A DNA stretch of 64,000 nucleotides from an uncultured Roseicyclus sp. (GTDB taxonomy: Bacteria > Pseudomonadota > Alphaproteobacteria > Rhodobacterales > Rhodobacteraceae): contig CANLEH010000006.1 in assembly GCA_947489665.1 (NCBI GenBank), positions 186,001-250,000 of the forward strand, in the 5' to 3' direction. The notes below the pieces were generated by a model, which saw nothing but the letters and a program-made list of their open reading frames with translations, was not told the DNA's origin and made no database searches. Position 1 is the stretch's first letter; every line of letters begins with the position of its first letter. A program made the translations under genes and the position numbers. Shown one piece after another: positions 1-64,000 of this stretch.

Positions 1-1232
1 TCAATCACACGGTGATCGACGCTCAGCGTCGTTGACATTACCGTCGCGACGGTCAGCTCGCCATCCTCACCCACAACCGGCTTTTTCACGCCGGCGCCAA
101 CCGCAAGGATCGAGCCGTGCGGCGGGTTGATGACAGCGTCGAAATTCTCGATCCCGAACATGCCGAGGTTCGAGATCGCGAAGGACCCGCCGACATATTC
201 GTGCGGCATCAATTTGCCGTCGCGTGCGCGGGTTGCAAGGTCTTTCATCTCCGCGGAAAGGGCTGACAAGCTCTTGGAATCGCTATCTTTTAGGACGGGC
301 GTGAAGAGGCCGCCATCGACGGCCACGGCAACCGCCACGTCCGATGGCTTCAGCTTGATCATGCGGTCCCCGGCCCAAACGGCGTTGGCGTCCGGCACCG
401 ATTGCAGCGCCAAAGCGCAGGCCTTGATCACGAAGTCGTTGACCGACAGCTTCACACCGCGCGGCTCAAGCTGTTTGTTGAGCTGGCTGCGGAATTTCAG
501 CAGCGCGTCCAACTGAATGTCGCGGCGCAGGTAGAAATGCGGGATGGTCTGCTTGGCCTCGGTCAGGCGGGCAGCGACCGTTTTGCGCATGCCATTGAGT
601 TTGACCTCTTCAAACTCGCGACCCTCATACATCTTGAGGACCTGCTCAGCGCTCGGCCCAGTGGGCATGGCACCAGCGGACGGCGCCGCAGCTGCCGGAG
701 CGGCGGCTGCGGCAGGGGCCGCTGCGGCAGCAGGTGCAGCGGTGGCACCTTCCACGTCCGCTTTCACGATGCGACCATGGGGACCGGAGCCTTTGACCTG
801 GCTGAGATCGAGGCCCTTGTCCTTGGCGATGCGGCGCGCCAGCGGCGAGGCGAAGACGCGGGTGCCATCGGCTGCCGCAGGTGCAGCGGGGGCAGGGGAA
901 GCTGCGGGGGCGGGCGCTGCGGCCTCAGCCGGGGTTGCCTCGGCAGCCGGTGCCGCGGCAGCCGGTGCAGGTGCTGCGGAGAAATCTTCGCCCTCTTCGC
1001 CGATCAGGGCGATGGGCGTGTTTACCTTCACGTTTTCGGTGCCTTCGGCCACCAGGATCTTGCCGATCACGCCTTCATCAACGGCCTCAAATTCCATCGT
1101 GGCCTTGTCGGTTTCGATCTCGGCCAGAAGATCACCGGAAGCGACAGTATCGCCTTCTTTCACGAGCCATTTGGCGAGCGTGCCTTCCTCCATCGTGGGG
1201 GAGAGGGCGGGCATGAGCAGTTCGATGGGCAT
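1..1232 (-). CDS. pdhC: Pyruvate dehydrogenase E2 (dihydrolipoyllysine acetyltransferase), 3'-truncated by window edge
   Basis: This is the acetyl-transferring core of the pyruvate dehydrogenase complex: it takes acetyl from E1 onto a lipoyl arm and passes it to CoA. An N-terminal lipoyl domain carries Lys43 in an ETDKATME motif. An Ala/Pro linker follows, then a peripheral subunit-binding domain ([15 protein letters not shown]), a second Ala-rich linker, and the acetyltransferase domain. The frame runs off the window inside the catalytic DHRxxDG motif (DHRVI is visible), so the stop codon lies outside. The start is the ATG at 1232, with GGGAG about 10 nt upstream. It is last in the pdhA-pdhB-82aa-E2 operon as far as seen. 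The lipoyl domain is almost identical at DNA level to that of the neighbouring pdhB. Confidence 0.96.
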
Positions 1233-1258
1233 TGGGGTCGGTCTCCCTAAGCGCGTGC

Positions 1259-1507
1259 TTATTCGAGGGTCAGGTGAGTGAAGGGCGCGCGCGGCGCGGC
1301 GCCCTTTTTCAAAGCTGTGATGGCGTCTTTCAGGTCATGTTGTTGGGCGGCAATCCACTCATAGGCCTGATCGTGGCTTACGGTCGCGTCTGTTCCGTAT
1401 TGCTGGGACAGGAGCGCGTCCGGCACCAGGGCCACAACCTCGCCCCCGCCCAGATCGACGGAGACGCGGTAGGCGTCGGCGAATGGATTTTTGCCCAGGA
1501 TGCGCAT
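1259..1507 (-). CDS. Small conserved protein (82 aa) between E1-beta and E2 of pyruvate dehydrogenase
   Basis: I do not recognise this family with certainty; there is a faint resemblance to small DUF1488-type proteins. It is soluble, with no signal peptide or membrane segment. An N-terminal beta-rich half ([19 protein letters not shown]) is followed by a helical stretch, and it ends in HLTLE. Its ATG overlaps the pdhB stop by one base (TGATG) and it ends 26 bp before the E2 start, so it is translationally coupled inside the operon. That position suggests a role tied to the complex, but no function can be read from the sequence. Confidence 0.75.
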
Positions 1508-2868
1508 CAGCGATACGTGACCTGTTTGACGGCGGCGATCACCTCATCGGTGGTGATCAGCGCGTGGCGTTCCAGATTGGCCGCATAGGGCATCGGCACG
1601 TCCTTGCCGGTGCAGTTAATGACCGGCGCGTCAAGGTAATCGAACGCGTTCTGCATCAGGTAGGCCGACAGGTGGTTGCCGATGGAGCAGACCGGGAAGC
1701 CTTCTTCGATCGTCACGCAGCGGTTGGTCTTCATGACCGAGGCCAGCAGTGTGTCGTAGTCGAGCGGACGCAGGGTTCGCAGGTCGATGACCTCCGCCGA
1801 AATACCGTCCTCGGCCAGCTTGTCGGCGGCCTCCAGCGCGTATTGCATCCCGATCCCGAAGGACACGAGCGTCACATCCGTGCCTTCGCGCCAGATTTTG
1901 GCTTTGCCGAAGGGTACGGTGAAATCGTCCATATCCGGCACCTCGAACGAGCGGCCATAGAGGATCTCATTCTCAAGGAATATCACCGGGTTGGGATCGC
2001 GGATCGCGGTCTTGAGCAAACCCTTCGCGTCGGCAGCAGCGTAAGGCATAACAACCTTCAGGCCTGGGATCTGGCTGTACCAGGCAGCGTAATCCTGGGA
2101 GTGCTGCGCGCCCACGCGGGCGGCGGCACCATTGGGGCCACGGAAGACCATGGGCGCACCCATCTGTCCGCCGGACATGTAGAGCGTCTTGGCCGCCGAA
2201 TTGATAATATGGTCAATGGCTTGCATGGCGAAGTTGAACGTCATGAATTCCACGATTGGCTTCAGCCCACCAAAGGCCGCGCCAACCCCGATCCCGGCAA
2301 AGCCGTGTTCGGTGATGGGGGTGTCGATCACGCGACGGTCGCCGAACTCGTCCAGCAGGCCTTGGGTCACTTTATACGCGCCCTGATATTCGGCCACTTC
2401 CTCGCCCATGACGAAGACACCGTCATCGTTGCGCATCTCTTCAGCCATCGCATCGCGCAGGGCTTCGCGGACCGTTTGCGATTTCATCGCTGTGCCTTCG
2501 GGCCAATCGGGGGACTGGTCAACCTTGGGCGCGGCAGGCGCCGCGGCGGCGGGCGCGGGCGCCTCGGATGCGGCAGGGGCCGGCGCGGCTTCAGCCGCCG
2601 GTGCAGGGGCGGCAGACATATCCTCACCCTCTTCGCCGATCAGCGCGATGGGTGTGTTCACCTTCACGTTTTCGGTGCCTTCCGCGATCAGGATCTTTCC
2701 GATCACGCCTTCATCGACGGCCTCGAATTCCATCGTCGCCTTGTCGGTCTCGATCTCGGCCAGGATGTCACCGGATTGCACGGTATCGCCTTCTTTCACC
2801 AGCCATTTCGCCAGTGTGCCTTCCTCCATCGTGGGGGAGAGGGCGGGCATCAGAATTTCTACAGCCAT
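1507..2868 (-). CDS. pdhB: Pyruvate dehydrogenase E1 component subunit beta with N-terminal lipoyl domain
   Basis: E1-beta pairs with PdhA to decarboxylate pyruvate using thiamine diphosphate. This 453-residue version is a fusion. Residues 1-80 are a lipoyl domain (Lys43 in [11 protein letters not shown]), residues about 85-125 are an Ala/Pro-rich hinge, and about 128-453 are the transketolase-like E1-beta ([25 protein letters not shown], and the C-terminal swivel domain). Lipoylated E1-beta is a known feature of many alphaproteobacteria. The ATG directly abuts the pdhA stop (TAA-ATG), giving tight coupling. The lipoyl module is near-identical to that of E2, which points to duplication or ongoing gene conversion. 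Confidence 0.97.
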
Positions 2869-3897
2869 TTACACAGCCTCCCCTTGCGGTGCTTCTTCGG
2901 CATAAATGTCGGTCCAGAGTTCTTCGAGCGCGGGCTCGGGGCTTTCTTTGGCGAATTCGGCGCTCTCGTTCACGATCTCCTTGATCTCCTTGTCGATCGC
3001 CTTGAGGTCTTCTTCGGAGGCATGGCCACCGGTCAGGAGCATCTGGCGCACATGTTCGATGGCGTCGCGCTTTTCGCGCATTTCCTGCACCTCTTCGCGG
3101 GTGCGGTACTTCGCCGGGTCGGACATGGAGTGGCCGCGATAGCGGTAGGTCTTGATCTCAAGAATGTACGGGCCTTTGCCCGCGCGGCAGTGGGCGACGG
3201 CTTTTTCGCCGGCGGCCTTCACGGCCAGCACGTCCATGCCGTCCACTTCTTCGCCTTCGATCCCGTAGGCGGCGCCCCGTTCCCAGTAGGAAGGGGAGTG
3301 GGTCGAGCGTGCGGTCGACGTGCCCATGGCGTATTGGTTGTTTTCGATCACGAAGATGCAGGGCAGGCCCCAGATTTCGGCCATGTTATAGGCCTCATAG
3401 ACCTGGCCCTGGTTGGCTGCGCCGTCGCCGAAATAGGTGAAGGTGACGCGGTCATTGCCCTTGTACTTGTCGGAGAAGGCGAGGCCCGCACCAATTGGCA
3501 CTTGTGCTGCAACGATGCCGTGGCCGCCGTAGAAATGCTTCTCTTTCGAGAACATGTGCATCGAGCCGCCTTTGCCTTTGGAGTAGCCGCCTTCGCGGCC
3601 CGTCAGCTCGGCCATCACGCCTTTTGGGTCCATGCCACAGGCCAGCATATGCCCGTGATCGCGGTAGGAGGTGATGCGTTTATCACCCTCTTCCGCGGCA
3701 GCCTCGAGCCCCACCACAACGGCTTCCTGCCCGATATACAGGTGGCAGAAGCCCCCGATCAGGCCCATTCCATAAAGCTGACCGGCCTTTTCCTCGAACC
3801 GGCGGATCAGCAGCATGTCGCGGTAATATTCCTTCAGCTCGTCGGCTGAAACATTCGGCTTGGCAGGTGCCTTTGCCGTGGCTTTGCGTGCGGCCAT
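2869..3897 (-). CDS. pdhA: Pyruvate dehydrogenase E1 component subunit alpha
   Basis: 342-residue ThDP-dependent E1-alpha, first gene of the PDH operon. The ThDP motif GDGAANQG begins at residue 157 and ends at the ENN of VIENNQYAMG. The conserved YRYRGHSMSDP phosphorylation-loop region is present near residue 260. The start chosen is the ATG at 3897 (MAARKATAK), preceded by a GGAGAGG Shine-Dalgarno; an in-frame ATG 21 bp upstream has no better site. The Ala/Lys-rich first 15 residues are a common flexible leader. A long palindrome lies 26-51 bp upstream (3923-3948), so regulation of the whole operon probably acts there. Confidence 0.97.
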   Translation of the reverse strand: MAARKATAKAPAKPNVSADELKEYYRDMLLIRRFEEKAGQLYGMGLIGGFCHLYIGQEAVVVGLEAAAEEGDKRITSYRDHGHMLACGMDPKGVMAELTGREGGYSKGKGGSMHMFSKEKHFYGGHGIVAAQVPIGAGLAFSDKYKGNDRVTFTYFGDGAANQGQVYEAYNMAEIWGLPCIFVIENNQYAMGTSTARSTHSPSYWERGAAYGIEGEEVDGMDVLAVKAAGEKAVAHCRAGKGPYILEIKTYRYRGHSMSDPAKYRTREEVQEMREKRDAIEHVRQMLLTGGHASEEDLKAIDKEIKEIVNESAEFAKESPEPALEELWTDIYAEEAPQGEAV

Positions 3898-3922
3898 TCT
3901 TCGCCTCTCCTCCCCCAAAACG

Positions 3923-3948
3923 GGAATAGTTTAACGTTGAACTATTCC
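3923..3948. promoter_or_regulatory. 26-bp operator-like palindrome upstream of pdhA
   Basis: Arms GGAATAGTT (3923-3931) and AACTATTCC (3940-3948) are perfect inverted repeats. The centre contains AACGTT, so the whole 26 bp is symmetrical except for one pair. It lies 26-51 bp upstream of the pdhA start codon, where a repressor would occlude the promoter or early transcript. The core TTAACGTTGA resembles the CG-centred core seen upstream of gap (9869-9882). Confidence 0.7.
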
Positions 3949-4044
3949 TTAGCAGCAAAGTTCCAAAGAGTCTTCCCGTCAACCTGACGCAGGGGAACAG
4001 TCCCGTTATGCAACGGGCGCAGAGCTTGACCTAGGGGCAGAGAG

Positions 4045-4338
4045 TTAAGGGAGGATCAGTTCATCCGGGCGCGCATAACCCAGGACGTTGCGCACACGCT
4101 CATCAAGCAGATCGATATCAAGGTAGTCATCCGACAAACGACGCGTGAGGATTTCCATGCGATCCACCTGCGCCTCAAGACGCGCCAGTTCTTCCTCAAG
4201 CCGATCACGCTCGGCCTCCACCTGGATGCGCTGGAACAGGCCGTTGTTCCCCTGCACCGCAGTGAAGGTGAAATAGAAACCGATCAGGAACAGCATCCCC
4301 GGAACAATAGCCCGGGTCAGCGATAGGGTACGCCACAT
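4045..4338 (-). CDS. ftsB: FtsB/DivIC-type septum formation initiator
   Basis: 97-residue bitopic membrane protein: a short cytoplasmic N-terminus, one transmembrane helix (about residues 9-30, IVPGMLFLIGFYFTFTAV), then a periplasmic coiled coil rich in Glu/Arg/Leu (about 38-70), ending in the conserved DERVRNVLGYARPDE type tail. This is the FtsB/DivIC layout, which acts with FtsL and FtsQ to recruit and activate septal peptidoglycan synthesis. It stands alone upstream of the pdh operon in the same direction, 147 bp from pdhA; eno-ftsB-pdhA neighbourhoods are common in alphaproteobacteria. The assignment rests on architecture and the C-terminal motif. Confidence 0.85.
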   Translation of the reverse strand: MWRTLSLTRAIVPGMLFLIGFYFTFTAVQGNNGLFQRIQVEAERDRLEEELARLEAQVDRMEILTRRLSDDYLDIDLLDERVRNVLGYARPDELILP

Positions 4339-4605
4339 GGTTCTGCCTCAAACGGGCCGGTTGGCCCACAAGTCCGTGTCGCCCCGATGGGGCGGATAGA
4401 TCACAACGCCTCTGACGGGCGCATTGGGGGGAGATTCGCACATTCCAGCGGCTTTGGGAATCCCCCCTGACGGATTGCGATTCGCATGCCTGAAGCACTT
4501 TGCGTTTTATGCGAGGCACTCTTATCGCGTTCCGCGTTCGCGCCATCGGCGCGAGGCAGCGGGTTGCGATTCAAATCAAACGCAAAGTGATCTAATCTTG
4601 CGCCC
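4339..4605. other. Intergenic region ftsB / aidB-like gene
   Basis: 267 bp between divergent genes, so it must hold both promoters. It contains a short hairpin (CGCCCC-GAT-GGGGCG, 4380-4394), and the MITE-like element 4494-4591 fills the part nearest the acyl-CoA dehydrogenase gene. No further coding potential was seen. Confidence 0.6.
4494..4591 (-). mobile_element. MITE-like element, copy 1 (98 bp)
   Basis: Non-coding element with terminal inverted repeats AGCACTTTGCGTTT (left) and AAACGCAAAGTGAT (right, two end bases degenerate), and an inner hairpin CGCGCC-GAT-GGCGCG. In reverse orientation it shares a 58-bp identical run with 53980-54070. The flanks are CTGA (4490-4493) and CTAA (4592-4595), compatible with a slightly decayed 4-bp target duplication. 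It ends 14 bp before the ATG of the AidB-like gene, so it forms that gene's leader or promoter. No transposase is encoded in the window. Confidence 0.8.
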
Positions 4606-6204
4606 ATGAAGCCGCGCTCAGATCTGCCGACGCATGACGTGTCAAACCAACCGCCGCCGAAGGGGGATCGGGATTTGTGGGCGGGCGACCCGGTTCTGCG
4701 CGATCATGTGCACGGCGCGAATATCAAGGCCCTGCAACGCCAGGCCACGACCCTCGGCACCACTGAGATGGCGGAGGCCGCCCGTGCCGCAAACCGCACA
4801 GGACCTGACCTTCGGCTGTTCGATGCAGGCGGACGGCGTCTGGATGAGGTGCACTTTCATCCAGCCTATCATGGGTTTCTCGACCTCGGTATGACTGCCG
4901 GTTACGCGTCCGGCCCTTGGACCGGTGGACGCCACCTGACCCACGCAGGCATGGTCTACTTGCATTCTCAGGTAGAGCCTGGGACCTGCTGCCCGATGAC
5001 CATGAGTTACGCCGCCGTGCCCGCTTTGCGCGGCAGCGGGGACGTGGGTGATCTGTGGGCGTCAAAGCTGGCAGTCCCCGTCTACGATCCAACGATCGCA
5101 CCGATTTCTGCAAAGGCGGGTGTCACGCTTGGCATGGCCATGACCGAAAAGCAGGGCGGCTCAGACGTGCGCGCCAATACGACCCGTGCCGCTTGCACGG
5201 CGGAGGGTTGGCGGCTTACCGGGCACAAATGGTTTTGCTCGGCGCCGATGTCCGATGGGTTTCTGACGCTCGCGCAAGCGCCCGGCGGGTTGACCTGCTT
5301 TCTGGTGCCCCGGTGGCTGGAGGATCAGCGCAACGCCATCCACATATTGCGGCTGAAGGACAAGTTGGGGAACCGCTCCAATGCCTCCGCCGAAATCGAA
5401 TATCACGGGGCATTTGCCCAAATGATCGGCGAGGAAGGGGACGGTGTTCGGACCATTCTGGCCATGGTCCATCACACGCGCCTCGACACGGCCATGGCAC
5501 CGGCGGGGCTGATGCGGGCCGCGCTGGGCCATGCCCATCACTGGGTTAGTCACCGCACCGTGTTCCAGCGCCGCCTGGTCGATCAACCGCTTATGCAGCA
5601 GGTGCTGGCCGATCTGGTGCTGGATTGGGAAGGTGCGACCGCCTTGGCCCTGCGCGTGGCGCGCGCCTTTGATGATCCCACCCAAGCGCCGTTTGCCCGC
5701 GTTGCGGTGGCACTCGCGAAGTTCCTCAACAACAAACTGGCCCTGCGCGTGATCGGGGAAGCGATGGAGGTGTTGGGCGGCATGGGATATGTCGAGGATA
5801 CGCCCTTGCCGATGCTCTACCGCGAAGCGCCGCTGAACGGGATCTGGGAAGGCTCCGGCAACATCATATGCCTCGACATCTTGCGCAGCCTCGCGCGCGA
5901 CACGGCCTGTGCCGAGGCGCTCCACGCGGCGCTCATGGCCCCCAAAGGCGCGTCAAAGCCCTATGATGCCGCCTTGGCGCAGCATCAAGCCACATGGTCC
6001 GAGCCGCCGGATGACGCCCAGGCCCGCCGCTTCGCCTATGAGACCGCCACGCTTTTGACCGCCGCGACCCTGATCGGGGCCGCCCCGTCCGCGATCGCTG
6101 ACGCGTTTTGCGCCACGCGTCTCGGCATGAAAGGAGCGCCTGTGGCCGGCGCCGTGCCTCTATGCGACCCGAGCTCCATTCTCGCCCGTCTCGCCGCAGG
6201 CTGA
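4606..6204 (+). CDS. AidB-like acyl-CoA dehydrogenase
   Basis: 532-residue flavoprotein of the AidB branch of acyl-CoA dehydrogenases. Diagnostic stretches in order are the N-terminal extension with RRLDEVHFHPAYH, GMAMTEKQGGSDVRANTT (FAD/substrate region), GHKWFCSAPMSD, RLKDKLGNRSNAS, and EAMEVLGGMGYVED followed by LYREAPLNGIWEGSGNI. E. coli AidB is linked to protection from alkylating agents and binds DNA through a C-terminal domain. This protein ends near the same place but with a shorter, Ala-rich tail, so DNA binding is not assured. The start ATG has no clear Shine-Dalgarno and follows a MITE-like element by 14 bp. It could instead be an isovaleryl-type dehydrogenase, but the N-terminal AidB signatures argue against that. 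Confidence 0.88.
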   Translation: MKPRSDLPTHDVSNQPPPKGDRDLWAGDPVLRDHVHGANIKALQRQATTLGTTEMAEAARAANRTGPDLRLFDAGGRRLDEVHFHPAYHGFLDLGMTAGYASGPWTGGRHLTHAGMVYLHSQVEPGTCCPMTMSYAAVPALRGSGDVGDLWASKLAVPVYDPTIAPISAKAGVTLGMAMTEKQGGSDVRANTTRAACTAEGWRLTGHKWFCSAPMSDGFLTLAQAPGGLTCFLVPRWLEDQRNAIHILRLKDKLGNRSNASAEIEYHGAFAQMIGEEGDGVRTILAMVHHTRLDTAMAPAGLMRAALGHAHHWVSHRTVFQRRLVDQPLMQQVLADLVLDWEGATALALRVARAFDDPTQAPFARVAVALAKFLNNKLALRVIGEAMEVLGGMGYVEDTPLPMLYREAPLNGIWEGSGNIICLDILRSLARDTACAEALHAALMAPKGASKPYDAALAQHQATWSEPPDDAQARRFAYETATLLTAATLIGAAPSAIADAFCATRLGMKGAPVAGAVPLCDPSSILARLAAG

Positions 6205-6233
6205 CGCTACCAGTCCGATGGCTTCGCGCTTTT

Positions 6234-6290
6234 GTCTTCCACTGGTTTAAAATACCTCGGGGGAGGCGCAGCCGGGGGCAGCGCCCCCAA
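6234..6290 (-). repeat. Modular intergenic repeat, copy A
   Basis: Read on the minus strand it ends GAGGTATTTTAAACCAG-TGGAAGAC and begins with a GGGGGC-AGC-GCCCCC type hairpin. The same module occurs at 8636, 28993, 31138, 45776 and 50089. It lies just after the stop of the AidB-like gene, between convergent genes, and probably forms part of the 3' end. Confidence 0.6.
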
Positions 6291-6337
6291 ATTCCGACAA
6301 AATCCCCAAGTGCCAAAGCCACAGAACCCGAGCATAT

Positions 6338-6359
6338 GCCGCGCGCGTAAGCGCGCGGC
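6338..6359. terminator. Strong GC hairpin between convergent genes
   Basis: GCCGCGCGC, loop GTAA, GCGCGCGGC: a perfect 9-bp stem with a tetraloop, about 55 bp past the aldolase stop. It has no U-tract, so it is more a transcript-end stabiliser or Rho-associated end than a textbook intrinsic terminator. Confidence 0.5.
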
Positions 6360-6412
6360 CCCCGGGCGACCGCGAAGCGGGCGCAATCCCTGTCTCAGAA
6401 ACGCACCAAGGC

Positions 6413-7303
6413 TCAGGTGATCGAAGCGGCGTGGATCTCGTCAATTGTCCGCTCGATGGCCCCGTTGAACGCGGCATCATCTTGCTCGGCCGAAAGCCCT
6501 TCGGTCAGCGCGCGGCTGAAGCTTGCGATAACACCGTGGTTCGCGGCAAGGCGTCGATTGGCTTCCTCCCGCGCATAGCCCCCCGACAGGGCGACCACCC
6601 GCATCACGCGTGGATGGGACACAAGCGAAGCATAGTGATCGGGTGCCTCCGGCAGGGTCAGCTTCAGCATGATCTGACGGTCGGCCGGAACGTTCTCCAA
6701 CTCCGCCAGAATGGCGTCCAAAAGCATCGCCTCTGCCTCGGCCTTGTCCGGGGCGTTGATCGAAACTTCCGGCTCGATGATTGGCACCATGCCCGCGTCC
6801 AGCACCTCGTCGCCGATGCGAAACTGCTGCGCCACATTAGCTTTGATGCCTGACCCATCGGCCCCGCCGATGACCGAGCGCGCCTTTGAGCCAAAAATGC
6901 CATTGGCCTTGGCCCGCGCCAGCTTGTCGGACAGGGTCTTGATCGGTTTGAGCAATTGCACCCCGTCCTTTGCTTCGTCCAGACCGTCATCGATCTTCAG
7001 AAACGGCACCACGTTGCGGTCTTCCCACAGATACTGGGCCGAGGGGCGACCTGCGATCTCACGGTCCATGGTCTTCTCGAACAGGATCGCGCCGATCACC
7101 TTCTTGCCGGTGAACGCAGGCGCGGAAGCGATGCGCGTCCGCATCTGGTGGATCAGATCGAACATCTCGTCGTCCGAGCGGTAGGCGTCTTCCGCCACCC
7201 CGTAAAGCTTCAAAGCCTTCGGCGTAGAGCCACCGGATTGATCCAGCGCAGCGATAAAGCCCGCGCCGTTTTGCATTTGTGCGATCTGCTCTGGGGTCGG
7301 CAT
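6413..7303 (-). CDS. fda: Class I fructose-bisphosphate aldolase
   Basis: 296-residue Schiff-base aldolase of the small bacterial class I type: it splits fructose 1,6-bisphosphate into DHAP and glyceraldehyde 3-phosphate. Visible signatures are GFIAALDQSGGSTPKAL near the N-terminus, IGAILFEKTMD, FLKIDDGLDE, PIIEPEVSI (with the Schiff-base lysine region LMLKLTLPEAP after it), and VALSGGYAREEA for the phosphate site. The ATG at 7303 is used because AGGAG lies 8 nt upstream, and the upstream in-frame ATG would sit within that site. It is third in the line gap-pgk-fda, all leftward, with a 92-bp gap after pgk. Confidence 0.93.
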   Translation of the reverse strand: MPTPEQIAQMQNGAGFIAALDQSGGSTPKALKLYGVAEDAYRSDDEMFDLIHQMRTRIASAPAFTGKKVIGAILFEKTMDREIAGRPSAQYLWEDRNVVPFLKIDDGLDEAKDGVQLLKPIKTLSDKLARAKANGIFGSKARSVIGGADGSGIKANVAQQFRIGDEVLDAGMVPIIEPEVSINAPDKAEAEAMLLDAILAELENVPADRQIMLKLTLPEAPDHYASLVSHPRVMRVVALSGGYAREEANRRLAANHGVIASFSRALTEGLSAEQDDAAFNGAIERTIDEIHAASIT

Positions 7304-7395
7304 GCCCGTCTCCTGCAATCAATGAATGCAGGCGGTCTATGACGTCGGGCAGGGCGCCACAATCATGGTACCGCTATCAGTGCGCCATATCCGGG

Positions 7396-8571
7396 CTAGG
7401 CCCGCATCAGCGCGGCGACACCGGGCAGGGTCTTGCCCTCCATCCATTCCAGGAATGCGCCGCCTGCGGTCGAGATGTAGGTGAACTGATCGGCCACGCC
7501 TGCGTGGTTGAGCGCTGCAACCGTGTCACCGCCACCGGCGACTGAAACGATGTCTTCGGCAATCGTGGCGATCCCGGCCAGTTTCGCCGCGCGCACGGTC
7601 GCTGCATCAAACGGCGCCATCTCGAAGGCGCCAAGCGGGCCGTTCCATACCAGCGTCGTGCATTCCTGCAAAAGCGTGTCGAACGCCGCCACGGTTTCAG
7701 GCCCTGCATCCAGAATCATCGCATCGTCGGGGCAGGCGTCAGCCGCGAGCGTCTCGGACGGGGCATGGGCCTTGAACTCACGCGCGACGACGATGTCGAC
7801 GGGCAAATGGATGGTGCAACCGGTTGTCTCGGCCTTCGCCATGATCGCCCGCGCTGTGTCAGCCAGATCATGCTCGCAGAGCGATGTGCCCACGGGTTTC
7901 CCCTGCGCGGCAAGGAAGGTGTTCGCCATGCCGCCGCCGATCACGAGGTGGTCGACCTTTTCGATCAGGTTGCTCAACAGATCCAGTTTTGAGGATACCT
8001 TTGCGCCGCCGACCACAGCCATCACAGGCCGCAGTGGCTTGCCAAGCGCCTGTTCCAAGGCACCCAATTCTTCCGCCATCAATCGACCCGCGCAGTTTGG
8101 CAACAGCTTCGCCACGCCTTCAGTCGAGGCATGGGCGCGGTGCGCAGCCGAAAATGCATCGTTGCAGTAGATGTCGCCAAGGGACGCAAGGAAGGCCGCC
8201 ATTTTCGGGTCATTCGCCTCTTCCATCGCGGAAAAGCGCGTGTTTTCGATCAGGACCGGGCCGGTTGCGGCCTCTAGCGCGGCGCGGTCCGGGCGCTCGA
8301 TGAAAGTCACGGTTTGTCCCAGCGCGGTCTCAAGCGCGGGTAGGGTCACGCGCAGGCTCATCTCGGGCACGAATTGACCCTTGGGCCGTCCGAAATGCGC
8401 CAGCATCACCGGGCTGCCGCCCGCCGCCAGAATATCTTTTATCGTCGGCACGATCCGTTCGATGCGGGTCGTGTCCGTGACCTTGCCGTCCTCCACCGGC
8501 ACGTTGATGTCCACGCGGGTCAGGACGATCTTGCCCGCAAGATCCATGTCGTCGAGGGTGTTCCAGGTCAT
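7396..8571 (-). CDS. pgk: Phosphoglycerate kinase
   Basis: 391-residue PGK: transfers phosphate between 1,3-bisphosphoglycerate and ADP. It has the N-terminal [15 protein letters not shown] motif, [41 protein letters not shown], the nucleotide-binding [11 protein letters not shown] and the C-terminal [12 protein letters not shown] loop. The start at 8571 ([11 protein letters not shown]) has GGAG about 9 nt upstream; an upstream ATG adds 12 residues not found in the family. It follows gap with a 230-bp spacer that carries hairpins, so it may have its own transcript end or start. Confidence 0.97.
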
Positions 8572-8635
8572 GATCGGGCTCCGGTGTGTCAAGGGTCGTC
8601 TGCGCACCAGTCTTCCGGGTCGTCAGAAGAGATTC

Positions 8636-8675
8636 AATGCCTCCGGCGGAGGTATTTTTGAAACAAGGAAGACTG
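8636..8675 (+). repeat. Modular intergenic repeat, copy B
   Basis: Contains CTCCGGCGGAGG then TATTTTTGAAACAAGGAAG, matching the block at 31205-31237 and, less closely, the other copies. It sits between gap and pgk. The spacer 8572-8801 otherwise holds only the hairpin at 8762-8787. Confidence 0.6.
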
Positions 8676-8761
8676 GGCCGGGCCCAACGCCGCGCCGCTG
8701 CGAGGACCGCCGTCAGGCTGGAGGAGGGCGCGCGATGGTGGTGCGCAAGTTAGGAGGTGAC

Positions 8762-8787
8762 GCGCGCAATTTTAGGAAATTGCGCGC
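8762..8787. terminator. 11-bp perfect hairpin just downstream of gap
   Basis: Arms GCGCGCAATTT and AAATTGCGCGC are separated by TAGG, starting 15 bp after the gap stop. There is no U-run on the minus transcript, so it probably stabilises the gap mRNA 3' end or marks processing between gap and pgk rather than terminating efficiently. Confidence 0.55.
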
Positions 8788-8801
8788 TGCCTTGCGAGGA
8801 T

Positions 8802-9803
8802 TTAGATAAGTTTGCCCATAGCAACTGCTGTATCGGACATCCGGTTGGAGAAGCCCCATTCATTGTCGTACCAGCTGAGGATACGGACCATATTGCCGTC
8901 CAACACCTTGGTCTGATCGAGATGGAAGACCGACGAATGCGGATCGTGGTTGAAGTCCATGCTCACCAGCGGCTCGTCCGTATAGCCGAGCACACCTTTC
9001 AGCGGGCCATCGGCGGCGGCGATGATGGCGGCGTTGATCTCTTCGACGGTCGTCGCTTTGGGGGCCTCGAATGTCAGATCGACGACGGAGACGTTCGGGG
9101 TCGGCACGCGGATCGCAACGCCATCGAGCTTGCCGTTCAGCTCCGGCAGAACCAGGCCCACGGCCTTTGCGGCCCCAGTCGAGGTCGGGATCATGCTCAT
9201 CGCAGCCGCGCGCGCGCGGTAGAGGTCCTTGTGCATCGTATCCAGCGTGGGCTGATCGCCCGTATAGCTGTGGATCGTCGTCATGAAGCCTTTGGTGATG
9301 CCCACGGCGTCGTTGAGGACCTTGGCGACCGGCGACAGGCAGTTCGTGGTGCACGATGCGTTCGAGACGACGATGTCGTCCGAGGTCAGGCTGTCGTCAT
9401 TCACACCGAACACAATGGTCTTGTCGGCGTTCTTGCCGGGGGCCGAGATCAGCACGCGGCTCGACCCGTTTTCCAGATGCGCCTGACATGCCTCCTTGGA
9501 GGTGAAGATGCCGGTGCATTCCAGAACGATATCAACATGGCCCCAGGGCAGGTCGGCGGGGTTGCGGATCGCCGTGACCTCCATCGGGCCCCGGCCTACG
9601 TCGATGGTGGTCTCGGTCGTGGTCACGGTGGCGGGGAAGCGGCCATGGACGCTGTCATAGCGCAGAAGGTGCGCATTGGTTTCCACCGGGCCCAGATCGT
9701 TGATGGCGACGACTTCGATATCGGTGCGGCCGTATTCGATGATGGCGCGCAGCACGTTGCGCCCGATACGACCAAATCCGTTGATGGCGACTTTTACGGC
9801 CAT
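8802..9803 (-). CDS. gap: Glyceraldehyde-3-phosphate dehydrogenase, NAD-type copy
   Basis: 333-residue GAPDH. It has the Rossmann motif INGFGRIGR at the N-terminus, catalytic Cys151 in SNASCTTNC, and the ESMIP-like [13 protein letters not shown] and [12 protein letters not shown] motifs. Residues Asn35-Asp36 (VAINDLG) keep the aspartate that binds the adenosine ribose of NAD, so this is expected to be the glycolytic enzyme. The start ATG at 9803 is preceded by CAGGAGG; the longer frame upstream has no family support. A perfect CG-centred palindrome lies 66 bp upstream (9869-9882). It is first in the leftward gap-pgk-fda series. Confidence 0.97.
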
Positions 9804-9868
9804 GTGTGAGCCTCCTGACTTCCCATGTCGGCGCGGGGCTGCGTGCATCGCAAGGCTACCCGCGCATG

Positions 9869-9882
9869 TGTTAGCGGTAACA
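9869..9882. promoter_or_regulatory. CG-centred palindromic operator upstream of gap
   Basis: TGTTAGCGGTAACA: perfect TGTTA/TAACA arms around a central CG, the geometry of LacI-family operators. It fits the consensus TGTTANCGNTAACA that I recall for CceR, the LacI-type carbon regulator of Rhodobacter. It lies 66-79 bp upstream of the gap start codon. A degenerate relative precedes the second GAPDH (13727-13740). Confidence 0.65.
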
Positions 9883-9923
9883 CCGGCTCCTTACCGCGCA
9901 TCGCACGGGTTGGGAAGGGCCGA

Positions 9924-10328
9924 TCATTGCACATCCGCGCTGCATTCGGTTGGGGGTGGGGGCGGCGCGTCTGCCGCAAGAACGCGGTCCACGTCGATAC
10001 CGATATTGCGGGCGCGTGCATCGGACAGCTCCGCAAATAGGGGCGCATCTTCTGCGAGCGGCGTGCCGCAGGTGCGGGCAATCAGCTCATAATCGTCGTG
10101 CGCCGCGGGGCGCCCAAGGCCGCCGTCGCGCAAAGCCGCATTCGGGCGATAGACCGAAAACCGGCCGTCCGCCTCGAAATACAGGGTGATTTGCGCGTGC
10201 AATTCCTCTGGATGGTCGATTGCGACTTCCGCGGTCCAGGCCTCACCCGTCGTCCATTCCATCCAAACCACCTGCAAGCTGACCTCTGAGCGATTGAAAA
10301 GACTCTGGCGCGGAATGCGGCCTGACAC
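9924..10328 (-). CDS. Uncharacterised 134-aa protein, GTG start
   Basis: No family recognised. It is soluble and acidic, with a beta-rich middle (HAQITLYFEADGRFSVYRP) and a Pro-rich tail (DAPPPPPTE). The start is GTG at 10328, with GGAGG 9 nt upstream lying directly after the stop of the preceding gene (TAAGGAGG), so it belongs to a three-gene unit with 10344-10559 and 10550-10693. The unit reads towards gap, but a 120-bp gap containing the operator separates them. Confidence 0.6.
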   Translation of the reverse strand: MSGRIPRQSLFNRSEVSLQVVWMEWTTGEAWTAEVAIDHPEELHAQITLYFEADGRFSVYRPNAALRDGGLGRPAAHDDYELIARTCGTPLAEDAPLFAELSDARARNIGIDVDRVLAADAPPPPPTECSADVQ

Positions 10329-10343
10329 GCTGCCGCCACCTCC

Positions 10344-10559
10344 TTAGCTGGTATCTGCCGTCCAATCGGCGACTTCAAAACCCCACGGGATGATCTCGGC
10401 CCCATTGAAATGCACGTCATACAGGACGGGCCAATTGCGCGGGGCGCCTGCGTCATAGCTGATCGGACGGGAGGTGTTGAAAAGCCACCCCCCACCGAAC
10501 CAAATCACAAGCCACAGCAATAGACCTGCCACAAGGCTTAGCGACAACTTCAGCGCCAA
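10344..10559 (-). CDS. Small membrane-anchored protein (71 aa), TTG start
   Basis: No family recognised. One hydrophobic helix (residues 6-27, LSLVAGLLLWLVIWFGGGWLF) is followed by a 44-residue polar, aromatic-rich tail, probably periplasmic. The start codon is TTG at 10559, which overlaps the end of the 47-aa gene upstream by 10 bp; there is no separate Shine-Dalgarno, so translation is probably coupled. Downstream, a GTG gene follows after 15 bp. Confidence 0.5.
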   Translation of the reverse strand: MALKLSLSLVAGLLLWLVIWFGGGWLFNTSRPISYDAGAPRNWPVLYDVHFNGAEIIPWGFEVADWTADTS

Positions 10560-10693
10560 AAGGCCATCCAGCGCAAAAGCTCTGCGAATTTACGAGCGAG
10601 AAACAGGGAATTCGACCAGCCGAACAACACAGCATCCACTGCAAGGCAGGCGGCGAGCACGATCCCGATCCATATGGCAAGCGCATTTGTCAT
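10550..10693 (-). CDS. Very small membrane protein (47 aa)
   Basis: Short frame MTNALAIWIGIVLAACLAVD... with one transmembrane helix (about residues 4-26) and a basic, aromatic C-terminus ending RWMAFWR. It starts at the ATG at 10693, and its stop (10550-10552) overlaps the TTG-initiated 71-aa gene. I rate it real because of the coherent helix-plus-basic-tail layout and the coupled overlap. Function is unknown; small proteins of this shape often associate with larger membrane partners. Confidence 0.5.
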   Translation of the reverse strand: MTNALAIWIGIVLAACLAVDAVLFGWSNSLFLARKFAELLRWMAFWR

Positions 10694-10732
10694 CGCGGCG
10701 GACTCTGCCATGGGCGGCAGGCCGGCGGAAGG

Positions 10733-11218
10733 CTATTTCTTCGCGCCAAGCATCGGGTTGCTGATCGCGTCCAGATCGACAAGTCCGTAGTCCAGCCCCT
10801 TGTTGCGGAAGATGCGTTTGCCCTGCCGCAGGTAGTCGCCGACATCGTGATCCAGCCGCTGCCCCATGACGAGGATGCGCAGGGTTTCGGTGCCCGTATT
10901 GACGATCGTATGTCCCAGCCCGCCCGCACGATAGCCGATGAAGTCCCCCGGCCCGATGGCGTGATCGTCTTCGCCGATCGTCGCGGTTCCCGTGCCCGAC
11001 AGAATAAAGACGGCCTCATCCTCGTGGTAATGGACGTGGTATTCGGTCGTTTCATCACCCGGCGCCACCTCGATCAGGTGAATACCGAGGCCCGTGAGCC
11101 CTGTGGCATCGCCAAGGGATTTGTTGATCCGCTTGGCATTGGGGTTGCGGAAGTGAACCTTCGCCAAACCCTCCATCGCCTCGATTTCGGCGGCTGCAAT
11201 CAGATAGGTGTCCGTCAT
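10733..11218 (-). CDS. Cupin-domain protein
   Basis: 161-residue single-domain cupin. Motif 1 reads EYHVHYHEDEAVFILSG (His, His, Glu metal ligands) and motif 2 PGDFIGYRAGGLGHTIVN (the last His is the fourth ligand). The C-terminal tail (about 115-160) is polar with RQGKRIFRNKGLDYGLVD. The ATG at 11218 follows GGAGGGACG, so it is preferred to the ATG 18 bp upstream, which lies before that site. Substrate unknown. It is divergent from a 2OG-Fe(II) oxygenase gene across a 147-bp promoter region. Confidence 0.85.
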   Translation of the reverse strand: MTDTYLIAAAEIEAMEGLAKVHFRNPNAKRINKSLGDATGLTGLGIHLIEVAPGDETTEYHVHYHEDEAVFILSGTGTATIGEDDHAIGPGDFIGYRAGGLGHTIVNTGTETLRILVMGQRLDHDVGDYLRQGKRIFRNKGLDYGLVDLDAISNPMLGAKK

Positions 11219-11365
11219 CGTCCGTCCCTCCGGCAAAGGTGATGGCCCAAGGATGGGCGGAGGGGCAGCGCGCGTAAAGCGCGTTTCACGGGCAATATGT
11301 CATTTCAGCTTTCAAACGGGCCATGGGATTGGCAGAGTCACGCACGGCGCAGAGGGAGAGCCAAG

Positions 11366-12145
11366 ATGAAGATCGATGACATCGTCAACACCGGGCGATA
11401 CCCGCTGACCGATATGGCCTTCGGTGCGGCTTGTGCGGATACGCTGACCCGTGACGGCGTTCTCGTCCTGCCGGATTTCATCCAGCCAAAGGCCTTGGCC
11501 GCCATGCAGGCGGAGGCGCGTGCGGGGGAGGGTGACGCTTATTTCTGCGCCCAGACGCACTCCGTCTACCTTTCGCCGACCACATCCGATTTTCCTGAAA
11601 ACCACCCGGCCAACCGTCAGGTCACCTCCTCCAAAGGCTGCATCTGCGACGACATCATCGCAGACACCTCCCCTTTGCGCCGTCTCTACGACGATTCCGG
11701 GTTCCGCGCCTTTGTCATGGCAGCAACGGGCGAGACACAGCTGCACGCCTATGCCGACCCTCTTTCGTCCATCAACATCCACTACGCAAAGCGGGGCCAG
11801 GAGTTGGGGTGGCATTTTGACAACTCCTCCTTCGCGATCACGCTATTGATCGAGAAGCCCGATGCTGGCAGCCGTTTTGAATACATCAAGGACCTGCGCG
11901 ATGCCGATGCGGGCGAGATGAACTATGACGGCGTTGCGGCCCTGCTTGATGGCGCAACCACCCCCGACGTTCTGCAGATGGAGCCCGGAACGTTGGTCCT
12001 GTTCCGAGGCCGCAACTCAATCCACAGGGTCAGCCCCAATGAAAGCGACAAGACGCGGATGCTGGCCGTGCTGGCCTACAATGCGGAACCCGGCGTGGAA
12101 TTGTCGGAAAGCGCGCGGATGACCTTTTACGGACGGCTTGCCTGA
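11366..12145 (+). CDS. 2-oxoglutarate/Fe(II)-dependent oxygenase-like protein
   Basis: 259-residue jelly-roll oxygenase of the HalD/ArpA type. Iron ligands are visible as GWHFDN (His150, Asp152) and the distal SIHRVSP (His220); Arg231 in KTRMLAVL would bind 2-oxoglutarate. A Cys-rich stretch, KGCICDD, lies near residue 91. The substrate cannot be read from sequence; relatives act on free amino acids or small acids. The start ATG at 11366 has GGGAGAG upstream; a longer frame adds 23 residues without family support. A small unknown gene follows in the same direction 78 bp later. Confidence 0.8.
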   Translation: MKIDDIVNTGRYPLTDMAFGAACADTLTRDGVLVLPDFIQPKALAAMQAEARAGEGDAYFCAQTHSVYLSPTTSDFPENHPANRQVTSSKGCICDDIIADTSPLRRLYDDSGFRAFVMAATGETQLHAYADPLSSINIHYAKRGQELGWHFDNSSFAITLLIEKPDAGSRFEYIKDLRDADAGEMNYDGVAALLDGATTPDVLQMEPGTLVLFRGRNSIHRVSPNESDKTRMLAVLAYNAEPGVELSESARMTFYGRLA

Positions 12146-12223
12146 CCGTTCCCACTGAAAACGTTGACCGAATGCCTTAGCTGTGGAACGCTAACCGGTA
12201 AAACCAACAAACCGGTCATTCCC

Positions 12224-12634
12224 ATGACCCTCGAAGAATTCTTCCGCGAAAATGCGCGCCTGTTTTCCATGGGCGACGTTGCAGCATCCGCCGCCTGCGT
12301 GGACGTGCCGATGTCGGCGCGCGTGGCGGGATCAAACTTCGCGGCCAACACGCTTGACGATATTGTCGTGGCATTGGCTGTGTTTCGGCAAAACCTGTTG
12401 GTCGAGAGTTTCCAAAGCCTCGAAATCACGGAATTCTACGCGACGGAGCCTGTGGACGGGAAAGCCCAGGCGTTCGTGCGCTATCTGATCACAAACGACA
12501 CCGGCGGTGAGATCGACACGTTCGACGCTTCGTTCATCTGCCGTCAGACGGATGCAGGCGGTTGGATGATCTTCGACGCCGAAAGCCTGCCGCCTGCCAA
12601 GGACCGGTTCTTGCAAGGCATTCCGCTGACCTGA
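12224..12634 (+). CDS. Uncharacterised protein, possible NTF2/SnoaL-like fold
   Basis: 136 residues and soluble. The alternation of an N-terminal helix (TLEEFFRENARLFSMGD) with strands near the end (KAQAFVRYLITND, WMIFDAESL) resembles an NTF2-like cone fold, but no catalytic motif is evident. The ATG at 12224 is preferred over a TTG 60 bp upstream; neither has a good Shine-Dalgarno. It is convergent with the second GAPDH gene (6-bp gap). Confidence 0.55.
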   Translation: MTLEEFFRENARLFSMGDVAASAACVDVPMSARVAGSNFAANTLDDIVVALAVFRQNLLVESFQSLEITEFYATEPVDGKAQAFVRYLITNDTGGEIDTFDASFICRQTDAGGWMIFDAESLPPAKDRFLQGIPLT

Positions 12635-12640
12635 TTGGCT

Positions 12641-13645
12641 TTAGTGCATCAAGCGACCCATGGCGCCTGCCACATCGGCCATCCGCACTGAAAAGCCCCA
12701 TTCATTGTCGTACCAGGCCAGAACACGCACCGTCCGCCCGCCGACGACCTTGGTCTGGTCCGGAGCAAAGATGCTCGAATGCGGCGTGTGGTTGAAATCG
12801 ATGGAAACCTTGGGTTCGGGGTCATAGGCCAAAACCGCGCCCATATGACCTGCAGCGGCCTCGGCCACCACTTCGTTCACGTCTGCCACACTCACATCGC
12901 GCGCGGCCTCAAACGTCAGGTCCACGGCTGAGACATTCGGTGTGGGAACCCGCAGGGCGGTGCCGTCAAGCTTGCCCTCCATCTCAGGCAGCACCTCAGA
13001 CAGCGCCTTTGCCGCGCCGGTGGAGGTCGGGATCATCGCCATCGCAGCGGCGCGTGCGCGGTATAGGTCCTTGTGGCGACGGTCCAATGTTGGCTGGTCG
13101 CCGGTATAGCTGTGGATCGTCGTCATGATCCCGCGTTCGATCCCAATCGCCTCGTTCAAAACTTTCACGAGGGGCGCGAGGCAATTGGTCGTGCACGACC
13201 CGTTCGAGATCATCCGATCCTCCGCTAAAATATCGCGGTGGTTCACGCCGTAGACGATGGTGCGGTCCACATTGGTGGCAGGGGCCGAGATCAGGACCTT
13301 CTTGGCCCCACGCTCAAGATGCACGGCGCTTTTGCGACCGTCATTGAACTTGCCGGTGCATTCCAGGACCACATCGCACCCGTCCCAATCCAGCTCCTCC
13401 GGCTCATAGGTCGAGAAGACCTTCATTGGCCCACGACCCAGGTCCATCGTATCATCCTCGACCCGGACTTCACCGGGGAAGCGGCCATGCACGCTGTCGT
13501 AGCGCAGCAGGTGGGCGTTGGTCTCAATCGGGCCAGTCGCGTTGATTTTGACCACCTGCACATCATTGCGCGCTGATTCAGCGATGTGGGCCAGCGTGGC
13601 GCGCCCGATCCGGCCAAAGCCGTTGATGCCGAGGGTGATGGTCAT
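12641..13645 (-). CDS. gapB: Second glyceraldehyde-3-phosphate dehydrogenase, GapB-like
   Basis: 334-residue paralogue of the enzyme at 8802-9803. It has catalytic Cys151 (SNGSCTTNC), Rossmann INGFGRIGR, and TGAAKALSEVLPEM. The position that fixes NAD in copy 1 (Asp36) is Ala here (VKINATG), and the following VLECTGKFN and GAKKVLISAPA match the Bacillus GapB pattern. GapB uses NADP and works in gluconeogenesis, so this copy is probably the anabolic or NADP enzyme. The start has GGAGG upstream. A degenerate form of the gap operator lies 82-95 bp upstream. Confidence 0.93.
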   Translation of the reverse strand: MTITLGINGFGRIGRATLAHIAESARNDVQVVKINATGPIETNAHLLRYDSVHGRFPGEVRVEDDTMDLGRGPMKVFSTYEPEELDWDGCDVVLECTGKFNDGRKSAVHLERGAKKVLISAPATNVDRTIVYGVNHRDILAEDRMISNGSCTTNCLAPLVKVLNEAIGIERGIMTTIHSYTGDQPTLDRRHKDLYRARAAAMAMIPTSTGAAKALSEVLPEMEGKLDGTALRVPTPNVSAVDLTFEAARDVSVADVNEVVAEAAAGHMGAVLAYDPEPKVSIDFNHTPHSSIFAPDQTKVVGGRTVRVLAWYDNEWGFSVRMADVAGAMGRLMH

Positions 13646-13726
13646 GTGCTCGCCTCCTCAAATCCGTGCCTTTTCGATAGGGGGTGCGGCGGCGTGTGAA
13701 AACCCGAAAGCCCGGCCTTTTCCGTA

Positions 13727-13740
13727 TGTTAGCGGAAACG
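13727..13740. promoter_or_regulatory. Degenerate CG-centred operator upstream of gapB
   Basis: TGTTAGCGGAAACG keeps the left arm and the central CG of the gap operator (9869-9882) but differs at two right-arm positions. A further half-site CGCTAACG lies near 13763-13770. The region 13646-13852 serves gapB leftwards and the DUF808 gene rightwards. Confidence 0.45.
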
Positions 13741-13852
13741 GTTGCGCAAACATGCGCTGGTGGCGCTAACGGGGACGGGAACCCGGTACGGGTGGACGTG
13801 GTTGGCCATCATTGTATATGGCGACACAAAGCAAGCGCGTGGAGACAGGCAT

Positions 13853-14827
13853 ATGAGCGGACTTCTGGCCCTTTTGGACGATGTGGCAGCCATTGCGAAG
13901 GTGGCCGCGGCCTCCGTCGATGACGTGATTGCGCAGGCCGGCAAGGCTGGGGCCAAGGCCGCGGGTGCCGTGATCGACGATGCTGCCGTCACGCCGAAAT
14001 ATGTGCACGGGTTCGAGGCAAGGCGCGAATTGCCCATCGTGTGGAAGATCGCGCGTGCCTCCATCTTCAACAAGCTGGTGATCCTTCTGCCTGCGGCGCT
14101 GATCCTGTCGGTGTTCGCGCCCTGGCTGATCCCGGTTTTCCTGATCTTTGGCGGCGCATACCTGTGTTTTGAAGGGGCCGAAAAGGTCCACCATTGGCTG
14201 TCCCCCAAACACCATGATGTCGAAGAGCTGGTGGCCAAGAAGATGTCCGCTGAAGACAGCGCGCATCTGGAAGAGCAGAAGGTGAAAGGTGCGATCAAGA
14301 CCGACTTCATCCTGTCTGCCGAGATCATGACAATCGCACTCGCCGCGCTTGAGACGGACTCGCTGTGGTTCCGCGGTGCGGCTTTGGCCGTTGTGGCCGT
14401 GGGCATCACCGTTCTAGTTTACGGCGCGGTCGCACTGATCGTGAAGGCCGATGATGTGGGCCTGCACATGGCCTCCAACGGGCGCCTCGGCGCGACCCAG
14501 AAAATTGGTGAGGCCATCGTGCGTGGCATGCCGACCTTCCTGAAGGTGCTGACCTTTGTGGGCACATTGGCGATGCTCTGGGTCGGCGGCTCCATCATCC
14601 TGCATGCGGTGGCCGAGATCGGCTGGCACGCGCCCGAGGATTGGGTGAAGGATGTGGCCGAACGCCTCGCGGGCGAGCAGGGCTTTGGCAATTGGCTGGT
14701 GAAGGCCGTGATCGACGGCATCGGCGGGTTGATCCTTGGCCTCTTGCTGATCCCCGTCGTGACCAAGGTCCTCGCGCCGCTGATGCGCGCCATTGGCCTT
14801 GGGGGCAAGGCGGAAGAGGCGCACTGA
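13853..14827 (+). CDS. DUF808 (YedI-type) inner membrane protein
   Basis: 324-residue polytopic membrane protein of the DUF808 family. The N-terminus SGLLALLDDVAAIAKVAAAS is diagnostic. Hydrophobic segments lie around residues 72-112 (VILLPAALILSVFAP, PVFLIFGGAYLC), about 155-200, about 225-250, and near the C-terminus (GGLILGLLLIPVV). The conserved EGAEKVHHW and a cytoplasmic polar stretch around KHHDVEELVAKK are present. Function unknown. The ATG at 13853 follows GGAGACAGG; an upstream in-frame start adds 37 residues that the family lacks. Confidence 0.88.
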   Translation: MSGLLALLDDVAAIAKVAAASVDDVIAQAGKAGAKAAGAVIDDAAVTPKYVHGFEARRELPIVWKIARASIFNKLVILLPAALILSVFAPWLIPVFLIFGGAYLCFEGAEKVHHWLSPKHHDVEELVAKKMSAEDSAHLEEQKVKGAIKTDFILSAEIMTIALAALETDSLWFRGAALAVVAVGITVLVYGAVALIVKADDVGLHMASNGRLGATQKIGEAIVRGMPTFLKVLTFVGTLAMLWVGGSIILHAVAEIGWHAPEDWVKDVAERLAGEQGFGNWLVKAVIDGIGGLILGLLLIPVVTKVLAPLMRAIGLGGKAEEAH

Positions 14828-15139
14828 ATTCGCATCGCGCAAGGCCTCGAAAAAGGTTAACGAAGGCGCTGTTTCATTGCAACTTCAATACCTTGACCCC
14901 CGGTTGCAACCTTGCAACCGGTACGGCCCGCCCCTCTTTGTTCCCCGAAAATGCCCGCCGGAGGCGTGCGCAATGCCGGCCCTACGCGGCGCTTCACAAT
15001 AACGAAGCTACTCTTACACCTCGCGCCGCGGCGACGCGGGCGTCAGCCCGCCCGCCGCGCTATGCCCAACGGGAGGGGGCCCGCGCAAGCGGCGCCTCCG
15101 ACGGGCGGGAGCACCTTGTTCCCAACCGTAGTACGTCGC
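14828..15139. other. 312-bp intergenic region with hairpins (convergent gene ends)
   Basis: Holds a perfect 22-bp palindrome (14900-14921) and a GC-rich stretch from about 14940 to 15120 with several overlapping stems (for example around CGGGCGTCAGCCCG at 15036-15049). The sequence ATGCCCAACGGGAGGGGG near 15062 is typical intergenic filler in this group. No open frame with family support. Confidence 0.6.
14900..14921. terminator. 22-bp perfect palindrome after the DUF808 gene
   Basis: Arms CCGGTTGCAA and TTGCAACCGG are separated by CC, 73 bp past the stop. The loop is too short for a stable hairpin end and there is no U-tract, so it could equally be a protein-binding palindrome. Confidence 0.4.
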
Positions 15140-17158
15140 CTATTTGAGAAGCGATTTCACCTTGTCGGCCACAGCCTCTGCGGTGATCCCGAAATGCTCG
15201 TAAAGCTCGCCTGCAGGCGCAGACGCGCCGAAATCGTGCATGCCGACAAAGCCCGACTTCTCACGCTTGCCGCGCTCGCCGAACAGCCACCGGTCCCAGC
15301 CAAAGCGGATCGCGGCCTCAACGGCCACCCGCACCGGACCGCCGGGAAGCACGCGCTTGCGGTAGCGTTCGTCTTGCTCCTCGAACAGCTCCCAGCAGGG
15401 CATCGACACAACCCGCGTGCCGATCCCTTCAGCCTGCAGCAGGTCCCGCGCGGCCATCGCAATCGCAACCTCACTGCCCGTTGCCATCAGGATCGCCTGA
15501 CGCTTTCCTTCGGCATCGGCCAGCACATAAGCGCCTTGCTCGGTCAGGTTCTTTGTCTTGTGCTCGGTCCGCAACGTCGGCAGCCCTTGCCGCGACAGGG
15601 CGAGGGTCGACGGCGTCTCGCGGCTGGAAATCGCAATCTCCCACGCCTCTGCCGTCTCGACCGCGTCGGCGGGGCGGAACACGTTCATGTTCGGCGTCGC
15701 GCGCAGCATGGCCAGATGCTCCACCGGTTGGTGCGTGGGGCCATCTTCGCCCACACCAATCGAGTCGTGGGTCATCACATAGACGGGCGCGATCTTCATC
15801 AGCGCTGACAAGCGCATCGACGGGCGGGCGTAGTCGGTGAAGGTGAAGAATGTCCCGCCATAGGGCTTCACACCGCCATGCAAATACATGCCGTTCATCG
15901 CGGCCGCCATCGCATGTTCGCGAATGCCATAGTGGATGTGGCGGCCCTTGCGGTCGTCCGGGCCGAAGATACCCAGATCGGGCGTGTTCGTCAGGTTCGA
16001 CCCCGTCAGGTCCGCGGATCCCCCCAGCGTCTCAGGCACGACGGCGTTGATGACCTCTAACGCCATCTGGCTGGCCTTGCGCGTGGCAACCTTTGGCTGC
16101 TCTTCCGACAGGGCCTTCTTATGCGCCTTGATCGCCGCGCTCAGCTTCTTGGGCATCTCACCCGCAAATGCCCGCTCAAACTCGGCCTTCTTGCCAGCGG
16201 AAAGGGCGGCAAAGCGATCTTCCCAATCCTTGCGCGTGCCAACGCCGCGCTGGCCCACGCTTTCCCACCAGCTTTTCAGGTCAGCAGGGATTTCAAACGC
16301 GCCATGCGTCCAACCGTAGGCGGCCTTCGTGTCGGCGACCACTTTCGGGTCCGTCAATGCGCCGTGGCCCTTGGCCGTGTCCTGCGCGGAGGAACCGATG
16401 GCGATATGCGTCTTGCACGCGATCATCGCGGGGCGGGGGGAGGCCTTTGCTTCGGTCAGCGCGCGGTCGATATCTTCGGGATCGTGCCCATCGCAGGCGA
16501 ATACATCCCAACCCGACGCCGCAAACCGCGCTTTCTGGTCGGTCACGTCGGACATCGATACATTGCCGTCGATGGTGATGCCGTTGTCATCCCACATCAC
16601 GATCAGGCGGCTCAGTTCCTGCCGGCCGGCCAGCGCAATGGCCTCCTGGCTGACGCCCTCCATCAGGCAGCCGTCGCCGGCGATGCAGTAGGTGTAATGG
16701 TCGATGACCTTCTTGCCCCACCGCGCGCGCAAGGATTCCTCGGCCATCGCAAAGCCCACGGCATTCGCAATGCCTTGCCCGAGCGGACCCGTCGTCGTCT
16801 CGACCCCCGGCACATGGCCGTATTCGGGATGGCCTGCGGTGATCGCGCCCAATTGGCGGAAGTTCTTCACCTGCTCCAGTGTCATCGCCTCATAGCCTGT
16901 CAGGTACAGCAGGGAATAGATCAGCATGGAGCCATGGCCCGCCGATAGGATGAAGCGGTCGCGGTTGGGCCAGTCGGGCGCCGACGCATCAAAGCTGAGA
17001 TGTTTGTCGAACAGAACCGTCGCTACATCCGCCATGCCCATCGGCATACCGGAATGCCCGGAATTCGCGGCGGCAACGGCATCCAGCGTCAGCGTGCGGA
17101 TGCAGGCGGCGCGCGCCCAATGGTCGGGATTGCGGGCGGCGAGGGCTTTGAGATCCAT
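15140..17158 (-). CDS. tkt: Transketolase
   Basis: 672-residue ThDP enzyme of the pentose phosphate and, if present, Calvin pathways, moving two-carbon ketol units between sugar phosphates. It has the N-terminal [15 protein letters not shown] motif, the ThDP motif [25 protein letters not shown], and the transketolase signature with [20 protein letters not shown]. The ATG at 17158 ([14 protein letters not shown]) has AAGGA upstream; the frame remains open for another 300 bp to the left end of the divergent region, but that extension has no homology. It stands alone, convergent with the DUF808 gene. Confidence 0.96.
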
Positions 17159-17469
17159 CGTGGGAACATTCCTTTTGGCAGCAAGCAAGCGGAGCTGATC
17201 CTCCGCCGTCCCGCGGGTGATACCATCGCGCGGTCTGAGTGCAAGGCGCAGGAGGCCGCGTTTCGGGCCAAAATCAGCGTATTTTGGGGTCTGATGCGCG
17301 GAAAACCTTGCAAACCGGCGCGGTTTGACCCCCAAATGTAGATGTGTCAGAGGCAGGACACGCAATCGGTGCGCATCAGATCGGGACAGGCCCGGCTTGC
17401 ATCGGGGCAAACCATACCAGACCCGGCGCGGCCAACCATGCGCCCGGCGACGAGGGGGCAAAGGCGGCC
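17159..17469. other. Divergent promoter region tkt / coiled-coil gene
   Basis: 311 bp. Both neighbouring frames extend into it (leftward from tkt, rightward from a GTG at 17344), but neither extension looks like the family. It must hold two promoters. I see no strong -35/-10 pair or clear operator palindrome. Confidence 0.5.
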
Positions 17470-18387
17470 ATGGGCGATAGTGCCGAATTCGAAAAACTCA
17501 CGGAATTGGAAGCGCGCCTTGCGACGGCGCTGGACCGGATCGCAGCGGGACAGGCTGCGATGGTCAGGGGCAGTGCAGCAGGCGTAACCGACAGCGGTGC
17601 CGCAGAGGCCGCCCGCGAAGAGGCCGAGGCGCGTGTCGGCGAATTGTCCGAGCGGGTCAATATGCTGGAAGCGCAGCTGGCTGAGACGCAGGACGCGCTG
17701 AGCGAGACAACCGAGGATCTGACCCGCGCGAACGTGGAACGGGATGAGGCGCTGGCGATGGCCACGGCTCCGGTCGATCCGGCGGCGTCTGACACATCCG
17801 ATCTCGAAGCCCGGCTGGCAGAGGCTGAGGCCGCGCGTGATGCGGCCCAGAGCGCGTTGGCGGAAAAGGAAGCGGAACTCACGGCGCGCGCGGCTGAGTT
17901 GGAGGAGAAAGACGCGGCGCTTGCTGAAGCGCAAGCGGCGTTGATCGAAACGCCTGAGCCGACCCCGGACAGTCCCCCCTCCGATGATGATCCGGACGTT
18001 GAGGATATGGAGAAGGCGCTGGCCGTGATGACCCGCAGGGTGGAACGTGCGCGCGCTGAACGCGATGAGGCGCGCAAAGCGTGCGACCGTGCCGTCGACC
18101 TGGCCGAAGAACTGCGCGAAGCCATGGGCGAGACGCCGGAAGAGCGTGTTCTTGACCTCCGCCGCCAGCTTCGTCTCATGAAAACCCGGGCCGAGGATCT
18201 GGCGGCACAGCTGGCCCTCGCAAACAGTGGGGTTGATCCGTCAGAGGTCGATGCAGGCCTCGTCACCGAACTCGAAGCGCTGCGCCAATTGCGGGCCGCC
18301 GACGCGGCGGAACTGGATCGCATCATTGCGGACGTTGAGGCCGGTCAGACCAGTGCCGGAGCAGGAGCAGGAGGGGCCCATGCCTGA
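17470..18387 (+). CDS. Coiled-coil protein upstream of zapA
   Basis: 305 residues, almost entirely predicted coiled coil. Three blocks of Glu/Ala/Leu/Arg heptads (about 5-150, 205-262, 272-295) are broken by a Pro/Asp-rich acidic hinge around residues 160-180 ([16 protein letters not shown]). No signal peptide or membrane helix. The start ATG at 17470 is chosen over a GTG 126 bp upstream whose extra segment is not helical. Its stop overlaps the zapA start region (ATG at 18380, stop 18385-18387), so it is co-translated with the Z-ring protein ZapA and probably works in cell division. Confidence 0.75.
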
Positions 18388-18811
18388 GGTTGAAATTGAA
18401 ATCGGCGGTCGGGCCTTCAGCGTGGCCTGCCAGGACGGCGAAGAAAGCTATCTGCGCTCGGCGGCCAAGATGCTCGACACAGAAGCGGCGGTTGTCCTTG
18501 GTCAGATCGGCCGGATCCCGCCCGAACGGATGCTTTTGATGGCGGGGCTGATGCTGGCTGACAAGACAGCAGCCCTGGAGGACGAATTACGCGGCCTAAA
18601 TGACAAGATTGCCAATCAGGACAAGGCCCTGCGCTCGGCGGAGGAACGTCTGGCCGACCGCGCGCGCCGTATCTCGGAACTGCAAGAGGCCGGGCCGCGC
18701 ACTGAATTGCCGGACGCGCTGACAGACGGGCTCGCGGAACTGACGGCGCGGGCCGAAGCAATGGCCGACGCGATGGACGCCGCCGCAAGCGACCCCAACA
18801 GCACCGCCTAG
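18380..18811 (+). CDS. zapA: Cell division protein ZapA
   Basis: 143 residues. The N-terminal ZapA fold reads [21 protein letters not shown], then LRSAAKMLDTEA and the RMLLMAGLMLADK helix, followed by a long C-terminal coiled coil. ZapA bundles and stabilises FtsZ filaments. The ATG at 18380 is preceded by GGAGGGG and overlaps the end of the coiled-coil gene by 8 bp. Its tail is longer and more Ala-rich than in E. coli (109 aa). Its 3' end overlaps the convergent SDR gene by 4 bp. Confidence 0.88.
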   Translation: MPEVEIEIGGRAFSVACQDGEESYLRSAAKMLDTEAAVVLGQIGRIPPERMLLMAGLMLADKTAALEDELRGLNDKIANQDKALRSAEERLADRARRISELQEAGPRTELPDALTDGLAELTARAEAMADAMDAAASDPNSTA

Positions 18812-19476
18812 CCGATAAGGGCGGGGGCCAGCAGACGCGCGGCCTCTTCCCTCGGATCCGCCAGTTTCGAACGATCCTCACCCGGGTAGAAACGGGCGCG
18901 TGTGGCCGTGGGCATCGGGTTCGGGCGCAATAGGTGCACATTCAACGGGGCTTTGACCGTCTCGGCCTGCCAACACTGGATCAGGGCGCGTTGTGCGGCT
19001 TTCGACATGGCATAGCCGCCAGCAAATTTTTCGTCCCATTGATCGTCGAAGAACACCGCATGCGGGGCGTCGGAGGGCAGGATCAGAGGCTCAATATTGC
19101 TGACCAGCCGCGAGAACGCGCGGACATTGGTGCCAATGACCTTGTCGAGGTCCTTGGGCTGGATGTGCGGGGCCGGGGTCAGGGCCGTGACATGGATCAT
19201 CGCGTTGACCCAGATGTCGGCGCGGCCCCAACGGTCATGGATCGACCGACACAGATGCGCGATTGCGCCGTCATCGGTCAGATCCATGGGGGCGAGCGTC
19301 GCCTGCCCGCCGGTTTCCTTGATGCGGTCGTCCAGCTCTTCCAGCCCGCCGATGGTACGGGCAACGGCCACGACATGGGCGCCCTGTGCGGCCAGCCATT
19401 CGGCAGAGGCGGCGCCAAGCCCGCGGGAGGCTCCGGTGACAAGGGCGATACGGTTTGCAAGCGGCTTTTGTGTCAT
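18808..19476 (-). CDS. YciK-like short-chain dehydrogenase/reductase
   Basis: 222-residue SDR. It has the cofactor motif TGASRGLG (residues 15-22) and catalytic Tyr/Lys in GGYAMSKAAQ. Standard NNAG is replaced by VNAMIH. The C-terminal PMPTATRARFYPGEDRSKL resembles E. coli YciK. The catalytic Ser expected about 13 residues before Tyr is absent; the local sequence is VFFDDQWDEKF. Either an Asp substitutes or the protein has lost normal oxidoreductase activity. Substrate unknown. Confidence 0.82.
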   Translation of the reverse strand: MTQKPLANRIALVTGASRGLGAASAEWLAAQGAHVVAVARTIGGLEELDDRIKETGGQATLAPMDLTDDGAIAHLCRSIHDRWGRADIWVNAMIHVTALTPAPHIQPKDLDKVIGTNVRAFSRLVSNIEPLILPSDAPHAVFFDDQWDEKFAGGYAMSKAAQRALIQCWQAETVKAPLNVHLLRPNPMPTATRARFYPGEDRSKLADPREEAARLLAPALIG

Positions 19477-19609
19477 GGCGCGCCCTTAGCCCGCGCACCC
19501 GCCCAAGCGCAAGGGGAGCGTGACCCATGTTGACTTCGCCGCGCCGCAGAGGAATACCTTCGTGCAAATGGCGTCCACGCCGACCAGATAGGGACAAGGA
19601 GGCACCGAT

Positions 19610-20179
19610 ATGGGCCGAGATACGACACTTCTTTCCGCAACGCTTGGGCAGGAGAGCCTGTGGCGCAAGGTTTTCGCGGTTCTTGCCGGCTCTCTTCTGA
19701 TTGCCGTGGCCGCACAATTCAGCGTGCCGATCGGGCCGGTGCCGCTGTCGCTGCAGACATTGGCGATCCTCACCATCGGGCTGACCTATGGCTCGCGCTT
19801 GGGGGCGATCACGCTTCTGGCCTACCTCGCCGAGGGCGCGGCAGGCCTGCCGGTCTTCTCCAACGGGGGGGCGGGCATTGGCTATATGATGGGGCCAACT
19901 GGCGGCTTCCTGATCGGGTTCGTTGCGACCGCATGGATTGCGGGTCTGGCGGCAGATCGCGGCTGGACGGCGAATATCGCAAAGACGCTGCCCTTGGCGC
20001 TGATCGCTGCGGTCGTTCTGTACATCCCCGGCCTGATCTGGCCGTCGATCACACTCGGTACCGATTGGGCCGCCCTGTGGTCGGGTTGGATGGCGCCGTT
20101 CCTTGCGGGTGACGTGATCAAAGCTGTGCTGGCCACGCTGGCCGTCGCGGGCGGTTGGGCTGTGCTGAAGCGCCGCTGA
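19610..20179 (+). CDS. bioY: Biotin transporter BioY (S component)
   Basis: 189-residue ECF-type substrate-binding membrane protein with about six hydrophobic helices. The BioY signatures are AAQFSVPIGPVPLSLQTLAI, LTYGSRLGAITLLAYLAEGAAGLPVF, and GPTGGFLIGFV. No bioM/bioN energising genes are next to it; solitary BioY can transport on its own or share an ECF module. AAGGAGG lies at the right distance before the ATG. It is followed by a hairpin with a T-run (20220-20258). Confidence 0.95.
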   Translation: MGRDTTLLSATLGQESLWRKVFAVLAGSLLIAVAAQFSVPIGPVPLSLQTLAILTIGLTYGSRLGAITLLAYLAEGAAGLPVFSNGGAGIGYMMGPTGGFLIGFVATAWIAGLAADRGWTANIAKTLPLALIAAVVLYIPGLIWPSITLGTDWAALWSGWMAPFLAGDVIKAVLATLAVAGGWAVLKRR

Positions 20180-20219
20180 GACCACCTGCAAGCGCGGGTT
20201 TTCCGCCGTTGAAGTTGAG

Positions 20220-20258
20220 CGACCGGCTCTCACCATAGGGCCGGTCGTTTTCTTTGTG
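20220..20258 (+). terminator. Intrinsic terminator after bioY
   Basis: Stem GACCGGC / GCCGGTC with a loop of about 12 nt, then GTTTTCTTT. It ends the bioY transcript 16 bp before the next start codon. Confidence 0.75.
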
Positions 20259-20273
20259 TCGGAGCCATGAGAC

Positions 20274-20852
20274 ATGCGCCTTACAGCAGCCATAGTAGGT
20301 CTCACGCTCGCGCTGAGCCCATCTGCAGAAGCGCAGATGCGCGAAGATGGCAGCACGGAATTGCTCGGTCTTTCGGTGGCGCAAGACGGCGCGCCGGTTG
20401 CTCTTTCGGTTGAGGACGGGGCTTATGTTGCAACCCTCAACGCGGCTGCGTTCGAGTTCACGCTCCCCGATCCGCTACCAGACGTGTTTGGCGTGACCTT
20501 CGGGGATGAAACGCTCTTTGATTTGTTGAACGAACCGCCTGAGACCGGCCTTTTCGGCCCGGGAAGCGGCTATGCCCGGGAAGAGGGCTTGTTTGCCGCC
20601 CATTTCCTGACCGACCCGCTGTGCGCAAGCCCGCATTATGGCCCTGGGTTCAACTACCTGGACTCAGACCGGCGGCGCGGAAATGCTTACCCTGTGGCTG
20701 CGATCCACGTCGATGCCGCGTCGCGAGGCTGCGAGGCTGAGGGTCGATTGCCTTCAGAGACAAACCTGATCGGCCTCATCGCGCCGATTCATGTCGTGGT
20801 GCGTGTGGACGATGTGATGGAACGGCTGATCTTACGGTTTGTATCCGGCTGA
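20274..20852 (+). CDS. Secreted protein of unknown function
   Basis: 192 residues with a clear Sec signal peptide (MRLTAAIVGLTLALSPSAEA, cleavage near residue 20). The mature part is acidic and beta-rich, with two cysteines (LCASPHYG and RGCEAEG) that could form a disulfide. No recognised domain. It is convergent with the DUF2199 gene with no gap between the stops. Confidence 0.65.
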   Translation: MRLTAAIVGLTLALSPSAEAQMREDGSTELLGLSVAQDGAPVALSVEDGAYVATLNAAAFEFTLPDPLPDVFGVTFGDETLFDLLNEPPETGLFGPGSGYAREEGLFAAHFLTDPLCASPHYGPGFNYLDSDRRRGNAYPVAAIHVDAASRGCEAEGRLPSETNLIGLIAPIHVVVRVDDVMERLILRFVSG

Positions 20853-21467
20853 TCACGCCTTGAGGTGCCGCACAACCTCGCCACATCCCAGCGCTTCGTA
20901 CAGCTCAAGGATCTCGATTGCGCCCATGCCCGTCTGTTGCCCCTGATAGAGAGGGTGCTTTTCATCCGTGATCCAGTAGAGCGGTGTGCGGCCTTCGGAA
21001 TAGGGCACGAGCACGCCTTTCGTCAGAAGTGGTCCGCTGATCGGGGGCAATTGCGTGTAGAGCCACGAGAATTGGTCACCCATATTCTGCGCATCGCCGC
21101 GCTGTTGGGCAGACCGGAAGCGTGCATGGTTGCCGGAGGACAGGCTGCACCAAACGCCAAGGAACACCTCACTCTCGGTATCCTTCACAGGAATGGGCAG
21201 GTAGGCACGCAACAGGAAATTGCCGTCGCGGCGCGCGTAGTTGTCCGTCAGCATTTCCATGTAACCCAGTTCGAACGTTTCGTCGCCCTTGGGCTCGGGT
21301 GGGTTTTTCCAGCCGAACGGCGCATCTGGCCGAAACGCCCCATCAGCGGCGCGCACGGAATGGCCATCAATCGCGCTGCAAAAGTCGCGATCCACCAGGC
21401 GCCGCGCCAATTCCGCTTCGGGCAAGGCCGGTGCGGGACGGTCGCGTCGGAAGAGTTTGCGGATCAT
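20853..21467 (-). CDS. DUF2199-domain protein
   Basis: 204 residues. The C-terminal two thirds match the DUF2199 pattern: FLLRAYLPIPVKDTESEVF, GVWCSLSSGNHARF, FSWLYTQLPPI, HPLYQGQQTGM. The usual N-terminal zinc-finger-like CxxC is missing (FCSAIDGHS), so any metal site is lost. The ATG overlaps the purF stop by 4 bp (ATGA), so it is translationally coupled to purF. Function unknown. Confidence 0.75.
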   Translation of the reverse strand: MIRKLFRRDRPAPALPEAELARRLVDRDFCSAIDGHSVRAADGAFRPDAPFGWKNPPEPKGDETFELGYMEMLTDNYARRDGNFLLRAYLPIPVKDTESEVFLGVWCSLSSGNHARFRSAQQRGDAQNMGDQFSWLYTQLPPISGPLLTKGVLVPYSEGRTPLYWITDEKHPLYQGQQTGMGAIEILELYEALGCGEVVRHLKA

Positions 21468-22942
21468 TCCGCGGCCTCCAGAAGCTGGAATCCTTTCGCA
21501 AGCTGGTCGGTCGGCCGCACCGGATACGCGCCCGAGAAGCAGGCATCGCAATAGGCGGGCTGCGCGGGGTCACGCCCTTCGGCAACGCCAACGGCGCGGT
21601 ACAGACCATCGAGCGAGATGAACTTGAGGCTATCGACCCCCAGATGATCGCGCATCTCGTCCTCGGACATGGTCGCGGCCAGAAGTTTCTCACGCTGGGG
21701 CGTGTCAACGCCATAAAAACAAGGCCATGCGGTCGGCGGTGAGGCGATGCGGAAATGCACTTCGGCCGCGCCAGCATCAAGGATCATCTCCTTGATTTTG
21801 CGGCTGGTCGTGCCGCGCACCACGCTGTCATCCACAAGGATCACGCGCTTGCCACGGATGAGCGCGCGGTTGACGTTCAGCTTCAGGCGCACGCCCATAT
21901 TGCGGATCTGTTCCGTGGGTTCGATGAAAGTTCGGCCCATGTACTGATTGCGGATGATCCCCATGGCGTAAGGGATGCCGCTTTCCTGGCTATAGCCGAT
22001 GGCGGCTGGTGTGCCGCTATCGGGGACGGGGCAGACGAGATCGGCGTCAACCGGCGTTTCTTTGGCCAGTTCCACGCCGATCTGGCGGCGGGTGGTGTAA
22101 ACAGACTGGCCGCCGATGATGCTGTCGGGGCGGCTGAAATAGACATGCTCGAAGATGCAGAAGCGAGACGGGCGCTTTTCGAACGGACGGAAGCTTTCGA
22201 TGCCCTTGTCGGTGATCACGACCATCTCGCCGGGTTCGACATCGCGCAGGTAGTCGGCGCCGATGATGTCGAGGCCGCAGGTCTCGGATGACAGGGCGTA
22301 TCCATCGCCAAGCTTCCCGATCACCAGTGGACGCACGCCAAGCGCGTCACGGCAGCCGATCAATTTGGTGCGCGTCATGGCCACAACCGAAAACGCGCCT
22401 TCCACGCGGCGCAGCGCGTCTTTCATCCGCTCGGGGATGGTTTTTTGCAGGCTGCGCGCCATCAGATGGATGATGCATTCGCTGTCGGATGAGCTTTGGA
22501 AGATCGAGCCGCGCTCGATCAATTCGCGGCGCAATTCGTCGGCATTTACGATGTTGCCGTTATGGGCAATCGCCGCGCCACCCATTGAAAACTCACCGAA
22601 AAACGGCTGCACGTCGCGGATTTGCGTCGCACCTTTGGAGCCAGCGGTGGAATAGCGCACATGCCCGATGCCAAGCGATCCGGGCAGTGTTTCCATGACC
22701 TTCTGGCTGGTGAACGTGTCGCGGACGAGGCCGAAACGGTGGGCTGAATGGAATTGCTTGGCCGCGTCGCACGTGACGATCCCGCCGGCTTCCTGCCCGC
22801 GATGTTGCAGGGCGTGCAGGCCAAGGGCCACGAAATTCGCGGCATCCGTGACGCCAATGACGCCGAAAACCCCGCATTCTTCGCGCAGTTTGTCATCATC
22901 GTCAGGCTCGAACGGATGGCGGGGAAAAGCTGTCTCGTCCAT
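21464..22942 (-). CDS. purF: Amidophosphoribosyltransferase
   Basis: 492-residue first enzyme of purine synthesis: it moves glutamine amide N to PRPP. A short propeptide (22 residues) precedes the nucleophile Cys23 in EECGVFGV. The glutaminase domain continues with GLHALQHRGQEAGGI and SMGGAAIAHNGNIVN, then the phosphoribosyltransferase loop VILVDDSVVRGTTSRK. The ATG at 22942 has GGAG 10 nt upstream; a longer frame exists but is not conserved. The cvpA gene of the usual cvpA-purF pair lies 0.7 kb upstream, separated by an oppositely oriented membrane-protein gene. Confidence 0.96.
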   Translation of the reverse strand: MDETAFPRHPFEPDDDDKLREECGVFGVIGVTDAANFVALGLHALQHRGQEAGGIVTCDAAKQFHSAHRFGLVRDTFTSQKVMETLPGSLGIGHVRYSTAGSKGATQIRDVQPFFGEFSMGGAAIAHNGNIVNADELRRELIERGSIFQSSSDSECIIHLMARSLQKTIPERMKDALRRVEGAFSVVAMTRTKLIGCRDALGVRPLVIGKLGDGYALSSETCGLDIIGADYLRDVEPGEMVVITDKGIESFRPFEKRPSRFCIFEHVYFSRPDSIIGGQSVYTTRRQIGVELAKETPVDADLVCPVPDSGTPAAIGYSQESGIPYAMGIIRNQYMGRTFIEPTEQIRNMGVRLKLNVNRALIRGKRVILVDDSVVRGTTSRKIKEMILDAGAAEVHFRIASPPTAWPCFYGVDTPQREKLLAATMSEDEMRDHLGVDSLKFISLDGLYRAVGVAEGRDPAQPAYCDACFSGAYPVRPTDQLAKGFQLLEAAE

Positions 22943-23113
22943 CGGGCGAATCTCCGGTGCCGGGGCTTGCCCCTGCATAGTGGGATGGGGCGGCAGTGTC
23001 ACGAAAGGATCACAATCAAATAAACGCCGATTTGGTAGAGCAATGGACCGGTAGCACAATCTGCGGTAGTCTGACGCACAATTGAGCGGAAAAATGCAGA
23101 TTGGAACAGGCCC

Positions 23114-23569
23114 ATGCGATTGTTCATTTTCCTGGCAGGTGCGGCCATGGCGTGCAGCTATTTTGTCACTTGGATCGAGCCACCCTTTGCCGGACAAGAG
23201 CTTTCGCCGAATGCCCTGATTGGTGACGGCCTGCAGGATATGATCGTCGAAGGCCCCTGGCAGGCATGGGTGTTTTTGGGTGGATTCGCTGCGGCGGGCC
23301 TGGCGGCGCTGACGGGATTGTTCGGGCGCGGCTCGGGCCTGTTTTGCCTTTTGGCGGGGCTGTCACCGGTGATCTTGGGCGTTCATTTCTACAGCCGTGC
23401 GGACGAGGTTCGCGCAAACCTAGGGCTGCCGTTCGAAATTGATTTCCAGAACGCGGAGCAGGCGTATGAGCTGCTGAGCGACTTCATCCGGGCGGGTCTT
23501 TGGATGTATCTGGGTGGCGCCGCCATCCTGCTTTTGGCGGGGCTGGCCATGACCCTGGGGCGGCGCTGA
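23114..23569 (+). CDS. Small polytopic membrane protein
   Basis: 151 residues with three or four hydrophobic segments (1-20, about 52-70, about 76-95, about 125-148), separated by a loop with VRANLGLPFEIDFQN. No known family. It is inserted between purF and cvpA on the opposite strand, splitting a classical operon pair. Its Shine-Dalgarno is weak. Confidence 0.6.
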   Translation: MRLFIFLAGAAMACSYFVTWIEPPFAGQELSPNALIGDGLQDMIVEGPWQAWVFLGGFAAAGLAALTGLFGRGSGLFCLLAGLSPVILGVHFYSRADEVRANLGLPFEIDFQNAEQAYELLSDFIRAGLWMYLGGAAILLLAGLAMTLGRR

Positions 23570-23584
23570 GCGCGACTGAAACTG

Positions 23585-23650
23585 TGACCAAGTGGTCAGA
23601 TATGTGACCAACTGGACGGGTTTTTCGCAAAAAATGCGTCCAAATGGTCA
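23585..23650. promoter_or_regulatory. Cluster of TGACCA/TGGTCA half-sites
   Basis: A perfect palindrome TGACCA-AG-TGGTCA (23585-23598), a second imperfect copy TGACCA-AC-TGGAC (23605-23617), and a lone half-site TGGTCA (23645-23650). It lies between two convergent gene ends, where no promoter is expected. It could be a TetR/GntR-type operator acting on an unseen transcript, or simple repeat growth. Confidence 0.35.
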
Positions 23651-23680
23651 GAGTTTTGTCAGGCGCTGCGCAGGTGGGCG

Positions 23681-24250
23681 TTACTCGGCCGGGGCGGCTT
23701 CTTCCTCACCCCCGACCAACGCCTCGTACCGATCCTGAATCCAGCTTGGCATGTCGGTTGGGATCTGTGCCTCGATGTCTTCCTGAAGTGTCGCGAAGAC
23801 GGCGGCGGAGCGGCTGTCGGAAATCGCGGGGATCGGTTCATCGCCGACGATCCGGTCATAGGCGATCAGGGCCACCACGACGAGCAGAACACCGCGCGCC
23901 ACGCCGAAGAGGAAGCCGAGGGCGGCATCAATTCCGCCGATGGCTGAGCGTTGGACGACGGATGAGAAGAGCGGCGTGAACAGCGATACGACGACCAGCG
24001 CCAGCACGAAGACGATGGCAAAGCTGGCCAGAATGCCCAATTCACGGCTTTCGCCGATAAAATCGCCCAAGTACGGGATCTCCGAGATCAGCGGCAGGGC
24101 ATTGGGCGCGAAGATGAACGCCACGAAGGCCGCCGCGATCCAGCCCGCGATCGACATAACCTCGCGTACGAAGCCGCGCGCATAGGCCAAGATGGCCGAA
24201 ATCACGATCACGCCGCCCACGACGCCGTCGAAAATGGTGAAGCCGTCCAT
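23681..24250 (-). CDS. cvpA: CvpA family membrane protein
   Basis: 189 residues. The N-terminus GFTIFDGVVGGVIVISAILAYARGFVREVMSIAGWI is the CvpA signature (polytopic, four hydrophobic stretches up to about residue 135, including IGGIDAALGFLFGVARG), followed by an acidic cytoplasmic or periplasmic tail ending in EEEAAPAE. CvpA is needed for colicin V production and envelope homeostasis in E. coli. It follows radA by 29 bp in the same direction and is probably co-transcribed. Confidence 0.9.
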   Translation of the reverse strand: MDGFTIFDGVVGGVIVISAILAYARGFVREVMSIAGWIAAAFVAFIFAPNALPLISEIPYLGDFIGESRELGILASFAIVFVLALVVVSLFTPLFSSVVQRSAIGGIDAALGFLFGVARGVLLVVVALIAYDRIVGDEPIPAISDSRSAAVFATLQEDIEAQIPTDMPSWIQDRYEALVGGEEEAAPAE

Positions 24251-24279
24251 AGCTGCCCTCTACCTCTTCGTGAGTCGCT

Positions 24280-25647
24280 TCATCCTGCCCCGAACACATC
24301 GCCCACAAAAGTGGGGAGGTCCGCCATGGACTGGACGGAAACGCCTGCATTATCCGCAATCCGGCAGCCTGCCGGAGCGATTGCAGAGGAAAAACCAAGT
24401 TTCACGGCTTCTTTCAACCGATTTTCGGCCTGAGACACCGGACGGAGCGCGCCAGAGAGCGAAAGTTCCCCAAATACCACGGTCTCGACCGGCAATGCGC
24501 TGTCTTCACGGGCGCTGAGAAGGGCCGCGGCCACGGCGAGATCGGCGGCGGGTTCGGATATCCGCATGCCGCCTGCGATGTTCAGATACACGTCGAGGCC
24601 CTGGAAGGTGATGCCTGCGCGTGCCTCAAGCACCGCCAGGATCATTGACAGACGCGAGCCGTCCCAGCCCACAACAGCGCGGCGTGGTTGCGACAGCGAG
24701 GAGGGCGCTACGAGCGCCTGGAATTCCACCAGAACCGGCCGCGTGCCTTCGATGCCCGCAAAAACGACGGAGCCGGGAGAGGGCTTTTCACGGTCGCTCA
24801 GGAACAGGGCGGAGGGATTGGAGACCTCGGCCAAGCCGCGCCCGGTCATCTCGAATACGCCGATCTCATCCGCCGGGCCGAAGCGGTTCTTCACGGACCG
24901 CAGGATGCGGAACTGATGCCCGCGTTCGCCTTCGAAATAGAGGACCGTGTCGACCATATGCTCGACAACGCGGGGGCCCGCGATCTGGCCTTCCTTGGTG
25001 ACATGGCCCACCAGCATAACGGCGGTGCCGCGCCGCTTGGCGAAGGTCGTCAGCTCATGGGCAGAGGCGCGGACCTGGCTGACGGAGCCGGGCGCGCTGT
25101 CGACGGTGTCGAGCCACATGGTCTGGATCGAGTCGATGATCGCGAGGTCCGGTTGCTCGGCCTCCAGCGTTGTCAGGATGTCGCGCAGGTTGGTTTCCGC
25201 CGCGAGCATTACGGCGCTGTCGCTGAGCCCCAGCCGCTCGGCCCGCATGCGGACCTGCGCGGTAGCTTCTTCGCCCGAGACGTAGATCACCTTCAGGCCC
25301 TGACGCGCGAAGGCGGCGGCGGCTTGCAAAAGCAGGGTGGATTTGCCGATGCCGGGATCGCCGCCCACCAGTGTGGCGGAGGCCGGGACAAGCCCGCCGC
25401 CCAGGACGCGGTCAAGCTCAGCCACGCCTGCGGATTGACGGGGCGGCGGCGTTTCCTTGGTGCGGAGGTCTTTCAGGGCCAGCTTGCGGCCTTTGGCCGA
25501 GCCAAGCGCAGCTTTGCCCGGGCCTGCACCCAAAGGCGCTTCTTCGCGGATCGTGTTCCATTCCCCGCATTCATCGCAGCGGCCGGACCATTTCTTGTAG
25601 GTCGCGCCGCAGGCAGAGCAGGTGAAGGTGGTGACGGGTTTGGCCAT
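24280..25647 (-). CDS. radA: DNA repair protein RadA/Sms
   Basis: 455 residues. An N-terminal zinc ribbon (CSACGATYKKWSGRCDECGEW, C-x2-C...C-x2-C) is followed by a RecA-like ATPase with Walker A GGDPGIGKST, the RadA-specific KNRFG motif (SVKNRFGPADE), and a Lon-like C-terminal domain (VYLNIAGGMRISEPAADLA). It drives branch migration at recombination intermediates. The ATG at 25647 (MAKPVTTFTCSACG) is chosen because the finger should begin within about ten residues; the longer frame adds 21 unrelated residues. Confidence 0.96.
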   Translation of the reverse strand: MAKPVTTFTCSACGATYKKWSGRCDECGEWNTIREEAPLGAGPGKAALGSAKGRKLALKDLRTKETPPPRQSAGVAELDRVLGGGLVPASATLVGGDPGIGKSTLLLQAAAAFARQGLKVIYVSGEEATAQVRMRAERLGLSDSAVMLAAETNLRDILTTLEAEQPDLAIIDSIQTMWLDTVDSAPGSVSQVRASAHELTTFAKRRGTAVMLVGHVTKEGQIAGPRVVEHMVDTVLYFEGERGHQFRILRSVKNRFGPADEIGVFEMTGRGLAEVSNPSALFLSDREKPSPGSVVFAGIEGTRPVLVEFQALVAPSSLSQPRRAVVGWDGSRLSMILAVLEARAGITFQGLDVYLNIAGGMRISEPAADLAVAAALLSAREDSALPVETVVFGELSLSGALRPVSQAENRLKEAVKLGFSSAIAPAGCRIADNAGVSVQSMADLPTFVGDVFGAG

Positions 25648-25765
25648 GGGATTTGGTGTAGCGGAGGTGTGGGGGGAGGGGAATAGGCGGCAAACACAAG
25701 ATATGGGCACAATCGGGCCATCGGCCCGTCACACCTTGTGGCACGTGCGCAACAATCGGGCTTGG

Positions 25766-25780
25766 TTAACGCCGCGTTAA
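25766..25780. promoter_or_regulatory. CtrA-type box (TTAA-N7-TTAA) within a 25-bp palindrome
   Basis: TTAA (25766-25769), seven bases, TTAA (25777-25780) followed by C: an exact match to the alphaproteobacterial CtrA recognition pattern. It is the middle of a wider inverted repeat (25761-25785, 12-bp arms with one mismatch). It lies 93-107 bp before the outer membrane protein start and about 120 bp before radA on the other side. Confidence 0.6.
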
Positions 25781-25872
25781 CTAAGTCTTCCCGCATCGGC
25801 GTGACTTTGCCGATACCATCAAGCGGCAACACCAATGGCGCAACGGATTCGCCGGAAAAGTCGAGAGGCAAG

Positions 25873-27282
25873 ATGACAGGTTTGGGTAAGTGGGCTGCGG
25901 TTATCGGCAGTTGCGTGTTCGTCGCAGGGAGTGCCGGAGCACAATCCTATTCCGGCAGCAATGTGGGCGGGTTGGAATGGGACCGGCCGTTTTCAAACGG
26001 CTCGTGTTGTTCCGTGCTCGGTCCGGTGCGCCTGTCGGCTCAGGCCTTTCTCGTTCAGACAGCGGGCCGGTACACCATCAACAGCGTGCAGACCTATGAC
26101 GGTTATTTGCACCTGTACCGGGACTCCTTCGACCCGAACACTCAATCCGCCAACTTCGTGGCTGGCAACGACGACGGAACCGGCGGGATCGGCACGTCCG
26201 AACTCAACGACGTCACCCTGGATGCCGGGACGCCCTACATCCTGATCACCAGTGCCTTTGCGGCGGGGCGGACGGGCGATTTCACCAACACGATCATCGG
26301 GCCCGCAGCGGTTGTTCTTCTGGGGTCGGGCAGTGCGGCGTTCAACCCCGGTGCCGGATTGAACGACGGCTTTGTCGTCGCTGCGGCGGGCACAAGTGGG
26401 CGCTTGCTGATCGTTGGGGCCGACGGCGCGGTGCGGGATGCGGGACAGGTTTCGATTGCGGCGCGCAATGGCCGGATCGAGTTGACCCGTGTGGCCGATG
26501 GCACCGGTGCGGGCGACGTCACGGTCTCGACCTCGGGCGTGCCGGGGATGATGGGCAACCTTTACACCTGGGCCGAGGTGACCGGGTTCCGGTCCACCGA
26601 ATTCGGGTCGGGGACTGGCATTCTGGCCGGAAACGGGCTGCAGATCGGCGCGGACCTGGCGATCGGGCCCAATATGGTGGCGGGGCTTTCGCTGGGGTAT
26701 TCCACGGTCCATGCGTCCGATGCAGGTGCCGAAACCGATGGCACGCTGACCTATGTGCAACCCTATTTCGCCTATCGCTCGGGGCCATGGTCGGGCACGG
26801 CCAGCCTTGTCTACGGCGTGGGCGGGTTCGAACAGGCGGGTGGCGTGGACACGGCGGATGTGACCCTTGCGGCGGCGACCTTTGAAGGGGCTTACGATCT
26901 GGCCCTGACCGACGCCTTCACGTTAAGCCCGACGGTGGGCCTGATCCACGGCCGGGAAGAGGTTGAGGGGACAGGCGGCGCTTTGGCGGGTATCGACAGC
27001 GCGGTGAGCTTCTCGCAAGGATCGCTTGGCGCGCGGCTGACCCATTCGGGTGCGGATGGCACGCTTTTTGCGGGCCTGCATGCCGATTACCTGACGCAGG
27101 ATCCCGGAAGTATTCTTGCGGCGGACCTGCTGGCCGAAGATGGCTGGACGGGTCGTGTGGAAGTGGGCGGCGAGATGGCCCTTGGCCACGGCATGGACCT
27201 GTCGACCTCGGTCGAATTGTCGGGCATCGGCGGCGACATGCGGACCGTTTCGGGCGGGCTACGCGTGGCGCTGCGGTTCTAA
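25873..27282 (+). CDS. Outer membrane protein, autotransporter-like beta-barrel
   Basis: 469 residues. The signal peptide ends near AGAQ (residues 1-24). A beta-sandwich-like passenger with PPC-type features (YTINSVQTYDGYLHLYRDSFD, PYILITSAF) is followed by a C-terminal domain of about 270 residues with alternating strands (GLSLGYSTVHA, YVQPYFAYRSGPWSGTASL, LTLSPTVGLIHGREEV) ending in VALRF. The terminal Phe is the outer membrane insertion signal of autotransporter barrels. The ATG at 25873 follows GAGAGGCAAG. It is the first of two tandem paralogues and lies downstream of a CtrA-type box. Confidence 0.78.
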   Translation: MTGLGKWAAVIGSCVFVAGSAGAQSYSGSNVGGLEWDRPFSNGSCCSVLGPVRLSAQAFLVQTAGRYTINSVQTYDGYLHLYRDSFDPNTQSANFVAGNDDGTGGIGTSELNDVTLDAGTPYILITSAFAAGRTGDFTNTIIGPAAVVLLGSGSAAFNPGAGLNDGFVVAAAGTSGRLLIVGADGAVRDAGQVSIAARNGRIELTRVADGTGAGDVTVSTSGVPGMMGNLYTWAEVTGFRSTEFGSGTGILAGNGLQIGADLAIGPNMVAGLSLGYSTVHASDAGAETDGTLTYVQPYFAYRSGPWSGTASLVYGVGGFEQAGGVDTADVTLAAATFEGAYDLALTDAFTLSPTVGLIHGREEVEGTGGALAGIDSAVSFSQGSLGARLTHSGADGTLFAGLHADYLTQDPGSILAADLLAEDGWTGRVEVGGEMALGHGMDLSTSVELSGIGGDMRTVSGGLRVALRF

Positions 27283-27359
27283 GCGCGCACCTGTCCGGCG
27301 ACAGGCTCTGCGACTGGTGGATTTCCTGACCTCGCGGAGAAGGGTGTTATGGGGTTTTC

Positions 27360-27382
27360 TGTGATCGATCGGGGCGATCACA
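27360..27382. promoter_or_regulatory. 8-bp inverted repeat between the two outer membrane protein genes
   Basis: TGTGATCG, seven bases, CGATCACA followed by AAAA, ending 20 bp before the start codon of the second gene. As DNA it could be an operator; as RNA it would fold just upstream of the ribosome binding site (TTGGGGAAAATC). It could modulate the ratio of the two proteins. Confidence 0.45.
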
Positions 27383-27401
27383 AAATACCTTGGGGAAAAT
27401 C

Positions 27402-28448
27402 ATGACATCGACAAAGACACTGGCGGCTTTGGCCGTGGTGGGGCTGTGTTTGCCAGCGGGGCAGGCCATGGCGCAGAACACATTGCGCGCCATCCTTCCA
27501 TCCGGCCCGTCGCAGGATGCGCAATTGGGCAATGCTGCCAATACGTTGGGAGCGTTGAATTCGACGCTGCTGCGCGGGGAGCCGCAGCGCGGCGGGGCGG
27601 GGGCCGTTGATGTCGCCTCACGCGCGCCGACACTGGGCTTTGGTGGGCTTTTGGCCAGCATGAACGACACGCAGGTGAGCTATTCGAGCCAAGGGTCAGG
27701 CGGTGTCGTTCTTGTGCCGTGGGTCGAATTCTCGGGCCTGCAATCCGAGGACAATCTGCGCCGGTACACCGCGACGGTGTTCGAGCTTGGCCTTGACGGT
27801 GAGGTGACGCCGGAGCTGACCCTTGGGGCCTCGGTCGCGTTTGTGCAGAGCGATGCGGAATCGGTTCTGGATTTCTCAAATGACACGGCAGAAGCGACGG
27901 GCCAAGTTCTGACCCTGTCCGCGCTCTATGAGCGCGGGGGCTGGCACGCGGATGCGGCTTTGCGGTTCGGTCGCTACGACTATGATCAGGTTTTGCTCGG
28001 CACGGCGGGCAGCGCGGAGAGCAACGCGACCGTTCTGCGCGTGTCGCTGGGATATGATTTTGAGCTTGGCACCGGCGGGACGATCACGCCGACCCTGGCT
28101 TATTTGACGGGTCGGGAGGAGATCACCGGCACAGGCGGCGGTCTGGCTGGTGCGGGCACGCGGGAGGTGACGTTTTCCGAGACCTCGATTGGCGCGGTCT
28201 ACAGCCATGAGATTTCGGGGATGGGATCGGTTTCTTTCGGGCTGTTCTCGGACAATTTCAGCCTGGATGGAGATGCCGGGCCGGTGCTGATCGGCAGCGA
28301 CCGCGAAGGCCAATCGGGCCGGGTCGAGCTGGGTCTTGATCTGGGGGTGAGCGACATGGCGGACGTGTCGGTTGGCGTCAGCTATGGCGGCATCGGGTCC
28401 GAGATGGAAACGGTGCAAGGGGCCGTGGGCGTATCGTTTCGGTTCTGA
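27402..28448 (+). CDS. Outer membrane protein, autotransporter-like beta-barrel (paralogue)
   Basis: 348 residues. A signal peptide (1-24, ...PAGQAMAQ) and a short, low-homology region to about residue 85 precede a barrel-like domain of about 260 residues ending in VSFRF. The passenger of the upstream paralogue is missing. Shared blocks with the neighbour are ITPTLAYLTGREEITGTGGGLAG (upstream protein: LSPTVGLIHGREEVEGTGGALAG) and GGIGSEMETV/GGIGGDMRTV, showing tandem duplication. The ATG at 27402 follows GGGGA. Role unknown; probably surface exposure or adhesion. Confidence 0.75.
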   Translation: MTSTKTLAALAVVGLCLPAGQAMAQNTLRAILPSGPSQDAQLGNAANTLGALNSTLLRGEPQRGGAGAVDVASRAPTLGFGGLLASMNDTQVSYSSQGSGGVVLVPWVEFSGLQSEDNLRRYTATVFELGLDGEVTPELTLGASVAFVQSDAESVLDFSNDTAEATGQVLTLSALYERGGWHADAALRFGRYDYDQVLLGTAGSAESNATVLRVSLGYDFELGTGGTITPTLAYLTGREEITGTGGGLAGAGTREVTFSETSIGAVYSHEISGMGSVSFGLFSDNFSLDGDAGPVLIGSDREGQSGRVELGLDLGVSDMADVSVGVSYGGIGSEMETVQGAVGVSFRF

Positions 28449-28454
28449 AGCGCC

Positions 28455-28913
28455 TCAGGCGGCCCGCGCGGCTTTGGCGGCGCGGGCGGTCAGCATGGAG
28501 ATGGCCAGCGAGGCCAGCACGCAGGCGGTAAAGAGCCACAGGCCCCAGGCGGTTTCCACCCGACCCACGGCCAGGCCTTTGGCCAGCGTGATGTAGACCG
28601 CGATCAGGAAGACGTCCGCCATGGCGAGTTTGCCCGCAATCTCCAGCGCGGGCAAAAGGCGCGTGGGCGCTTTGGACAGCTGAATGAGCGTCAGGCAGAT
28701 GGTTTTGACCATCGGGGAGACAAGCGCAAAGAGGGCGACGATGGCCACAAGCGCCCATTCGCCATCTTCGGCGAGCGACCCCAGGCCGGACAGGATCGAA
28801 ATCTCCGACAGCCCGAAGAGCGGCAGGAGCCCTGCGCGCATCAGCGGCGCGAACCACGAGACCGGAAACAGGACCAGCAGGCAGAGATTGGCGGCGATGA
28901 GGGCTTTGTGCAT
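28455..28913 (-). CDS. Paraquat-inducible protein A-like membrane protein
   Basis: 152 residues with four hydrophobic helices, corresponding to a single PqiA module (SEISILSGLGSLAEDGEWALVAIVALFALVSPMVKT, ALEIAGKLAMADVFLIAVYI). E. coli PqiA has two such modules and works with an MCE protein in envelope lipid transport; half-size forms are common in Rhodobacterales. Convergent with the second outer membrane protein gene. MlaE/MlaF-like genes lie 1.5 kb upstream. Confidence 0.8.
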   Translation of the reverse strand: MHKALIAANLCLLVLFPVSWFAPLMRAGLLPLFGLSEISILSGLGSLAEDGEWALVAIVALFALVSPMVKTICLTLIQLSKAPTRLLPALEIAGKLAMADVFLIAVYITLAKGLAVGRVETAWGLWLFTACVLASLAISMLTARAAKAARAA

Positions 28914-28992
28914 GGCGGGCCTTTGGCGTGTCGGGTCTGTGTGATCTTGGGATTTGGGCCGTGCGGCGCAAGGGGGAAGGATGGCTGGCTTT

Positions 28993-29112
28993 TGTCAAAA
29001 GGCGCGGGCTTTGCCCGCAAGCGATGCGTTTTGCGTTGGCACGCAGCGGGCGAGGCGTTGCCTCGCATTGGGGCGCTGCCCCAAACCCCGGCATATTTTC
29101 AGAACAAAGAGG
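28993..29112 (+). repeat. Modular intergenic repeat, copy C
   Basis: About 120 bp filling most of the gap 28914-29115. In order: CAAAAGGCGCGGGCTTTGCC hairpin block, TTGCGTTGGCACGCAG (identical to 45811-45826), a GGCGCTGCCCC block, and CATATTTTCAGAACAAAGAG as a variant of the end module. Confidence 0.6.
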
Positions 29113-29115
29113 GGG

Positions 29116-29496
29116 TCAGAGGATCTGGCGTTGTGCGATGATCAGCGCGGCGAGCAGGAGGGCGGCTGCAGTGCGCGCAATCGTTTGGGGCGGTGTGGGC
29201 GGTGGGTCGAGCTCATGGAGCGCCATATGGGTGCCATAGGCCAGGCCTGCGGGGAACAGGAGGGCGATGAAAGCGACCACGGATGGCAGGCCCACGAGCG
29301 CGCCGATGAGCACGGTGAGGACCAGCAGGATCATGGCCGGGACGAGGTGGCCGAGCAGGTCGGTCAGGGCTGGGATATGCTGGCGGCGGTCGAGGCGGGC
29401 GGTGCGGATCAGCCAATGGGCGAAGGCCAGCGCGGCGTAGACCCAGAGCGCGGTGGCCAGGGCTTCGATCAGCGCGATGGGGGAGAGCTCAGCCAT
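29116..29496 (-). CDS. Small membrane protein (126 aa)
   Basis: Three or four hydrophobic helices (about 8-30, 45-65, 68-90, 108-124), with HWLIRTARLDRRQHIPALTD between the first and second. No family recognised. Its ATG lies inside the end of the preceding gene (8-bp overlap), so the pair is co-translated. Confidence 0.55.
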   Translation of the reverse strand: MAELSPIALIEALATALWVYAALAFAHWLIRTARLDRRQHIPALTDLLGHLVPAMILLVLTVLIGALVGLPSVVAFIALLFPAGLAYGTHMALHELDPPPTPPQTIARTAAALLLAALIIAQRQIL

Positions 29497-29905
29497 AGGC
29501 GGCTTCGAGCAGGGCGATGGCGGCGTAGCTGAGCGCGATGGTGGCGAGGCCCGCGACAGCGAGGAGGCGGTGGGGCCGCGTCGTTGCACGCCATGCGGCG
29601 GCGGCGAAGGCGAGCGCTGCCAGGGCGACGAGCCACCAGATTGGCATCAACTCGCCGTTGGCGTTCAGAGCCGGGGGCAGGCCGCGGCCTGTGCCGAGCA
29701 GCTCAAGCTCGGGGCTGATGCGCATCGGGCCATCGAAGTAATCGCTGAAATCCACGGTCGCGTAGGCCCAGAGGGCGGAGAGGGCGCACAGGATCAGTGC
29801 GAGGACGATTTGCCGGGCAATTAGGGCGACCGTGGCGTTCGCCATCAGGAGGGCGAGCACGATGAGCGGGCTGAGCGCTGCCAGGATGAGGAGAATTACG
29901 ACCAT
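29489..29905 (-). CDS. Small membrane protein (138 aa)
   Basis: Two N-terminal helices (2-50), a periplasm-like loop (TVDFSDYFDGPMRISPELELLGTGRG), and two C-terminal helices (about 88-135). No family recognised. It is the middle of three consecutive small membrane proteins reading leftwards from mlaF; 37 bp separate it from the one upstream. Confidence 0.55.
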   Translation of the reverse strand: MVVILLILAALSPLIVLALLMANATVALIARQIVLALILCALSALWAYATVDFSDYFDGPMRISPELELLGTGRGLPPALNANGELMPIWWLVALAALAFAAAAWRATTRPHRLLAVAGLATIALSYAAIALLEAAYG

Positions 29906-29942
29906 GCGGGGCTTTGCGGGTAACGGGGGCGGGGCACGGATA

Positions 29943-30374
29943 TCATCTGGTGAGCATGTCCGGCAGGATTGCGGCGCTGAGCGAGAAGATCAGCAGGGCG
30001 GCGCAGGTAAGCGTGGTGATGTCGATCCAGCGGGGGCGGAGGCGAGTTTTTAGGGCGGAGCGGATCCAGGTGACGGCGGCCCAGGCAATGGCGAAGACCC
30101 AGAGGAACGACCAGATGCCGGTGACGCGGAAGCTGCCGGGAACAAGCGCGAAGGTTTCAGCCAGTGCGAGGGCCGCGATGAACGCCAATTCGATCAGCAG
30201 GAGGATGTGGAGGGACCGCAGATCGGGGAAGGCGCGCAGTTTGAGGACCGCGCCAAGGGCCATCAGGGCGGGGAGAAGCCGCATGGTTGCGGCGCCCACA
30301 AGGATCATCGCCCAGGTGAAGGCGCTGAAATTGAGGGGGATATCCCCGGGCGGGATGTTGGCGAGTGGATCCAT
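29943..30374 (-). CDS. Small membrane protein (143 aa)
   Basis: Four hydrophobic helices (about 18-45, 55-75, 85-102, 120-138), with basic loops (KLRAFPDLRS, RSALKTRLRPRW). No family recognised. It starts 4 bp after the mlaF-like stop, so it is probably in the alr-mlaE-mlaF transcript, in the slot where an MCE (MlaD) gene often sits; it has no MCE domain. Confidence 0.55.
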   Translation of the reverse strand: MDPLANIPPGDIPLNFSAFTWAMILVGAATMRLLPALMALGAVLKLRAFPDLRSLHILLLIELAFIAALALAETFALVPGSFRVTGIWSFLWVFAIAWAAVTWIRSALKTRLRPRWIDITTLTCAALLIFSLSAAILPDMLTR

Positions 30375-30378
30375 GAAG

Positions 30379-31122
30379 TTAGCGGAGCGTTTCGATCGGG
30401 CCGGTGGCAGAGCCGGCGATGAATTGGCGCAGATGGGGATCCTCGGCCCTGTCGAGGTCGGCGATTGGCCCGTGCCATTGGATATGGCCTGCGTGGAGCA
30501 TGGCGACCGTGCTGGCGATGGCGCGCACGGACGACATGTCGTGGGTGATGGTGATGGTGGTGGCGCCCATTTCGGACACGATCTCGGATATCAGGTCGTT
30601 GATGACGCCGGACATGATCGGGTCGAGCCCGGTTGTGGGTTCATCGAAGAAGATGATCTCGGGCTCGGCCGCGATGGCGCGGGCGAGGCCCGCGCGTTTC
30701 TGCATGCCGCCCGATAGCTCGGACGGGTAGAGGTCAGCGGTTTCCGGAGGGAGGCCCACGCGCTGAAGCTTGGTGATGGCGGTCTCGCGCGCCTCGGCCC
30801 GGGATTTGCGCCCGGGGCCGCGCAGCAGGCGGAAGGCGACGTTTTGCCAGACGGGCATGGAGTCGAACAGGGCCGCGCCCTGGAAGAGCATGCCGAAGCT
30901 TTCGAGCGCCGTGTCGGAGGCAGGTCTGCCGTCGATCTCGATGCGGCCCGCATCGGGTTTGATCAGGCCGAGGATGCATTTCAGAAGCACCGATTTGCCG
31001 GTGCCCGAGCCGCCAATGACCACGAGGCTTTCGCCCTTGGCCACGTCAAGCGAGATGCCCTTGAGGACATGCTTGTTGCCGAAGCTCTTGGTCAGGTCTT
31101 TGAGGGCGATTTTTGGCGTCAT
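30379..31122 (-). CDS. mlaF: MlaF-like ABC transporter ATPase
   Basis: 247-residue ATPase: Walker A GGSGTGKSVLLK (residues 36-47), a Q-loop (MLFQGAALFD), the signature LSGGMQKRAGLARA, Walker B IIFFDEPTTGLDP and the H-loop ITHDM. The KR after the signature Q is typical of the Mla/Mce-type family. It works with the MlaE-like permease encoded just upstream to move phospholipids across the envelope. The ATG at 31122 (MTPKIALKDLTKSF) is chosen from family length; the open frame above it overlaps a repeat element. Confidence 0.88.
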   Translation of the reverse strand: MTPKIALKDLTKSFGNKHVLKGISLDVAKGESLVVIGGSGTGKSVLLKCILGLIKPDAGRIEIDGRPASDTALESFGMLFQGAALFDSMPVWQNVAFRLLRGPGRKSRAEARETAITKLQRVGLPPETADLYPSELSGGMQKRAGLARAIAAEPEIIFFDEPTTGLDPIMSGVINDLISEIVSEMGATTITITHDMSSVRAIASTVAMLHAGHIQWHGPIADLDRAEDPHLRQFIAGSATGPIETLR

Positions 31123-31137
31123 CGGGTTCGCGGGTTG

Positions 31138-31240
31138 TTGAAAGGCGCGGCTACGCCGCATTCGATTTTTCTGGTTGGGGGGGCGTTGCCCCCGTCGCTG
31201 GCGCGACTCCCCCAAGGTATTTTCGAAACAAGGAAGGGGG
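31138..31240 (+). repeat. Modular intergenic repeat, copy D
   Basis: AAAGGCGCGGCTACGCCGC hairpin, a GGGGGGGCGTTGCCCCC stem, and AAGGTATTTTCGAAACAAGG. It lies between mlaE and mlaF genes that would otherwise be adjacent, so it interrupts an operon; the hairpins may set the ratio of permease to ATPase. Confidence 0.6.
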
Positions 31241-31247
31241 GGAGGTG

Positions 31248-32030
31248 TCAGGCGGAAAAGAAGGCCTCCGTCAGCAGGTAATTGGCGGCGAGTATGAGGA
31301 TCGAGGCGGAGACGACGGCCTGGGTGGTTGCGCGGCCCACGCCGCGCGCGCCGCGGCCCGAGGACATGCCGTGGTAGCAGCCCATCAGGGCGACGATGAA
31401 GCCGAAGGCGGCCCCTTTCAGCAGGCCCGATGTGATGTCCCAGCTCTCGAGGAAGCCGGTGGTGTTGTTGAGATAGGCGGCCTCGTTGAAGCCGAGGCGG
31501 GTTGTGGAGACGAGGTAGCCGCCGAAGATACCGATGCTGTCGCCCACGGCCACGAGGATGGGCAGCGAGAGCGTGGCGGCGATCAGGCGAGGCACGGTGA
31601 GGTATTTCATCGGGTCAGTGGATAGGGTGCGGAGCGCGTCGATCTGTTCGGTCACTTTCATTGTGGCAATCTCGGCGGCGATGGCCGACGCGACGCGGCC
31701 TGCGACCATGAGGCCGCCCAGGACGGGGCCGAGTTCGCGGGTGATGCCGATGGCGACGATTTGGGGGACCACGGCCTCGGCATTGAAGCGGGCGCCGCCG
31801 GCGTAAATCTGGAGCGCCAGCGCGCCGCCGGTGAAGAGCGCCGTGAGGCCCACGACCGGCAGGGAGAGCCAGCCGATGGTGAGGAACGCTTGGGCAATCT
31901 CACGCAGGTAGAGGGGGGGCGTGACCAGGTGGCGGAGGGCCGACAGGGCGAAAAGTGTGACCTGGCCGATGGTTGCCAACAGGCTGAGGATCGTGCGGCC
32001 AAGCGCGCCGAAGGGGGCGAGCAGGGTCAC
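31248..32030 (-). CDS. mlaE: MlaE-like ABC transporter permease
   Basis: 260-residue permease with about five hydrophobic helices. The MlaE/Mce family core is [58 protein letters not shown], then FGGYLV and [17 protein letters not shown]. It is the lipid-exporter-type permease partner of MlaF. Its ATG overlaps the alr stop by 4 bp (ATGA), so translation is coupled to alr. No MlaD/MCE gene is found next to it. Confidence 0.9.
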
Positions 32031-33055
32031 GGGGAGACCGTGCGCGTGTAGCGGGGGCCGAGGGAGGTGAGGATCTCATACCCGATGGTGCCCGCGGCCT
32101 CGGCCAATTGGTCGACGCTTTGGTGGGGGCCGAGAATGTCGAGCGCCTCTGGCGGTTCGGCGCAGTCGGTCACGTCGATGGTCAGCAAGTCCATGGAAAC
32201 GCGGCCGACGAGCGGGCAGGGGGTGTTACCATGCCAGAGGGTGGCGCGGGAGGACATGGCCCGGATCAGGCCATCTGCATAGCCCGCTGACAGCGTGGCG
32301 ATCTTGCGCGGGCGGTCGGCGATATAGGTGGCGGAATAGCCGACGGCGGTGCCGGGCGCGATGTCGCGGATCTGGATGACGGGCAGGGACAGGCGGACAA
32401 CGGGCGTGGCGTCGGCGAAGGGGAAGCCGCCGTAAAGCCCGATGCCGGGGCGCGTCATGTCGAAATGATACTCAGCACCCATCAGGGTGCCACCGGTGGC
32501 GGCCAGCGATCTTGGGGTGGTGAGGCCCTCGGTCATCGCGCGGAAATTGGCCAGCTGTTGGGCGTTTTGCGCGTGCGGCGGGTCGTCGGCGCAGGCCAGG
32601 TGCGACATGATGAGGGTGGCACTTTGCGCGTGGGCACGGGCGGCGGGCCAATGCCCAGGTTGCAGGCCAAGGCGGCTCATCCCGGTGTCGAGCTGCAGGC
32701 CGTAGGGCGCGCCCGGCAGGGCGGTTTGATGGCGCGAGATCTGCTCAGGCGAATTGAGCATTGGCGTGAGCGCGTGATCGCGGATCAGGGCGGTGTCGCC
32801 GTCCATATGGCCGGAGAAGACGTTGATGACCGGGTCCGGCCCAAGGGCTTGGCGGATCGTGACGCCTTCCTCAGCCGTGGCGACAAAGAAGGTGCGCGCG
32901 CCGGCCTGTGCGAGGGTCTTGGCGACCAGCGCGCTGCCGAGGCCGTAGCCATCGGCCTTGACGACAGCCGCGGTTTCCGTGGCCGATCGTGCGGCCAGGG
33001 CGGTGTAGTTCGCGGTGAGCGCGGAGAGGTCGATATGGAGCGTTCCGGAGGCCAT
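32027..33055 (-). CDS. alr: Alanine racemase
   Basis: 342-residue PLP enzyme giving D-alanine for peptidoglycan. PLP Lys33 lies in [12 protein letters not shown]; also visible are [11 protein letters not shown], the [11 protein letters not shown] block, and the C-terminal catalytic region SYG-equivalent [25 protein letters not shown] with [14 protein letters not shown]. The ATG at 33055 is chosen from family length; its Shine-Dalgarno is weak. It heads the alr-mlaE-mlaF unit. Confidence 0.93.
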
Positions 33056-33169
33056 GATGCGGGGATGCGTCTTTCCAGGTGGCGGGTCAAGAGAGGGAGG
33101 GCGGATCACGCTGGGGCGTGGGGGCTAGGGGATTGATTTCAGGGGATCAGCCTTTTCGTGCGTGACGTT

Positions 33170-33598
33170 TTAGGGTGCCTCTTCGCCAAGGGTCCTGTCC
33201 AGGACGTGAACGCCCTTCTCCGGGTGGGCCTGGTAGTGGGCAAGGCGTGTGGCCATGTCGCCCAGGTGAAGCTCCAGCTTGTGGCCGTCTGGATCGAGAA
33301 AGTAGAGCGATGCGCCCTCAGATCGGTTTTCCTTCCATAGCGGAGCATGGGATGTGATGCGGGCGGCCAAAGCCTCAAATACCTCGGGCGCGCAAGACAG
33401 GGCGATATGGGTGTCATCGCCGCGCGGTGTCACCGGATCGGCCTGTTCGAGACAGAGCCAAATCGGGCCGAGATCGAGATAGGCGGCGGTTTTGCTGGCC
33501 GTGCGCTGCACCGCGCCGAGAGTGTCGGTGTAGAAGGCAAGGGACCGGGCGAGGTCTGAGACGGTCAGGGTGATATGGTTCAAACCGGTGATGGGCAT
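33170..33598 (-). CDS. FosA-like glutathione transferase (VOC superfamily)
   Basis: 142-residue vicinal-oxygen-chelate protein with strong FosA features. Metal ligands are His8 (GLNHITL), His64 (DDTHIAL) and Glu109 (HKLELH); the potassium/substrate loop reads KENRSEGASLYFLDPDGHK. Length and layout match FosA, which opens the fosfomycin epoxide with glutathione. Chromosomal FosA relatives occur in many environmental proteobacteria and may have other natural substrates. The ATG at 33598 (MPITGLNH) is fixed by homology. It is divergent from the LuxR-hydrolase gene. Confidence 0.8.
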   Translation of the reverse strand: MPITGLNHITLTVSDLARSLAFYTDTLGAVQRTASKTAAYLDLGPIWLCLEQADPVTPRGDDTHIALSCAPEVFEALAARITSHAPLWKENRSEGASLYFLDPDGHKLELHLGDMATRLAHYQAHPEKGVHVLDRTLGEEAP

Positions 33599-33794
33599 GG
33601 GCGGAAGGGGAGCCGAGCGTGGCCGCGCCGTCAAGCCGTCCTTTGCGCCACTCGCGAGGGCCGGGCGAAGGGCTGCGATGGCTGCTTGTGAGCCGATTTT
33701 TTTAACCTTTGCCGGCCGGTCCACATTTTTGGTCCTTATTGTCGCGGGATAGCGCTTTACCAGGCGTCATCCGCGTGCGCCGCGTTGACAGTCC
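33599..33794. promoter_or_regulatory. Divergent promoter region fosA-like / LuxR-hydrolase
   Basis: 196 bp. A consensus -35 box TTGACA (33785-33790) precedes the LuxR-fusion start by only 5 bp; with a 17-bp spacer the -10 would be TTACGC inside the annotated frame. This suggests that translation really begins downstream at TTG 33837. Confidence 0.4.
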
Positions 33795-35441
33795 ATGGCG
33801 CTGCCGTTTACGCAAAATCGTGCGCGGAGAGACGAATTGTCAGACCTAAACAGCGGCCAAACAGAACGCGACCTGGGAGAAGTATTGCTGGCATTCTACG
33901 AATGCCTGACGGATCCCGCGCGCCTTGAATTGCTGATGGAGATTTTGACCTCCTGGCTGGATGACGATGCGGGTGCAGTTGTTGCGCCAAAACTGGAATT
34001 GCACGCGGAACGGGCGTGGCGATTGCTGGGGGATATCGCCGAGACGGACGGTCTTCCCGAAACGGCAGACGCGGCGGCGTTGCTGGTCACTCGCTATGAC
34101 ACCGCAGAGGCTTTGGACGCTGCTTTTGCAGACAAGATCGAGCCTGAGGATCAGGCGAAATTGCAGGATTGGACGGCGGACAAGCCGCAATCAGGCGCGC
34201 TGTTGTTGCGATTGATCGAGGCGCATTCGGTTGAATTGATTGTTTTGTCGCACGACGCAAAGACCGGTGAATTTGTTGCGAAACGTGCAGGCCCGGAATT
34301 CGATACGCTGGTTTCCAAATTTGTGGCTGACCGTTTCGACCTGACCCATGCCGAATTCGCTTTGGTTCGCGAATTGTTGCTGGGCGGCACTTTGCGTGAA
34401 ATTGCGGATCGTCTTGGGAAATCCTGGGAGACCATTCGCAGCCAGATCAAATCACTGACCAATAAGCTTGGCGTCAGATCCCAGTCTGACGTTTTGCGGA
34501 TGCTGAACCAGGCCGCGACGCTGATCCCCGCGCAGCATCAGACGGATGCGGGCGGGCCTGGGCGCGCCGACAGACGCCTGGCGCTTCCCAGTGGGCGGAC
34601 CCTGACCTACGAGGTTGATGGGGCCCCTTCGGACCGGACACTGGTTTACCTGCACGGCATGACGCAAGGCCGCCATTGGCCCGCGAAGGCGCAAGCCCTG
34701 GCTGCCAGTCGCGGGTGGCGGGTTGTGCGCATCAGCCGGGCCGGGCGCGGGCCGTCCTCGGTGAATACGAAAGAGGGCGAAGCGCTGTTGCAGGACCATG
34801 TCGATGACGTCATGGCGATTGTGAACCATGAAGGGATCAACAGCTTTTCGATGTTCGGGGCCGCAGATGGCTTTTCCGTCGGATATCGGCTGGCCTTGCA
34901 GCATCCCGAGCGGGTCCAGATGATCGTGGGTCTGGAGATTATTCCGCCCATCCTGTCGCGCGAGGTGACGGCAGGGTTCATCGGCAAGATGAAGACTTTC
35001 GGGCTGAGTTGTTTGTATGCGCCCAAGACCATCAAGTTCATGTTTGGCCTTGCCATGCAGCGTCTGGAAAAGATGGAAGATCGGCACAGTTCCGTCCACC
35101 CGCTTTTGGGCGTGGTTCTGTCCGAGCATGAAGATGCAGATGGCCTGCGCACGGATGATCTGAACCATGCGGATCTGATGGTTCATAAGGCGGAAGGCAT
35201 GTGGCGGGATGCGACATTTGCTGGATATGATTGGGCTTTTGCCCCTGAAAACAGCAACTTGCGCCCCCGTGCGGCGCTGATCCATTCAGGCAATTCCCTG
35301 AACAAATCGCCCGGCCATTTCGACGAATTCGCCGTGCGGATCGGGGCGCCGATCCTGCGCATTGGCCATTATCTTCCGTATGTGTCCGCAGCGCTGCCGA
35401 CCGTGCTGGACGCGCTGGAGTCCATGGAAAGCCGGGTCTGA
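33795..35441 (+). CDS. LuxR-type HTH fused to an alpha/beta-hydrolase-like domain
   Basis: 548 residues. Residues 1-175 are an acidic helical sensor-like region of no known family. Residues 182-236 are a LuxR HTH (FDLTHAEFALVRELLLGGTLREIADRLGKSWETIRSQIKSLTNKLGV, read in shorter conserved pieces). Residues about 265-545 are an alpha/beta-hydrolase fold (VYLHGMTQGRHWP, oxyanion His-Gly 287-288). The nucleophile elbow that should be GxSxG is Gly355-Ala-Ala-Asp-Gly359, so the catalytic Ser is missing and the domain probably binds a ligand instead. A TTG at 33837 with GGAGAG upstream is a credible alternative start, 14 residues later. Confidence 0.82.
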   Translation: MALPFTQNRARRDELSDLNSGQTERDLGEVLLAFYECLTDPARLELLMEILTSWLDDDAGAVVAPKLELHAERAWRLLGDIAETDGLPETADAAALLVTRYDTAEALDAAFADKIEPEDQAKLQDWTADKPQSGALLLRLIEAHSVELIVLSHDAKTGEFVAKRAGPEFDTLVSKFVADRFDLTHAEFALVRELLLGGTLREIADRLGKSWETIRSQIKSLTNKLGVRSQSDVLRMLNQAATLIPAQHQTDAGGPGRADRRLALPSGRTLTYEVDGAPSDRTLVYLHGMTQGRHWPAKAQALAASRGWRVVRISRAGRGPSSVNTKEGEALLQDHVDDVMAIVNHEGINSFSMFGAADGFSVGYRLALQHPERVQMIVGLEIIPPILSREVTAGFIGKMKTFGLSCLYAPKTIKFMFGLAMQRLEKMEDRHSSVHPLLGVVLSEHEDADGLRTDDLNHADLMVHKAEGMWRDATFAGYDWAFAPENSNLRPRAALIHSGNSLNKSPGHFDEFAVRIGAPILRIGHYLPYVSAALPTVLDALESMESRV

Positions 35442-35541
35442 GGCAGGCTTTTTCTGCCCGCGTCCGCACGATTTCACCCTTTTGGGTGATTGTCAGAGAC
35501 CGGCTTCGTTTTTTACTGTTGCGGCAATTGGTTAGATGAGT

Positions 35542-35568
35542 GGTGCGTACGACTTCGCACCTTTTTTT
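35542..35568 (+). terminator. Intrinsic terminator
   Basis: GGTGCG / CGCACC stem (6 bp, 8-nt loop) followed by seven T. It lies 100 bp past the LuxR-fusion stop. It could end that gene or a small RNA starting after it. Confidence 0.75.
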
Positions 35569-35675
35569 CATGGGAGTGTGCGGCGCGTTTTAGGCCGCCC
35601 TTTTCACAAGAAACCCTTGTTGGTGTAGTACCCTTCTACCGCGTAACTCGTAAATTTGCCGACACGGGTCAGGAT

Positions 35676-35708
35676 CCCCCGGCCGCGCAGCGATTGTGCG
35701 GCTGGGGG
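35676..35708. terminator. 14-bp stem downstream of dnaB
   Basis: Arms of 14 bases (starting CCCCC, ending GGGGG) with two G-U pairs and a short loop; TTTTTA follows 6 bases later on the plus strand. It lies 30 bp after the dnaB stop on the minus strand and is probably bidirectional. Confidence 0.5.
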
Positions 35709-35737
35709 TTCCGATTTTTATACCTGATTGGACGGGG

Positions 35738-37249
35738 TCAGAAGCCTTGCGTGCCGTCGCCCTGCCAGGGCTTGGCGAGGTTGCCGAAGCGGGTAAATCG
35801 GCCCTCAAACGATAGCTCAACCGTGCCGATGGGCCCGTGACGCTGCTTGCCGATGATGACCTCGGCCTTGCCATGCAACTGCTCCATATCCTGCTGCCAT
35901 TTGGTCATGGCCTCCAGGTTCTCTTCGCCGGGCTTCTCGCGTTCTTTGTAATACTCGCCACGGTAGACAAACATGACCGCGTCGGCGTCCTGCTCGATCG
36001 AGCCGGATTCGCGGAGGTCCGACAATTGCGGGCGCTTGTCTTCGCGGTTCTCAACCTGACGCGAGAGCTGCGAGAGCGCGATGACGGGAATGTTGAGCTC
36101 CTTCGCGATGGCCTTAAGCCCTTGGGTAATCTCGGAAATCTCGTTCACGCGGTTGTCGCGGTTGTTGGCGGAGCCGCGCAGAAGCTGAAGGTAGTCGATG
36201 ATCAGCAGGTCGAGCCCCTTGGGCGAGCGTTTCAGGCGGCGGGCGCGGGCGGCGACCTGCGCGATGGGGAGCGCCGGCGTGTCGTCGATGTAGAGGGGGC
36301 AGCGTTCCAGATCGCCCGCAGCTTTGAGGTAGCGGGCGAATTCCTGTTCGGTCAGATCACCGCGACGGAGTTTTTCGGATTCGACCTCTGCCGCCTCGGA
36401 CAGGACACGTTGGGCAAGTTGGGCTGACGACATCTCAAGCGAAAAGAAGCCCACAACACCGCCTTCGACGGTGCCGGTGGTGCCATCTTCCTTTGTGCCT
36501 TCGCGCCAGGCTTTCGCGACGTTGAAAGCGATGTTGGTGGCGAGCGACGTTTTCCCCATCGAGGGACGCCCGGCGAGGATCAGAAGGTCGGAATTGTGCA
36601 GGCCGCCCAGTTTGCGGTCCATATCGTCAAGCCCGGTAGAGATGCCTGCAAGCTGGCCCTGCCGGTTATAGGCGGCATTGGCCATCTGCACGGCGTCATG
36701 CAGCGCGCCCAGAAAGCTTTGGAAGCCTTTGTTGGTGGAGCCGGTGGAGGCGAGCGCGAAAAGTTCCGATTCCGCTTCGACGATCTGCTCGTCCGGGGTT
36801 ACGGCGTCGCGCATGGCGCGGGCACGGTCGGAGACGCGATTGCCCAGATCAATCAACTCCCGCCGCACGGCAAGGTCGTGGATCAGTTGCGCGTAGTCGC
36901 GCGCAGCAGAAGTCGCGATGGCCGACAGCTGGAGTTTCACCAGATATTCCGCGCCGCCCAGTTCTGCGAGGCCGGGAATGTCGGTGGCAAAGCTTTTGAG
37001 TGTGGTGGCGTCGGTTTGCAGACCCTTGGCGATGCGGGCGGCGGCCATTTCAAACAGGGCGCCGTGGACGGGGTCGTGGAAATGGTCCGGCTTTACAAGA
37101 TCATCGACGCGGTCAAGCACATCGTTGGAGGACAGGATCGCGCCCAGAAGCTGTTGTTCTGCCTCGATATTATGGGGCAGGACAGGGGCGCTGTCTTCCG
37201 CCGACGGATCGGCGGGCAAGTTCGGATTGAATGCGGCGACTTCGTTCAT
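35738..37249 (-). CDS. dnaB: Replicative DNA helicase DnaB
   Basis: 503-residue hexameric 5'-3' helicase. The N-terminal DnaG-interacting domain (NIEAEQQLLGAILSSNDVLD) is followed by a linker and a RecA-like ATPase with Walker A GRPSMGKTSLATNIA, SLEMSSAQLAQR, Walker B LLIIDYLQLL and the Arg-finger region LSQLSRQVENREDKRPQLSDLRESGSIEQDAD. The ATG at 37249 (MNEVAAF) follows GGGGGAGCAG, better than the codon 12 bp upstream. Two DnaA-like boxes lie 140-160 bp upstream. Confidence 0.97.
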   Translation of the reverse strand: MNEVAAFNPNLPADPSAEDSAPVLPHNIEAEQQLLGAILSSNDVLDRVDDLVKPDHFHDPVHGALFEMAAARIAKGLQTDATTLKSFATDIPGLAELGGAEYLVKLQLSAIATSAARDYAQLIHDLAVRRELIDLGNRVSDRARAMRDAVTPDEQIVEAESELFALASTGSTNKGFQSFLGALHDAVQMANAAYNRQGQLAGISTGLDDMDRKLGGLHNSDLLILAGRPSMGKTSLATNIAFNVAKAWREGTKEDGTTGTVEGGVVGFFSLEMSSAQLAQRVLSEAAEVESEKLRRGDLTEQEFARYLKAAGDLERCPLYIDDTPALPIAQVAARARRLKRSPKGLDLLIIDYLQLLRGSANNRDNRVNEISEITQGLKAIAKELNIPVIALSQLSRQVENREDKRPQLSDLRESGSIEQDADAVMFVYRGEYYKEREKPGEENLEAMTKWQQDMEQLHGKAEVIIGKQRHGPIGTVELSFEGRFTRFGNLAKPWQGDGTQGF

Positions 37250-37548
37250 CTGCTCCCCCAAGCACGTTTATTCACACACGATACTGATACATAGCGCCTT
37301 GCCCCCTCTTCGGGGTGCTTCATTGGGTCTGGCAGGACCGGCGCTTCAACGATTTGCCGGGTATAGCTGATGGTCCTGCGGCGGCGTCAATCTGGATAAC
37401 CTGTGGGTAAGTCGGATTAACGCAGTTTTCGCGCGGCTGGTGCTTATATTGTGGGTGCTGGGGGTCGTTGGGTCAAGATGTGGCTGTCACGCTGCCCTGA
37501 CGTGTTCGAAAAAACACGCTGAGATTTAATTCTGTTAAGGCAAAGGAC
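37250..37548. other. 299-bp region pyrE 3' end / dnaB 5' region
   Basis: pyrE reads leftwards into it and dnaB leftwards out of it. Contains a GCCCC/GGGGT stem near 37300-37318, the DnaA-like boxes at 37391-37410, and a GTGTT/AACAC hairpin (37501-37516) with an A-rich loop about 33 bp after the pyrE stop, likely its 3' end. No coding frame with support. Confidence 0.5.
37391..37410 (-). promoter_or_regulatory. Two tandem DnaA-box-like 9-mers upstream of dnaB
   Basis: On the minus strand TTACCCACA (37402-37410) and TTATCCAGA (37391-37399), each one base from the consensus TTATCCACA, two bases apart and in the same orientation. They lie 142-161 bp before the dnaB start. DnaA control of the helicase gene would be plausible; chance occurrence cannot be excluded. 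Confidence 0.4.
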
Positions 37549-38229
37549 CTATGAAAGGCCCCGATCCGCGCGCCAGCCCTCGGGATCGCGAAGGAATCGC
37601 TCAACATCCACCAGCGTCTCCTCCGAGAAATCGCCGCCGCGCCGGGCTTCGGCAATCACGTCGGCCCAGGTGGTCAGCCAGTGCAACTCGATCCCATGCT
37701 CGCGCAGTGTCGGGATCGCGTGGTCGAAAATGTCGTAATAGAAGAGCACGGCGGTGTGGCCGCAGGTGGCGCCCGTGCGGCGGATCGCATCAACGAAGGT
37801 GATTTTGGAGCCGCCATCGGTGGTCATGTCTTCGACCAGCAGAACGCGCTCACCCTCATGCATCGCGCCTTCGATTTGCGCCCCGCGACCATGGCCTTTC
37901 GGTTTCTTGCGCACGTAGGACATCGGCAGGCCCATGCGTTCCGCGACAAGGGCCGCAAAGGGGATGCCCGCCGTCTCGCCGCCCGCGATGTTGTCGAATG
38001 CCTCGAGTCCCGCCGCGCGCATCACCTTGCAGGTGAGGAAATCCATGCAGGTGGACCGCACGCGGGGGAAGGCGATGGGTTTGCGGCAGTCGATATAGGT
38101 CGGGGCCTGTTTGCCGGACGTGTGCGTGAAAAGCTCGTCCGAGTTGAAGTGGACCGCCTTGATGTCGAGCAACATCCGCGCGGTCATCGCGGCCATGGTT
38201 GCGTCGTCGGGGTAGCTGGAAGGGATCAT
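37549..38229 (-). CDS. pyrE: Orotate phosphoribosyltransferase
   Basis: 226 residues: makes OMP from orotate and PRPP. It has [15 protein letters not shown], the [10 protein letters not shown] loop, [12 protein letters not shown] catalytic loop and the PRPP site [14 protein letters not shown], which differs slightly from the usual VDDVxTTGGS. The N-terminus [28 protein letters not shown] is typical of the Rhodobacterales form. It follows pyrC with 66 bp between, and that gap holds two 20-bp palindromes. Confidence 0.95.
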
Positions 38230-38249
38230 GGTTTCGGTCTCGCGGATGC

Positions 38250-38297
38250 GGATTTTCGTATGAAAATCCGGGGGTGCGAATTTTCGTACGAAAATTC
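38250..38297. promoter_or_regulatory. Two tandem 20-bp palindromes between pyrC and pyrE
   Basis: GGATTTTCGTATGAAAATCC (38250-38269, one central mismatch) and GAATTTTCGTACGAAAATTC (38278-38297, perfect). Centres are 28 bp apart, nearly three helical turns. The second one overlaps the pyrC stop. The TTTTCGTACGAAAA core recurs in Rhodobacterales genomes as far as I recall; here it could be a double operator for pyrE. Confidence 0.6.
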
Positions 38298-39339
38298 AGG
38301 TCAGCACATGCCAGTGAAGCGGGTGGCCCGGATCAAAGAGGGTCAGGGGGCCATCGGGGGTTTGGTATTTGGCGGGGTAGGTCGCGGGGGTGTCACGTTT
38401 TTCGAGGGTTAGGGTGGCCTCGTTCGGGGCGAGGCCGTAGCGGGCAGGGCCATTGAGGGAGGCGAAGGCTTCCAGCTGATCCAGCGCGCCTTCCTCTTCA
38501 AACACATGGGCGAGGCAGGACATTGTGTTGGGGGCCGAGAACACACCCGCGCAGCCGCAGGCGGTTTCTTTTGCGCCATCGAGGTGGGGCGCGCTGTCGG
38601 TGCCGAGGAAGAAGCGCCGGTTTCCTGAGGTCGCTGCCTTGCGAAGGGCCTGTTGATGCTCGGCGCGTTTGACGATGGGCAGGCAATAGTAGTGCGGCCG
38701 GATGCCACCCACGAGCATGTGGTTGCGGTTGATCATCAGGTGGTGCGTGGTGATCGTTCCGGCGATGTCACCGGACGCTTCGCGAACGTAGTCGATGCCG
38801 TGGGACGTGGTGATATGTTCGAGGGTGGCTTTCAACTCGGGGATGTCACGGCGGAGCGGATCGAGCACGGTTTCAAGGAACACCTGCTCGCGGTCAAAGA
38901 TGTCGACTTCGTGGGTGGTGACTTCGCCGTGGAAGCAGAGCGGCAGGCCGATTTCGGCCATTTTCTCAAGCACGTGGCGCAGTTTCTTGAAGTCGCGCAC
39001 TCCGGATTGGGAGTTCGTCGTGGCGCCTGCCGGATACAGCTTCACTGCATGGATTAGACCATCGGCATAGGCGGCGGCGACGTCGTCTGGATCGGTCTGT
39101 TCGGTCAGGTAGAGGGTCATGAGCGGGGTGAAATCCGCGCCTGCCGGCGTGGCTGACATGATCCGGTCGCGGTAGGCGCGCGCGTCGGCGGCAGTGACGA
39201 CAGGGGGCACGAGGTTCGGCATGATGATCGCGCGGGCGAAGTGGCGGACGGTTTCGGGCAACACCGTTTGCATCATTGCGCCATCGCGCAGGTGCAGGTG
39301 CCAGTCGTCGGGGCGGCGGATCGTGATCGTTTGGCTCAT
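38296..39339 (-). CDS. pyrC: Dihydroorotase (E. coli PyrC type)
   Basis: 347-residue zinc amidohydrolase closing carbamoyl aspartate to dihydroorotate. Zinc motif [10 protein letters not shown] (His14, His16), carboxy-Lys region [32 protein letters not shown], and the catalytic GTDSAPH. The ATG at 39339 ([10 protein letters not shown]) is set by homology; the open frame above it is not conserved. It is followed directly by pyrE, a pyrimidine pair. Confidence 0.95.
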
Positions 39340-39447
39340 GGGATGGGGTGCTATCGCGTTTGTAGGGAGTCTGGAAGGGGGGATGGGGGGCGTTCCTTCA
39401 ATCACGAGGCTTGCGCAAATTGTATGGCAGCGCCTAGGCTTCGGCGG

Positions 39448-39828
39448 ATGACGTATTCCCGATTTCTGGCGCTGCTGGCGCCTTTAGCGCTGGCTTTGGG
39501 CCTTGCGCAACCTGCCACCGCCCAACTTGACCCGTGCGATTCCAACCAGCCGCAATCGGCGCTGACGCGGTGCAATGCGGAGCGGTTGGAGGGCTGGGAC
39601 AGGTTGCTGAACGAGGTCTACCAACGTGTGATCGGCACTTTGGACGCGACACAGGAAGAGAACCTGCGCCAGGCGCAGCGGGCGTGGATCACCTATCGTG
39701 ATCTCACCTGCGGGATGGAGCGCGCGCGGTATGAGGGCGGCTCCATCGCGCCGATGATCGAGTTGACCTGCCTGACGCGTCTGACCGAACGGCGCACGCG
39801 CGATCTGGAGGAATATATGCGGCCCTGA
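39448..39828 (+). CDS. LprI-like secreted protein (DUF1311)
   Basis: 126 residues. Signal peptide 1-25 (...[10 protein letters not shown]), then an LprI N-terminal-type helical domain with four cysteines ([27 protein letters not shown]) and the characteristic [13 protein letters not shown]. Members of this family have been reported as lysozyme inhibitors; whether this one is cannot be told from sequence. Start at ATG 39448, 34 bp before the next exported protein. Confidence 0.8.
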
Positions 39829-39861
39829 CCGGCTGGGAGTTTCAACAAGGAGGTAAGTGAA

Positions 39862-40680
39862 ATGTGCGATATCTGCGTGATGAACTCGGTGAAGGAGCGG
39901 ATGCTGTCGCGGCGGAATTTCTTCAAGGGATCGGCTGCGGCGGCCGTTGGGGCGACTGCGATTGGAGCAGTCAAGGCGACCCCGGCGTTGGCGGATGGAC
40001 ATGGCTCGGTCGTTGATATGACGCATCTGTTCAGTGAGGATTTTCCGACCTGGGGCGGTGATCCGGGCATGTCGCGCGAGAAGCTTTTCGATTTTGCCGA
40101 TGCGGGCTTCAACCTATACAACATGACGACCAGCGAACATGCGGGCACGCATATCGATGCGCCGCTGCATTTCAGCGCTGATGGCATTTCTGTCGATGAG
40201 ATCCCGGTCAGCAATCTGGTGGCCCCGCTATGCGTGGTGGATATCGCCGCGCGCGCAGCGGAGGATGCCGATACGATGGTCACGCCGGATGATCTGCAGG
40301 CGTGGATTGACGCCAATGGCGAAATCCCGGACGGGGCGTGTGTGGCGATGCATTCGGGATGGGCCAGCAAAGCCTCCGGCGCGGAGTTCCGTAATGCCGA
40401 TGGTGACGGACTGGGGCATTACCCGGGCTTTCACATTGAGGCGACGCAGATGCTGCTGGAAACAGGCGCGGCCTCCATCGCTGTGGACACGCTGTCGCTC
40501 GATCATGGGGCGAGCCAGGATTTCGCAACGCATTATGCCTGGCTACCAGCGGGGCGCTACGGGATCGAGTGCATTGCGGGCCTTGATCAGGTCCCGGCGG
40601 CGGGGGCCACTTTGGTGGTCGGCGCCTCGAAGATCGCGGGCAGCACCGGTGGGCAGGCGCGCATCTTTGCGATGGTCTGA
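39862..40680 (+). CDS. Tat-exported cyclase family protein (kynurenine formamidase-like)
   Basis: 272 residues. Tat signal SRRNFFKG at residues 16-23, with a hydrophobic stretch to about 45 (ATPALADG). The mature part is a cyclase/KynB-like metal-dependent hydrolase: the diagnostic HAGTHIDAPLHF holds two metal His and an Asp, and the distal LSLDHGAS and PAGRYGIE complete the site. A CDIC motif at residues 2-5 precedes the twin Arg. AAGGAGG lies upstream. Periplasmic hydrolysis of a formamide or small lactone is likely; the substrate is unknown. Confidence 0.85.
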   Translation: MCDICVMNSVKERMLSRRNFFKGSAAAAVGATAIGAVKATPALADGHGSVVDMTHLFSEDFPTWGGDPGMSREKLFDFADAGFNLYNMTTSEHAGTHIDAPLHFSADGISVDEIPVSNLVAPLCVVDIAARAAEDADTMVTPDDLQAWIDANGEIPDGACVAMHSGWASKASGAEFRNADGDGLGHYPGFHIEATQMLLETGAASIAVDTLSLDHGASQDFATHYAWLPAGRYGIECIAGLDQVPAAGATLVVGASKIAGSTGGQARIFAMV

Positions 40681-40817
40681 ATGACGGACGGCCCGCTCTT
40701 TAAGGGACGCCTGCGGGCGGGCCTCTCCCGGACAGGAGACGTTTTACCTGAGTGAAGAATGGGACACGCCGGGGCTGCGCGCCCGAGCGAATGAAAGCAA
40801 CATGAGAGGATTGGGCA

Positions 40818-41432
40818 ATGTCGGGTAACCCGGGCCATTGGACGGAAAAATCGAAACGCGCATTGGCGGTGCTTGGCGTTCTGGCCTTCAGCGCTTGGCC
40901 CGGTGCGGCGTTGGCCAATTGCCCCACCGCGGACGACCTTACCGGGGGCATTCGCTTTGCCATGCCGGACGGGGCCTATTGGGACCTGTCGGGGCACGGA
41001 TCCGACCGGGTGGCGTATTTTCAGTGGTCACCGGATTTTGAGGTTCAGCGGATGGAGCTGGCGGAAGGCATCTTCATCGCCAGCCTCGTCGCGGACAGTA
41101 TGGAGGAGCCTTGGCGGTCTGAATTCGAGCCGCGACCATCGGCCTTTCCCGAGCCCGCGGCCAACACGGCATGGGAGACGCGGATGACGTCCCGCGGGCT
41201 TGGCATAAATCGTGTGGACGACATGACTTATACGTTCGGTGCCGCGCAGCAGATGACGTTTGGTGACTGCGCTTTCACGTACCTGCCCATGACCTTGCGG
41301 TCAGAGCCAGTCAGCCAGGAAGGGGAGGGCGTAAGTTCGGAATATCTCTACTTTCCCGAACTGGGCGGTATCGTCATCCAGGATGACGGGTACGGCAATA
41401 CTTGGCCAATCACAGGGATTTCAGTGCGTTAG
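40818..41432 (+). CDS. Secreted protein of unknown function
   Basis: 204 residues with a signal peptide after a basic N-terminus (KSKRALAVLGVLAFSAWPGAALA, cleavage near residue 34). The mature part has two cysteines (NCPTADD, GDCAFTY) and a beta-rich composition (SSEYLYFPELGGIVIQDDGYGN). No recognised domain. A GC hairpin (GCCCGC...GCGGGC, about 40690-40721) lies upstream, after the cyclase gene. Confidence 0.65.
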   Translation: MSGNPGHWTEKSKRALAVLGVLAFSAWPGAALANCPTADDLTGGIRFAMPDGAYWDLSGHGSDRVAYFQWSPDFEVQRMELAEGIFIASLVADSMEEPWRSEFEPRPSAFPEPAANTAWETRMTSRGLGINRVDDMTYTFGAAQQMTFGDCAFTYLPMTLRSEPVSQEGEGVSSEYLYFPELGGIVIQDDGYGNTWPITGISVR

Positions 41433-41442
41433 GCGGTAGGGC

Positions 41443-42252
41443 TTAGGACCTGTTGGAGAGCCTGTCGCGATAAGATGGGTCGGCGTGCAGGACCGGGCGG
41501 AGTGCTGCGCGCGCTGTCCGGGCGTCCAGCGTGCCCCGGACCATGTGGCGGGTTAGCGGCACCAGGGCATCGGGCTGCTGCAGCGCGCGTGTCAGCGCGC
41601 CACCGGCCAGCGGAAAGCCCAGACTCGTGGTCTGCGCGCCCCGGAACAGGGCGGCTTGGCCTGCATCGGACGGATCGCGGGGGTCGAACAGGATTGTGAC
41701 CTGTTGGGCTGAGGCCAAAGCCTCGGGCCCAAGCGGTGGCGGCGTATCGGGATCGGCGCGGCGATCTGCGCGAAAGCGGGTCTCAAACGGAGCATGGCGC
41801 GCGCTGATGGCGGCGGCCGGTTGGGCCAACAGGACCTGCGCGCCGGGGATGTGGGCTGCGGCCCGGGCTGCGGCATGGCCGCAATCGGGGCCTGCGGCGA
41901 TCAGGATAACCTTCTGAAAACTTACAAAAAACCCATCAATGGCAAGGCTTTTCAGCATCGCCTCAACCTCGGCGCTGCGAAACCAGGTGCGTCCCACGGA
42001 CATCAGCGACAACAGCGAGACGTCATGGGCCGGGACGGCCTCAAAGCCGAGGGGAAGGCCCTCCGCACCATGGGCCCAAAGGCGGTCGGCGCGATCAAAG
42101 CTGACCACAAGCGTGTCGGATTCCTCTTCGACCATCAGCGCGAAATGGCGGCTGTCCAAACGGGAAAACAGGCCGTGGTCGGTGCCAATGCGCCCCAAAT
42201 GCCGAACCCATTCGCGGCGAGGGTCAATGATCGGGGCAGTTGTGTCGGGCAT
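41443..42252 (-). CDS. Conserved Rhodobacterales protein of unknown function
   Basis: 269 residues. I recognise the family by SFDRADRLW, LPLGFEAVPAHD, VGRTWFRSAEVEAML, IDGFFVSFQKVILIAAGPDCGHAAA and TILFDPRDPSD. Members are often labelled phosphoadenosine phosphosulfate reductase, but none of the CysH motifs (SSFGADS, CC...CxxC, KxECGxH) is present, and a real cysH lies at 57639-58352. The AAGPDCGHAA stretch after a strand hints at an alpha/beta fold. The ATG at 42252 is preferred to the GTG 12 bp upstream. Confidence 0.7.
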   Translation of the reverse strand: MPDTTAPIIDPRREWVRHLGRIGTDHGLFSRLDSRHFALMVEEESDTLVVSFDRADRLWAHGAEGLPLGFEAVPAHDVSLLSLMSVGRTWFRSAEVEAMLKSLAIDGFFVSFQKVILIAAGPDCGHAAARAAAHIPGAQVLLAQPAAAISARHAPFETRFRADRRADPDTPPPLGPEALASAQQVTILFDPRDPSDAGQAALFRGAQTTSLGFPLAGGALTRALQQPDALVPLTRHMVRGTLDARTARAALRPVLHADPSYRDRLSNRS

Positions 42253-42475
42253 AGGCAGAGGCACTCAGAAAGGGGTCTTACTTTTTTAAATGTGGCCCAC
42301 CATGCCACGGGGCAAGATTTCGGGGAAGAGTGTGGCGGGAATGCGAAGCCCGTCCGACATTTCGATGGGTTTTGGTAAACGATCCGTAAACAATGCGTCT
42401 GCAAGAAAAAGGGCGGGTGACTTGACCATCCGGGCCCATCCGGCCTTGATGGCGAGGCTGCATTCCGGAGGGGAC

Positions 42476-43381
42476 ATGGCTGCGTTTGAAACCATTGATC
42501 GCGTTCAGGAAACTCTGGCGCAGCAAGGCTATGTGTGTGGGCGCGCGCTGGCGACGGTTGTGTTCCTGTCGTTGAAGTTGGGGCGGCCCCTGTTTCTGGA
42601 GGGCGAGGCCGGAACTGGCAAAACGGAAATCGCCAAAGCGATTGCGGCCGCCCTGGGTCGTCGCCTGATCCGTCTGCAATGTTATGAAGGGTTGGACGCG
42701 TCCAGCGCCGTGTACGAGTGGAACTTTGCGGCGCAGATGGTCGCGATCCGCACCGCGGAGGCGGCGGGTGGCGCCGAGCGCGGCGCGCTACAGGGTGAGT
42801 TGTTCAGCGAGGATTACCTGATCGAGCGTCCGCTGCTGGAAGCCATGCGTCCGGACCCTGCGGGCGCGCCGGTTCTGCTGATTGATGAAATTGATCGCAC
42901 GGATGAGCCGTTTGAGGCGTTCCTTCTGGAAGCGCTGAGCGATTTTCAGGTGACGATCCCCGAGCTAGGCACGGTCAAGGCGCCCGAGCCGCCGATTGTG
43001 ATCCTGACCTCCAACCGCACGCGGGAGGTTCATGACGCGTTGAAGCGGCGCTGCCTCTACCATTGGGTCGATTATCCCGATCTTGAGCGCGAACTGGCGA
43101 TCCTGGCGGCCCGAGTGCCCGAAGCGGCAGGTCAGTTGAGCCGGGAGGTGGTGGCCTTTGTGCAGCGGCTGCGTACGGAAGATCTGTTCAAACGCCCCGG
43201 CGTGGCGGAGACGCTGGACTGGGCGAAGTGCCTTCTGGCGCTGGATGTGATCGAGTTGAGCCCCGAGGTAATCGCGGACACGCTTGGCGCGATCCTGAAG
43301 TATCAGGACGACATTCAGAAGCTGCAAGGCTCTGAAGCGAAACGCATTCTTGATGATCTGCGGGCCGACGCCTTGTCGTAG
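42476..43381 (+). CDS. coxD: MoxR-type AAA+ ATPase, CoxD-like
   Basis: 301 residues. Walker A GEAGTGKTEIAKAIA (about residues 39-53), the family-specific LQCYEGLDASSAVYEWNF, Walker B PVLLIDEIDRTDEPFEAFLLE and the sensor region ILTSNRTREVHDALKRRCLYHW. In CO dehydrogenase clusters CoxD is an AAA+ chaperone that matures the Mo-Cu/Mo active site together with the VWA protein CoxE. The ATG at 42476 has GGAGGGG; the longer frame upstream is not conserved. A CoxE-like gene follows after one intervening gene. Confidence 0.88.
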   Translation: MAAFETIDRVQETLAQQGYVCGRALATVVFLSLKLGRPLFLEGEAGTGKTEIAKAIAAALGRRLIRLQCYEGLDASSAVYEWNFAAQMVAIRTAEAAGGAERGALQGELFSEDYLIERPLLEAMRPDPAGAPVLLIDEIDRTDEPFEAFLLEALSDFQVTIPELGTVKAPEPPIVILTSNRTREVHDALKRRCLYHWVDYPDLERELAILAARVPEAAGQLSREVVAFVQRLRTEDLFKRPGVAETLDWAKCLLALDVIELSPEVIADTLGAILKYQDDIQKLQGSEAKRILDDLRADALS

Positions 43382-43472
43382 CCCTGCCGCCCCTTGAGCG
43401 GGTTTTCTTTGACAGGTGCCGGTGTTGGGCCGTTACTTTCGTCAGGGGTAAGTCATTTCAAGGACCAAGCAT

Positions 43473-44438
43473 ATGAGACCGAATTTCTTTGCAACGCTCG
43501 TTTTGGCGGCTGTTGTCTTTGCAAGCGGATGGGTCGGGGAGGCTGAGGCCCAATTGCGGAACCCTTGCCCGGCGGAATGGGCCGGGGACGGGGATTGTGA
43601 TGAGCCGAACGGCCTGAACCTGTGCGCTTGGGGCACGGACCCGATCGATTGCGCGAACCCGAATGCGAATTACGGCCTTGGGCCGGGCTACAGTGCGGGC
43701 ATCTATGCGCCGCCGCAGCCCATTCCCGTTCCGGTGCCGACGCCCACACCCGCACCTTTGCCAGCGTCGTGCCCCTTCACCAATGACGGGGATTGTGACG
43801 AGCCCAACGGGTTGGACCTGTGCGCCTGGGGGACGGACCCGGTCGATTGCTCGAACCCGAATTCGAACCATGGCTCAGGCCCTGGATATTTTGCCGGCAT
43901 TTACGCGCAGAACACTCCGCAACCGGCCCCGCAGCCCGTGCCGCAACCCTTGCCGCAGCCCACGCAGCCAGCGATGACGGCGATCAGCGGGGGCGCGTTC
44001 GTCCATGGCGGCGGGGGCGGGACGTCCGGTTGCCCGAACTACGCCATCGCCAATACCGCCTTTGGGCAGCACACGATGTATGCGGGTCAGGGCAGCTACC
44101 GGGTGCCGCGGATCACGGCGGGCGGGCGCTTTTCGCTGACCAACTGCTTCCCCGGGACAGGCTGGCGCGGGTTCACCATCACGCGGCCCGATTTCCGCTT
44201 TTTCTATCAAGGCGTGTCGCAGACCGGACAGATCACGTTCCAGCTGACTTCAAACGCGGTGGACACGGTGTTGCTGATCAACACGCCGGACGGGCAGTGG
44301 TTCTTCAATGATGACAGCAATGGCACATTCAATTCGACCCTGACCTTCTCCCCTGTTTTGCAGGGCCAGTACGACATCTGGGCGGGCGCCTATAACCGGT
44401 CGTCCAACAATCCGGCGCAATTGTGGGTCTACGAATAG
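43473..44438 (+). CDS. Secreted protein with two LNR-like cysteine repeats and a PPC-like domain
   Basis: 321 residues. Signal peptide 1-26 (GEAEAQ). Two near-identical modules (about 31-79 and 99-145) each contain four Cys in the pattern GDGDCDEPNGL-LCAWGTDP-DC followed by GPGY-AGIYA. This resembles calcium-binding Lin-12/Notch-type repeats. Pro-rich spacers (80-98, 148-167) separate them from a C-terminal beta domain with DTVLLINTPDGQWFFNDDS and GQYDIWAGAYN, like bacterial pre-peptidase C-terminal domains. It sits between coxD and coxE, but export makes a direct role in their maturation task doubtful. Confidence 0.75.
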   Translation: MRPNFFATLVLAAVVFASGWVGEAEAQLRNPCPAEWAGDGDCDEPNGLNLCAWGTDPIDCANPNANYGLGPGYSAGIYAPPQPIPVPVPTPTPAPLPASCPFTNDGDCDEPNGLDLCAWGTDPVDCSNPNSNHGSGPGYFAGIYAQNTPQPAPQPVPQPLPQPTQPAMTAISGGAFVHGGGGGTSGCPNYAIANTAFGQHTMYAGQGSYRVPRITAGGRFSLTNCFPGTGWRGFTITRPDFRFFYQGVSQTGQITFQLTSNAVDTVLLINTPDGQWFFNDDSNGTFNSTLTFSPVLQGQYDIWAGAYNRSSNNPAQLWVYE

Positions 44439-44508
44439 GCGCACCTCCCAGTGCTTTGAGCGCCCTCAGCCTTGACGATCAGGCTGGGGGTGGTCTCTGC
44501 TCCTCGTC

Positions 44509-45768
44509 ATGGAACATGCCCCGCTTGAGCTGCCGGACGACCCGCAGCTGACCACCAACATCACCCATTTTGCGCGCGCGCTGCGTGTGGCGGGCCTGCC
44601 CGCCGGCCCCGGCCGGGTGGCGGATGCGATCAGGGCGGTGGCGGCGGCCGGGTTCAGCGAGCGGGCGGACTTTTACTATACCTTGCGGTCTTGCTTTACG
44701 GCGCGGCCCGAGCACAGGGCGGTGTTTGACCAGGTCTTTCGCCTTTACTGGCGCGACCCGCGTTACCTCGAACACATGATGTCGATGCTGACGCCTGCGG
44801 TGCGGGGCGTGGCGGAGGATCGCACGGCAAAGTCGGCCGAGAAGCGCGCGGCGGAGGCGCTGTTGCACGGCGTTGACCGCGACGCGCCAGAGATGGGCGA
44901 TGGCGAGGCGGGGGGCACCGAGATCGACGTGGATGCCACGCTGACGATGAGCCGGGAAGAGCGGCTGAAGACGCTCGATTTCGAACAGATGGGCGTGGCC
45001 GAGATGGCAGAGGCCAAACGGATCATCGCGCAGATGACGTTGGCGGTGCCGCCCTTGCTGTCGCGTCGGACGGCGGCGGCGGCGCAGGGGGCGCGGCCCG
45101 ATTGGCGACGCACGATGCGGGGCGCGATGGCGCGTGGCGGGGACGTGGTGGATTTTGCACGGAAGGATCGGCGCACGCGGTGGCCGTCGCTGGTGGCCTT
45201 GTGCGACATCTCAGGCTCGATGAGCAGCTATTCGCGGGCGGTGCTGCATTTTCTGCACGCCGTCTCAAACACCAAAGGGGCTGGGTGGGCCGAGGTGCAT
45301 GCCTTCACCTTTGGCACGCGGCTGACGAACATCACACGCCATATGGGTGCGCGCGACGTGGATGCGGCGCTGGCGGCGGCGGGCGCCGAGGCGCAGGATT
45401 GGGAGGGGGGCACTCGGATCGGGGCCTGCCTTGAGGCGTTCAACCGCGATTGGTCGCGGCGCGTTTTGGGGCGGGGCGCCGTTGTGCTGCTGATCACCGA
45501 CGGGCTGGACCGGGACGAGCCGGAGCGTCTGGAGGCGGCGATGGAGCGATTGGCGCTGTCCTCGCGCCGGGTGATCTGGGTGAACCCGCTCTTGCGCTGG
45601 GACGGGTTTGCGCCAAAGGCCGCGGGCATACGGGCCATGCTGCCGCATGTGTCGAGTTTCCGGGCCGGGCATAACATTGCGGCGCTGGCCGGACTGGCTG
45701 AGGCAGTGGCGCGGCCCGATGATCCGGGCGAAAAGGCGCGCCTGATGGCGGCGTTGCGCGCGGTCTAG
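44509..45768 (+). CDS. coxE: CoxE-like von Willebrand factor A protein
   Basis: 419 residues. The helical N-terminus (LRVAGLPAGPGRVADAIRAV) is followed by a C-terminal VWA domain with the MIDAS motif in ALCDISGSMSSYSR (DxSxS), a Thr in EGGTRIG, and Asp in LLITDGLDRDE. CoxE partners CoxD in maturing molybdenum CO dehydrogenases. The ATG at 44509 is the only reasonable start. The gene is in line with coxD, xdhC and the MoeA-like gene; a repeat element fills the gap to xdhC. Confidence 0.9.
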   Translation: MEHAPLELPDDPQLTTNITHFARALRVAGLPAGPGRVADAIRAVAAAGFSERADFYYTLRSCFTARPEHRAVFDQVFRLYWRDPRYLEHMMSMLTPAVRGVAEDRTAKSAEKRAAEALLHGVDRDAPEMGDGEAGGTEIDVDATLTMSREERLKTLDFEQMGVAEMAEAKRIIAQMTLAVPPLLSRRTAAAAQGARPDWRRTMRGAMARGGDVVDFARKDRRTRWPSLVALCDISGSMSSYSRAVLHFLHAVSNTKGAGWAEVHAFTFGTRLTNITRHMGARDVDAALAAAGAEAQDWEGGTRIGACLEAFNRDWSRRVLGRGAVVLLITDGLDRDEPERLEAAMERLALSSRRVIWVNPLLRWDGFAPKAAGIRAMLPHVSSFRAGHNIAALAGLAEAVARPDDPGEKARLMAALRAV

Positions 45769-45775
45769 GGCTTTT

Positions 45776-45934
45776 CGCAAAAGGCGCGGCTGCGCCGCAT
45801 TCGTTTGTTTTTGCGTTGGCACGCAGCTTTCGCGGCTGTGCCGCGATTGGAGGCGCTGCCTGTCGTCCATTGGGCTTGAACCAATGGCGCACCAAAGGAC
45901 GACCCTCCGAGGTATTTTGAACCAGTGGAAGAGC
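45776..45934 (+). repeat. Modular intergenic repeat, copy E (longest)
   Basis: AAAAGGCGCGGCTGCGCCGC hairpin, TTGCGTTGGCACGCAG (shared with copy C), GCGGCTGTGCCGC, CCATTGGGCTTGAACCAATGG (a second hairpin), and CCGAGGTATTTTGAACCAG-TGGAAGAG (shared with copy A). It fills the coxE-xdhC gap and shows how the modules assort. Confidence 0.65.
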
Positions 45935-45986
45935 AGGTTGCGCTACAGGTGGTGGGCGTTAGGGTCTGGATCAGGGAGGCTGTGCG

Positions 45987-46946
45987 ATGGATGATCTGGA
46001 GCGGATGCCTGAACTGGCGCTGGACTGGCATCGCGCGGGGCGTGGGGCCGTGTTGGCCACAGTGGTAGAGACCTGGGGGTCCGCGCCGCGTGGCGTCGGC
46101 GCGCAGCTTGTCGTGTCGGGCGCGGGGGAGATGGAAGGCTCCGTCTCGGGCGGCTGTGTTGAGGGCGCGGTTGTGGTCGAGGCCATGGATATGGTCGGCG
46201 GAACCGAGGGCAAGATGCTGGAATTCGGTGTCTCGGACGATGAGGCCTTTGCGGTTGGCTTGGCCTGTGGTGGGCGCATCAAGGTCTGGGTGGAGCCGGT
46301 GGCGGCGATTGGCGAGGCCTTGTTGGCGGAGTTGGTGGACGCGCGCGCGGCGCGTCAGGCCATGGCTTATGAGGTGAATGTCATCTCCGGCGCGCGTCGC
46401 CTTGTTGGTGCGGAAGCCTGGCCGGATCGGTTCCGGGCTGACAAGTCGGGCATGGAGGGCGATGTGTTCGTGCACGTCCACAACCCGCCACTGCGCATGA
46501 TCGTGGTGGGGGCCGTGCACATCGCGCAGGCGCTTTTGCCGATGGCGCGGATCGCGGGATATGATCCGGTCTTGGTGGACCCACGCCCGGCCTTTGGCGC
46601 CGAGGCGCGCTTTCCGGGCGAACGGATTGTGGAGGATTGGCCCGATGAGGCTTTGGAGGCCATCGGGTTAGATGCGCGAACCTGCGTGGTGACGTTGACC
46701 CATGATCCCAAGCTGGATGATCCGGCGATCTTCCGCGCGGTGCGCTCGGATGTGTTTTACCTTGGCTGTCTGGGCTCGACCCGTACCCATGCCAAGCGGG
46801 TCGCGCGACTGGAGGCGGCGGGTTTTTCCGAGGAAGAGATCGCGCGGATCCATGCGCCGGTTGGTCTGGATATCGGGGCGCAGGGGCCCGGCGAGATTGC
46901 GATTTCCGTCATGGCCGAGATCACGCAGAGGTTGCGGCGGCCATGA
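45987..46946 (+). CDS. xdhC: XdhC/CoxI family protein
   Basis: 319 residues. The N-terminal XdhC domain with ATVVETWGSAPRGVGAQLVV, SVSGGCVEGAVV and GLACGGRIKVWVEP is followed by a C-terminal Rossmann-like domain (MIVVGAVHIAQALLPMARIAGYDPVLVDPR, then CVVTLTHDPKLDDPAI and FYLGCLGSTRTHAKR). XdhC binds and sulfurates the molybdenum cofactor before insertion into xanthine- or CO-dehydrogenase-type enzymes. Here it serves the coxSLM product or a related hydroxylase. It overlaps the next gene by 4 bp. Confidence 0.9.
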   Translation: MDDLERMPELALDWHRAGRGAVLATVVETWGSAPRGVGAQLVVSGAGEMEGSVSGGCVEGAVVVEAMDMVGGTEGKMLEFGVSDDEAFAVGLACGGRIKVWVEPVAAIGEALLAELVDARAARQAMAYEVNVISGARRLVGAEAWPDRFRADKSGMEGDVFVHVHNPPLRMIVVGAVHIAQALLPMARIAGYDPVLVDPRPAFGAEARFPGERIVEDWPDEALEAIGLDARTCVVTLTHDPKLDDPAIFRAVRSDVFYLGCLGSTRTHAKRVARLEAAGFSEEEIARIHAPVGLDIGAQGPGEIAISVMAEITQRLRRP

Positions 46947-47935
46947 AATTCGGCCCCGTTCCGGTGGACAAGGCTGAAGGGACCATTCTGGCCCATTCCA
47001 TCGCTTTGGAGCATGCGCAGCCCTTGGATTTTTCCAAGGGGGTGCGTCTAGGCGCGGCGCACGTCTCGGCCTTGCAGGAAGCGGGTTGGGCCGAAGTGGT
47101 CGTTGCGCAGCTGGGGCCGGAGGATCTGCATGAGGATGATGCGGCATCGCGCATTGCGACGGCCCTGTGCGGTGCGGGTCTATCGGTTGATGCGGCATCC
47201 ACGGGGCGGGTGAATTTGCGGGCGGCGAGCAGCGGGATCGTGGCGGTCAATGCCGGTGCCATCAACGCGATCAACCGCATCAATCCGGCGATCACGGTGG
47301 CCACTGTGCCGCAATGGGCGCGGCTTGGACCGCGTGGGTTGGCGGTGACCGTGAAGATCATTCCCTTTGCAGCACCCGCGCGGGACGTGGAGGCGGCCTG
47401 TGTGATGGCCGCCGGTGCCGTCCGATTGCTTGATGGGCAAATCGCGTCCGCCAGTCTGATCGAGACGCGGGTTGGCGCGGGGGCGCCGCCCGACAAGGGC
47501 CGGCGGTCGGTCAAAGGGCGTCTGGACCGGTTCTCGGTCCGGTTGAGCGAGCGGGTGGTTGTGCACCATCACACGCCCGATATTGCGCAGGCCCTGGCCG
47601 ATGCGCCGGGGGAATTGCTGCTGATCCTGACAGGATCGGCCACATCGGATCGTGAAGATGTTGCCCCGGCTGCCGTGCGGGCCGCCGGGGGTGAGGTTCT
47701 GCACTATGGAATGCCGGTGGATCCGGGGAATCTTCTGTTTCTGGGCCGCCTTGGCGCGCGGCCTATCATCGGATTGCCGGGTTGCGCCCGGTCGCCCGCC
47801 TTGAACGGCGCGGATTGGGTGATGGAGCGGGTGATCTGTGGCGTTCCGCTAGACCAGATCGACATTCCCGGCATGGGCGTTGGCGGGTTGCTGAAAGAAA
47901 TCCCATCCCGGCCAAGGCCCCGCGAAGGCCGATAG
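46943..47935 (+). CDS. MoeA/MoaB-like molybdopterin-binding protein
   Basis: 330 residues. N-terminal third: DKAEGTILAHSI...KGVRLGAAHVSALQEAGWAEVVVA, the MoeA-domain I-like region. The C-terminal third has a MoCF fold: ELLLILTGSATSDREDVAPAAVRAAGGEVLHYGMPVDPGNLLFLG with LPGCARSPALNGAD. This is the form seen beside cox and xdh genes, where it prepares the cofactor (cytidylyl transfer domains are absent here). ATGA overlap with xdhC shows tight coupling. It is the last gene of the rightward accessory block. Confidence 0.85.
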   Translation: MKFGPVPVDKAEGTILAHSIALEHAQPLDFSKGVRLGAAHVSALQEAGWAEVVVAQLGPEDLHEDDAASRIATALCGAGLSVDAASTGRVNLRAASSGIVAVNAGAINAINRINPAITVATVPQWARLGPRGLAVTVKIIPFAAPARDVEAACVMAAGAVRLLDGQIASASLIETRVGAGAPPDKGRRSVKGRLDRFSVRLSERVVVHHHTPDIAQALADAPGELLLILTGSATSDREDVAPAAVRAAGGEVLHYGMPVDPGNLLFLGRLGARPIIGLPGCARSPALNGADWVMERVICGVPLDQIDIPGMGVGGLLKEIPSRPRPREGR

Positions 47936-47956
47936 CGGCCTTCGCTTGCGACGGGC

Positions 47957-48640
47957 CTAATATGCGTCGTGGCGTTTAAGCCAGGCCATCCCGCGCCCGG
48001 CTTCATCGCGACCCTTGGGCAGCAGATCCATCAGGCCATAGGCTGCGTTGAACTGTTCAAGTCCCCGCGCAAATGTCTGATAGGTCAGGAAAATATCTTC
48101 ACCCTCTTTGGCGAACACACTCAGGCCTGGGGCCTCGTTCACGGGAAAGCCCGACGTGCCGAAGTTGTAGGGCTTTGCACCATTGGCACGGTCAGCGTCA
48201 GTGAAGCGCACCCCCATATCGCGCCCGAACGTCCCATCCTTTTCGGACAGCCAGGGAATGGTCCAACCCATGCGGGATTGGAAGGCCGTGATCTGCTCGG
48301 TCGTTGCCAGTGAGGTGAACACGAGATTTGCATCGCGTGCGGCCAGATGTGGTCTGAGCCCTTGCAGGTTGTCGGCCCAGAACGAGCAGGAGGTGCAGCC
48401 TGCCTCCCATTCCGGGGGGAACATGAAGTGATAGACCAACAGCTGGCTATGGGGACCGAACAGGTCAGCCAAGACGTAATGACGATCCTCGGCCGCGAAC
48501 CGGTAGGTCTTTGTCACGGCAAGCCGGGGCAGGGCGCGGCGCGCTGCGGCAAGGTCATCACCGGCGCGTTTATGCGCTTTTTCGGCAGCCAGAAGATCCT
48601 GCCGGGCGGCCAGCCAGGCGGCGTTTTCCATAACGGTCAT
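47957..48640 (-). CDS. DUF899 (thioredoxin-like) protein
   Basis: 227 residues. DUF899 signatures: KTYRFAAEDRHYVLADLFGPHSQLLVYHFMFPPEWEAGCTSCSFWADN (a CTSC pair in a thioredoxin-like position), WTIPWLSEKDGTFGRDMGV, and GLSVFAKEGEDIFLTYQTFARGLEQFNAAYGLMDLLPKGRDE. Function unknown. Its ATG overlaps the SRPBCC gene stop by 4 bp, so it is the third member of the arsR-SRPBCC-DUF899 operon. Confidence 0.88.
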   Translation of the reverse strand: MTVMENAAWLAARQDLLAAEKAHKRAGDDLAAARRALPRLAVTKTYRFAAEDRHYVLADLFGPHSQLLVYHFMFPPEWEAGCTSCSFWADNLQGLRPHLAARDANLVFTSLATTEQITAFQSRMGWTIPWLSEKDGTFGRDMGVRFTDADRANGAKPYNFGTSGFPVNEAPGLSVFAKEGEDIFLTYQTFARGLEQFNAAYGLMDLLPKGRDEAGRGMAWLKRHDAY

Positions 48641-49074
48641 GCGAAGGCCTCCGCCAATGCGGCCAGGATCGCGCCCCATCCTGCTTCGTGGTCATTTCTG
48701 CTGTCTTCGCTGGGGAAGCGGATGTGGTGCAGGCGGATTTCGGTGCCGCCTTCGACCGCTTTGAAATCCAGCGTGACGGTCGAATCCTCGTCGCTGGTGA
48801 ACGGGCTGTTCCAGGTGAAAACGATGCGGTCCGGGCGGTCGAGCGTCTGATAGATGCCCCAATGGGGAATATCCTGATCCGGTGTTTGCATGACGATATC
48901 GAAGCGGCCCCCGACGCGGGGATCGTTTTCGGCTTTCGCGATGGTCACAGAGGCACCGGGCCGCATGAAGCGCGCGAGCATCTCGGCATCAAGCCAGGCA
49001 TCGTAGAGCACCTCGGGCGGGGCCGCGATGGTGCGGGTGCAGGTCAGTTCGAGGTCTTGGGTCGAAAGGGTCAT
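48637..49074 (-). CDS. SRPBCC (AHSA1-type) domain protein
   Basis: 145 residues with the START-like fold: LTCTRTIAAPPEVLYDAWLDAEMLARFMRPG, GGRFDIVMQTPD, VFTWNSPFTSDEDSTVTLDF and the C-terminal helix EAGWGAILAALAEAF. It is a hydrophobic-cavity ligand binder, the usual partner of this ArsR subtype. It is not CoxG. Coupled by 4-bp ATGA overlaps on both sides. Confidence 0.88.
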   Translation of the reverse strand: MTLSTQDLELTCTRTIAAPPEVLYDAWLDAEMLARFMRPGASVTIAKAENDPRVGGRFDIVMQTPDQDIPHWGIYQTLDRPDRIVFTWNSPFTSDEDSTVTLDFKAVEGGTEIRLHHIRFPSEDSRNDHEAGWGAILAALAEAFA

Positions 49075-49412
49075 TTGGCAGCTCCTTTGGTGATGATCTG
49101 GTCGAGCGCATCCAGCCGTTGATCCCAGATCCCGCGCAGCTCGGCGAACCATTGGTCCACCTGGGCCAGCACATCGGGTTGCAACGCGATGTAGTGCTCA
49201 CGCCATTCCGTCCGGCGCGTCACGAGGCCTGCGCCTTCCAGCACTTTGATGTGCTTGGAGACCGCATTGAGGCTCATATCGAAATGCCCGCGAATAACAC
49301 CGATCCTTAGGGGGCCCTGCTGCGCAAGAAGCGTGAGAATGGCCCGCCGGGTGGGATCGCCGGCAGCTTTCAGGATCAAGGTCAGAGGATCGTCGGAAGT
49401 TCGTTCAACCAT
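49071..49412 (-). CDS. ArsR-family transcriptional regulator
   Basis: 113 residues. Winged helix with GDPTRRAILTLLAQQGPLRIGVI, recognition helix NAVSKHIKVLEGAGLVTRR and TEWREHYIALQP wing. No metal-binding Cys pair (no ELCVCDL), so it belongs to the SRPBCC-linked ArsR group. It heads the operon with the SRPBCC and DUF899 genes and probably represses it through the palindrome that covers its own start codon (49404-49421). It is divergent from coxS. Confidence 0.9.
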   Translation of the reverse strand: MVERTSDDPLTLILKAAGDPTRRAILTLLAQQGPLRIGVIRGHFDMSLNAVSKHIKVLEGAGLVTRRTEWREHYIALQPDVLAQVDQWFAELRGIWDQRLDALDQIITKGAAK

Positions 49413-49461
49413 ATGGGTGAATTAGTGAACTATTCTGCATCAGTCAACCATATTGGGGAAT
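49404..49461. promoter_or_regulatory. Operator pair in the arsR-coxS divergent region
   Basis: An 18-bp palindrome TTCAACCATATGGGTGAA (49404-49421, one mismatched pair) is centred on the arsR start codon. A direct repeat of most of it (CAACCATATTGGGGAAT, 49445-49461) lies 39 bp away towards coxS. The arrangement fits autorepression of arsR; the second site lies between the two promoters. Confidence 0.6.
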
Positions 49462-49578
49462 GATGCCGCAGGTGCACATGCCAAAATTCCGGCAAACGCC
49501 TGAAAATGAGCCGGAAATTCCTGTTTGTGAATCCCCGCATCCGTGCTTGGATGGAGGCAATAACCAAGGGAGGATTGA

Positions 49579-50064
49579 ATGACCCAGGTGTCGATGACCG
49601 TAAACGGCCGCGCCGTTTCGGGGGATGTTGAAGGGCGTACGTTACTTAGTGAATTTCTGCGCGAAGGTCAGCGATTGACCGGAACGCATGTGGGCTGTGA
49701 CACCAGCCAATGCGGGGCCTGCGTGGTCCATGTGAACGGCGAGGCGGTGAAAAGTTGCACCACGCTGGCGCTGGATGTGGAAGGCGCCGAAGTCAAAACC
49801 ATCGAAGGCATGGCCAATGCCGACGGCTCGCTGGGCGTTATCCAGCAGGCGTTCCAGGATCATCACGGGCTTCAGTGTGGGTTCTGCACGCCGGGCATGG
49901 TCATGAGTGCAGCGGCTTTGTTGAAGGACAATCCGAAGCCGACCGAGGCCGAGGTGCGCGAATACCTTGAGGGCAATATCTGCCGGTGCACGGGCTACCA
50001 CAATATCGTCAAGGCGATCATGGCGGCCAGCGGGCAGGATGTGGCGGCGATGGCCGCAGAATAA
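49579..50064 (+). CDS. coxS: CO dehydrogenase-like small subunit, [2Fe-2S]
   Basis: 161 residues with two [2Fe-2S] clusters: plant-ferredoxin type C40-x4-C45-x2-C48...C60 ([17 protein letters not shown]) and the helical type C100-x2-C103...C135-x-C137 ([20 protein letters not shown]). It relays electrons from the Mo site of CoxL to the FAD of CoxM. A strong Shine-Dalgarno GGGAGG precedes it. It opens the coxS-coxL-coxM operon; this S-L-M order is the form II order (form I is M-S-L). Confidence 0.96.
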
Positions 50065-50088
50065 GCGATCGGTCCGCGGGGAGGCGGG

Positions 50089-50130
50089 CCGGGCATTTGC
50101 ATATTTGAAGAACAAAGATGGGGCGGGAGG
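50089..50130 (+). repeat. Modular intergenic repeat, copy F (minimal)
   Basis: GGGCATTTGCATATTTGAAGA-ACAAAGATGGGG, a diverged version of the end module seen in copies B-D, within the 130-bp coxS-coxL gap. It is the shortest copy and may be a remnant. Confidence 0.4.
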
Positions 50131-50194
50131 CTCTGTCGACCCGGACCAGCTCCCTATGGTGGTGAGCGGCGGGGGATAGAAAGGGAGGACGACC

Positions 50195-52561
50195 ATGCCG
50201 AAAGATTCAGGTATTGGCGCAAGTTCCAAGCGGCGGGAGGACGTTCGGTTTCTGACCGGGCAGGGCCGCTACACGGATGACATCAACCTTCACGGCCAGA
50301 CTTACGTGCATTTCCTGCGCTCGGACGTGGCCCATGGGGTGCTGAAGAATGTGGACACGAGTGCCGCGGCAGCGATGCCGGGCGTGGTGCGCATCTTCAC
50401 TGGCGCCGACTTTGAGGGCGTAGGTGGTGTGCCCTGCGGCTGGCAGGTGACCGACAAGCATGGCGAGCCGATGCAGGAACCGGCCCACCCGATCCTGGCC
50501 CAGGGCAAGGTGCGTTATGTGGGTGATGCGATTGCCGCCGTGGTGGCAGAGACGGCGGCGCAGGCGCGCAATGCGGCTGAGGCGATTGAGCTGGATATTG
50601 AAGAGCTTCCAGCCGTGGTGGATATGAAGGCAGCCGTTCAGGACGGCGCCACCAAGGTGCATGACGATCTGACCTCGAACCTGTGCTACGACTGGGGCTT
50701 TGTTGAAGAAAACAAGCCTGCCGTGGATGCGGCGTTTGAGGCGGCGGCGCATGTCACGACGCTGGAGCTCGTGAACAACCGTCTGTCGCCAAACCCGATG
50801 GAGCCGCGCGTAGCCGTGGGCGATTACGCCGCTGGTACGGACGAGTCGACGCTCTACACCACGTCGCAGAACCCGCATGTGATCCGGCTTCTGATGGGCG
50901 CGTTTGTGTTGGGGATCCCTGAGCACAAGCTGCGCGTTGTGGCGCCGGATGTGGGCGGTGGATTTGGCTCGAAGATCTTCCACTATGTAGAAGAGGCCTT
51001 CGTGACCTTTGCCGCCAAGCAAGTGAAGCGCCCGGTCAAATGGACATCGTCACGGAGTGAGGCGTTCATCACGGATGCCCATGGCCGCGACCATGTCACC
51101 AAGATTGAACTGGCGCTGGATGCGGACAACAACTTCACCGGCATCCGGACGGAAACTTACGCGAATATGGGCGCCTACCTGTCCACGTTTGCACCGAGTA
51201 TCCCGACCTGGCTGCATGGCACGCTGATGGCGGGCAACTACAAGACGCCGAACATCTACGTGAACGTGAAGGCTGTCTTCACCAATACCGTGCCTGTCGA
51301 TGCGTATCGCGGGGCAGGCCGCCCCGAGGCGACGTTCCAGTTGGAGCGGGTGGTTGATAAAGCCGCGCGTGAGCTTGGCGTCGATCCGATTGAGTTGCGT
51401 CGCCAGAACTTCATCACCGAATTCCCCTATGCCACGCCCGTGGCGGTGGAATATGACACCGGCGACTATGAAGGCACGATGTCGAAGCTTTTGGAGATGA
51501 TCGACCGGGAAGGGTTCGAAGCCCGCCGCGCCGAAAGCGAAGCCAACGGCAAGCTGCGGGGCATGGGTGTGAACTGTTACATTGAGGCCTGCGGCATTGC
51601 GCCCTCGGCCTTGGTCGGCCAATTGGGCGCACGCGCGGGCCTGTATGAATCGGCAACCGTGCGGGTGAACGCCACCGGTGGTCTGGTTGTGATGACCGGC
51701 TCGCATTCTCATGGGCAGGGGCACGAGACATCCTTTGCGCAAGTGGTTGCTGACATGATCGGCATTGATGAAGGCATGGTCGAGGTTGTCCATGGCGACA
51801 CCGCTAACACGCCGATGGGGATGGGCACTTATGGCTCCCGCTCCATCGCAGTTGGTGGCTCGGCCATGGTGCGCGCGACCGAGAAGATCATCGCCAAGGC
51901 CAAGAAGATTGCGGCCCACCTGATGGAGGCTGCCGAGGGCGATATCGAGCTCAAGGACGGCGCGTTCAGCGTGGCGGGCACCGACAAGTCGGTGGCCTGG
52001 GGCGATGTGACCCTGGCCGCTTATGTGCCGCACAACTACCCGCTGGAAGAGATTGAGCCTGGGCTGGAGGAGACGGCGTTTTACGACCCAAACAACTTCA
52101 CCTATCCCGCCGGGGCCTATGCCTGCGAGGTGGAGATCGATCCCGATACTGGCAAGGTCGAGATCTGTTCCTTCGCCGCGGCGGACGATTTCGGCAATGT
52201 GATCAACCCGATGATCGTTGAGGGCCAGGTCCATGGCGGGTTGGCCCAAGGCATTGGTCAGGCGCTGTTGGAAAATGTCTCCTACGACGAAAACGGCCAG
52301 CTTCTGAGCGCGTCTTACATGGATTACACCATGCCGCGCGCGGATGATGTGCCGATGTTCAAGGTGGATCATTCCAGCGCCACGCCCTGCACGCACAACC
52401 CGTTGGGTGTGAAGGGCTGCGGTGAGGCGGGGGCGATTGGATCGCCGCCATCGGTTGTCAACGCGGTGGTGGATGCCCTGCAACGGGCCGGCCACACCAA
52501 CGTTACCCATATCGACATGCCCCTGACGCCTGCGCGCGTTTGGGCGGCCATGCAGAACTAA
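50195..52561 (+). CDS. coxL: Form II (BMS-type) carbon monoxide dehydrogenase large subunit
   Basis: 788-residue molybdenum hydroxylase of the xanthine-oxidase family. The motif that separates forms reads AYRGAGR at residues 370-376, the form II signature; form I (true aerobic CODH) has AYxCSFR with the Cu-binding Cys, absent here. Other Mo-cofactor regions are [32 protein letters not shown] and the C-terminal [15 protein letters not shown] with the base Glu. Form II enzymes oxidise CO poorly or not at all in many roseobacters, so the true substrate is open. Start with AGGGAGG upstream. Confidence 0.96.
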
Positions 52562-52573
52562 GGAGAACCCAAG

Positions 52574-53365
52574 ATGTACAATTTCGAATTCTCCAAACCA
52601 TCAACGATCGCGGAAGCGGTCGCAGCGCTCGGGCAGGAGGAGGCCCAGGCGCTGGGTGGGGGGCAGACCCTGCTTCCCACCATGAAACAAAGGCTGGCGC
52701 AGACTGAAACGCTGGTCAGCCTGAATGGCATTGCCGAGATGCAGGGCGTTTGCACCAATGATGCAGGCGAGCTGTGCATCGGCGGGGCCACCACCCATGC
52801 CACAGTGGCGCGGGAGGCGGCTGCGTCTTTCCCCGGCCTTGCGGGGCTTGCGGGACGGATCGGTGATCCGGCGGTGCGCAATCGCGGCACGATTGGGGGC
52901 AGCCTTGCCAACAATGATCCGTCGGCCTGTTATCCGGCGGCGGTCCTTGGGGCGGGCGCGACGGTTGTGACGAACAACCGGGCCATCGCGGCGGATGATT
53001 TCTTTGACGGCATGTTCACCACCGCGCTTGATGAGGGCGAGATTATCACGGAGGTGAAATTCCCTGTTCCGCAGTCCTCAAACTATCAGAAGTTCGTGCA
53101 ACCGGCCTCACGCTTTGCGTTGGTGGGTGTGTTCGTCTGCAAATTCGCGGACGGCGTGCGAGTGGCTGTGACCGGCGCCTCCTCGGACGGCGTGTTCCGG
53201 TGGACGGAGGCCGAAGCGGCGCTGTCTGGCGACTTCTCCAAAGGCGCTGTGGATGGCCTTGCCGTGCCGAGCGGTGACATGATCAGCGATCTGCATGGCA
53301 CGGCGGAGTATCGGGCGCATCTGGTCAAGGTGATGACGGGACGCGCAGTAGCCGCCGCTTCCTGA
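52574..53365 (+). CDS. coxM: CO dehydrogenase-like medium subunit, FAD-binding
   Basis: 263 residues of the vanillyl-alcohol-oxidase FAD fold: the pyrophosphate loops LGGGQTLLPTMKQRL and GTIGGSLANNDPSACYPAAVL, plus the C-terminal CO-dehydrogenase flavoprotein domain (FVQPASRFALVGVFVCKF). It accepts electrons from CoxS and hands them to the respiratory chain. It starts 12 bp after coxL with AAGGAG. It ends the operon at a 9-bp stem terminator. Confidence 0.95.
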   Translation: MYNFEFSKPSTIAEAVAALGQEEAQALGGGQTLLPTMKQRLAQTETLVSLNGIAEMQGVCTNDAGELCIGGATTHATVAREAAASFPGLAGLAGRIGDPAVRNRGTIGGSLANNDPSACYPAAVLGAGATVVTNNRAIAADDFFDGMFTTALDEGEIITEVKFPVPQSSNYQKFVQPASRFALVGVFVCKFADGVRVAVTGASSDGVFRWTEAEAALSGDFSKGAVDGLAVPSGDMISDLHGTAEYRAHLVKVMTGRAVAAAS

Positions 53366-53389
53366 ACCGCGCCCACGCGCGTAACAAGT

Positions 53390-53417
53390 CCGCCGGGGTC
53401 GACGCCCCGGCGGTTTT
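53390..53417 (+). terminator. Intrinsic terminator of coxSLM
   Basis: Perfect 9-bp stem CCGCCGGGG / CCCCGGCGG with a 6-nt loop, followed by TTTT. It lies 25 bp after the coxM stop and ends before the acetyltransferase ribosome site. Confidence 0.9.
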
Positions 53418-53433
53418 CATTTGGAGGTGGCGC

Positions 53434-53979
53434 ATGTCCGAACGACAGAAGATGGAGGCTGGTGACTGGTATTCATGCCTCGATGACGCGCTGGGTGAAT
53501 TGCGCAACCGGGCCCGTGTGGCCTGCCATGCGCATCGGACAGAGGCTCCGCAACCCTTGGCCGCTTTGTCTCCGGCGCTGGCGGAATTGCTCGGTACACC
53601 GGGCGAAAATGCCCTGATCGAGGCGCCATTCCATTGCGCCTACGGCGTGAACATCCATTTGGGCCGCAATATCTATATCAATGCCAATTGCGTCATTCTG
53701 GATTCGGGTCGGGTGACGATTGGGGATGGCACGATGATCGGGCCGGGCGTGCATATCTATTGCGCGGACCACCACCGCGACGTGGATTTGCGGCGGAAAG
53801 GGATCGAACGCGCCTTGCCAGTGACCATTGGCGTCGATGTCTGGATTGGCGGCGGCGCGATTGTGATGCCGGGCGTCACAGTCGGCGATGAGGCGATCAT
53901 CGGGGCAGGGGCCGTGGTAACGAAAGATGTGGCGCCGGGTGCGCGCGTTGTTGGCAACCCGGCGCGCCCCTTGGGTTAG
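53434..53979 (+). CDS. Maa/NodL-type sugar O-acetyltransferase
   Basis: 181 residues. An N-terminal helical region (EAGDWYSCLDDALGELRNRARVACHAH) is followed by a left-handed beta-helix of hexapeptides (NIHLGRNIYINANCVILDSGRVTIGDGTMIGPGVHIYCADHH...). Catalytic His lies in the YCADHHRD loop (maltose acetyltransferase has TATHP). Acetyl-CoA-dependent acetylation of a sugar is expected; the acceptor is unknown. GGAGGTG precedes the ATG. Its TAG stop is part of a TTAG that is duplicated on the far side of the MITE-like element. Confidence 0.9.
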   Translation: MSERQKMEAGDWYSCLDDALGELRNRARVACHAHRTEAPQPLAALSPALAELLGTPGENALIEAPFHCAYGVNIHLGRNIYINANCVILDSGRVTIGDGTMIGPGVHIYCADHHRDVDLRRKGIERALPVTIGVDVWIGGGAIVMPGVTVGDEAIIGAGAVVTKDVAPGARVVGNPARPLG

Positions 53980-54070
53980 AGCACTTTGCGTTTGATTTGA
54001 ATCGCAACCCGCTGCCTCGCGCCGATGGCGCGAACGCGGTCAGAGTGCCTCAGATGAAACGCAAAGTGCT
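53980..54070 (+). mobile_element. MITE-like element, copy 2 (91 bp), with TTAG target duplication
   Basis: Perfect 14-bp terminal inverted repeats AGCACTTTGCGTTT and AAACGCAAAGTGCT, an inner hairpin CGCGCC-GAT-GGCGCG, and TTAG directly on both sides (53976-53979 and 54071-54074). 58 bases are identical to copy 1 (4494-4591) read in reverse. It sits between two convergent genes and leaves both stop codons intact. No coding content. Confidence 0.88.
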
Positions 54071-54337
54071 TTAGCGGTGGCCGGGCAGGAATTCCATGTG
54101 GGACCGTTCGACCAACGACTGATCAAAGTTCAAAGCCAGAACAAACGTGACACCGTTGTCGGTTTCGACCGTGTAGCTGACAGTCCCTTCCAGCCGTGCG
54201 ACGGGGGAAATCTCCGTCTGCCCATTGCTGGTCACGCCTTGCAGACCCATCGATACACGGCCGCTGAAATCAAGCCCTTCGGCCTGCGCCGCGCCTGCGA
54301 TTGCGATCAGTGCGATAACACTCAGTACTTTTTTCAT
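54071..54337 (-). CDS. Short porin-like exported protein (88 aa)
   Basis: Signal peptide MKKVLSVIALIAIAGAAQAE, then LDFSGRVSMGLQGV and VARLEGTVSYTVETDNGVTFVLAL, which read like the first few strands of a Rhodobacter general porin (a barrel of about 300 residues). It stops after 88 residues, so it cannot form a barrel. It is either a conserved small protein or a remnant of a porin gene. Its TAA stop is the complement of the TTA in the MITE flank. The ATG at 54337 is chosen because the signal peptide starts there. Confidence 0.55.
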   Translation of the reverse strand: MKKVLSVIALIAIAGAAQAEGLDFSGRVSMGLQGVTSNGQTEISPVARLEGTVSYTVETDNGVTFVLALNFDQSLVERSHMEFLPGHR

Positions 54338-54462
54338 TGGTAAACCTACTCGCTTTGAACGTGGTTCATCATAGACACGGGCGTTTCGACGGGCCGAGCA
54401 AAAAAATGACCGCGTCCAGGGATTAAGCGAAAATCTGCTCAATGGTCAAACCGGAACGGCCA

Positions 54463-54492
54463 CAAAAAAAGCGCGTCCTGGTTGGACGCGCC
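54463..54492 (-). terminator. Intrinsic terminator of infC
   Basis: Minus-strand stem GCGCGTCC / GGACGCGC with a 5-nt loop, then seven U. It begins 24 bp after the infC stop. Confidence 0.92.
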
Positions 54493-54515
54493 TTCGACAT
54501 TTATGGACCAATCCA

Positions 54516-55058
54516 TTACTTCACCGGGTTGATCATCATCACCATCTGGCGGCCTTCCATCTTGGGCATGGATTCGATCTTTCCGATCCCCTCGACCTCA
54601 TCGGCCACCTTTTCCAGCATCTCGCGGCCAAGGTTCTGGTGCGCCATCTCGCGCCCCCTAAAGCGCAGGGTGACCTTCACCTTGTCGCCCTTTTCGAGGA
54701 ACTTGAGCGCGTCTTTCACCTTCCGCTCAAAGTCGTGGTCGTCCGTACCCGGACGCATCTTCACTTCCTTGATGTCGATGGTCTTTTGCTTCTTGCGCGC
54801 TTCGGCTTCGCGCTTCTGTGTCTCGTACTTGAACTTGCCGAAATCCATGATCTTGCAGACCGGAGGGTCAGCGTTTGGCGAGATTTCAACAAGGTCGAGG
54901 TCCACCTCTGCGGCCAGATCCATGGCGCGGGCGGGGGTGACGACACCCAGGTTTTCTCCTTCGGCACCAATCAGGCGCACTTGGTCGGAACGGATGCGGT
55001 CGTTGACGCGCGGGCCGGTATCACGTTGCGGCGGCGCGTTATGGGGTCTGCGGGCTAT
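54516..55058 (-). CDS. infC: Translation initiation factor IF-3, probable ATA start
   Basis: 180-residue IF-3. N-domain ([23 protein letters not shown]), linker, and C-domain ([45 protein letters not shown]). No ATG/GTG/TTG exists upstream of a GTG at residue 27, and starting there would cut off conserved VNDRIR. The frame extends cleanly to an ATA codon at 55058 (ATA GCC CGC AGA), with AGAAGGA 8 nt upstream, giving exactly the E. coli length. IF-3 rejects non-AUG starts, so rare start codons on infC are the known autoregulatory device. Confidence 0.9.
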
Positions 55059-55248
55059 GGCGTATGTCCTTCTGTAGCCTTTTTCCTTGGGTCGTAAAGG
55101 TATCTGCCCCGCGCCCCTTCTTCAAGGCGGGAAAAGGGGCATTTGCGTGCAAGGGGGAATGATCGCACATTTGCGCCATTGCGCGCGCCGTTGGCGCGGG
55201 TTAATCGCATTTTCGTGATTTATGAATGACCCACATGGGGGATCCAAG

Positions 55249-56181
55249 ATGAGCAGAGCTCTTATTATCATCGTCATTCTCGCCGCTCTCGGCGTTGGTG
55301 GCTATTTCCTGACCCAAGGTGAGACGCCTTCGGTTGAAGACGCCGTGGAAGCCGTTGGTGAAGCAGCTGGTGATGCAGCGGACGCCGCTGGTGAAGCTGT
55401 AGAAGGCGCCGTTGAGGCCGTCGAAGAGGCAGCTGGCGAAGCTGTTGAGGCGGCGGAAGAGGTCGTCGAAGGGGCTGCTGACGCCGTTGAAGGCGCCGTC
55501 GAAGACGTAACCGGTGCCGCAGACGAGGCGACTGAAGCGGCTGAAGAAGCTGCTGCTGCCGCTGAGGCTGAGGCCGCTGAAGCTGCTGCCGCAGCGGAAG
55601 CCGAGGCTGCTGAAGCCGCCGCTGCCGCAGAAGCCGAAGCTGCTGCCGCAGAAGAAGCCGCTGCAGAGGCTGCAGCCGCTGCTGAGGCTGAAGCTGCAGA
55701 AGCCGCTGCCGCCGCGGAGGCCGAAGCTGCTGCTGCGGAAGAAGCCGCTGCGGAAGCCGCCGCTGCCGCCGAGGCAGAAGCCGCAGAAGCCGCCGCTGCC
55801 GCAGAAGCCGAAGCTGCTGCCGCTGCTGAAGAGGCCGCCGCTGCTGCTGAAGAAGTGACCGAAGCCGCTGAAGGCGCTGCAGAAGATGCAGCCGCCGCAG
55901 TTGAGGGTGCCGCAGATGAGGCAGCCGACGCTGCTGCAGAAGGCACTGAAGCTGCTGCCGAAGCCGCAGATGCGGCTGCGGGTGGTGCGACGGAGATCCT
56001 GTCGAACCTCTTCACCGAAGAGGGCTTTGACTTCGACCAGGCGACCGCTGCCCTGGAAGAGGCTGACATCTCGGCCCCAGTTCGCCTGGCCGTGACCACT
56101 GCGTTGCAGGGCGCTCAGGATAACCCTGATCTGCTGGGTGCAGCTCTTGAGCAGGCCCGCGCGGCACTCGGCCTCGAATAA
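55249..56181 (+). CDS. Membrane-anchored Ala/Glu-rich low-complexity protein
   Basis: 310 residues. N-terminal transmembrane anchor (ALIIIVILAALGVGGYFL, about 4-21). Residues about 30-240 are almost only Ala and Glu (some Asp, Val, Gly), predicted to form a very long acidic helix. Within it two 29-residue units repeat in tandem at DNA level (55651-55737 and 55738-55824). The C-terminal 65 residues are normal sequence (TEILSNLFTEEGFDFDQATAALEEADIS...LEQARAALGLE). Function unknown. The ATG at 55249 follows GGGGGATCC. It is divergent from infC and ends at a strong terminator. Confidence 0.75.
   Translation: MSRALIIIVILAALGVGGYFLTQGETPSVEDAVEAVGEAAGDAADAAGEAVEGAVEAVEEAAGEAVEAAEEVVEGAADAVEGAVEDVTGAADEATEAAEEAAAAAEAEAAEAAAAAEAEAAEAAAAAEAEAAAAEEAAAEAAAAAEAEAAEAAAAAEAEAAAAEEAAAEAAAAAEAEAAEAAAAAEAEAAAAAEEAAAAAEEVTEAAEGAAEDAAAAVEGAADEAADAAAEGTEAAAEAADAAAGGATEILSNLFTEEGFDFDQATAALEEADISAPVRLAVTTALQGAQDNPDLLGAALEQARAALGLE
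55651..55824 (+). repeat. 87-bp tandem repeat inside the Ala/Glu-rich gene
   Basis: Two consecutive 87-bp units encoding the same 29 residues (starting EEAAAEAAAA), with only synonymous differences (GCT/GCC/GCA/GCG swaps). Flanking sequence is built of the same 11-residue motif (AEAEAAEAAAA), so the array can expand or contract. Confidence 0.8.
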
Positions 56182-56207
56182 GCCAAGCCTACACTGCTGA
56201 ACAAAGA

Positions 56208-56234
56208 AACCCCCGCCAATCTGGCGGGGGTTTT
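56208..56234 (+). terminator. Intrinsic terminator
   Basis: AACCCCCGCC / GGCGGGGGTT with a 5-nt loop followed by TT and TTCG: a 10-bp stem 27 bp after the Ala/Glu-rich gene stop. It also faces the end of fpr and may serve both strands. Confidence 0.9.
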
Positions 56235-56277
56235 CGTTTGAATAGAACGGCTTTTGCGTGGGCGTTAAGGTGTAACC

Positions 56278-57135
56278 TTAATCAAGAAACGCCTTCTCCA
56301 CCACGTAGTGCTGCGGGTTGGAATTGGCTCCTTCAACCAGACCATAGCCCTCCAACATGTCCTTGAGTTCAAGGTTGAAGGCCAGATTTCCGCAAATCAT
56401 CGCGCGGTCCGTCTCGGGCGAAAGTGGCGGCACGCCGAGGTCCGTGAACGCCTCGCCCGAGCGCATCAGGTCGGTGATCCGGCCCATCTTCGGGCTCTCC
56501 TCGCGCGTGGTAGTCGGGTAATATTTGATCTTCTTCCAGAAGCCTTCGCCAATCACTTCGTTCAAAAGCTCATCTTCCTTGAGCGCCTCAATCAGATCAC
56601 GGCCGTAGGTCAGCTCGCCCGCCTCACGGCAGGTATGGGTGATGATGATTTCGTCGTAATCCTCATAGGTCTGCGGCTCGCGCAGCAGGCTCGCGAAGGG
56701 CGCGAAACCGGTGCCGGTGGCAAAGAACCAAATGCGTTTTCCGGGCAGAAGCGCGTCGTGGACCAGTGTGCCCACGGGCTTGGGGCGCAGAATGATCTGC
56801 TCGCCCGGCTGGATGTGTTGGAGGCGCGAGGTCAACGGGCCATCCGGCACCTTGATCGAATAGAACTCCAGTTCTTCATCCCAGGACGGCGAGGCGATGG
56901 AATAGGCCCGCAGAAGCGGCTTTTGCTTACCCGTCTCGGGATGCGGGTCACCCATCAGGCCGATCATCACAAACTCACCCGACCGGAACCGCAGCGAGGC
57001 AGGCCGCGTGCAGCGGAAGCTGAACAGGCGGTCGGTGTAATGCTTTACCTCGGTCACGGTCTGTGCGTCGGGAAGGGTGGGGGTCGCCTTCACGGGGGCG
57101 GCGTCTGTGTCTTTCACGGGGCTTTGCTCGGTCAT
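56278..57135 (-). CDS. fpr: Ferredoxin-NADP reductase
   Basis: 285 residues. FAD domain with LLRAYSIASPSWDEELEFYSIKV (RxYS motif) and the NADP domain with FFATGTGFAPFASLLREP, then AMICGNLAFNLELKDML and the C-terminal HYVVEKAFLD. It moves electrons between NADPH and ferredoxin/flavodoxin; located just after the cys genes, it is the likely electron source for sulfite reductase. The ATG at 57135 is chosen on family length; the preceding 70 codons of open frame are antisense to DUF934. Confidence 0.93.
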   Translation of the reverse strand: MTEQSPVKDTDAAPVKATPTLPDAQTVTEVKHYTDRLFSFRCTRPASLRFRSGEFVMIGLMGDPHPETGKQKPLLRAYSIASPSWDEELEFYSIKVPDGPLTSRLQHIQPGEQIILRPKPVGTLVHDALLPGKRIWFFATGTGFAPFASLLREPQTYEDYDEIIITHTCREAGELTYGRDLIEALKEDELLNEVIGEGFWKKIKYYPTTTREESPKMGRITDLMRSGEAFTDLGVPPLSPETDRAMICGNLAFNLELKDMLEGYGLVEGANSNPQHYVVEKAFLD

Positions 57136-57205
57136 GTTCACTGTCAGGCACGGTTTACACCGGCCTCCTCTTGATACGCTTTGATCTGGGTCAGGGGAAG
57201 GGTCG

Positions 57206-57622
57206 TCAGGCGCGCAGGCGGGCCTGGTAGTCGTGCGCGCGCCAATCTGCGCGGAACAGCCATTGCTCCTGCGGTTGGCGGGCGGCGAGGCTTGTGTCGA
57301 TCTCGACCTCGTCAAAGCCGGACCGGCGCGCCATCGCGTATTGATCCGCCAGCACATGGCCGCGGGCCCGCAGGCGCCCAGTAAAGCCCATCTGACGCAG
57401 ACGACGGGCCAGCGTGAAGCCGCGCCCGTCCGCGAAACTGGGAAAGTCGATGCGGATCATCTGAAGGCTGGACAGGTGCGGGGCGAGGGCCACCACATCC
57501 TCATGGCTGGCGAGGTCCACAGCCGCGGCATTCGCCGCAACCCCCTCGGAAAGAGGGACAATTTCGCCCGACCACGTGTCGCCTGCAAATCCTTCATCGG
57601 TCACAAGAACTGTATTGCTCAT
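57206..57622 (-). CDS. DUF934 protein (sulfate-assimilation linked)
   Basis: 138 residues matching DUF934: VVALAPHLSSLQMIRIDFPSFADGRGFTLARRLRQMGFTGRLRARGHVLADQYAMARRSGFDEVEID. It is found almost always next to cysH/cysI in alpha- and gammaproteobacteria and is thought to help sulfite reduction, but its biochemical role is unknown. It follows cysH by 16 bp. Confidence 0.9.
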   Translation of the reverse strand: MSNTVLVTDEGFAGDTWSGEIVPLSEGVAANAAAVDLASHEDVVALAPHLSSLQMIRIDFPSFADGRGFTLARRLRQMGFTGRLRARGHVLADQYAMARRSGFDEVEIDTSLAARQPQEQWLFRADWRAHDYQARLRA

Positions 57623-57638
57623 CTTTCAGAACCCCTTC

Positions 57639-58352
57639 TCAGGCCGCGCCACGGACAGGTTTGCCGTCCACGAAGTGAATGCCGCATTCGTCTTTGGATA
57701 GCCCGCGCCAGCGTCCGGCGCGCGGGTCTTCATCGGCCTCAACGGGTGTTGTGCAGGGCTGGCAGCCAATGGAGGCGAAGCCTTGCGCCACCAATGGGTG
57801 CCGAGGCAGGTCGTGCTCAGTGATGTAGTCGGATAGCTGCTGGGTCGTCCAATTCGCCAATGGGTTGATCTTGATGCGGCGGTCGTTCTTCTCGAACAGC
57901 GGCAGCGAGGCACGCGCGCCGCCGTGGACGCGTTTGCGCCCGGTGATCCAGCCGCCAAAGCCTGCGAGCGCGCGTTCAAGCGGCTCGGTCTTGCGGAGGG
58001 AACAACAGGCGTCGGGGTCGAAATGGTGCAGGATGCCGTCCACGTCGCGCTCCAGCAGGGCCGCGCGGTTGGGTTTGATGACGCGGACGTCCGTCAGGCC
58101 AAGGCTGTCTGCAACCTCACGCTGGTAGGTCAGCGTGGCCTCAAACAGCATCTCGGTGTCGATGAAGATCACCGGCGTTGCCTTGTCGATCTGGCTGATC
58201 ATGTGGAGCAATACCACGCTATCGGCCCCGAAACTGGAGACCATGGCGACCGGGCCGATGGACGCATCGTTCAGCGCATGGCGCAGGAGGGTTGGCGCGT
58301 CGCTTTTGCGGTGCAGAAGCGCGCGGCGTTCGGCGAGTTCCTTAAGCGGCAT
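57639..58352 (-). CDS. cysH: Adenylyl-sulfate (APS) reductase, assimilatory
   Basis: 237 residues. P-loop-like SSFGADS (39-45), and two Cys pairs, Cys116-Cys117 (DACCSLRK) and Cys197/Cys200 (GCQPC), which bind the [4Fe-4S] that marks APS-reducing CysH rather than the cluster-free PAPS form. The catalytic C-terminal KDECGIH is present. It makes sulfite from APS using thioredoxin. The ATG at 58352 overlaps the cysI end by 11 bp. The substrate loop reads GRKRVHGGAR. Confidence 0.94.
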   Translation of the reverse strand: MPLKELAERRALLHRKSDAPTLLRHALNDASIGPVAMVSSFGADSVVLLHMISQIDKATPVIFIDTEMLFEATLTYQREVADSLGLTDVRVIKPNRAALLERDVDGILHHFDPDACCSLRKTEPLERALAGFGGWITGRKRVHGGARASLPLFEKNDRRIKINPLANWTTQQLSDYITEHDLPRHPLVAQGFASIGCQPCTTPVEADEDPRAGRWRGLSKDECGIHFVDGKPVRGAA

Positions 58353-60006
58353 TGGCCTTGGCCTCCTCCGGATAAAGCGCGGCTTTGAAGGGTGCGGCGC
58401 CAAGACGGCGATAGGTGTCGAGGAATGTCTCGGATGCGTCTTGCCGGATGTCGAGATAGGCGCGGACCAGCCGTTCGATCGCGTCCGTGACCTCGTCATA
58501 GGCAAAGCCGGGGCCCGCGCGTTCGCCGATCACGGCGTCCGGGCCGCCGTCGCCACCAAGGGTGATCTGGTAGTTTTCGACACCGGCTCGATCGAGGCCC
58601 AGGATACCGATATGACCGACATGGTGATGGCCGCAGGCATTGATGCAGCCGGAGATCTTGATCTTGAGCGGGCCAACCTCGTGCTCCAGCTTAAGCTGTT
58701 CAAACCGCTCGGCAATTTCCTGCGCGACGGGGATGGAGCGGGCCGTGGCCAGCGCGCAATAATCCATGCCGGGGCAGGCGATGATGTCGGAGATCAGTCC
58801 AACGTTTGCGGTGGCGAGACCAGCCTCGGCCAGCGCCGCATGGACCGCCCGCAGGTGGCGTTTGGGCAGGTGGGGCAGGATCACGTTCTGCTCGTGGGAG
58901 ATGCGAAGCTCGTTGTGGGCGTATCGCTCGGCCAGATCCGCCAGCACGCGCATCTGATCGGACGTTGCATCGCCCGGCGTTGCGCCATGGGCTTTGGTGG
59001 AGACAGTCAGGATCGCGTAGTCCGGGTGGCGGTGAGCCACCGTGTTGGTGTCCACGAAGCTGCGGAAGACGGGGTCGTGCTGGTAGTGCGTGGGGAAGGC
59101 GCCTTGGCCGTCCTCGAATTCCGGCGCGGCGAAGTCCGCCTCGATCCGTTTGAGGATTGCCATATCCGCGCCGTTGAAGGCCGCTTTGCGGGCTGGGAAT
59201 TCGGCGTCGACGCGGCGGCGGATCTCGTCGATGCCGTTCTCGTGCACCGTGATCTTGATGCGGGCCTTGTACTTGTTGTCGCGGCGTCCGAGGAGGTTGT
59301 AGACGGCGACGATGGCCTCCAGATAGGGCAGAAGATCGTCCAAGCCCACGAATTCATTGAGGGTTTTGCCGATCATGGGCGTGCGGCCAAGGCCGCCGCC
59401 AACAAGGACCTTAGCGCCCAACACGCCGTCGCGCGCCACCAACCGCAGACCAATATCATGCGCGGCGGTCACGGCGCGGTCCTGATCCGATCCGGTCACC
59501 GCAATCTTGAACTTGCGGCCCAGGAACTGGAATTCCGGGTGGTCGGTGGACCATTGGCGGATCAATTCGGCGATGGGGCGGGGGTCGGTGACCTCTTCTT
59601 TCGCGGCGCCTGCGAAATGGTCGGCAGTCACGTTGCGGATCGTGTTGCCGGAGGTCTGGATGGCGTGCATCCCGACCTCACCCAGTGCGTCGAGCATATC
59701 GGGCACGTCACGCAACTCGGGCCAGTTGTACTGGATGTTCTGGCGCGTCGTGAAGTGGCCATAGCCCTTGTCCCAACGATCCGCGATCATCGCCAGTTGC
59801 CGCATTTGTGCAGCGTTCAGCGTGCCATAGGGGATCGCCACGCGCAGCATGTAAGCGTGCAGTTGCAGGTAGAGGCCGTTCATCAGGCGCAGGGGCTTGA
59901 ACTCATCCTCGGTGAGCGAGCCGTCGATGCGGCGCTCGACCTGGGCGCGGAACTGGGCGTTGCGCTCGGCGAGGAAATCACGGTCGAAATCGGTGTAGGC
60001 GTACAT
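58342..60006 (-). CDS. cysI: Sulfite reductase hemoprotein (NirA/CysI family)
   Basis: 554 residues with two sulfite/nitrite reductase half-repeats. The [4Fe-4S]-siroheme cysteines are CPGMDYC and KISGCINACGHHH. FTTRQNIQYNWPEL and ELRISHEQNVILPHL are the siroheme phosphate-binding regions. It reduces sulfite to sulfide with six electrons. The ATG at 60006 has AAGGAGG. Between DUF2849 and cysH in the operon; no flavoprotein CysJ is seen, so ferredoxin plus Fpr probably donate electrons. Confidence 0.93.
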   Translation of the reverse strand: MYAYTDFDRDFLAERNAQFRAQVERRIDGSLTEDEFKPLRLMNGLYLQLHAYMLRVAIPYGTLNAAQMRQLAMIADRWDKGYGHFTTRQNIQYNWPELRDVPDMLDALGEVGMHAIQTSGNTIRNVTADHFAGAAKEEVTDPRPIAELIRQWSTDHPEFQFLGRKFKIAVTGSDQDRAVTAAHDIGLRLVARDGVLGAKVLVGGGLGRTPMIGKTLNEFVGLDDLLPYLEAIVAVYNLLGRRDNKYKARIKITVHENGIDEIRRRVDAEFPARKAAFNGADMAILKRIEADFAAPEFEDGQGAFPTHYQHDPVFRSFVDTNTVAHRHPDYAILTVSTKAHGATPGDATSDQMRVLADLAERYAHNELRISHEQNVILPHLPKRHLRAVHAALAEAGLATANVGLISDIIACPGMDYCALATARSIPVAQEIAERFEQLKLEHEVGPLKIKISGCINACGHHHVGHIGILGLDRAGVENYQITLGGDGGPDAVIGERAGPGFAYDEVTDAIERLVRAYLDIRQDASETFLDTYRRLGAAPFKAALYPEEAKANAA

Positions 60007-60074
60007 GGCTCGGGCCTCCTTGGGGCGCGAAATCGGGTGCAAGACCCTGTAGTTTTTCCGTAATTATTCTGTAG

Positions 60075-60395
60075 TTACGATTGTAGTGCATCGTCGGGCG
60101 CCGGGGCTTGTTTGCCGTGGGCGTAATTGGACGGGCCGCGGGTGCGGAAGGCTTCGCGGAAGTGGATGGGTTCTGGACCGTTGGGGCCAGCCTTGGCATC
60201 GGCGAGGTAGGCACCGACGATCTCATGGGCCTGCGCTTGCGCTTCCAGCAGGCGGATATCGGCGGTGGCTTGATCCTCGATCAGGTCAGCCTTGGAATGA
60301 TCGCGGGTCCAGTGACCCTGTGCGTCGAGATAGACGACATCGCCCTCAAGCAGGGCATTGGCGGTGACGACTTTGGGCGTGAAGGCGCGGGGCAT
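60075..60395 (-). CDS. DUF2849 protein (sulfate-assimilation linked)
   Basis: 106 residues: PKVVTANALLEGDVVYLDAQGHWTRDHSKADLIEDQATADIRLLEAQ, the DUF2849 signature, with a Pro/Gln-rich tail (KQAPAPDDALQS). It sits in the same place (between cysG and cysI) in most Rhodobacterales and Rhizobiales. Function unknown. Its start overlaps the cysG stop (TGATG). Confidence 0.88.
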   Translation of the reverse strand: MPRAFTPKVVTANALLEGDVVYLDAQGHWTRDHSKADLIEDQATADIRLLEAQAQAHEIVGAYLADAKAGPNGPEPIHFREAFRTRGPSNYAHGKQAPAPDDALQS

Positions 60396-61789
60396 CAGGC
60401 GAATTCCTCTTGCAGGGTGGGGAGTTGGGCGGCGGCTGCCCGGGGGGACAGGCCAAGCATCAGGATGACGGGGCCGGTGGTTTCAGCCGCCTCGATGTCT
60501 GCGGGCAGGGTCGCAAGTGTGCTGTTGATGATGAGCGTGTCGGAGCGGGAGGCATTCTCCACGGCCGTCACGGGCGTGTCGGGAGAGGCGCCGTGCATCA
60601 TCAGGCGGCCTTGCAGGAACCGCGCGCCTTTCGCGCCCATGTAGATGGCCGCGACCTGGCCGGGCTTAGTCAGGTTGCGCCAATCGTGTTCGGCGAAGCC
60701 TTTCACGTCATGGCCCGTCAGGAACCGCATCGCGGAATTGCGGCCACGCTTCGTCAAGCTCTGGCCAAGCTGCGCGGCGGCGGCATTGGCGGCGGTGATG
60801 CCGGGGACGATGGACCATTCGATGCCGTGTTCGTCGAGCACGTCGAGTTCTTCATCGAGCCGTCCGTAGACACCCGGGTCACCGGATTTCAGGCGCACGA
60901 CCTGCGCGCCGGTTTGGGCGTGTTCCACCATCAGCGCGCCGATATCCTCTTGCCGGGTGGAGGGGCCGAAGCCTTGCTTGCCGACATTCAGAAGCGTCGC
61001 CTCGCGCCGGGCAAGTTCGAGGATTTCGGGGGCGGCGAGGCGGTCGTGGATGACGACATCAGCCTCATCCAGCAGCTTACGGGCTTTCAGGGTCAAAAGC
61101 TCAGGGTCGCCGGGACCCGCACCAACGAGAGCGACGTGACCTTGGCGGTCATCTGCGGTGATGTGGTCGACCAGCAAGTCGCCAAGGGCGGTCTCCACGC
61201 CAGATTTTCCTTCTTTTGCAAGGGCTTCAGGACCGGTCTTGAAGTAGTATGCCTGCCAGAAATCGCGGCGCTTGCGGCCCATGGGCAGAACGTTGACGGC
61301 TGCGCGGAAGCCTTGGCCGATGCGGGCGAGTATGCCGAGGGACGGCGGCAGCGACGCTTCGAGGTCGGCTTTGATCTTGCGGGCAAGGACGGGGGCCGCC
61401 CCTTCGGTGCCGATAGCCACTGTCACCGGGTCGCGATCCACGATGGCGGGGGTGATGAATTGGGAGCCGTCGAGGTTGTCGACGATGTTGACGAGCGCGC
61501 CGTCCGCGCGGGCGAGGTTGGCAATGCGAGCATCCTCGGCGTCATCTTCGGTTGCGGCATAGGCGAGGGAGGCGCAAAGGGCATCACCCGGCGCGAAGGC
61601 GCGCTTCACGAGGCGCAGCTTGCGCTCGGCGTCCCACGCGATGATCTCGGGGGCAGCTTCTTCCGCGAAGACCGTGACTTTAGCCTCGGTCTTCAGGATT
61701 AGGCGCAATTTGGCCAGCGCCGCATCACCACCACCAGCCAGTACAACCCGGCGGCCGCGGAGGTCGAGAAAGATCGGAAAGTGACGCAT
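60395..61789 (-). CDS. cysG: Siroheme synthase CysG (uroporphyrinogen methyltransferase / precorrin-2 oxidase and ferrochelatase)
   Basis: 464 residues. N-terminal Met8-like dehydrogenase/chelatase (IFLDLRGRRVVLAGGGDAALAKLRLIL) and C-terminal SAM-dependent methyltransferase (VALVGAGPGDPELLTLKARKLLDEADVVIHDRLA, VRLKSGDPGVYGRLDEEL, PGITAANAAAAQLGQSLT). It makes siroheme for the sulfite reductase encoded downstream. The ATG at 61789 (MRHFPIFLDL) is set by homology. It heads the leftward cys operon; 142 bp separate it from the divergent Lrp gene. Confidence 0.96.
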   Translation of the reverse strand: MRHFPIFLDLRGRRVVLAGGGDAALAKLRLILKTEAKVTVFAEEAAPEIIAWDAERKLRLVKRAFAPGDALCASLAYAATEDDAEDARIANLARADGALVNIVDNLDGSQFITPAIVDRDPVTVAIGTEGAAPVLARKIKADLEASLPPSLGILARIGQGFRAAVNVLPMGRKRRDFWQAYYFKTGPEALAKEGKSGVETALGDLLVDHITADDRQGHVALVGAGPGDPELLTLKARKLLDEADVVIHDRLAAPEILELARREATLLNVGKQGFGPSTRQEDIGALMVEHAQTGAQVVRLKSGDPGVYGRLDEELDVLDEHGIEWSIVPGITAANAAAAQLGQSLTKRGRNSAMRFLTGHDVKGFAEHDWRNLTKPGQVAAIYMGAKGARFLQGRLMMHGASPDTPVTAVENASRSDTLIINSTLATLPADIEAAETTGPVILMLGLSPRAAAAQLPTLQEEFA

Positions 61790-61931
61790 GATGCGGAACC
61801 TTTGAAGCGTTGATGTCCACCAAGATAGAATTATTTCCCAAGAATTGGCAGATCGAGCTTGCTGAAAGGGACGCCCGTTCTGTATTGCGCTGAGGCAGGA
61901 ACCTACGTTCGCCAAACCAAGGAACACCCGA
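61790..61931. promoter_or_regulatory. Divergent promoter region cysG / Lrp-type regulator
   Basis: 142 bp, AT-richer than its surroundings. An AGAATT direct repeat (around 61827 and 61840) separated by about 13 bp could be part of an Lrp-type binding array, which typically has AT-rich half-sites. No stronger motif seen. Confidence 0.4.
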
Positions 61932-62408
61932 ATGACCGTCCAGATCGATGCCCTCGACCGGAAAATCCTTCACGCCTTGCAGGAGGATGCGAGCCGATCC
62001 CTGGATGAAATTGCCAAGATCGTTGGCTCGTCCAAGACGCCCGTCTGGACGCGGATTCGCAAGATGCGGGACGGGGGGATCATCGGGCAGCACACGGTGC
62101 TGTTGGATGCCGAGGCTTTGGGGCTAGAGGCTTGTTTTTTCGTGCTAATCCGGACGTCGGAGCATGAAGCGGAGTGGCAGAACAAGTTCCTCCGCACGCT
62201 CAGGGAACGTGCGGAGGTGATGGAGGCGCACCGGCTGGCGGGCGATATCGACTACATCCTGAAAGTGCGCGTGGCGAACGCGCGGGCTTATGACGAATTC
62301 TACCAGGCCCTGATCTCGGAAGTGCGGATCTACAACGTCACCGCCCTTCTGAGCATGGAAGAGATCAAATCAACGCCGCTTCTGCCACTGGCTTCAGTTC
62401 CGTCGTGA
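61932..62408 (+). CDS. Lrp/AsnC-family transcriptional regulator
   Basis: 158 residues. N-terminal HTH (LDRKILHALQEDASRSLDEIAKIVGSSKTPVWTRIRKMRDGGII) and a C-terminal RAM ligand domain (VMEAHRLAGDIDYILKVRVANARAYDEFY). Placed divergently to cysG, it is a natural candidate regulator of the cys operon. The 3' end overlaps the convergent hydrolase-OsmC gene by 44 bp. Confidence 0.93.
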   Translation: MTVQIDALDRKILHALQEDASRSLDEIAKIVGSSKTPVWTRIRKMRDGGIIGQHTVLLDAEALGLEACFFVLIRTSEHEAEWQNKFLRTLRERAEVMEAHRLAGDIDYILKVRVANARAYDEFYQALISEVRIYNVTALLSMEEIKSTPLLPLASVPS

Positions 62409-63597
62409 TATGCGCCCCCGCCTCGAGCGAGCGGTGCACTGGGCATTTATCGGCAATCTCCAACAGGCGTTGGCGTTGGCTGTCGTCCAACTTGCCTTTC
62501 AGAGTGATCTTCCGCGTGAACTGATCCAGTGGCCCGACCTCGACCCCCGCATCCTGCGCATGAACGCGGTTGTGTGTGACGTCGACCGACACATGGTCGA
62601 GCGGCCATTTCTTGCGGCGCGCATACATGCGGATGGTCATCGAGGTGCAGGCGCCGAGGCCAGCGGCAAGGAATTGGTAGGGCGTCAGGCCCTGATCAGT
62701 GCCGCCATAGCTTTCGGGCTCATCCGCGACGACATGGTGCTTGGGCCCCGCGAACACGTCCTGCCGAAAGCCGTTCGGGTCAACCTCGTCGGTGCGGGTC
62801 ACACCTTCGGGCGCGCCGATGGGCGGGGCAGGGTGCTTGAGGTCCAGGTACTTTCCGGCCCAGGACGCGATCACGTCGGCGGCGTAATCGGCATCTTTCT
62901 GGCGGGTCACGAGGTGGTCGGCATCATCCAAAGTTACGAATGATTTCGGGTGCTTGGCGGCGAGGAAGATGCGGGTGGCGTTCTCGACCCCGACCACATC
63001 ATCCAATGGCGCGTGCATGACGAGCAGGGCCTTGTTCAGGTTGGCGATGTCGGGTGCAAGCTCGGACGCTTTCACATCCTCGATGAACTCGGCCCCGATG
63101 CGAATGGGGCGACCGCCAAGGATGACCTCGCCCGCGCCTTTGGTGACGATATCGTCGAGCGCGTCGTTGAAATTGTGTGTGACATGTTCGGGGTCGAACG
63201 GGGCGCCGATGGTGGCCACGGCCTTGATCGACGGGATCTGACCGGACGCGCGCAGCACGGCGGCCCCGCCGAGGGAATGGCCGATGATGAGCGAGGGCGC
63301 CATGCCGCGTTCATCCAGCGTGTCGGCGGCGGCGACAAGGTCGGCCACGTTGGAGGTGAAGGAGGTATTCTCGAATTCACCCCCGGAATGGCCGAGCCCC
63401 GTGAAGTCGAAGCGCAGCACGGCGATGCCTTGGGCCGCCAGGCGGGCCGCGATGCGGCGGGCGGCCATGATATCCTTGCCGCAGGTGAAGCAATGAGCCA
63501 GCAGGGCCGTGGCGATATGGGCGCCATCAGGCAGATCCAGACGGGCGGCAAGCAGGTCCCCGGAATGGCCGGGGAAAGTGAAACGTTCGGTGTGCAT
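62365..63597 (-). CDS. Alpha/beta hydrolase fused to an OsmC-like domain
   Basis: 410 residues. Residues 1-255 are an alpha/beta hydrolase (LLAHCFTCGKDIMAARRIA, nucleophile Ser108 in IIGHSLGGAAVL, HAPLDDVVGVENA, and His in DDADHL). Residues about 270-405 are OsmC/Ohr-like, with the two redox Cys in GLGACTSMTIRMYARRK and ADKCPVHRSLE. The fusion is known in proteobacteria; OsmC domains reduce organic hydroperoxides, so it could deal with lipid peroxides or their esters. The ATG at 63597 is chosen on homology. Confidence 0.92.
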   Translation of the reverse strand: MHTERFTFPGHSGDLLAARLDLPDGAHIATALLAHCFTCGKDIMAARRIAARLAAQGIAVLRFDFTGLGHSGGEFENTSFTSNVADLVAAADTLDERGMAPSLIIGHSLGGAAVLRASGQIPSIKAVATIGAPFDPEHVTHNFNDALDDIVTKGAGEVILGGRPIRIGAEFIEDVKASELAPDIANLNKALLVMHAPLDDVVGVENATRIFLAAKHPKSFVTLDDADHLVTRQKDADYAADVIASWAGKYLDLKHPAPPIGAPEGVTRTDEVDPNGFRQDVFAGPKHHVVADEPESYGGTDQGLTPYQFLAAGLGACTSMTIRMYARRKKWPLDHVSVDVTHNRVHAQDAGVEVGPLDQFTRKITLKGKLDDSQRQRLLEIADKCPVHRSLEAGAHITTELKPVAEAALI

Positions 63598-63722
63598 GGT
63601 CTTTGTCCCTTGTCCTGGGCTGACCATGTGGGCGGAGGCCCGCCTGCCGCAACATGTGTGACATTGTTCTCACGGCTCCGTGCACCTACGTGGCTAAGAC
63701 GTGATGAATTGAGGTGGTATTA

Positions 63723-64000
63723 GTGCGTCTATTGAGAGGGCTCGTGCGCCTGTGCGCGGTGTTGGGCGGTTTGACCTTATTGGCGAGCTATCTGGGCGCT
63801 GTTCACCCTGTGGGCGATTCGCTAGCGGTGTTTCGCGCGTGGATTGCAGCGGGCGTGGCTCTGGCGGGACTGCTAGCGCTGATGCTCTCCGTGAAACGCG
63901 CGGGGTGGGCGGCGATCCTTTTTGCATTGGTTGCAGGGGGGCCGATTGCCGCGATGGTTTATGGGCCCAATGCCGAGACACCGAGCGGGGCTGTGACGGT
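63723..64000 (+). CDS. Membrane protein, 3'-truncated by window edge (possible endonuclease/exonuclease/phosphatase family)
   Basis: The frame opens at GTG 63723 with GAGGTGG 8 nt upstream and stays open to the window end (92 codons). Three hydrophobic helices (about 10-27, 40-57, 62-82) precede PNAETPSGAVT. This three-helix leader is typical of Rhodobacterales endonuclease/exonuclease/phosphatase-family proteins, whose catalytic domain would begin right after, but that domain is outside the window, so the identity is an inference. Confidence 0.6.
   Translation, partial: MRLLRGLVRLCAVLGGLTLLASYLGAVHPVGDSLAVFRAWIAAGVALAGLLALMLSVKRAGWAAILFALVAGGPIAAMVYGPNAETPSGAVT

Follow-up and report, generated by a model that had tools for sequence, protein, structure and literature searches.

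A short element between two convergent genes

The window, by which we mean the whole 64,000-nucleotide stretch of DNA analysed, belongs to an uncultured Roseicyclus sp. whose genome (G000) comprises 4.13 Mb and is 99.95% complete. Genes were called by a hexamer score trained on the window and not taken from annotation. Two of them converge, one on the + strand at 53434-53979, whose product looks like a hexapeptide acetyltransferase when the translation is judged by eye, and one on the - strand at 54071-54337, whose start codon is uncertain. Between them, with a TA on either side (53977-53978 and 54072-54073), lies a 93-bp element at 53979-54071. Both genes keep their own stop codon: the left TA together with G53979 forms the TAG stop of the + strand gene, and the right TA together with the A opposite T54071 forms the TAA stop of the - strand gene. 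Searches of positions 53400-54600 found neither an intrinsic terminator nor a sigma-70 promoter. Further along the window, at 55222-56181, there is a long low-complexity ORF rich in alanine and glutamate.

The exact 14-bp inverted ends and the flanking TTAG on each side given in the preliminary description are both present. The sequence AGCACTTTGCGTTT occurs at 53980-53993 on the + strand and at 54057-54070 on the - strand with 0 mismatches each, in agreement with a 13-mer scan, and is part of a longer imperfect inverted repeat of 24 nt (53977-54000 against 54050-54073, 88% complementary). Short, non-coding and bounded by terminal inverted repeats, the element has the features of a MITE. Its + strand folds at -54.7 kcal/mol, where shuffled sequences average -27.75 (z -8.3; none of 200 shuffles equals it). 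We place it on the - strand, on which the terminal repeat here called arm2 comes first (54050-54071, 22 nt, AAGCACTTTGCGTTTCATCTGA), followed just inside by GGCA (54046-54049), a core at 54010-54039 made up of strand A (CGCGTTCG) and strand B (CGAGGCAGCG) with an inner hairpin at 54017-54033, and the other terminal repeat, arm1 (53979-54000, 22 nt, GAGCACTTTGCGTTTGATTTGA on the + strand), with ATCG just inside it at 54001-54004. In IS630 elements the counterpart of arm1 is the 5' end and that of arm2 the 3' end. The element is about 7 bp short of the usual 100, since inner bases present in most other copies are missing; a covariance model whose alignment includes this copy matches it at C6:239977-240073 with 91.4 bits.

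Dispersed copies and empty sites

The genome holds 22 near-full-length copies at 80-100% identity and one partial copy. The second copy in the window (4491-4594, + strand) lies in the opposite orientation, with arm2 on the left and the terminal TA of arm2 now TG; the 58 consecutive identical bases that the preliminary description had reported in common between the two copies are exactly right. A 17-nt end pattern was matched in 15 of 394 genomes of the family, several of the single matches proving on inspection to be no element, and an end-pair pattern run against public genome contigs returned 49 stretches, by title nearly all from Rhodobacterales, with one in a Ruminococcaceae MAG. A search of plasmid DNA with the window element as query gave no match.

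Empty sites were sought by joining the flanks of the first 15 of the 22 copies around one TA and comparing them with 13 genomes of the genus. The relative G001 gave a match across the junction for 12 of these 15 copies, and the site of one copy (L008) is empty in ten relatives. The sites of both window copies are empty in G001. Among 20 aligned locus pairs, 16 have a clean single TA at the join. The other four involve L012 in three relatives, of which two carry TGA at the site and the third gives a shifted alignment, and L007 in one relative, which carries CA. At the site of the window element, G001 reads GCT TAG CGG, with the element absent and a single TTAG in which the TAG and the TAA of the two convergent genes overlap. 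The reading of this stretch as a non-autonomous transposable element is thus upheld by its dispersed copies and its empty sites in relatives, and the family appears, from the comparison of these sequences, to have spread by transposition.

In the left flank of copy L013 (G000:C3:210789-210890), about 76 bp (2319-2396 of the joined-flank query) recur at a number of further places in G000 and in relatives at roughly 80-97% identity; this stretch is another dispersed repeat.

The duplicated target is TA

A 4-bp TTAG/CTAA target duplication had been proposed, and this did not survive comparison of the copies. Eleven of the 22 copies in G000 have both terminal TAs intact, and the flanking 4-mers are equal in only 4 of these 11. 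Just inside the TA, the first base is G at arm1 in 21 of 22 copies and A at arm2 in 20 of 22, whereas the outer Y and R vary. Because the 4-mers agree in 4 of 11 copies while the outer bases vary, it is the TA, and not 4 bp, that is duplicated: the target duplication is the TA within YTAR. In the window, G53979 and T54071 are the element's own first and last bases, and the YTAR is completed on the outside by T53976 and G54074. Duplication of TA is what is expected of an element mobilised by an IS630 transposase.

Ends of the IS630 type

The searches for a transposase in G000 covered three models. The whole genome has no match to DDE_3 (E 0.001) and none to DDE_Tnp_1, and DUF4096 gave 0 matches, so that the lack of a transposase already remarked on near the element extends, for these models, to the genome. 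A transposase in the same genome is not required of a MITE, and the lack of an IS630 match in G000 implies that mobilisation there would be historical.

Relatives supply the comparison. Thirty DDE_3 loci were fetched from the family; in 16 of them the inverted ends read YTA followed by RAG, with RAGC at both ends in 15. Ends of this type also bound the IS630 elements carried by plasmids of Dinoroseobacter shibae and Sinorhizobium meliloti (ISRm2011-2). An end matrix was built from the 46 ends of 23 IS630 copies; 14 of the 30 loci were left out of it, four for other or doubtful ends (L139, L140, L144, L145) and ten for having none, and seven copies were added (L044, L124, L125, L129, L136-L138), two of them broken by a contig end. 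The MITE arms score 22.2 and 22.1 bits on this matrix. Among the 1,840 TA-anchored 22-mers of the window, one scores as high as each arm, which is taken to be the window element itself as the scan returned counts without places. Matrix positions 1-4 are circular because the IS copies were selected for such ends; when scoring is confined to positions 5-22, the arm scores are reached by 2 and 0 of the 1,840 22-mers.

In many IS630 copies ATCG continues the 5' end, and a CATATCC string stands at the 3' end, at the C-terminus of the transposase. A 3'-end pattern was found in 9 of 390 genomes of the order. Its best match, L206, is a 1,055-bp IS with CTA and TAG flanks in another genus of the family (G067); two other matches, L205 and L210, proved to be MITEs instead of IS copies. 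Two overlapping ORFs of L206, which together would encode a putative transposase, match DDE_3 and the IS630 helix-turn-helix model (transpos_IS630), the catalytic ORF exceeding both cut-offs, the NCBIfam IS630 one included. The ends of L206 agree with the MITE consensus at 24 of 26 positions of arm2 and 22 of 26 of arm1, and each fits its own arm best (24 against 19, and 22 against 20). The ATCG inside arm1 recurs inside the 5' end of L206, of L200 and of several other IS630 copies, and the GGCA inside arm2 likewise has its counterpart in L206 and L200, inside their 3' end (GGCATATCC). Because these arm-specific inner bases match too, it seems that the MITE arose from an L206-type IS by internal deletion. 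The expectation that the end sequence would identify the mobilising enzyme was sound as to family, the end matrix and the ends of L206 both pointing to IS630. The search for a full IS with the same ends, also suggested there, led to L206, outside the genus, with ends that are similar and not identical. An IS lineage like that of L206 may well have made the copies.

Gene ends at the element

The coding frame ends at a terminal TAR of the element in 17 of the 22 copies of G000 (14 at arm2 only, one at arm1 only and two at both), and five copies lie away from stops. A similar rule applied to the window classes 21 of its 82 YTAR sites as stops (p 6e-7 against 17 of 22). Elsewhere, among best-scoring matches, elements sit in stop codons in 15 of 23 cases in a Ruegeria, 11 of 19 in a Rhodophyticola MAG and 5 of 15 in an Alterinioella. 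These counts draw on 79 elements from four genomes: the 22 of G000 and, among the matches listed, the best 23 of 24 for G429, 15 of 16 for G438 and 19 of 29 for G430, some contigs of which provide short flanks only. Across the 79 elements, coding frames that enter an end do so 57 times in the phase that yields a stop, twice in that phase with no stop present and 9 times in another phase. One exception is L005, where a gene reads into arm1 in another phase and runs into the element.

The relative G001 permits a comparison of the proteins themselves. All 13 gene ends at 11 empty sites stop there at the same codon, 12 of them with TAA or TAG and one with TGA. The last 40 residues at these 13 ends give an open, gap-free alignment with 30-39 of 40 identical; for the two convergent genes of the window the figures are 36 of 40 (+ strand gene) and 35 of 40 (- strand gene), each with the same stop codon. 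Since the protein ends are the same in G001, the insertions left these proteins whole.

Where the purine is absent, the pattern differs. In Alterinioella, the genome with 5 of 15 elements at stops, a purine is missing from the first base of 10 of 15 arm2 ends. Among 26 elements whose arm2 is not TA plus purine, none has a stop-phase frame entering arm2 and four have a stop at arm1. A second count found two frames, at L262 and L272, that enter such an arm2 in stop phase and find no stop there. At both loci a long coding frame in stop phase runs into an arm2 that starts TAC or TAT, and the proteins, read from the sequence, probably gain a few residues from the element.

Proposed explanation

These results are best accounted for, with high though not complete confidence, by a MITE derived from an IS630 element and moved in trans into the TA of YTAR, where it rebuilds stop codons that serve as safe sites. 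An IS of the IS630 family (Tc1/mariner superfamily) would have given rise to the MITE by internal deletion, its 5' end becoming arm1 and its 3' end arm2. An IS630 transposase acting in trans, of the kind not found in G000, would insert the element at a TA inside YTAR and duplicate that TA. Because the target is Y-TA-R and, in G000, the element starts with a purine at nearly every end (TA followed by G at arm1, TA followed by A at arm2), a TAA or TAG stop would be rebuilt and the upstream protein left unchanged; where convergent genes share one YTAR in overlapping stops, both stops would be rebuilt. Stop rebuilding of this sort would leave proteins intact and so make stop codons safe sites, at which copies would build up. 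We infer that the excess at stop codons stems from selection against harmful sites and not from a targeting preference. The window element is itself a MITE of the IS630 type, flanked by the duplicated TA, and belongs to a family that tends to lie in stop codons.

The hairpin core

A different account sees in the core a conserved, structured RNA module at the 3' ends of genes, kept for a role at the RNA level such as transcript-end protection, processing or protein binding, for which the IS630-type ends are a mere vehicle. We consider this unlikely. Covariation was examined in an alignment of 45 copies against a structure drawn from one of them, L002, a choice that inflates the proportion of paired cells. 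There are 71 cells with a change on each side, where shuffles give 28.7 and slid partners 19-32; the covariation score of 0.154 compares with 0.087 in shuffles and with no more than 0.060 after sliding. The inner helix of 12 pairs, 91% paired, has six pairs with changes on both sides. Such paired changes speak for an RNA-level role, but two stricter counts are no higher than shuffles: 12 pairs with a both-side change against 10.4 (117 of 500 shuffles as high), and 40 further pair types against 37.4 (76 of 500 as high). The RNAalifold consensus fold has 13 pairs only. Correction of a quasi-palindrome could, moreover, yield paired changes without selection, and the covariation of the hairpin is best called suggestive.

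The core also occurs under other ends, with strand A CGCGTTCG and strand B either GAGAGGCAGCG or CGAGGCAGCG. Sixteen of 51 distinct core matches are without the exact CTTTGCG string; by eye, about ten of these are point variants of the same ends, two are coding-like and four (L227, L238, L262, L280) have clearly different ends. Cores with different terminal repeats were met at plasmid and viral loci as well, and BLAST with other-ended core elements returned 33, 34 and 19 plasmid records, chiefly from the Roseobacter group. In ten elements, nine of them with ends unlike the exact window type, the identity of the two strands is 1.0 and 0.98 while that of the outer 16-mers, picked by eye, averages 0.61. 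The presence of one core under clearly different terminal repeats favours a module, yet because these elements were found through the core its identity is circular, and only the modularity is safe. The loose patterns, over 73 rows in which some loci appear twice, give the strand order A-B in 41, B-A in 9 and unclear in 23. Marinosulfonomonas and G007 have similar ends with a core that is different or strand-swapped.

In five of eight fetched plasmid loci (L302, L303, L305, L307, L308), these five on plasmids of the Roseobacter group, the intergenic stretch of 82-115 bp behind a type IV secretion (T4SS) gene contains the core hairpin, which reads in the same sense as that gene.

Position and orientation bear on the RNA-level reading in both directions. 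The loci between T4SS genes, all five in the sense of the upstream gene, accord with it, although they represent two operon positions and not five independent events. Some elements carry the stop on one arm only; arm2 is the one concerned in 14 of 15 such elements of G000, and the corresponding counts are 9 of 13 for Ruegeria, 5 of 7 for Rhodophyticola and 1 of 4 for Alterinioella. Pooled over the first three genomes the bias is 28 of 35 (p 5e-4); it agrees with an RNA module, and in G000 it counts against the explanation that we prefer. On the other side, Alterinioella has one stop at arm2 only and three at arm1 only, and in G007 and Marinosulfonomonas genes end at arm1, so the core there is antisense. 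Rfam covariance models gave 0 matches at E up to 1 in six loci and at E up to 0.5 in ten loci.

A broader variant would see a Rhodobacterales superfamily of stop-resident hairpins with interchangeable IS630-type ends and a selected, shared RNA or single-strand core at gene 3' ends. There the core would present an internal loop of GUU opposite AGGCA, also in swapped strand order, the ends would follow whichever IS630 lineage is active, and the core would act in, for example, T4SS operons. We hold this variant to be improbable, slightly more so since the two strict covariation counts are no higher than shuffles; any role for the core is putative.

Targeting and other origins

Returning to the IS630-derived MITE, the excess at stop codons might instead arise because the transposase itself prefers stop-codon contexts, as opposed to selection after insertion at any YTAR. 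This too seems rather doubtful. Its support is that, even when the comparison is restricted to non-coding YTAR sites of the window (50, of which 17 are stops, the elements' own sites kept in), 17 of 22 remains an excess, although a weaker one (p 4e-5). Non-coding YTAR sites include upstream regions, however, from which selection may remove insertions, and a frame scoring at least 20 that stops at an end was found for 7 of the 23 IS630 copies.

An IS5-type MITE that duplicates the 4-bp YTAR, in the manner of MITEPsy1 of Pseudomonas syringae, is very improbable. MITEPsy1, as described in the accessible part of its report, is 100 nt long and duplicates CTAG or YTAA (PMC3189936), and the TTAG on both flanks of the window element would suit such an origin; it was rejected on the unequal flanking 4-mers, on the ends of MITEPsy1 (GGAAGGTCTG...), which are unlike those of the window element, and on the lack of any DDE_Tnp_1 or DUF4096 match in G000. 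Seven DUF4096 loci of the genus were also inspected, and their two clearest inverted ends, TA followed by GGGTCTGTGG and TA followed by GGCTCCAGAC, do not match AGCACTTTGCG. A REP element mobilised by RAYT was set aside as well, REPs being palindromes of 20-40 bp with a GTAG tag in the accessible text of PMC3733652, against a 93-bp element inserted at TA. Nor is the element a described Rfam RNA family in the loci examined, for want of a covariance-model match.

Known relatives and implications

Palindromic intergenic elements of Alphaproteobacteria include RIME1 and RIME2 of the rhizobia, which by general description resemble the present family in these same respects.

The closest parallels come from further afield. 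In the accessible text of PMC2229807, RUP of Streptococcus pneumoniae, a MITE of IS630-Spn1, is 107 bp long, has IS630-like terminal repeats and inserts at TA. It is thus like the window element in size, type of terminal repeat and target, and unlike it in host and sequence and in lying often inside IS elements. The Correia (NEMIS) elements of Neisseria, of 107 and 155 bp with TA termini and stem-loop transcripts, are likened to ours by description and not by sequence, and for neither family does that text describe a stop-codon habit. ISY100, an IS630-family element of the Tc1/mariner group, inserts at TA and duplicates it according to the part of PMC2170065 available, and a title cited therein names a preference for TA in CTAG. 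ISY100 and the IS630 family are autonomous, whereas the window element has no gene; L206 shares both the ends and the transposase family. MITEPsy1 is alike in its 100 nt and YTAR-type targets and differs in its 4-bp duplication and its ends (PMC3189936, in part). MITEPye1 of Paracoccus yeei, a MITE of the same order with a long hairpin fold, has ends that are IS1182-like and not of the IS630 type, so far as the accessible text of PMC11578231 goes. In the accessible open-licence literature, PMC10969869 included, we found no description of stop-codon regeneration or of this element family.

The model amounts to a simple rule by which a transposon may multiply in a compact genome and yet leave proteins as they are: with YTAR as the target, TA duplicated and a purine as first base, stops would be rebuilt, overlapping convergent stops included. 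The subfamilies whose arm2 is not TA plus purine provide a natural test of this rule. An orphan repeat family acquires a likely mobiliser in an IS630 lineage, and the occurrence of a common core under differing ends turns the conserved hairpin module into a testable question.

Short TA-flanked inverted-repeat elements with other IS630-like ends (TAGGGCGCGTCGCGTTTAATCGG and TAGAGCGTTTCAGGTTTT) were also noticed in the Rhodobacteraceae MAG Vin_29, at L093:6266-6381 and L114:5895-6009.
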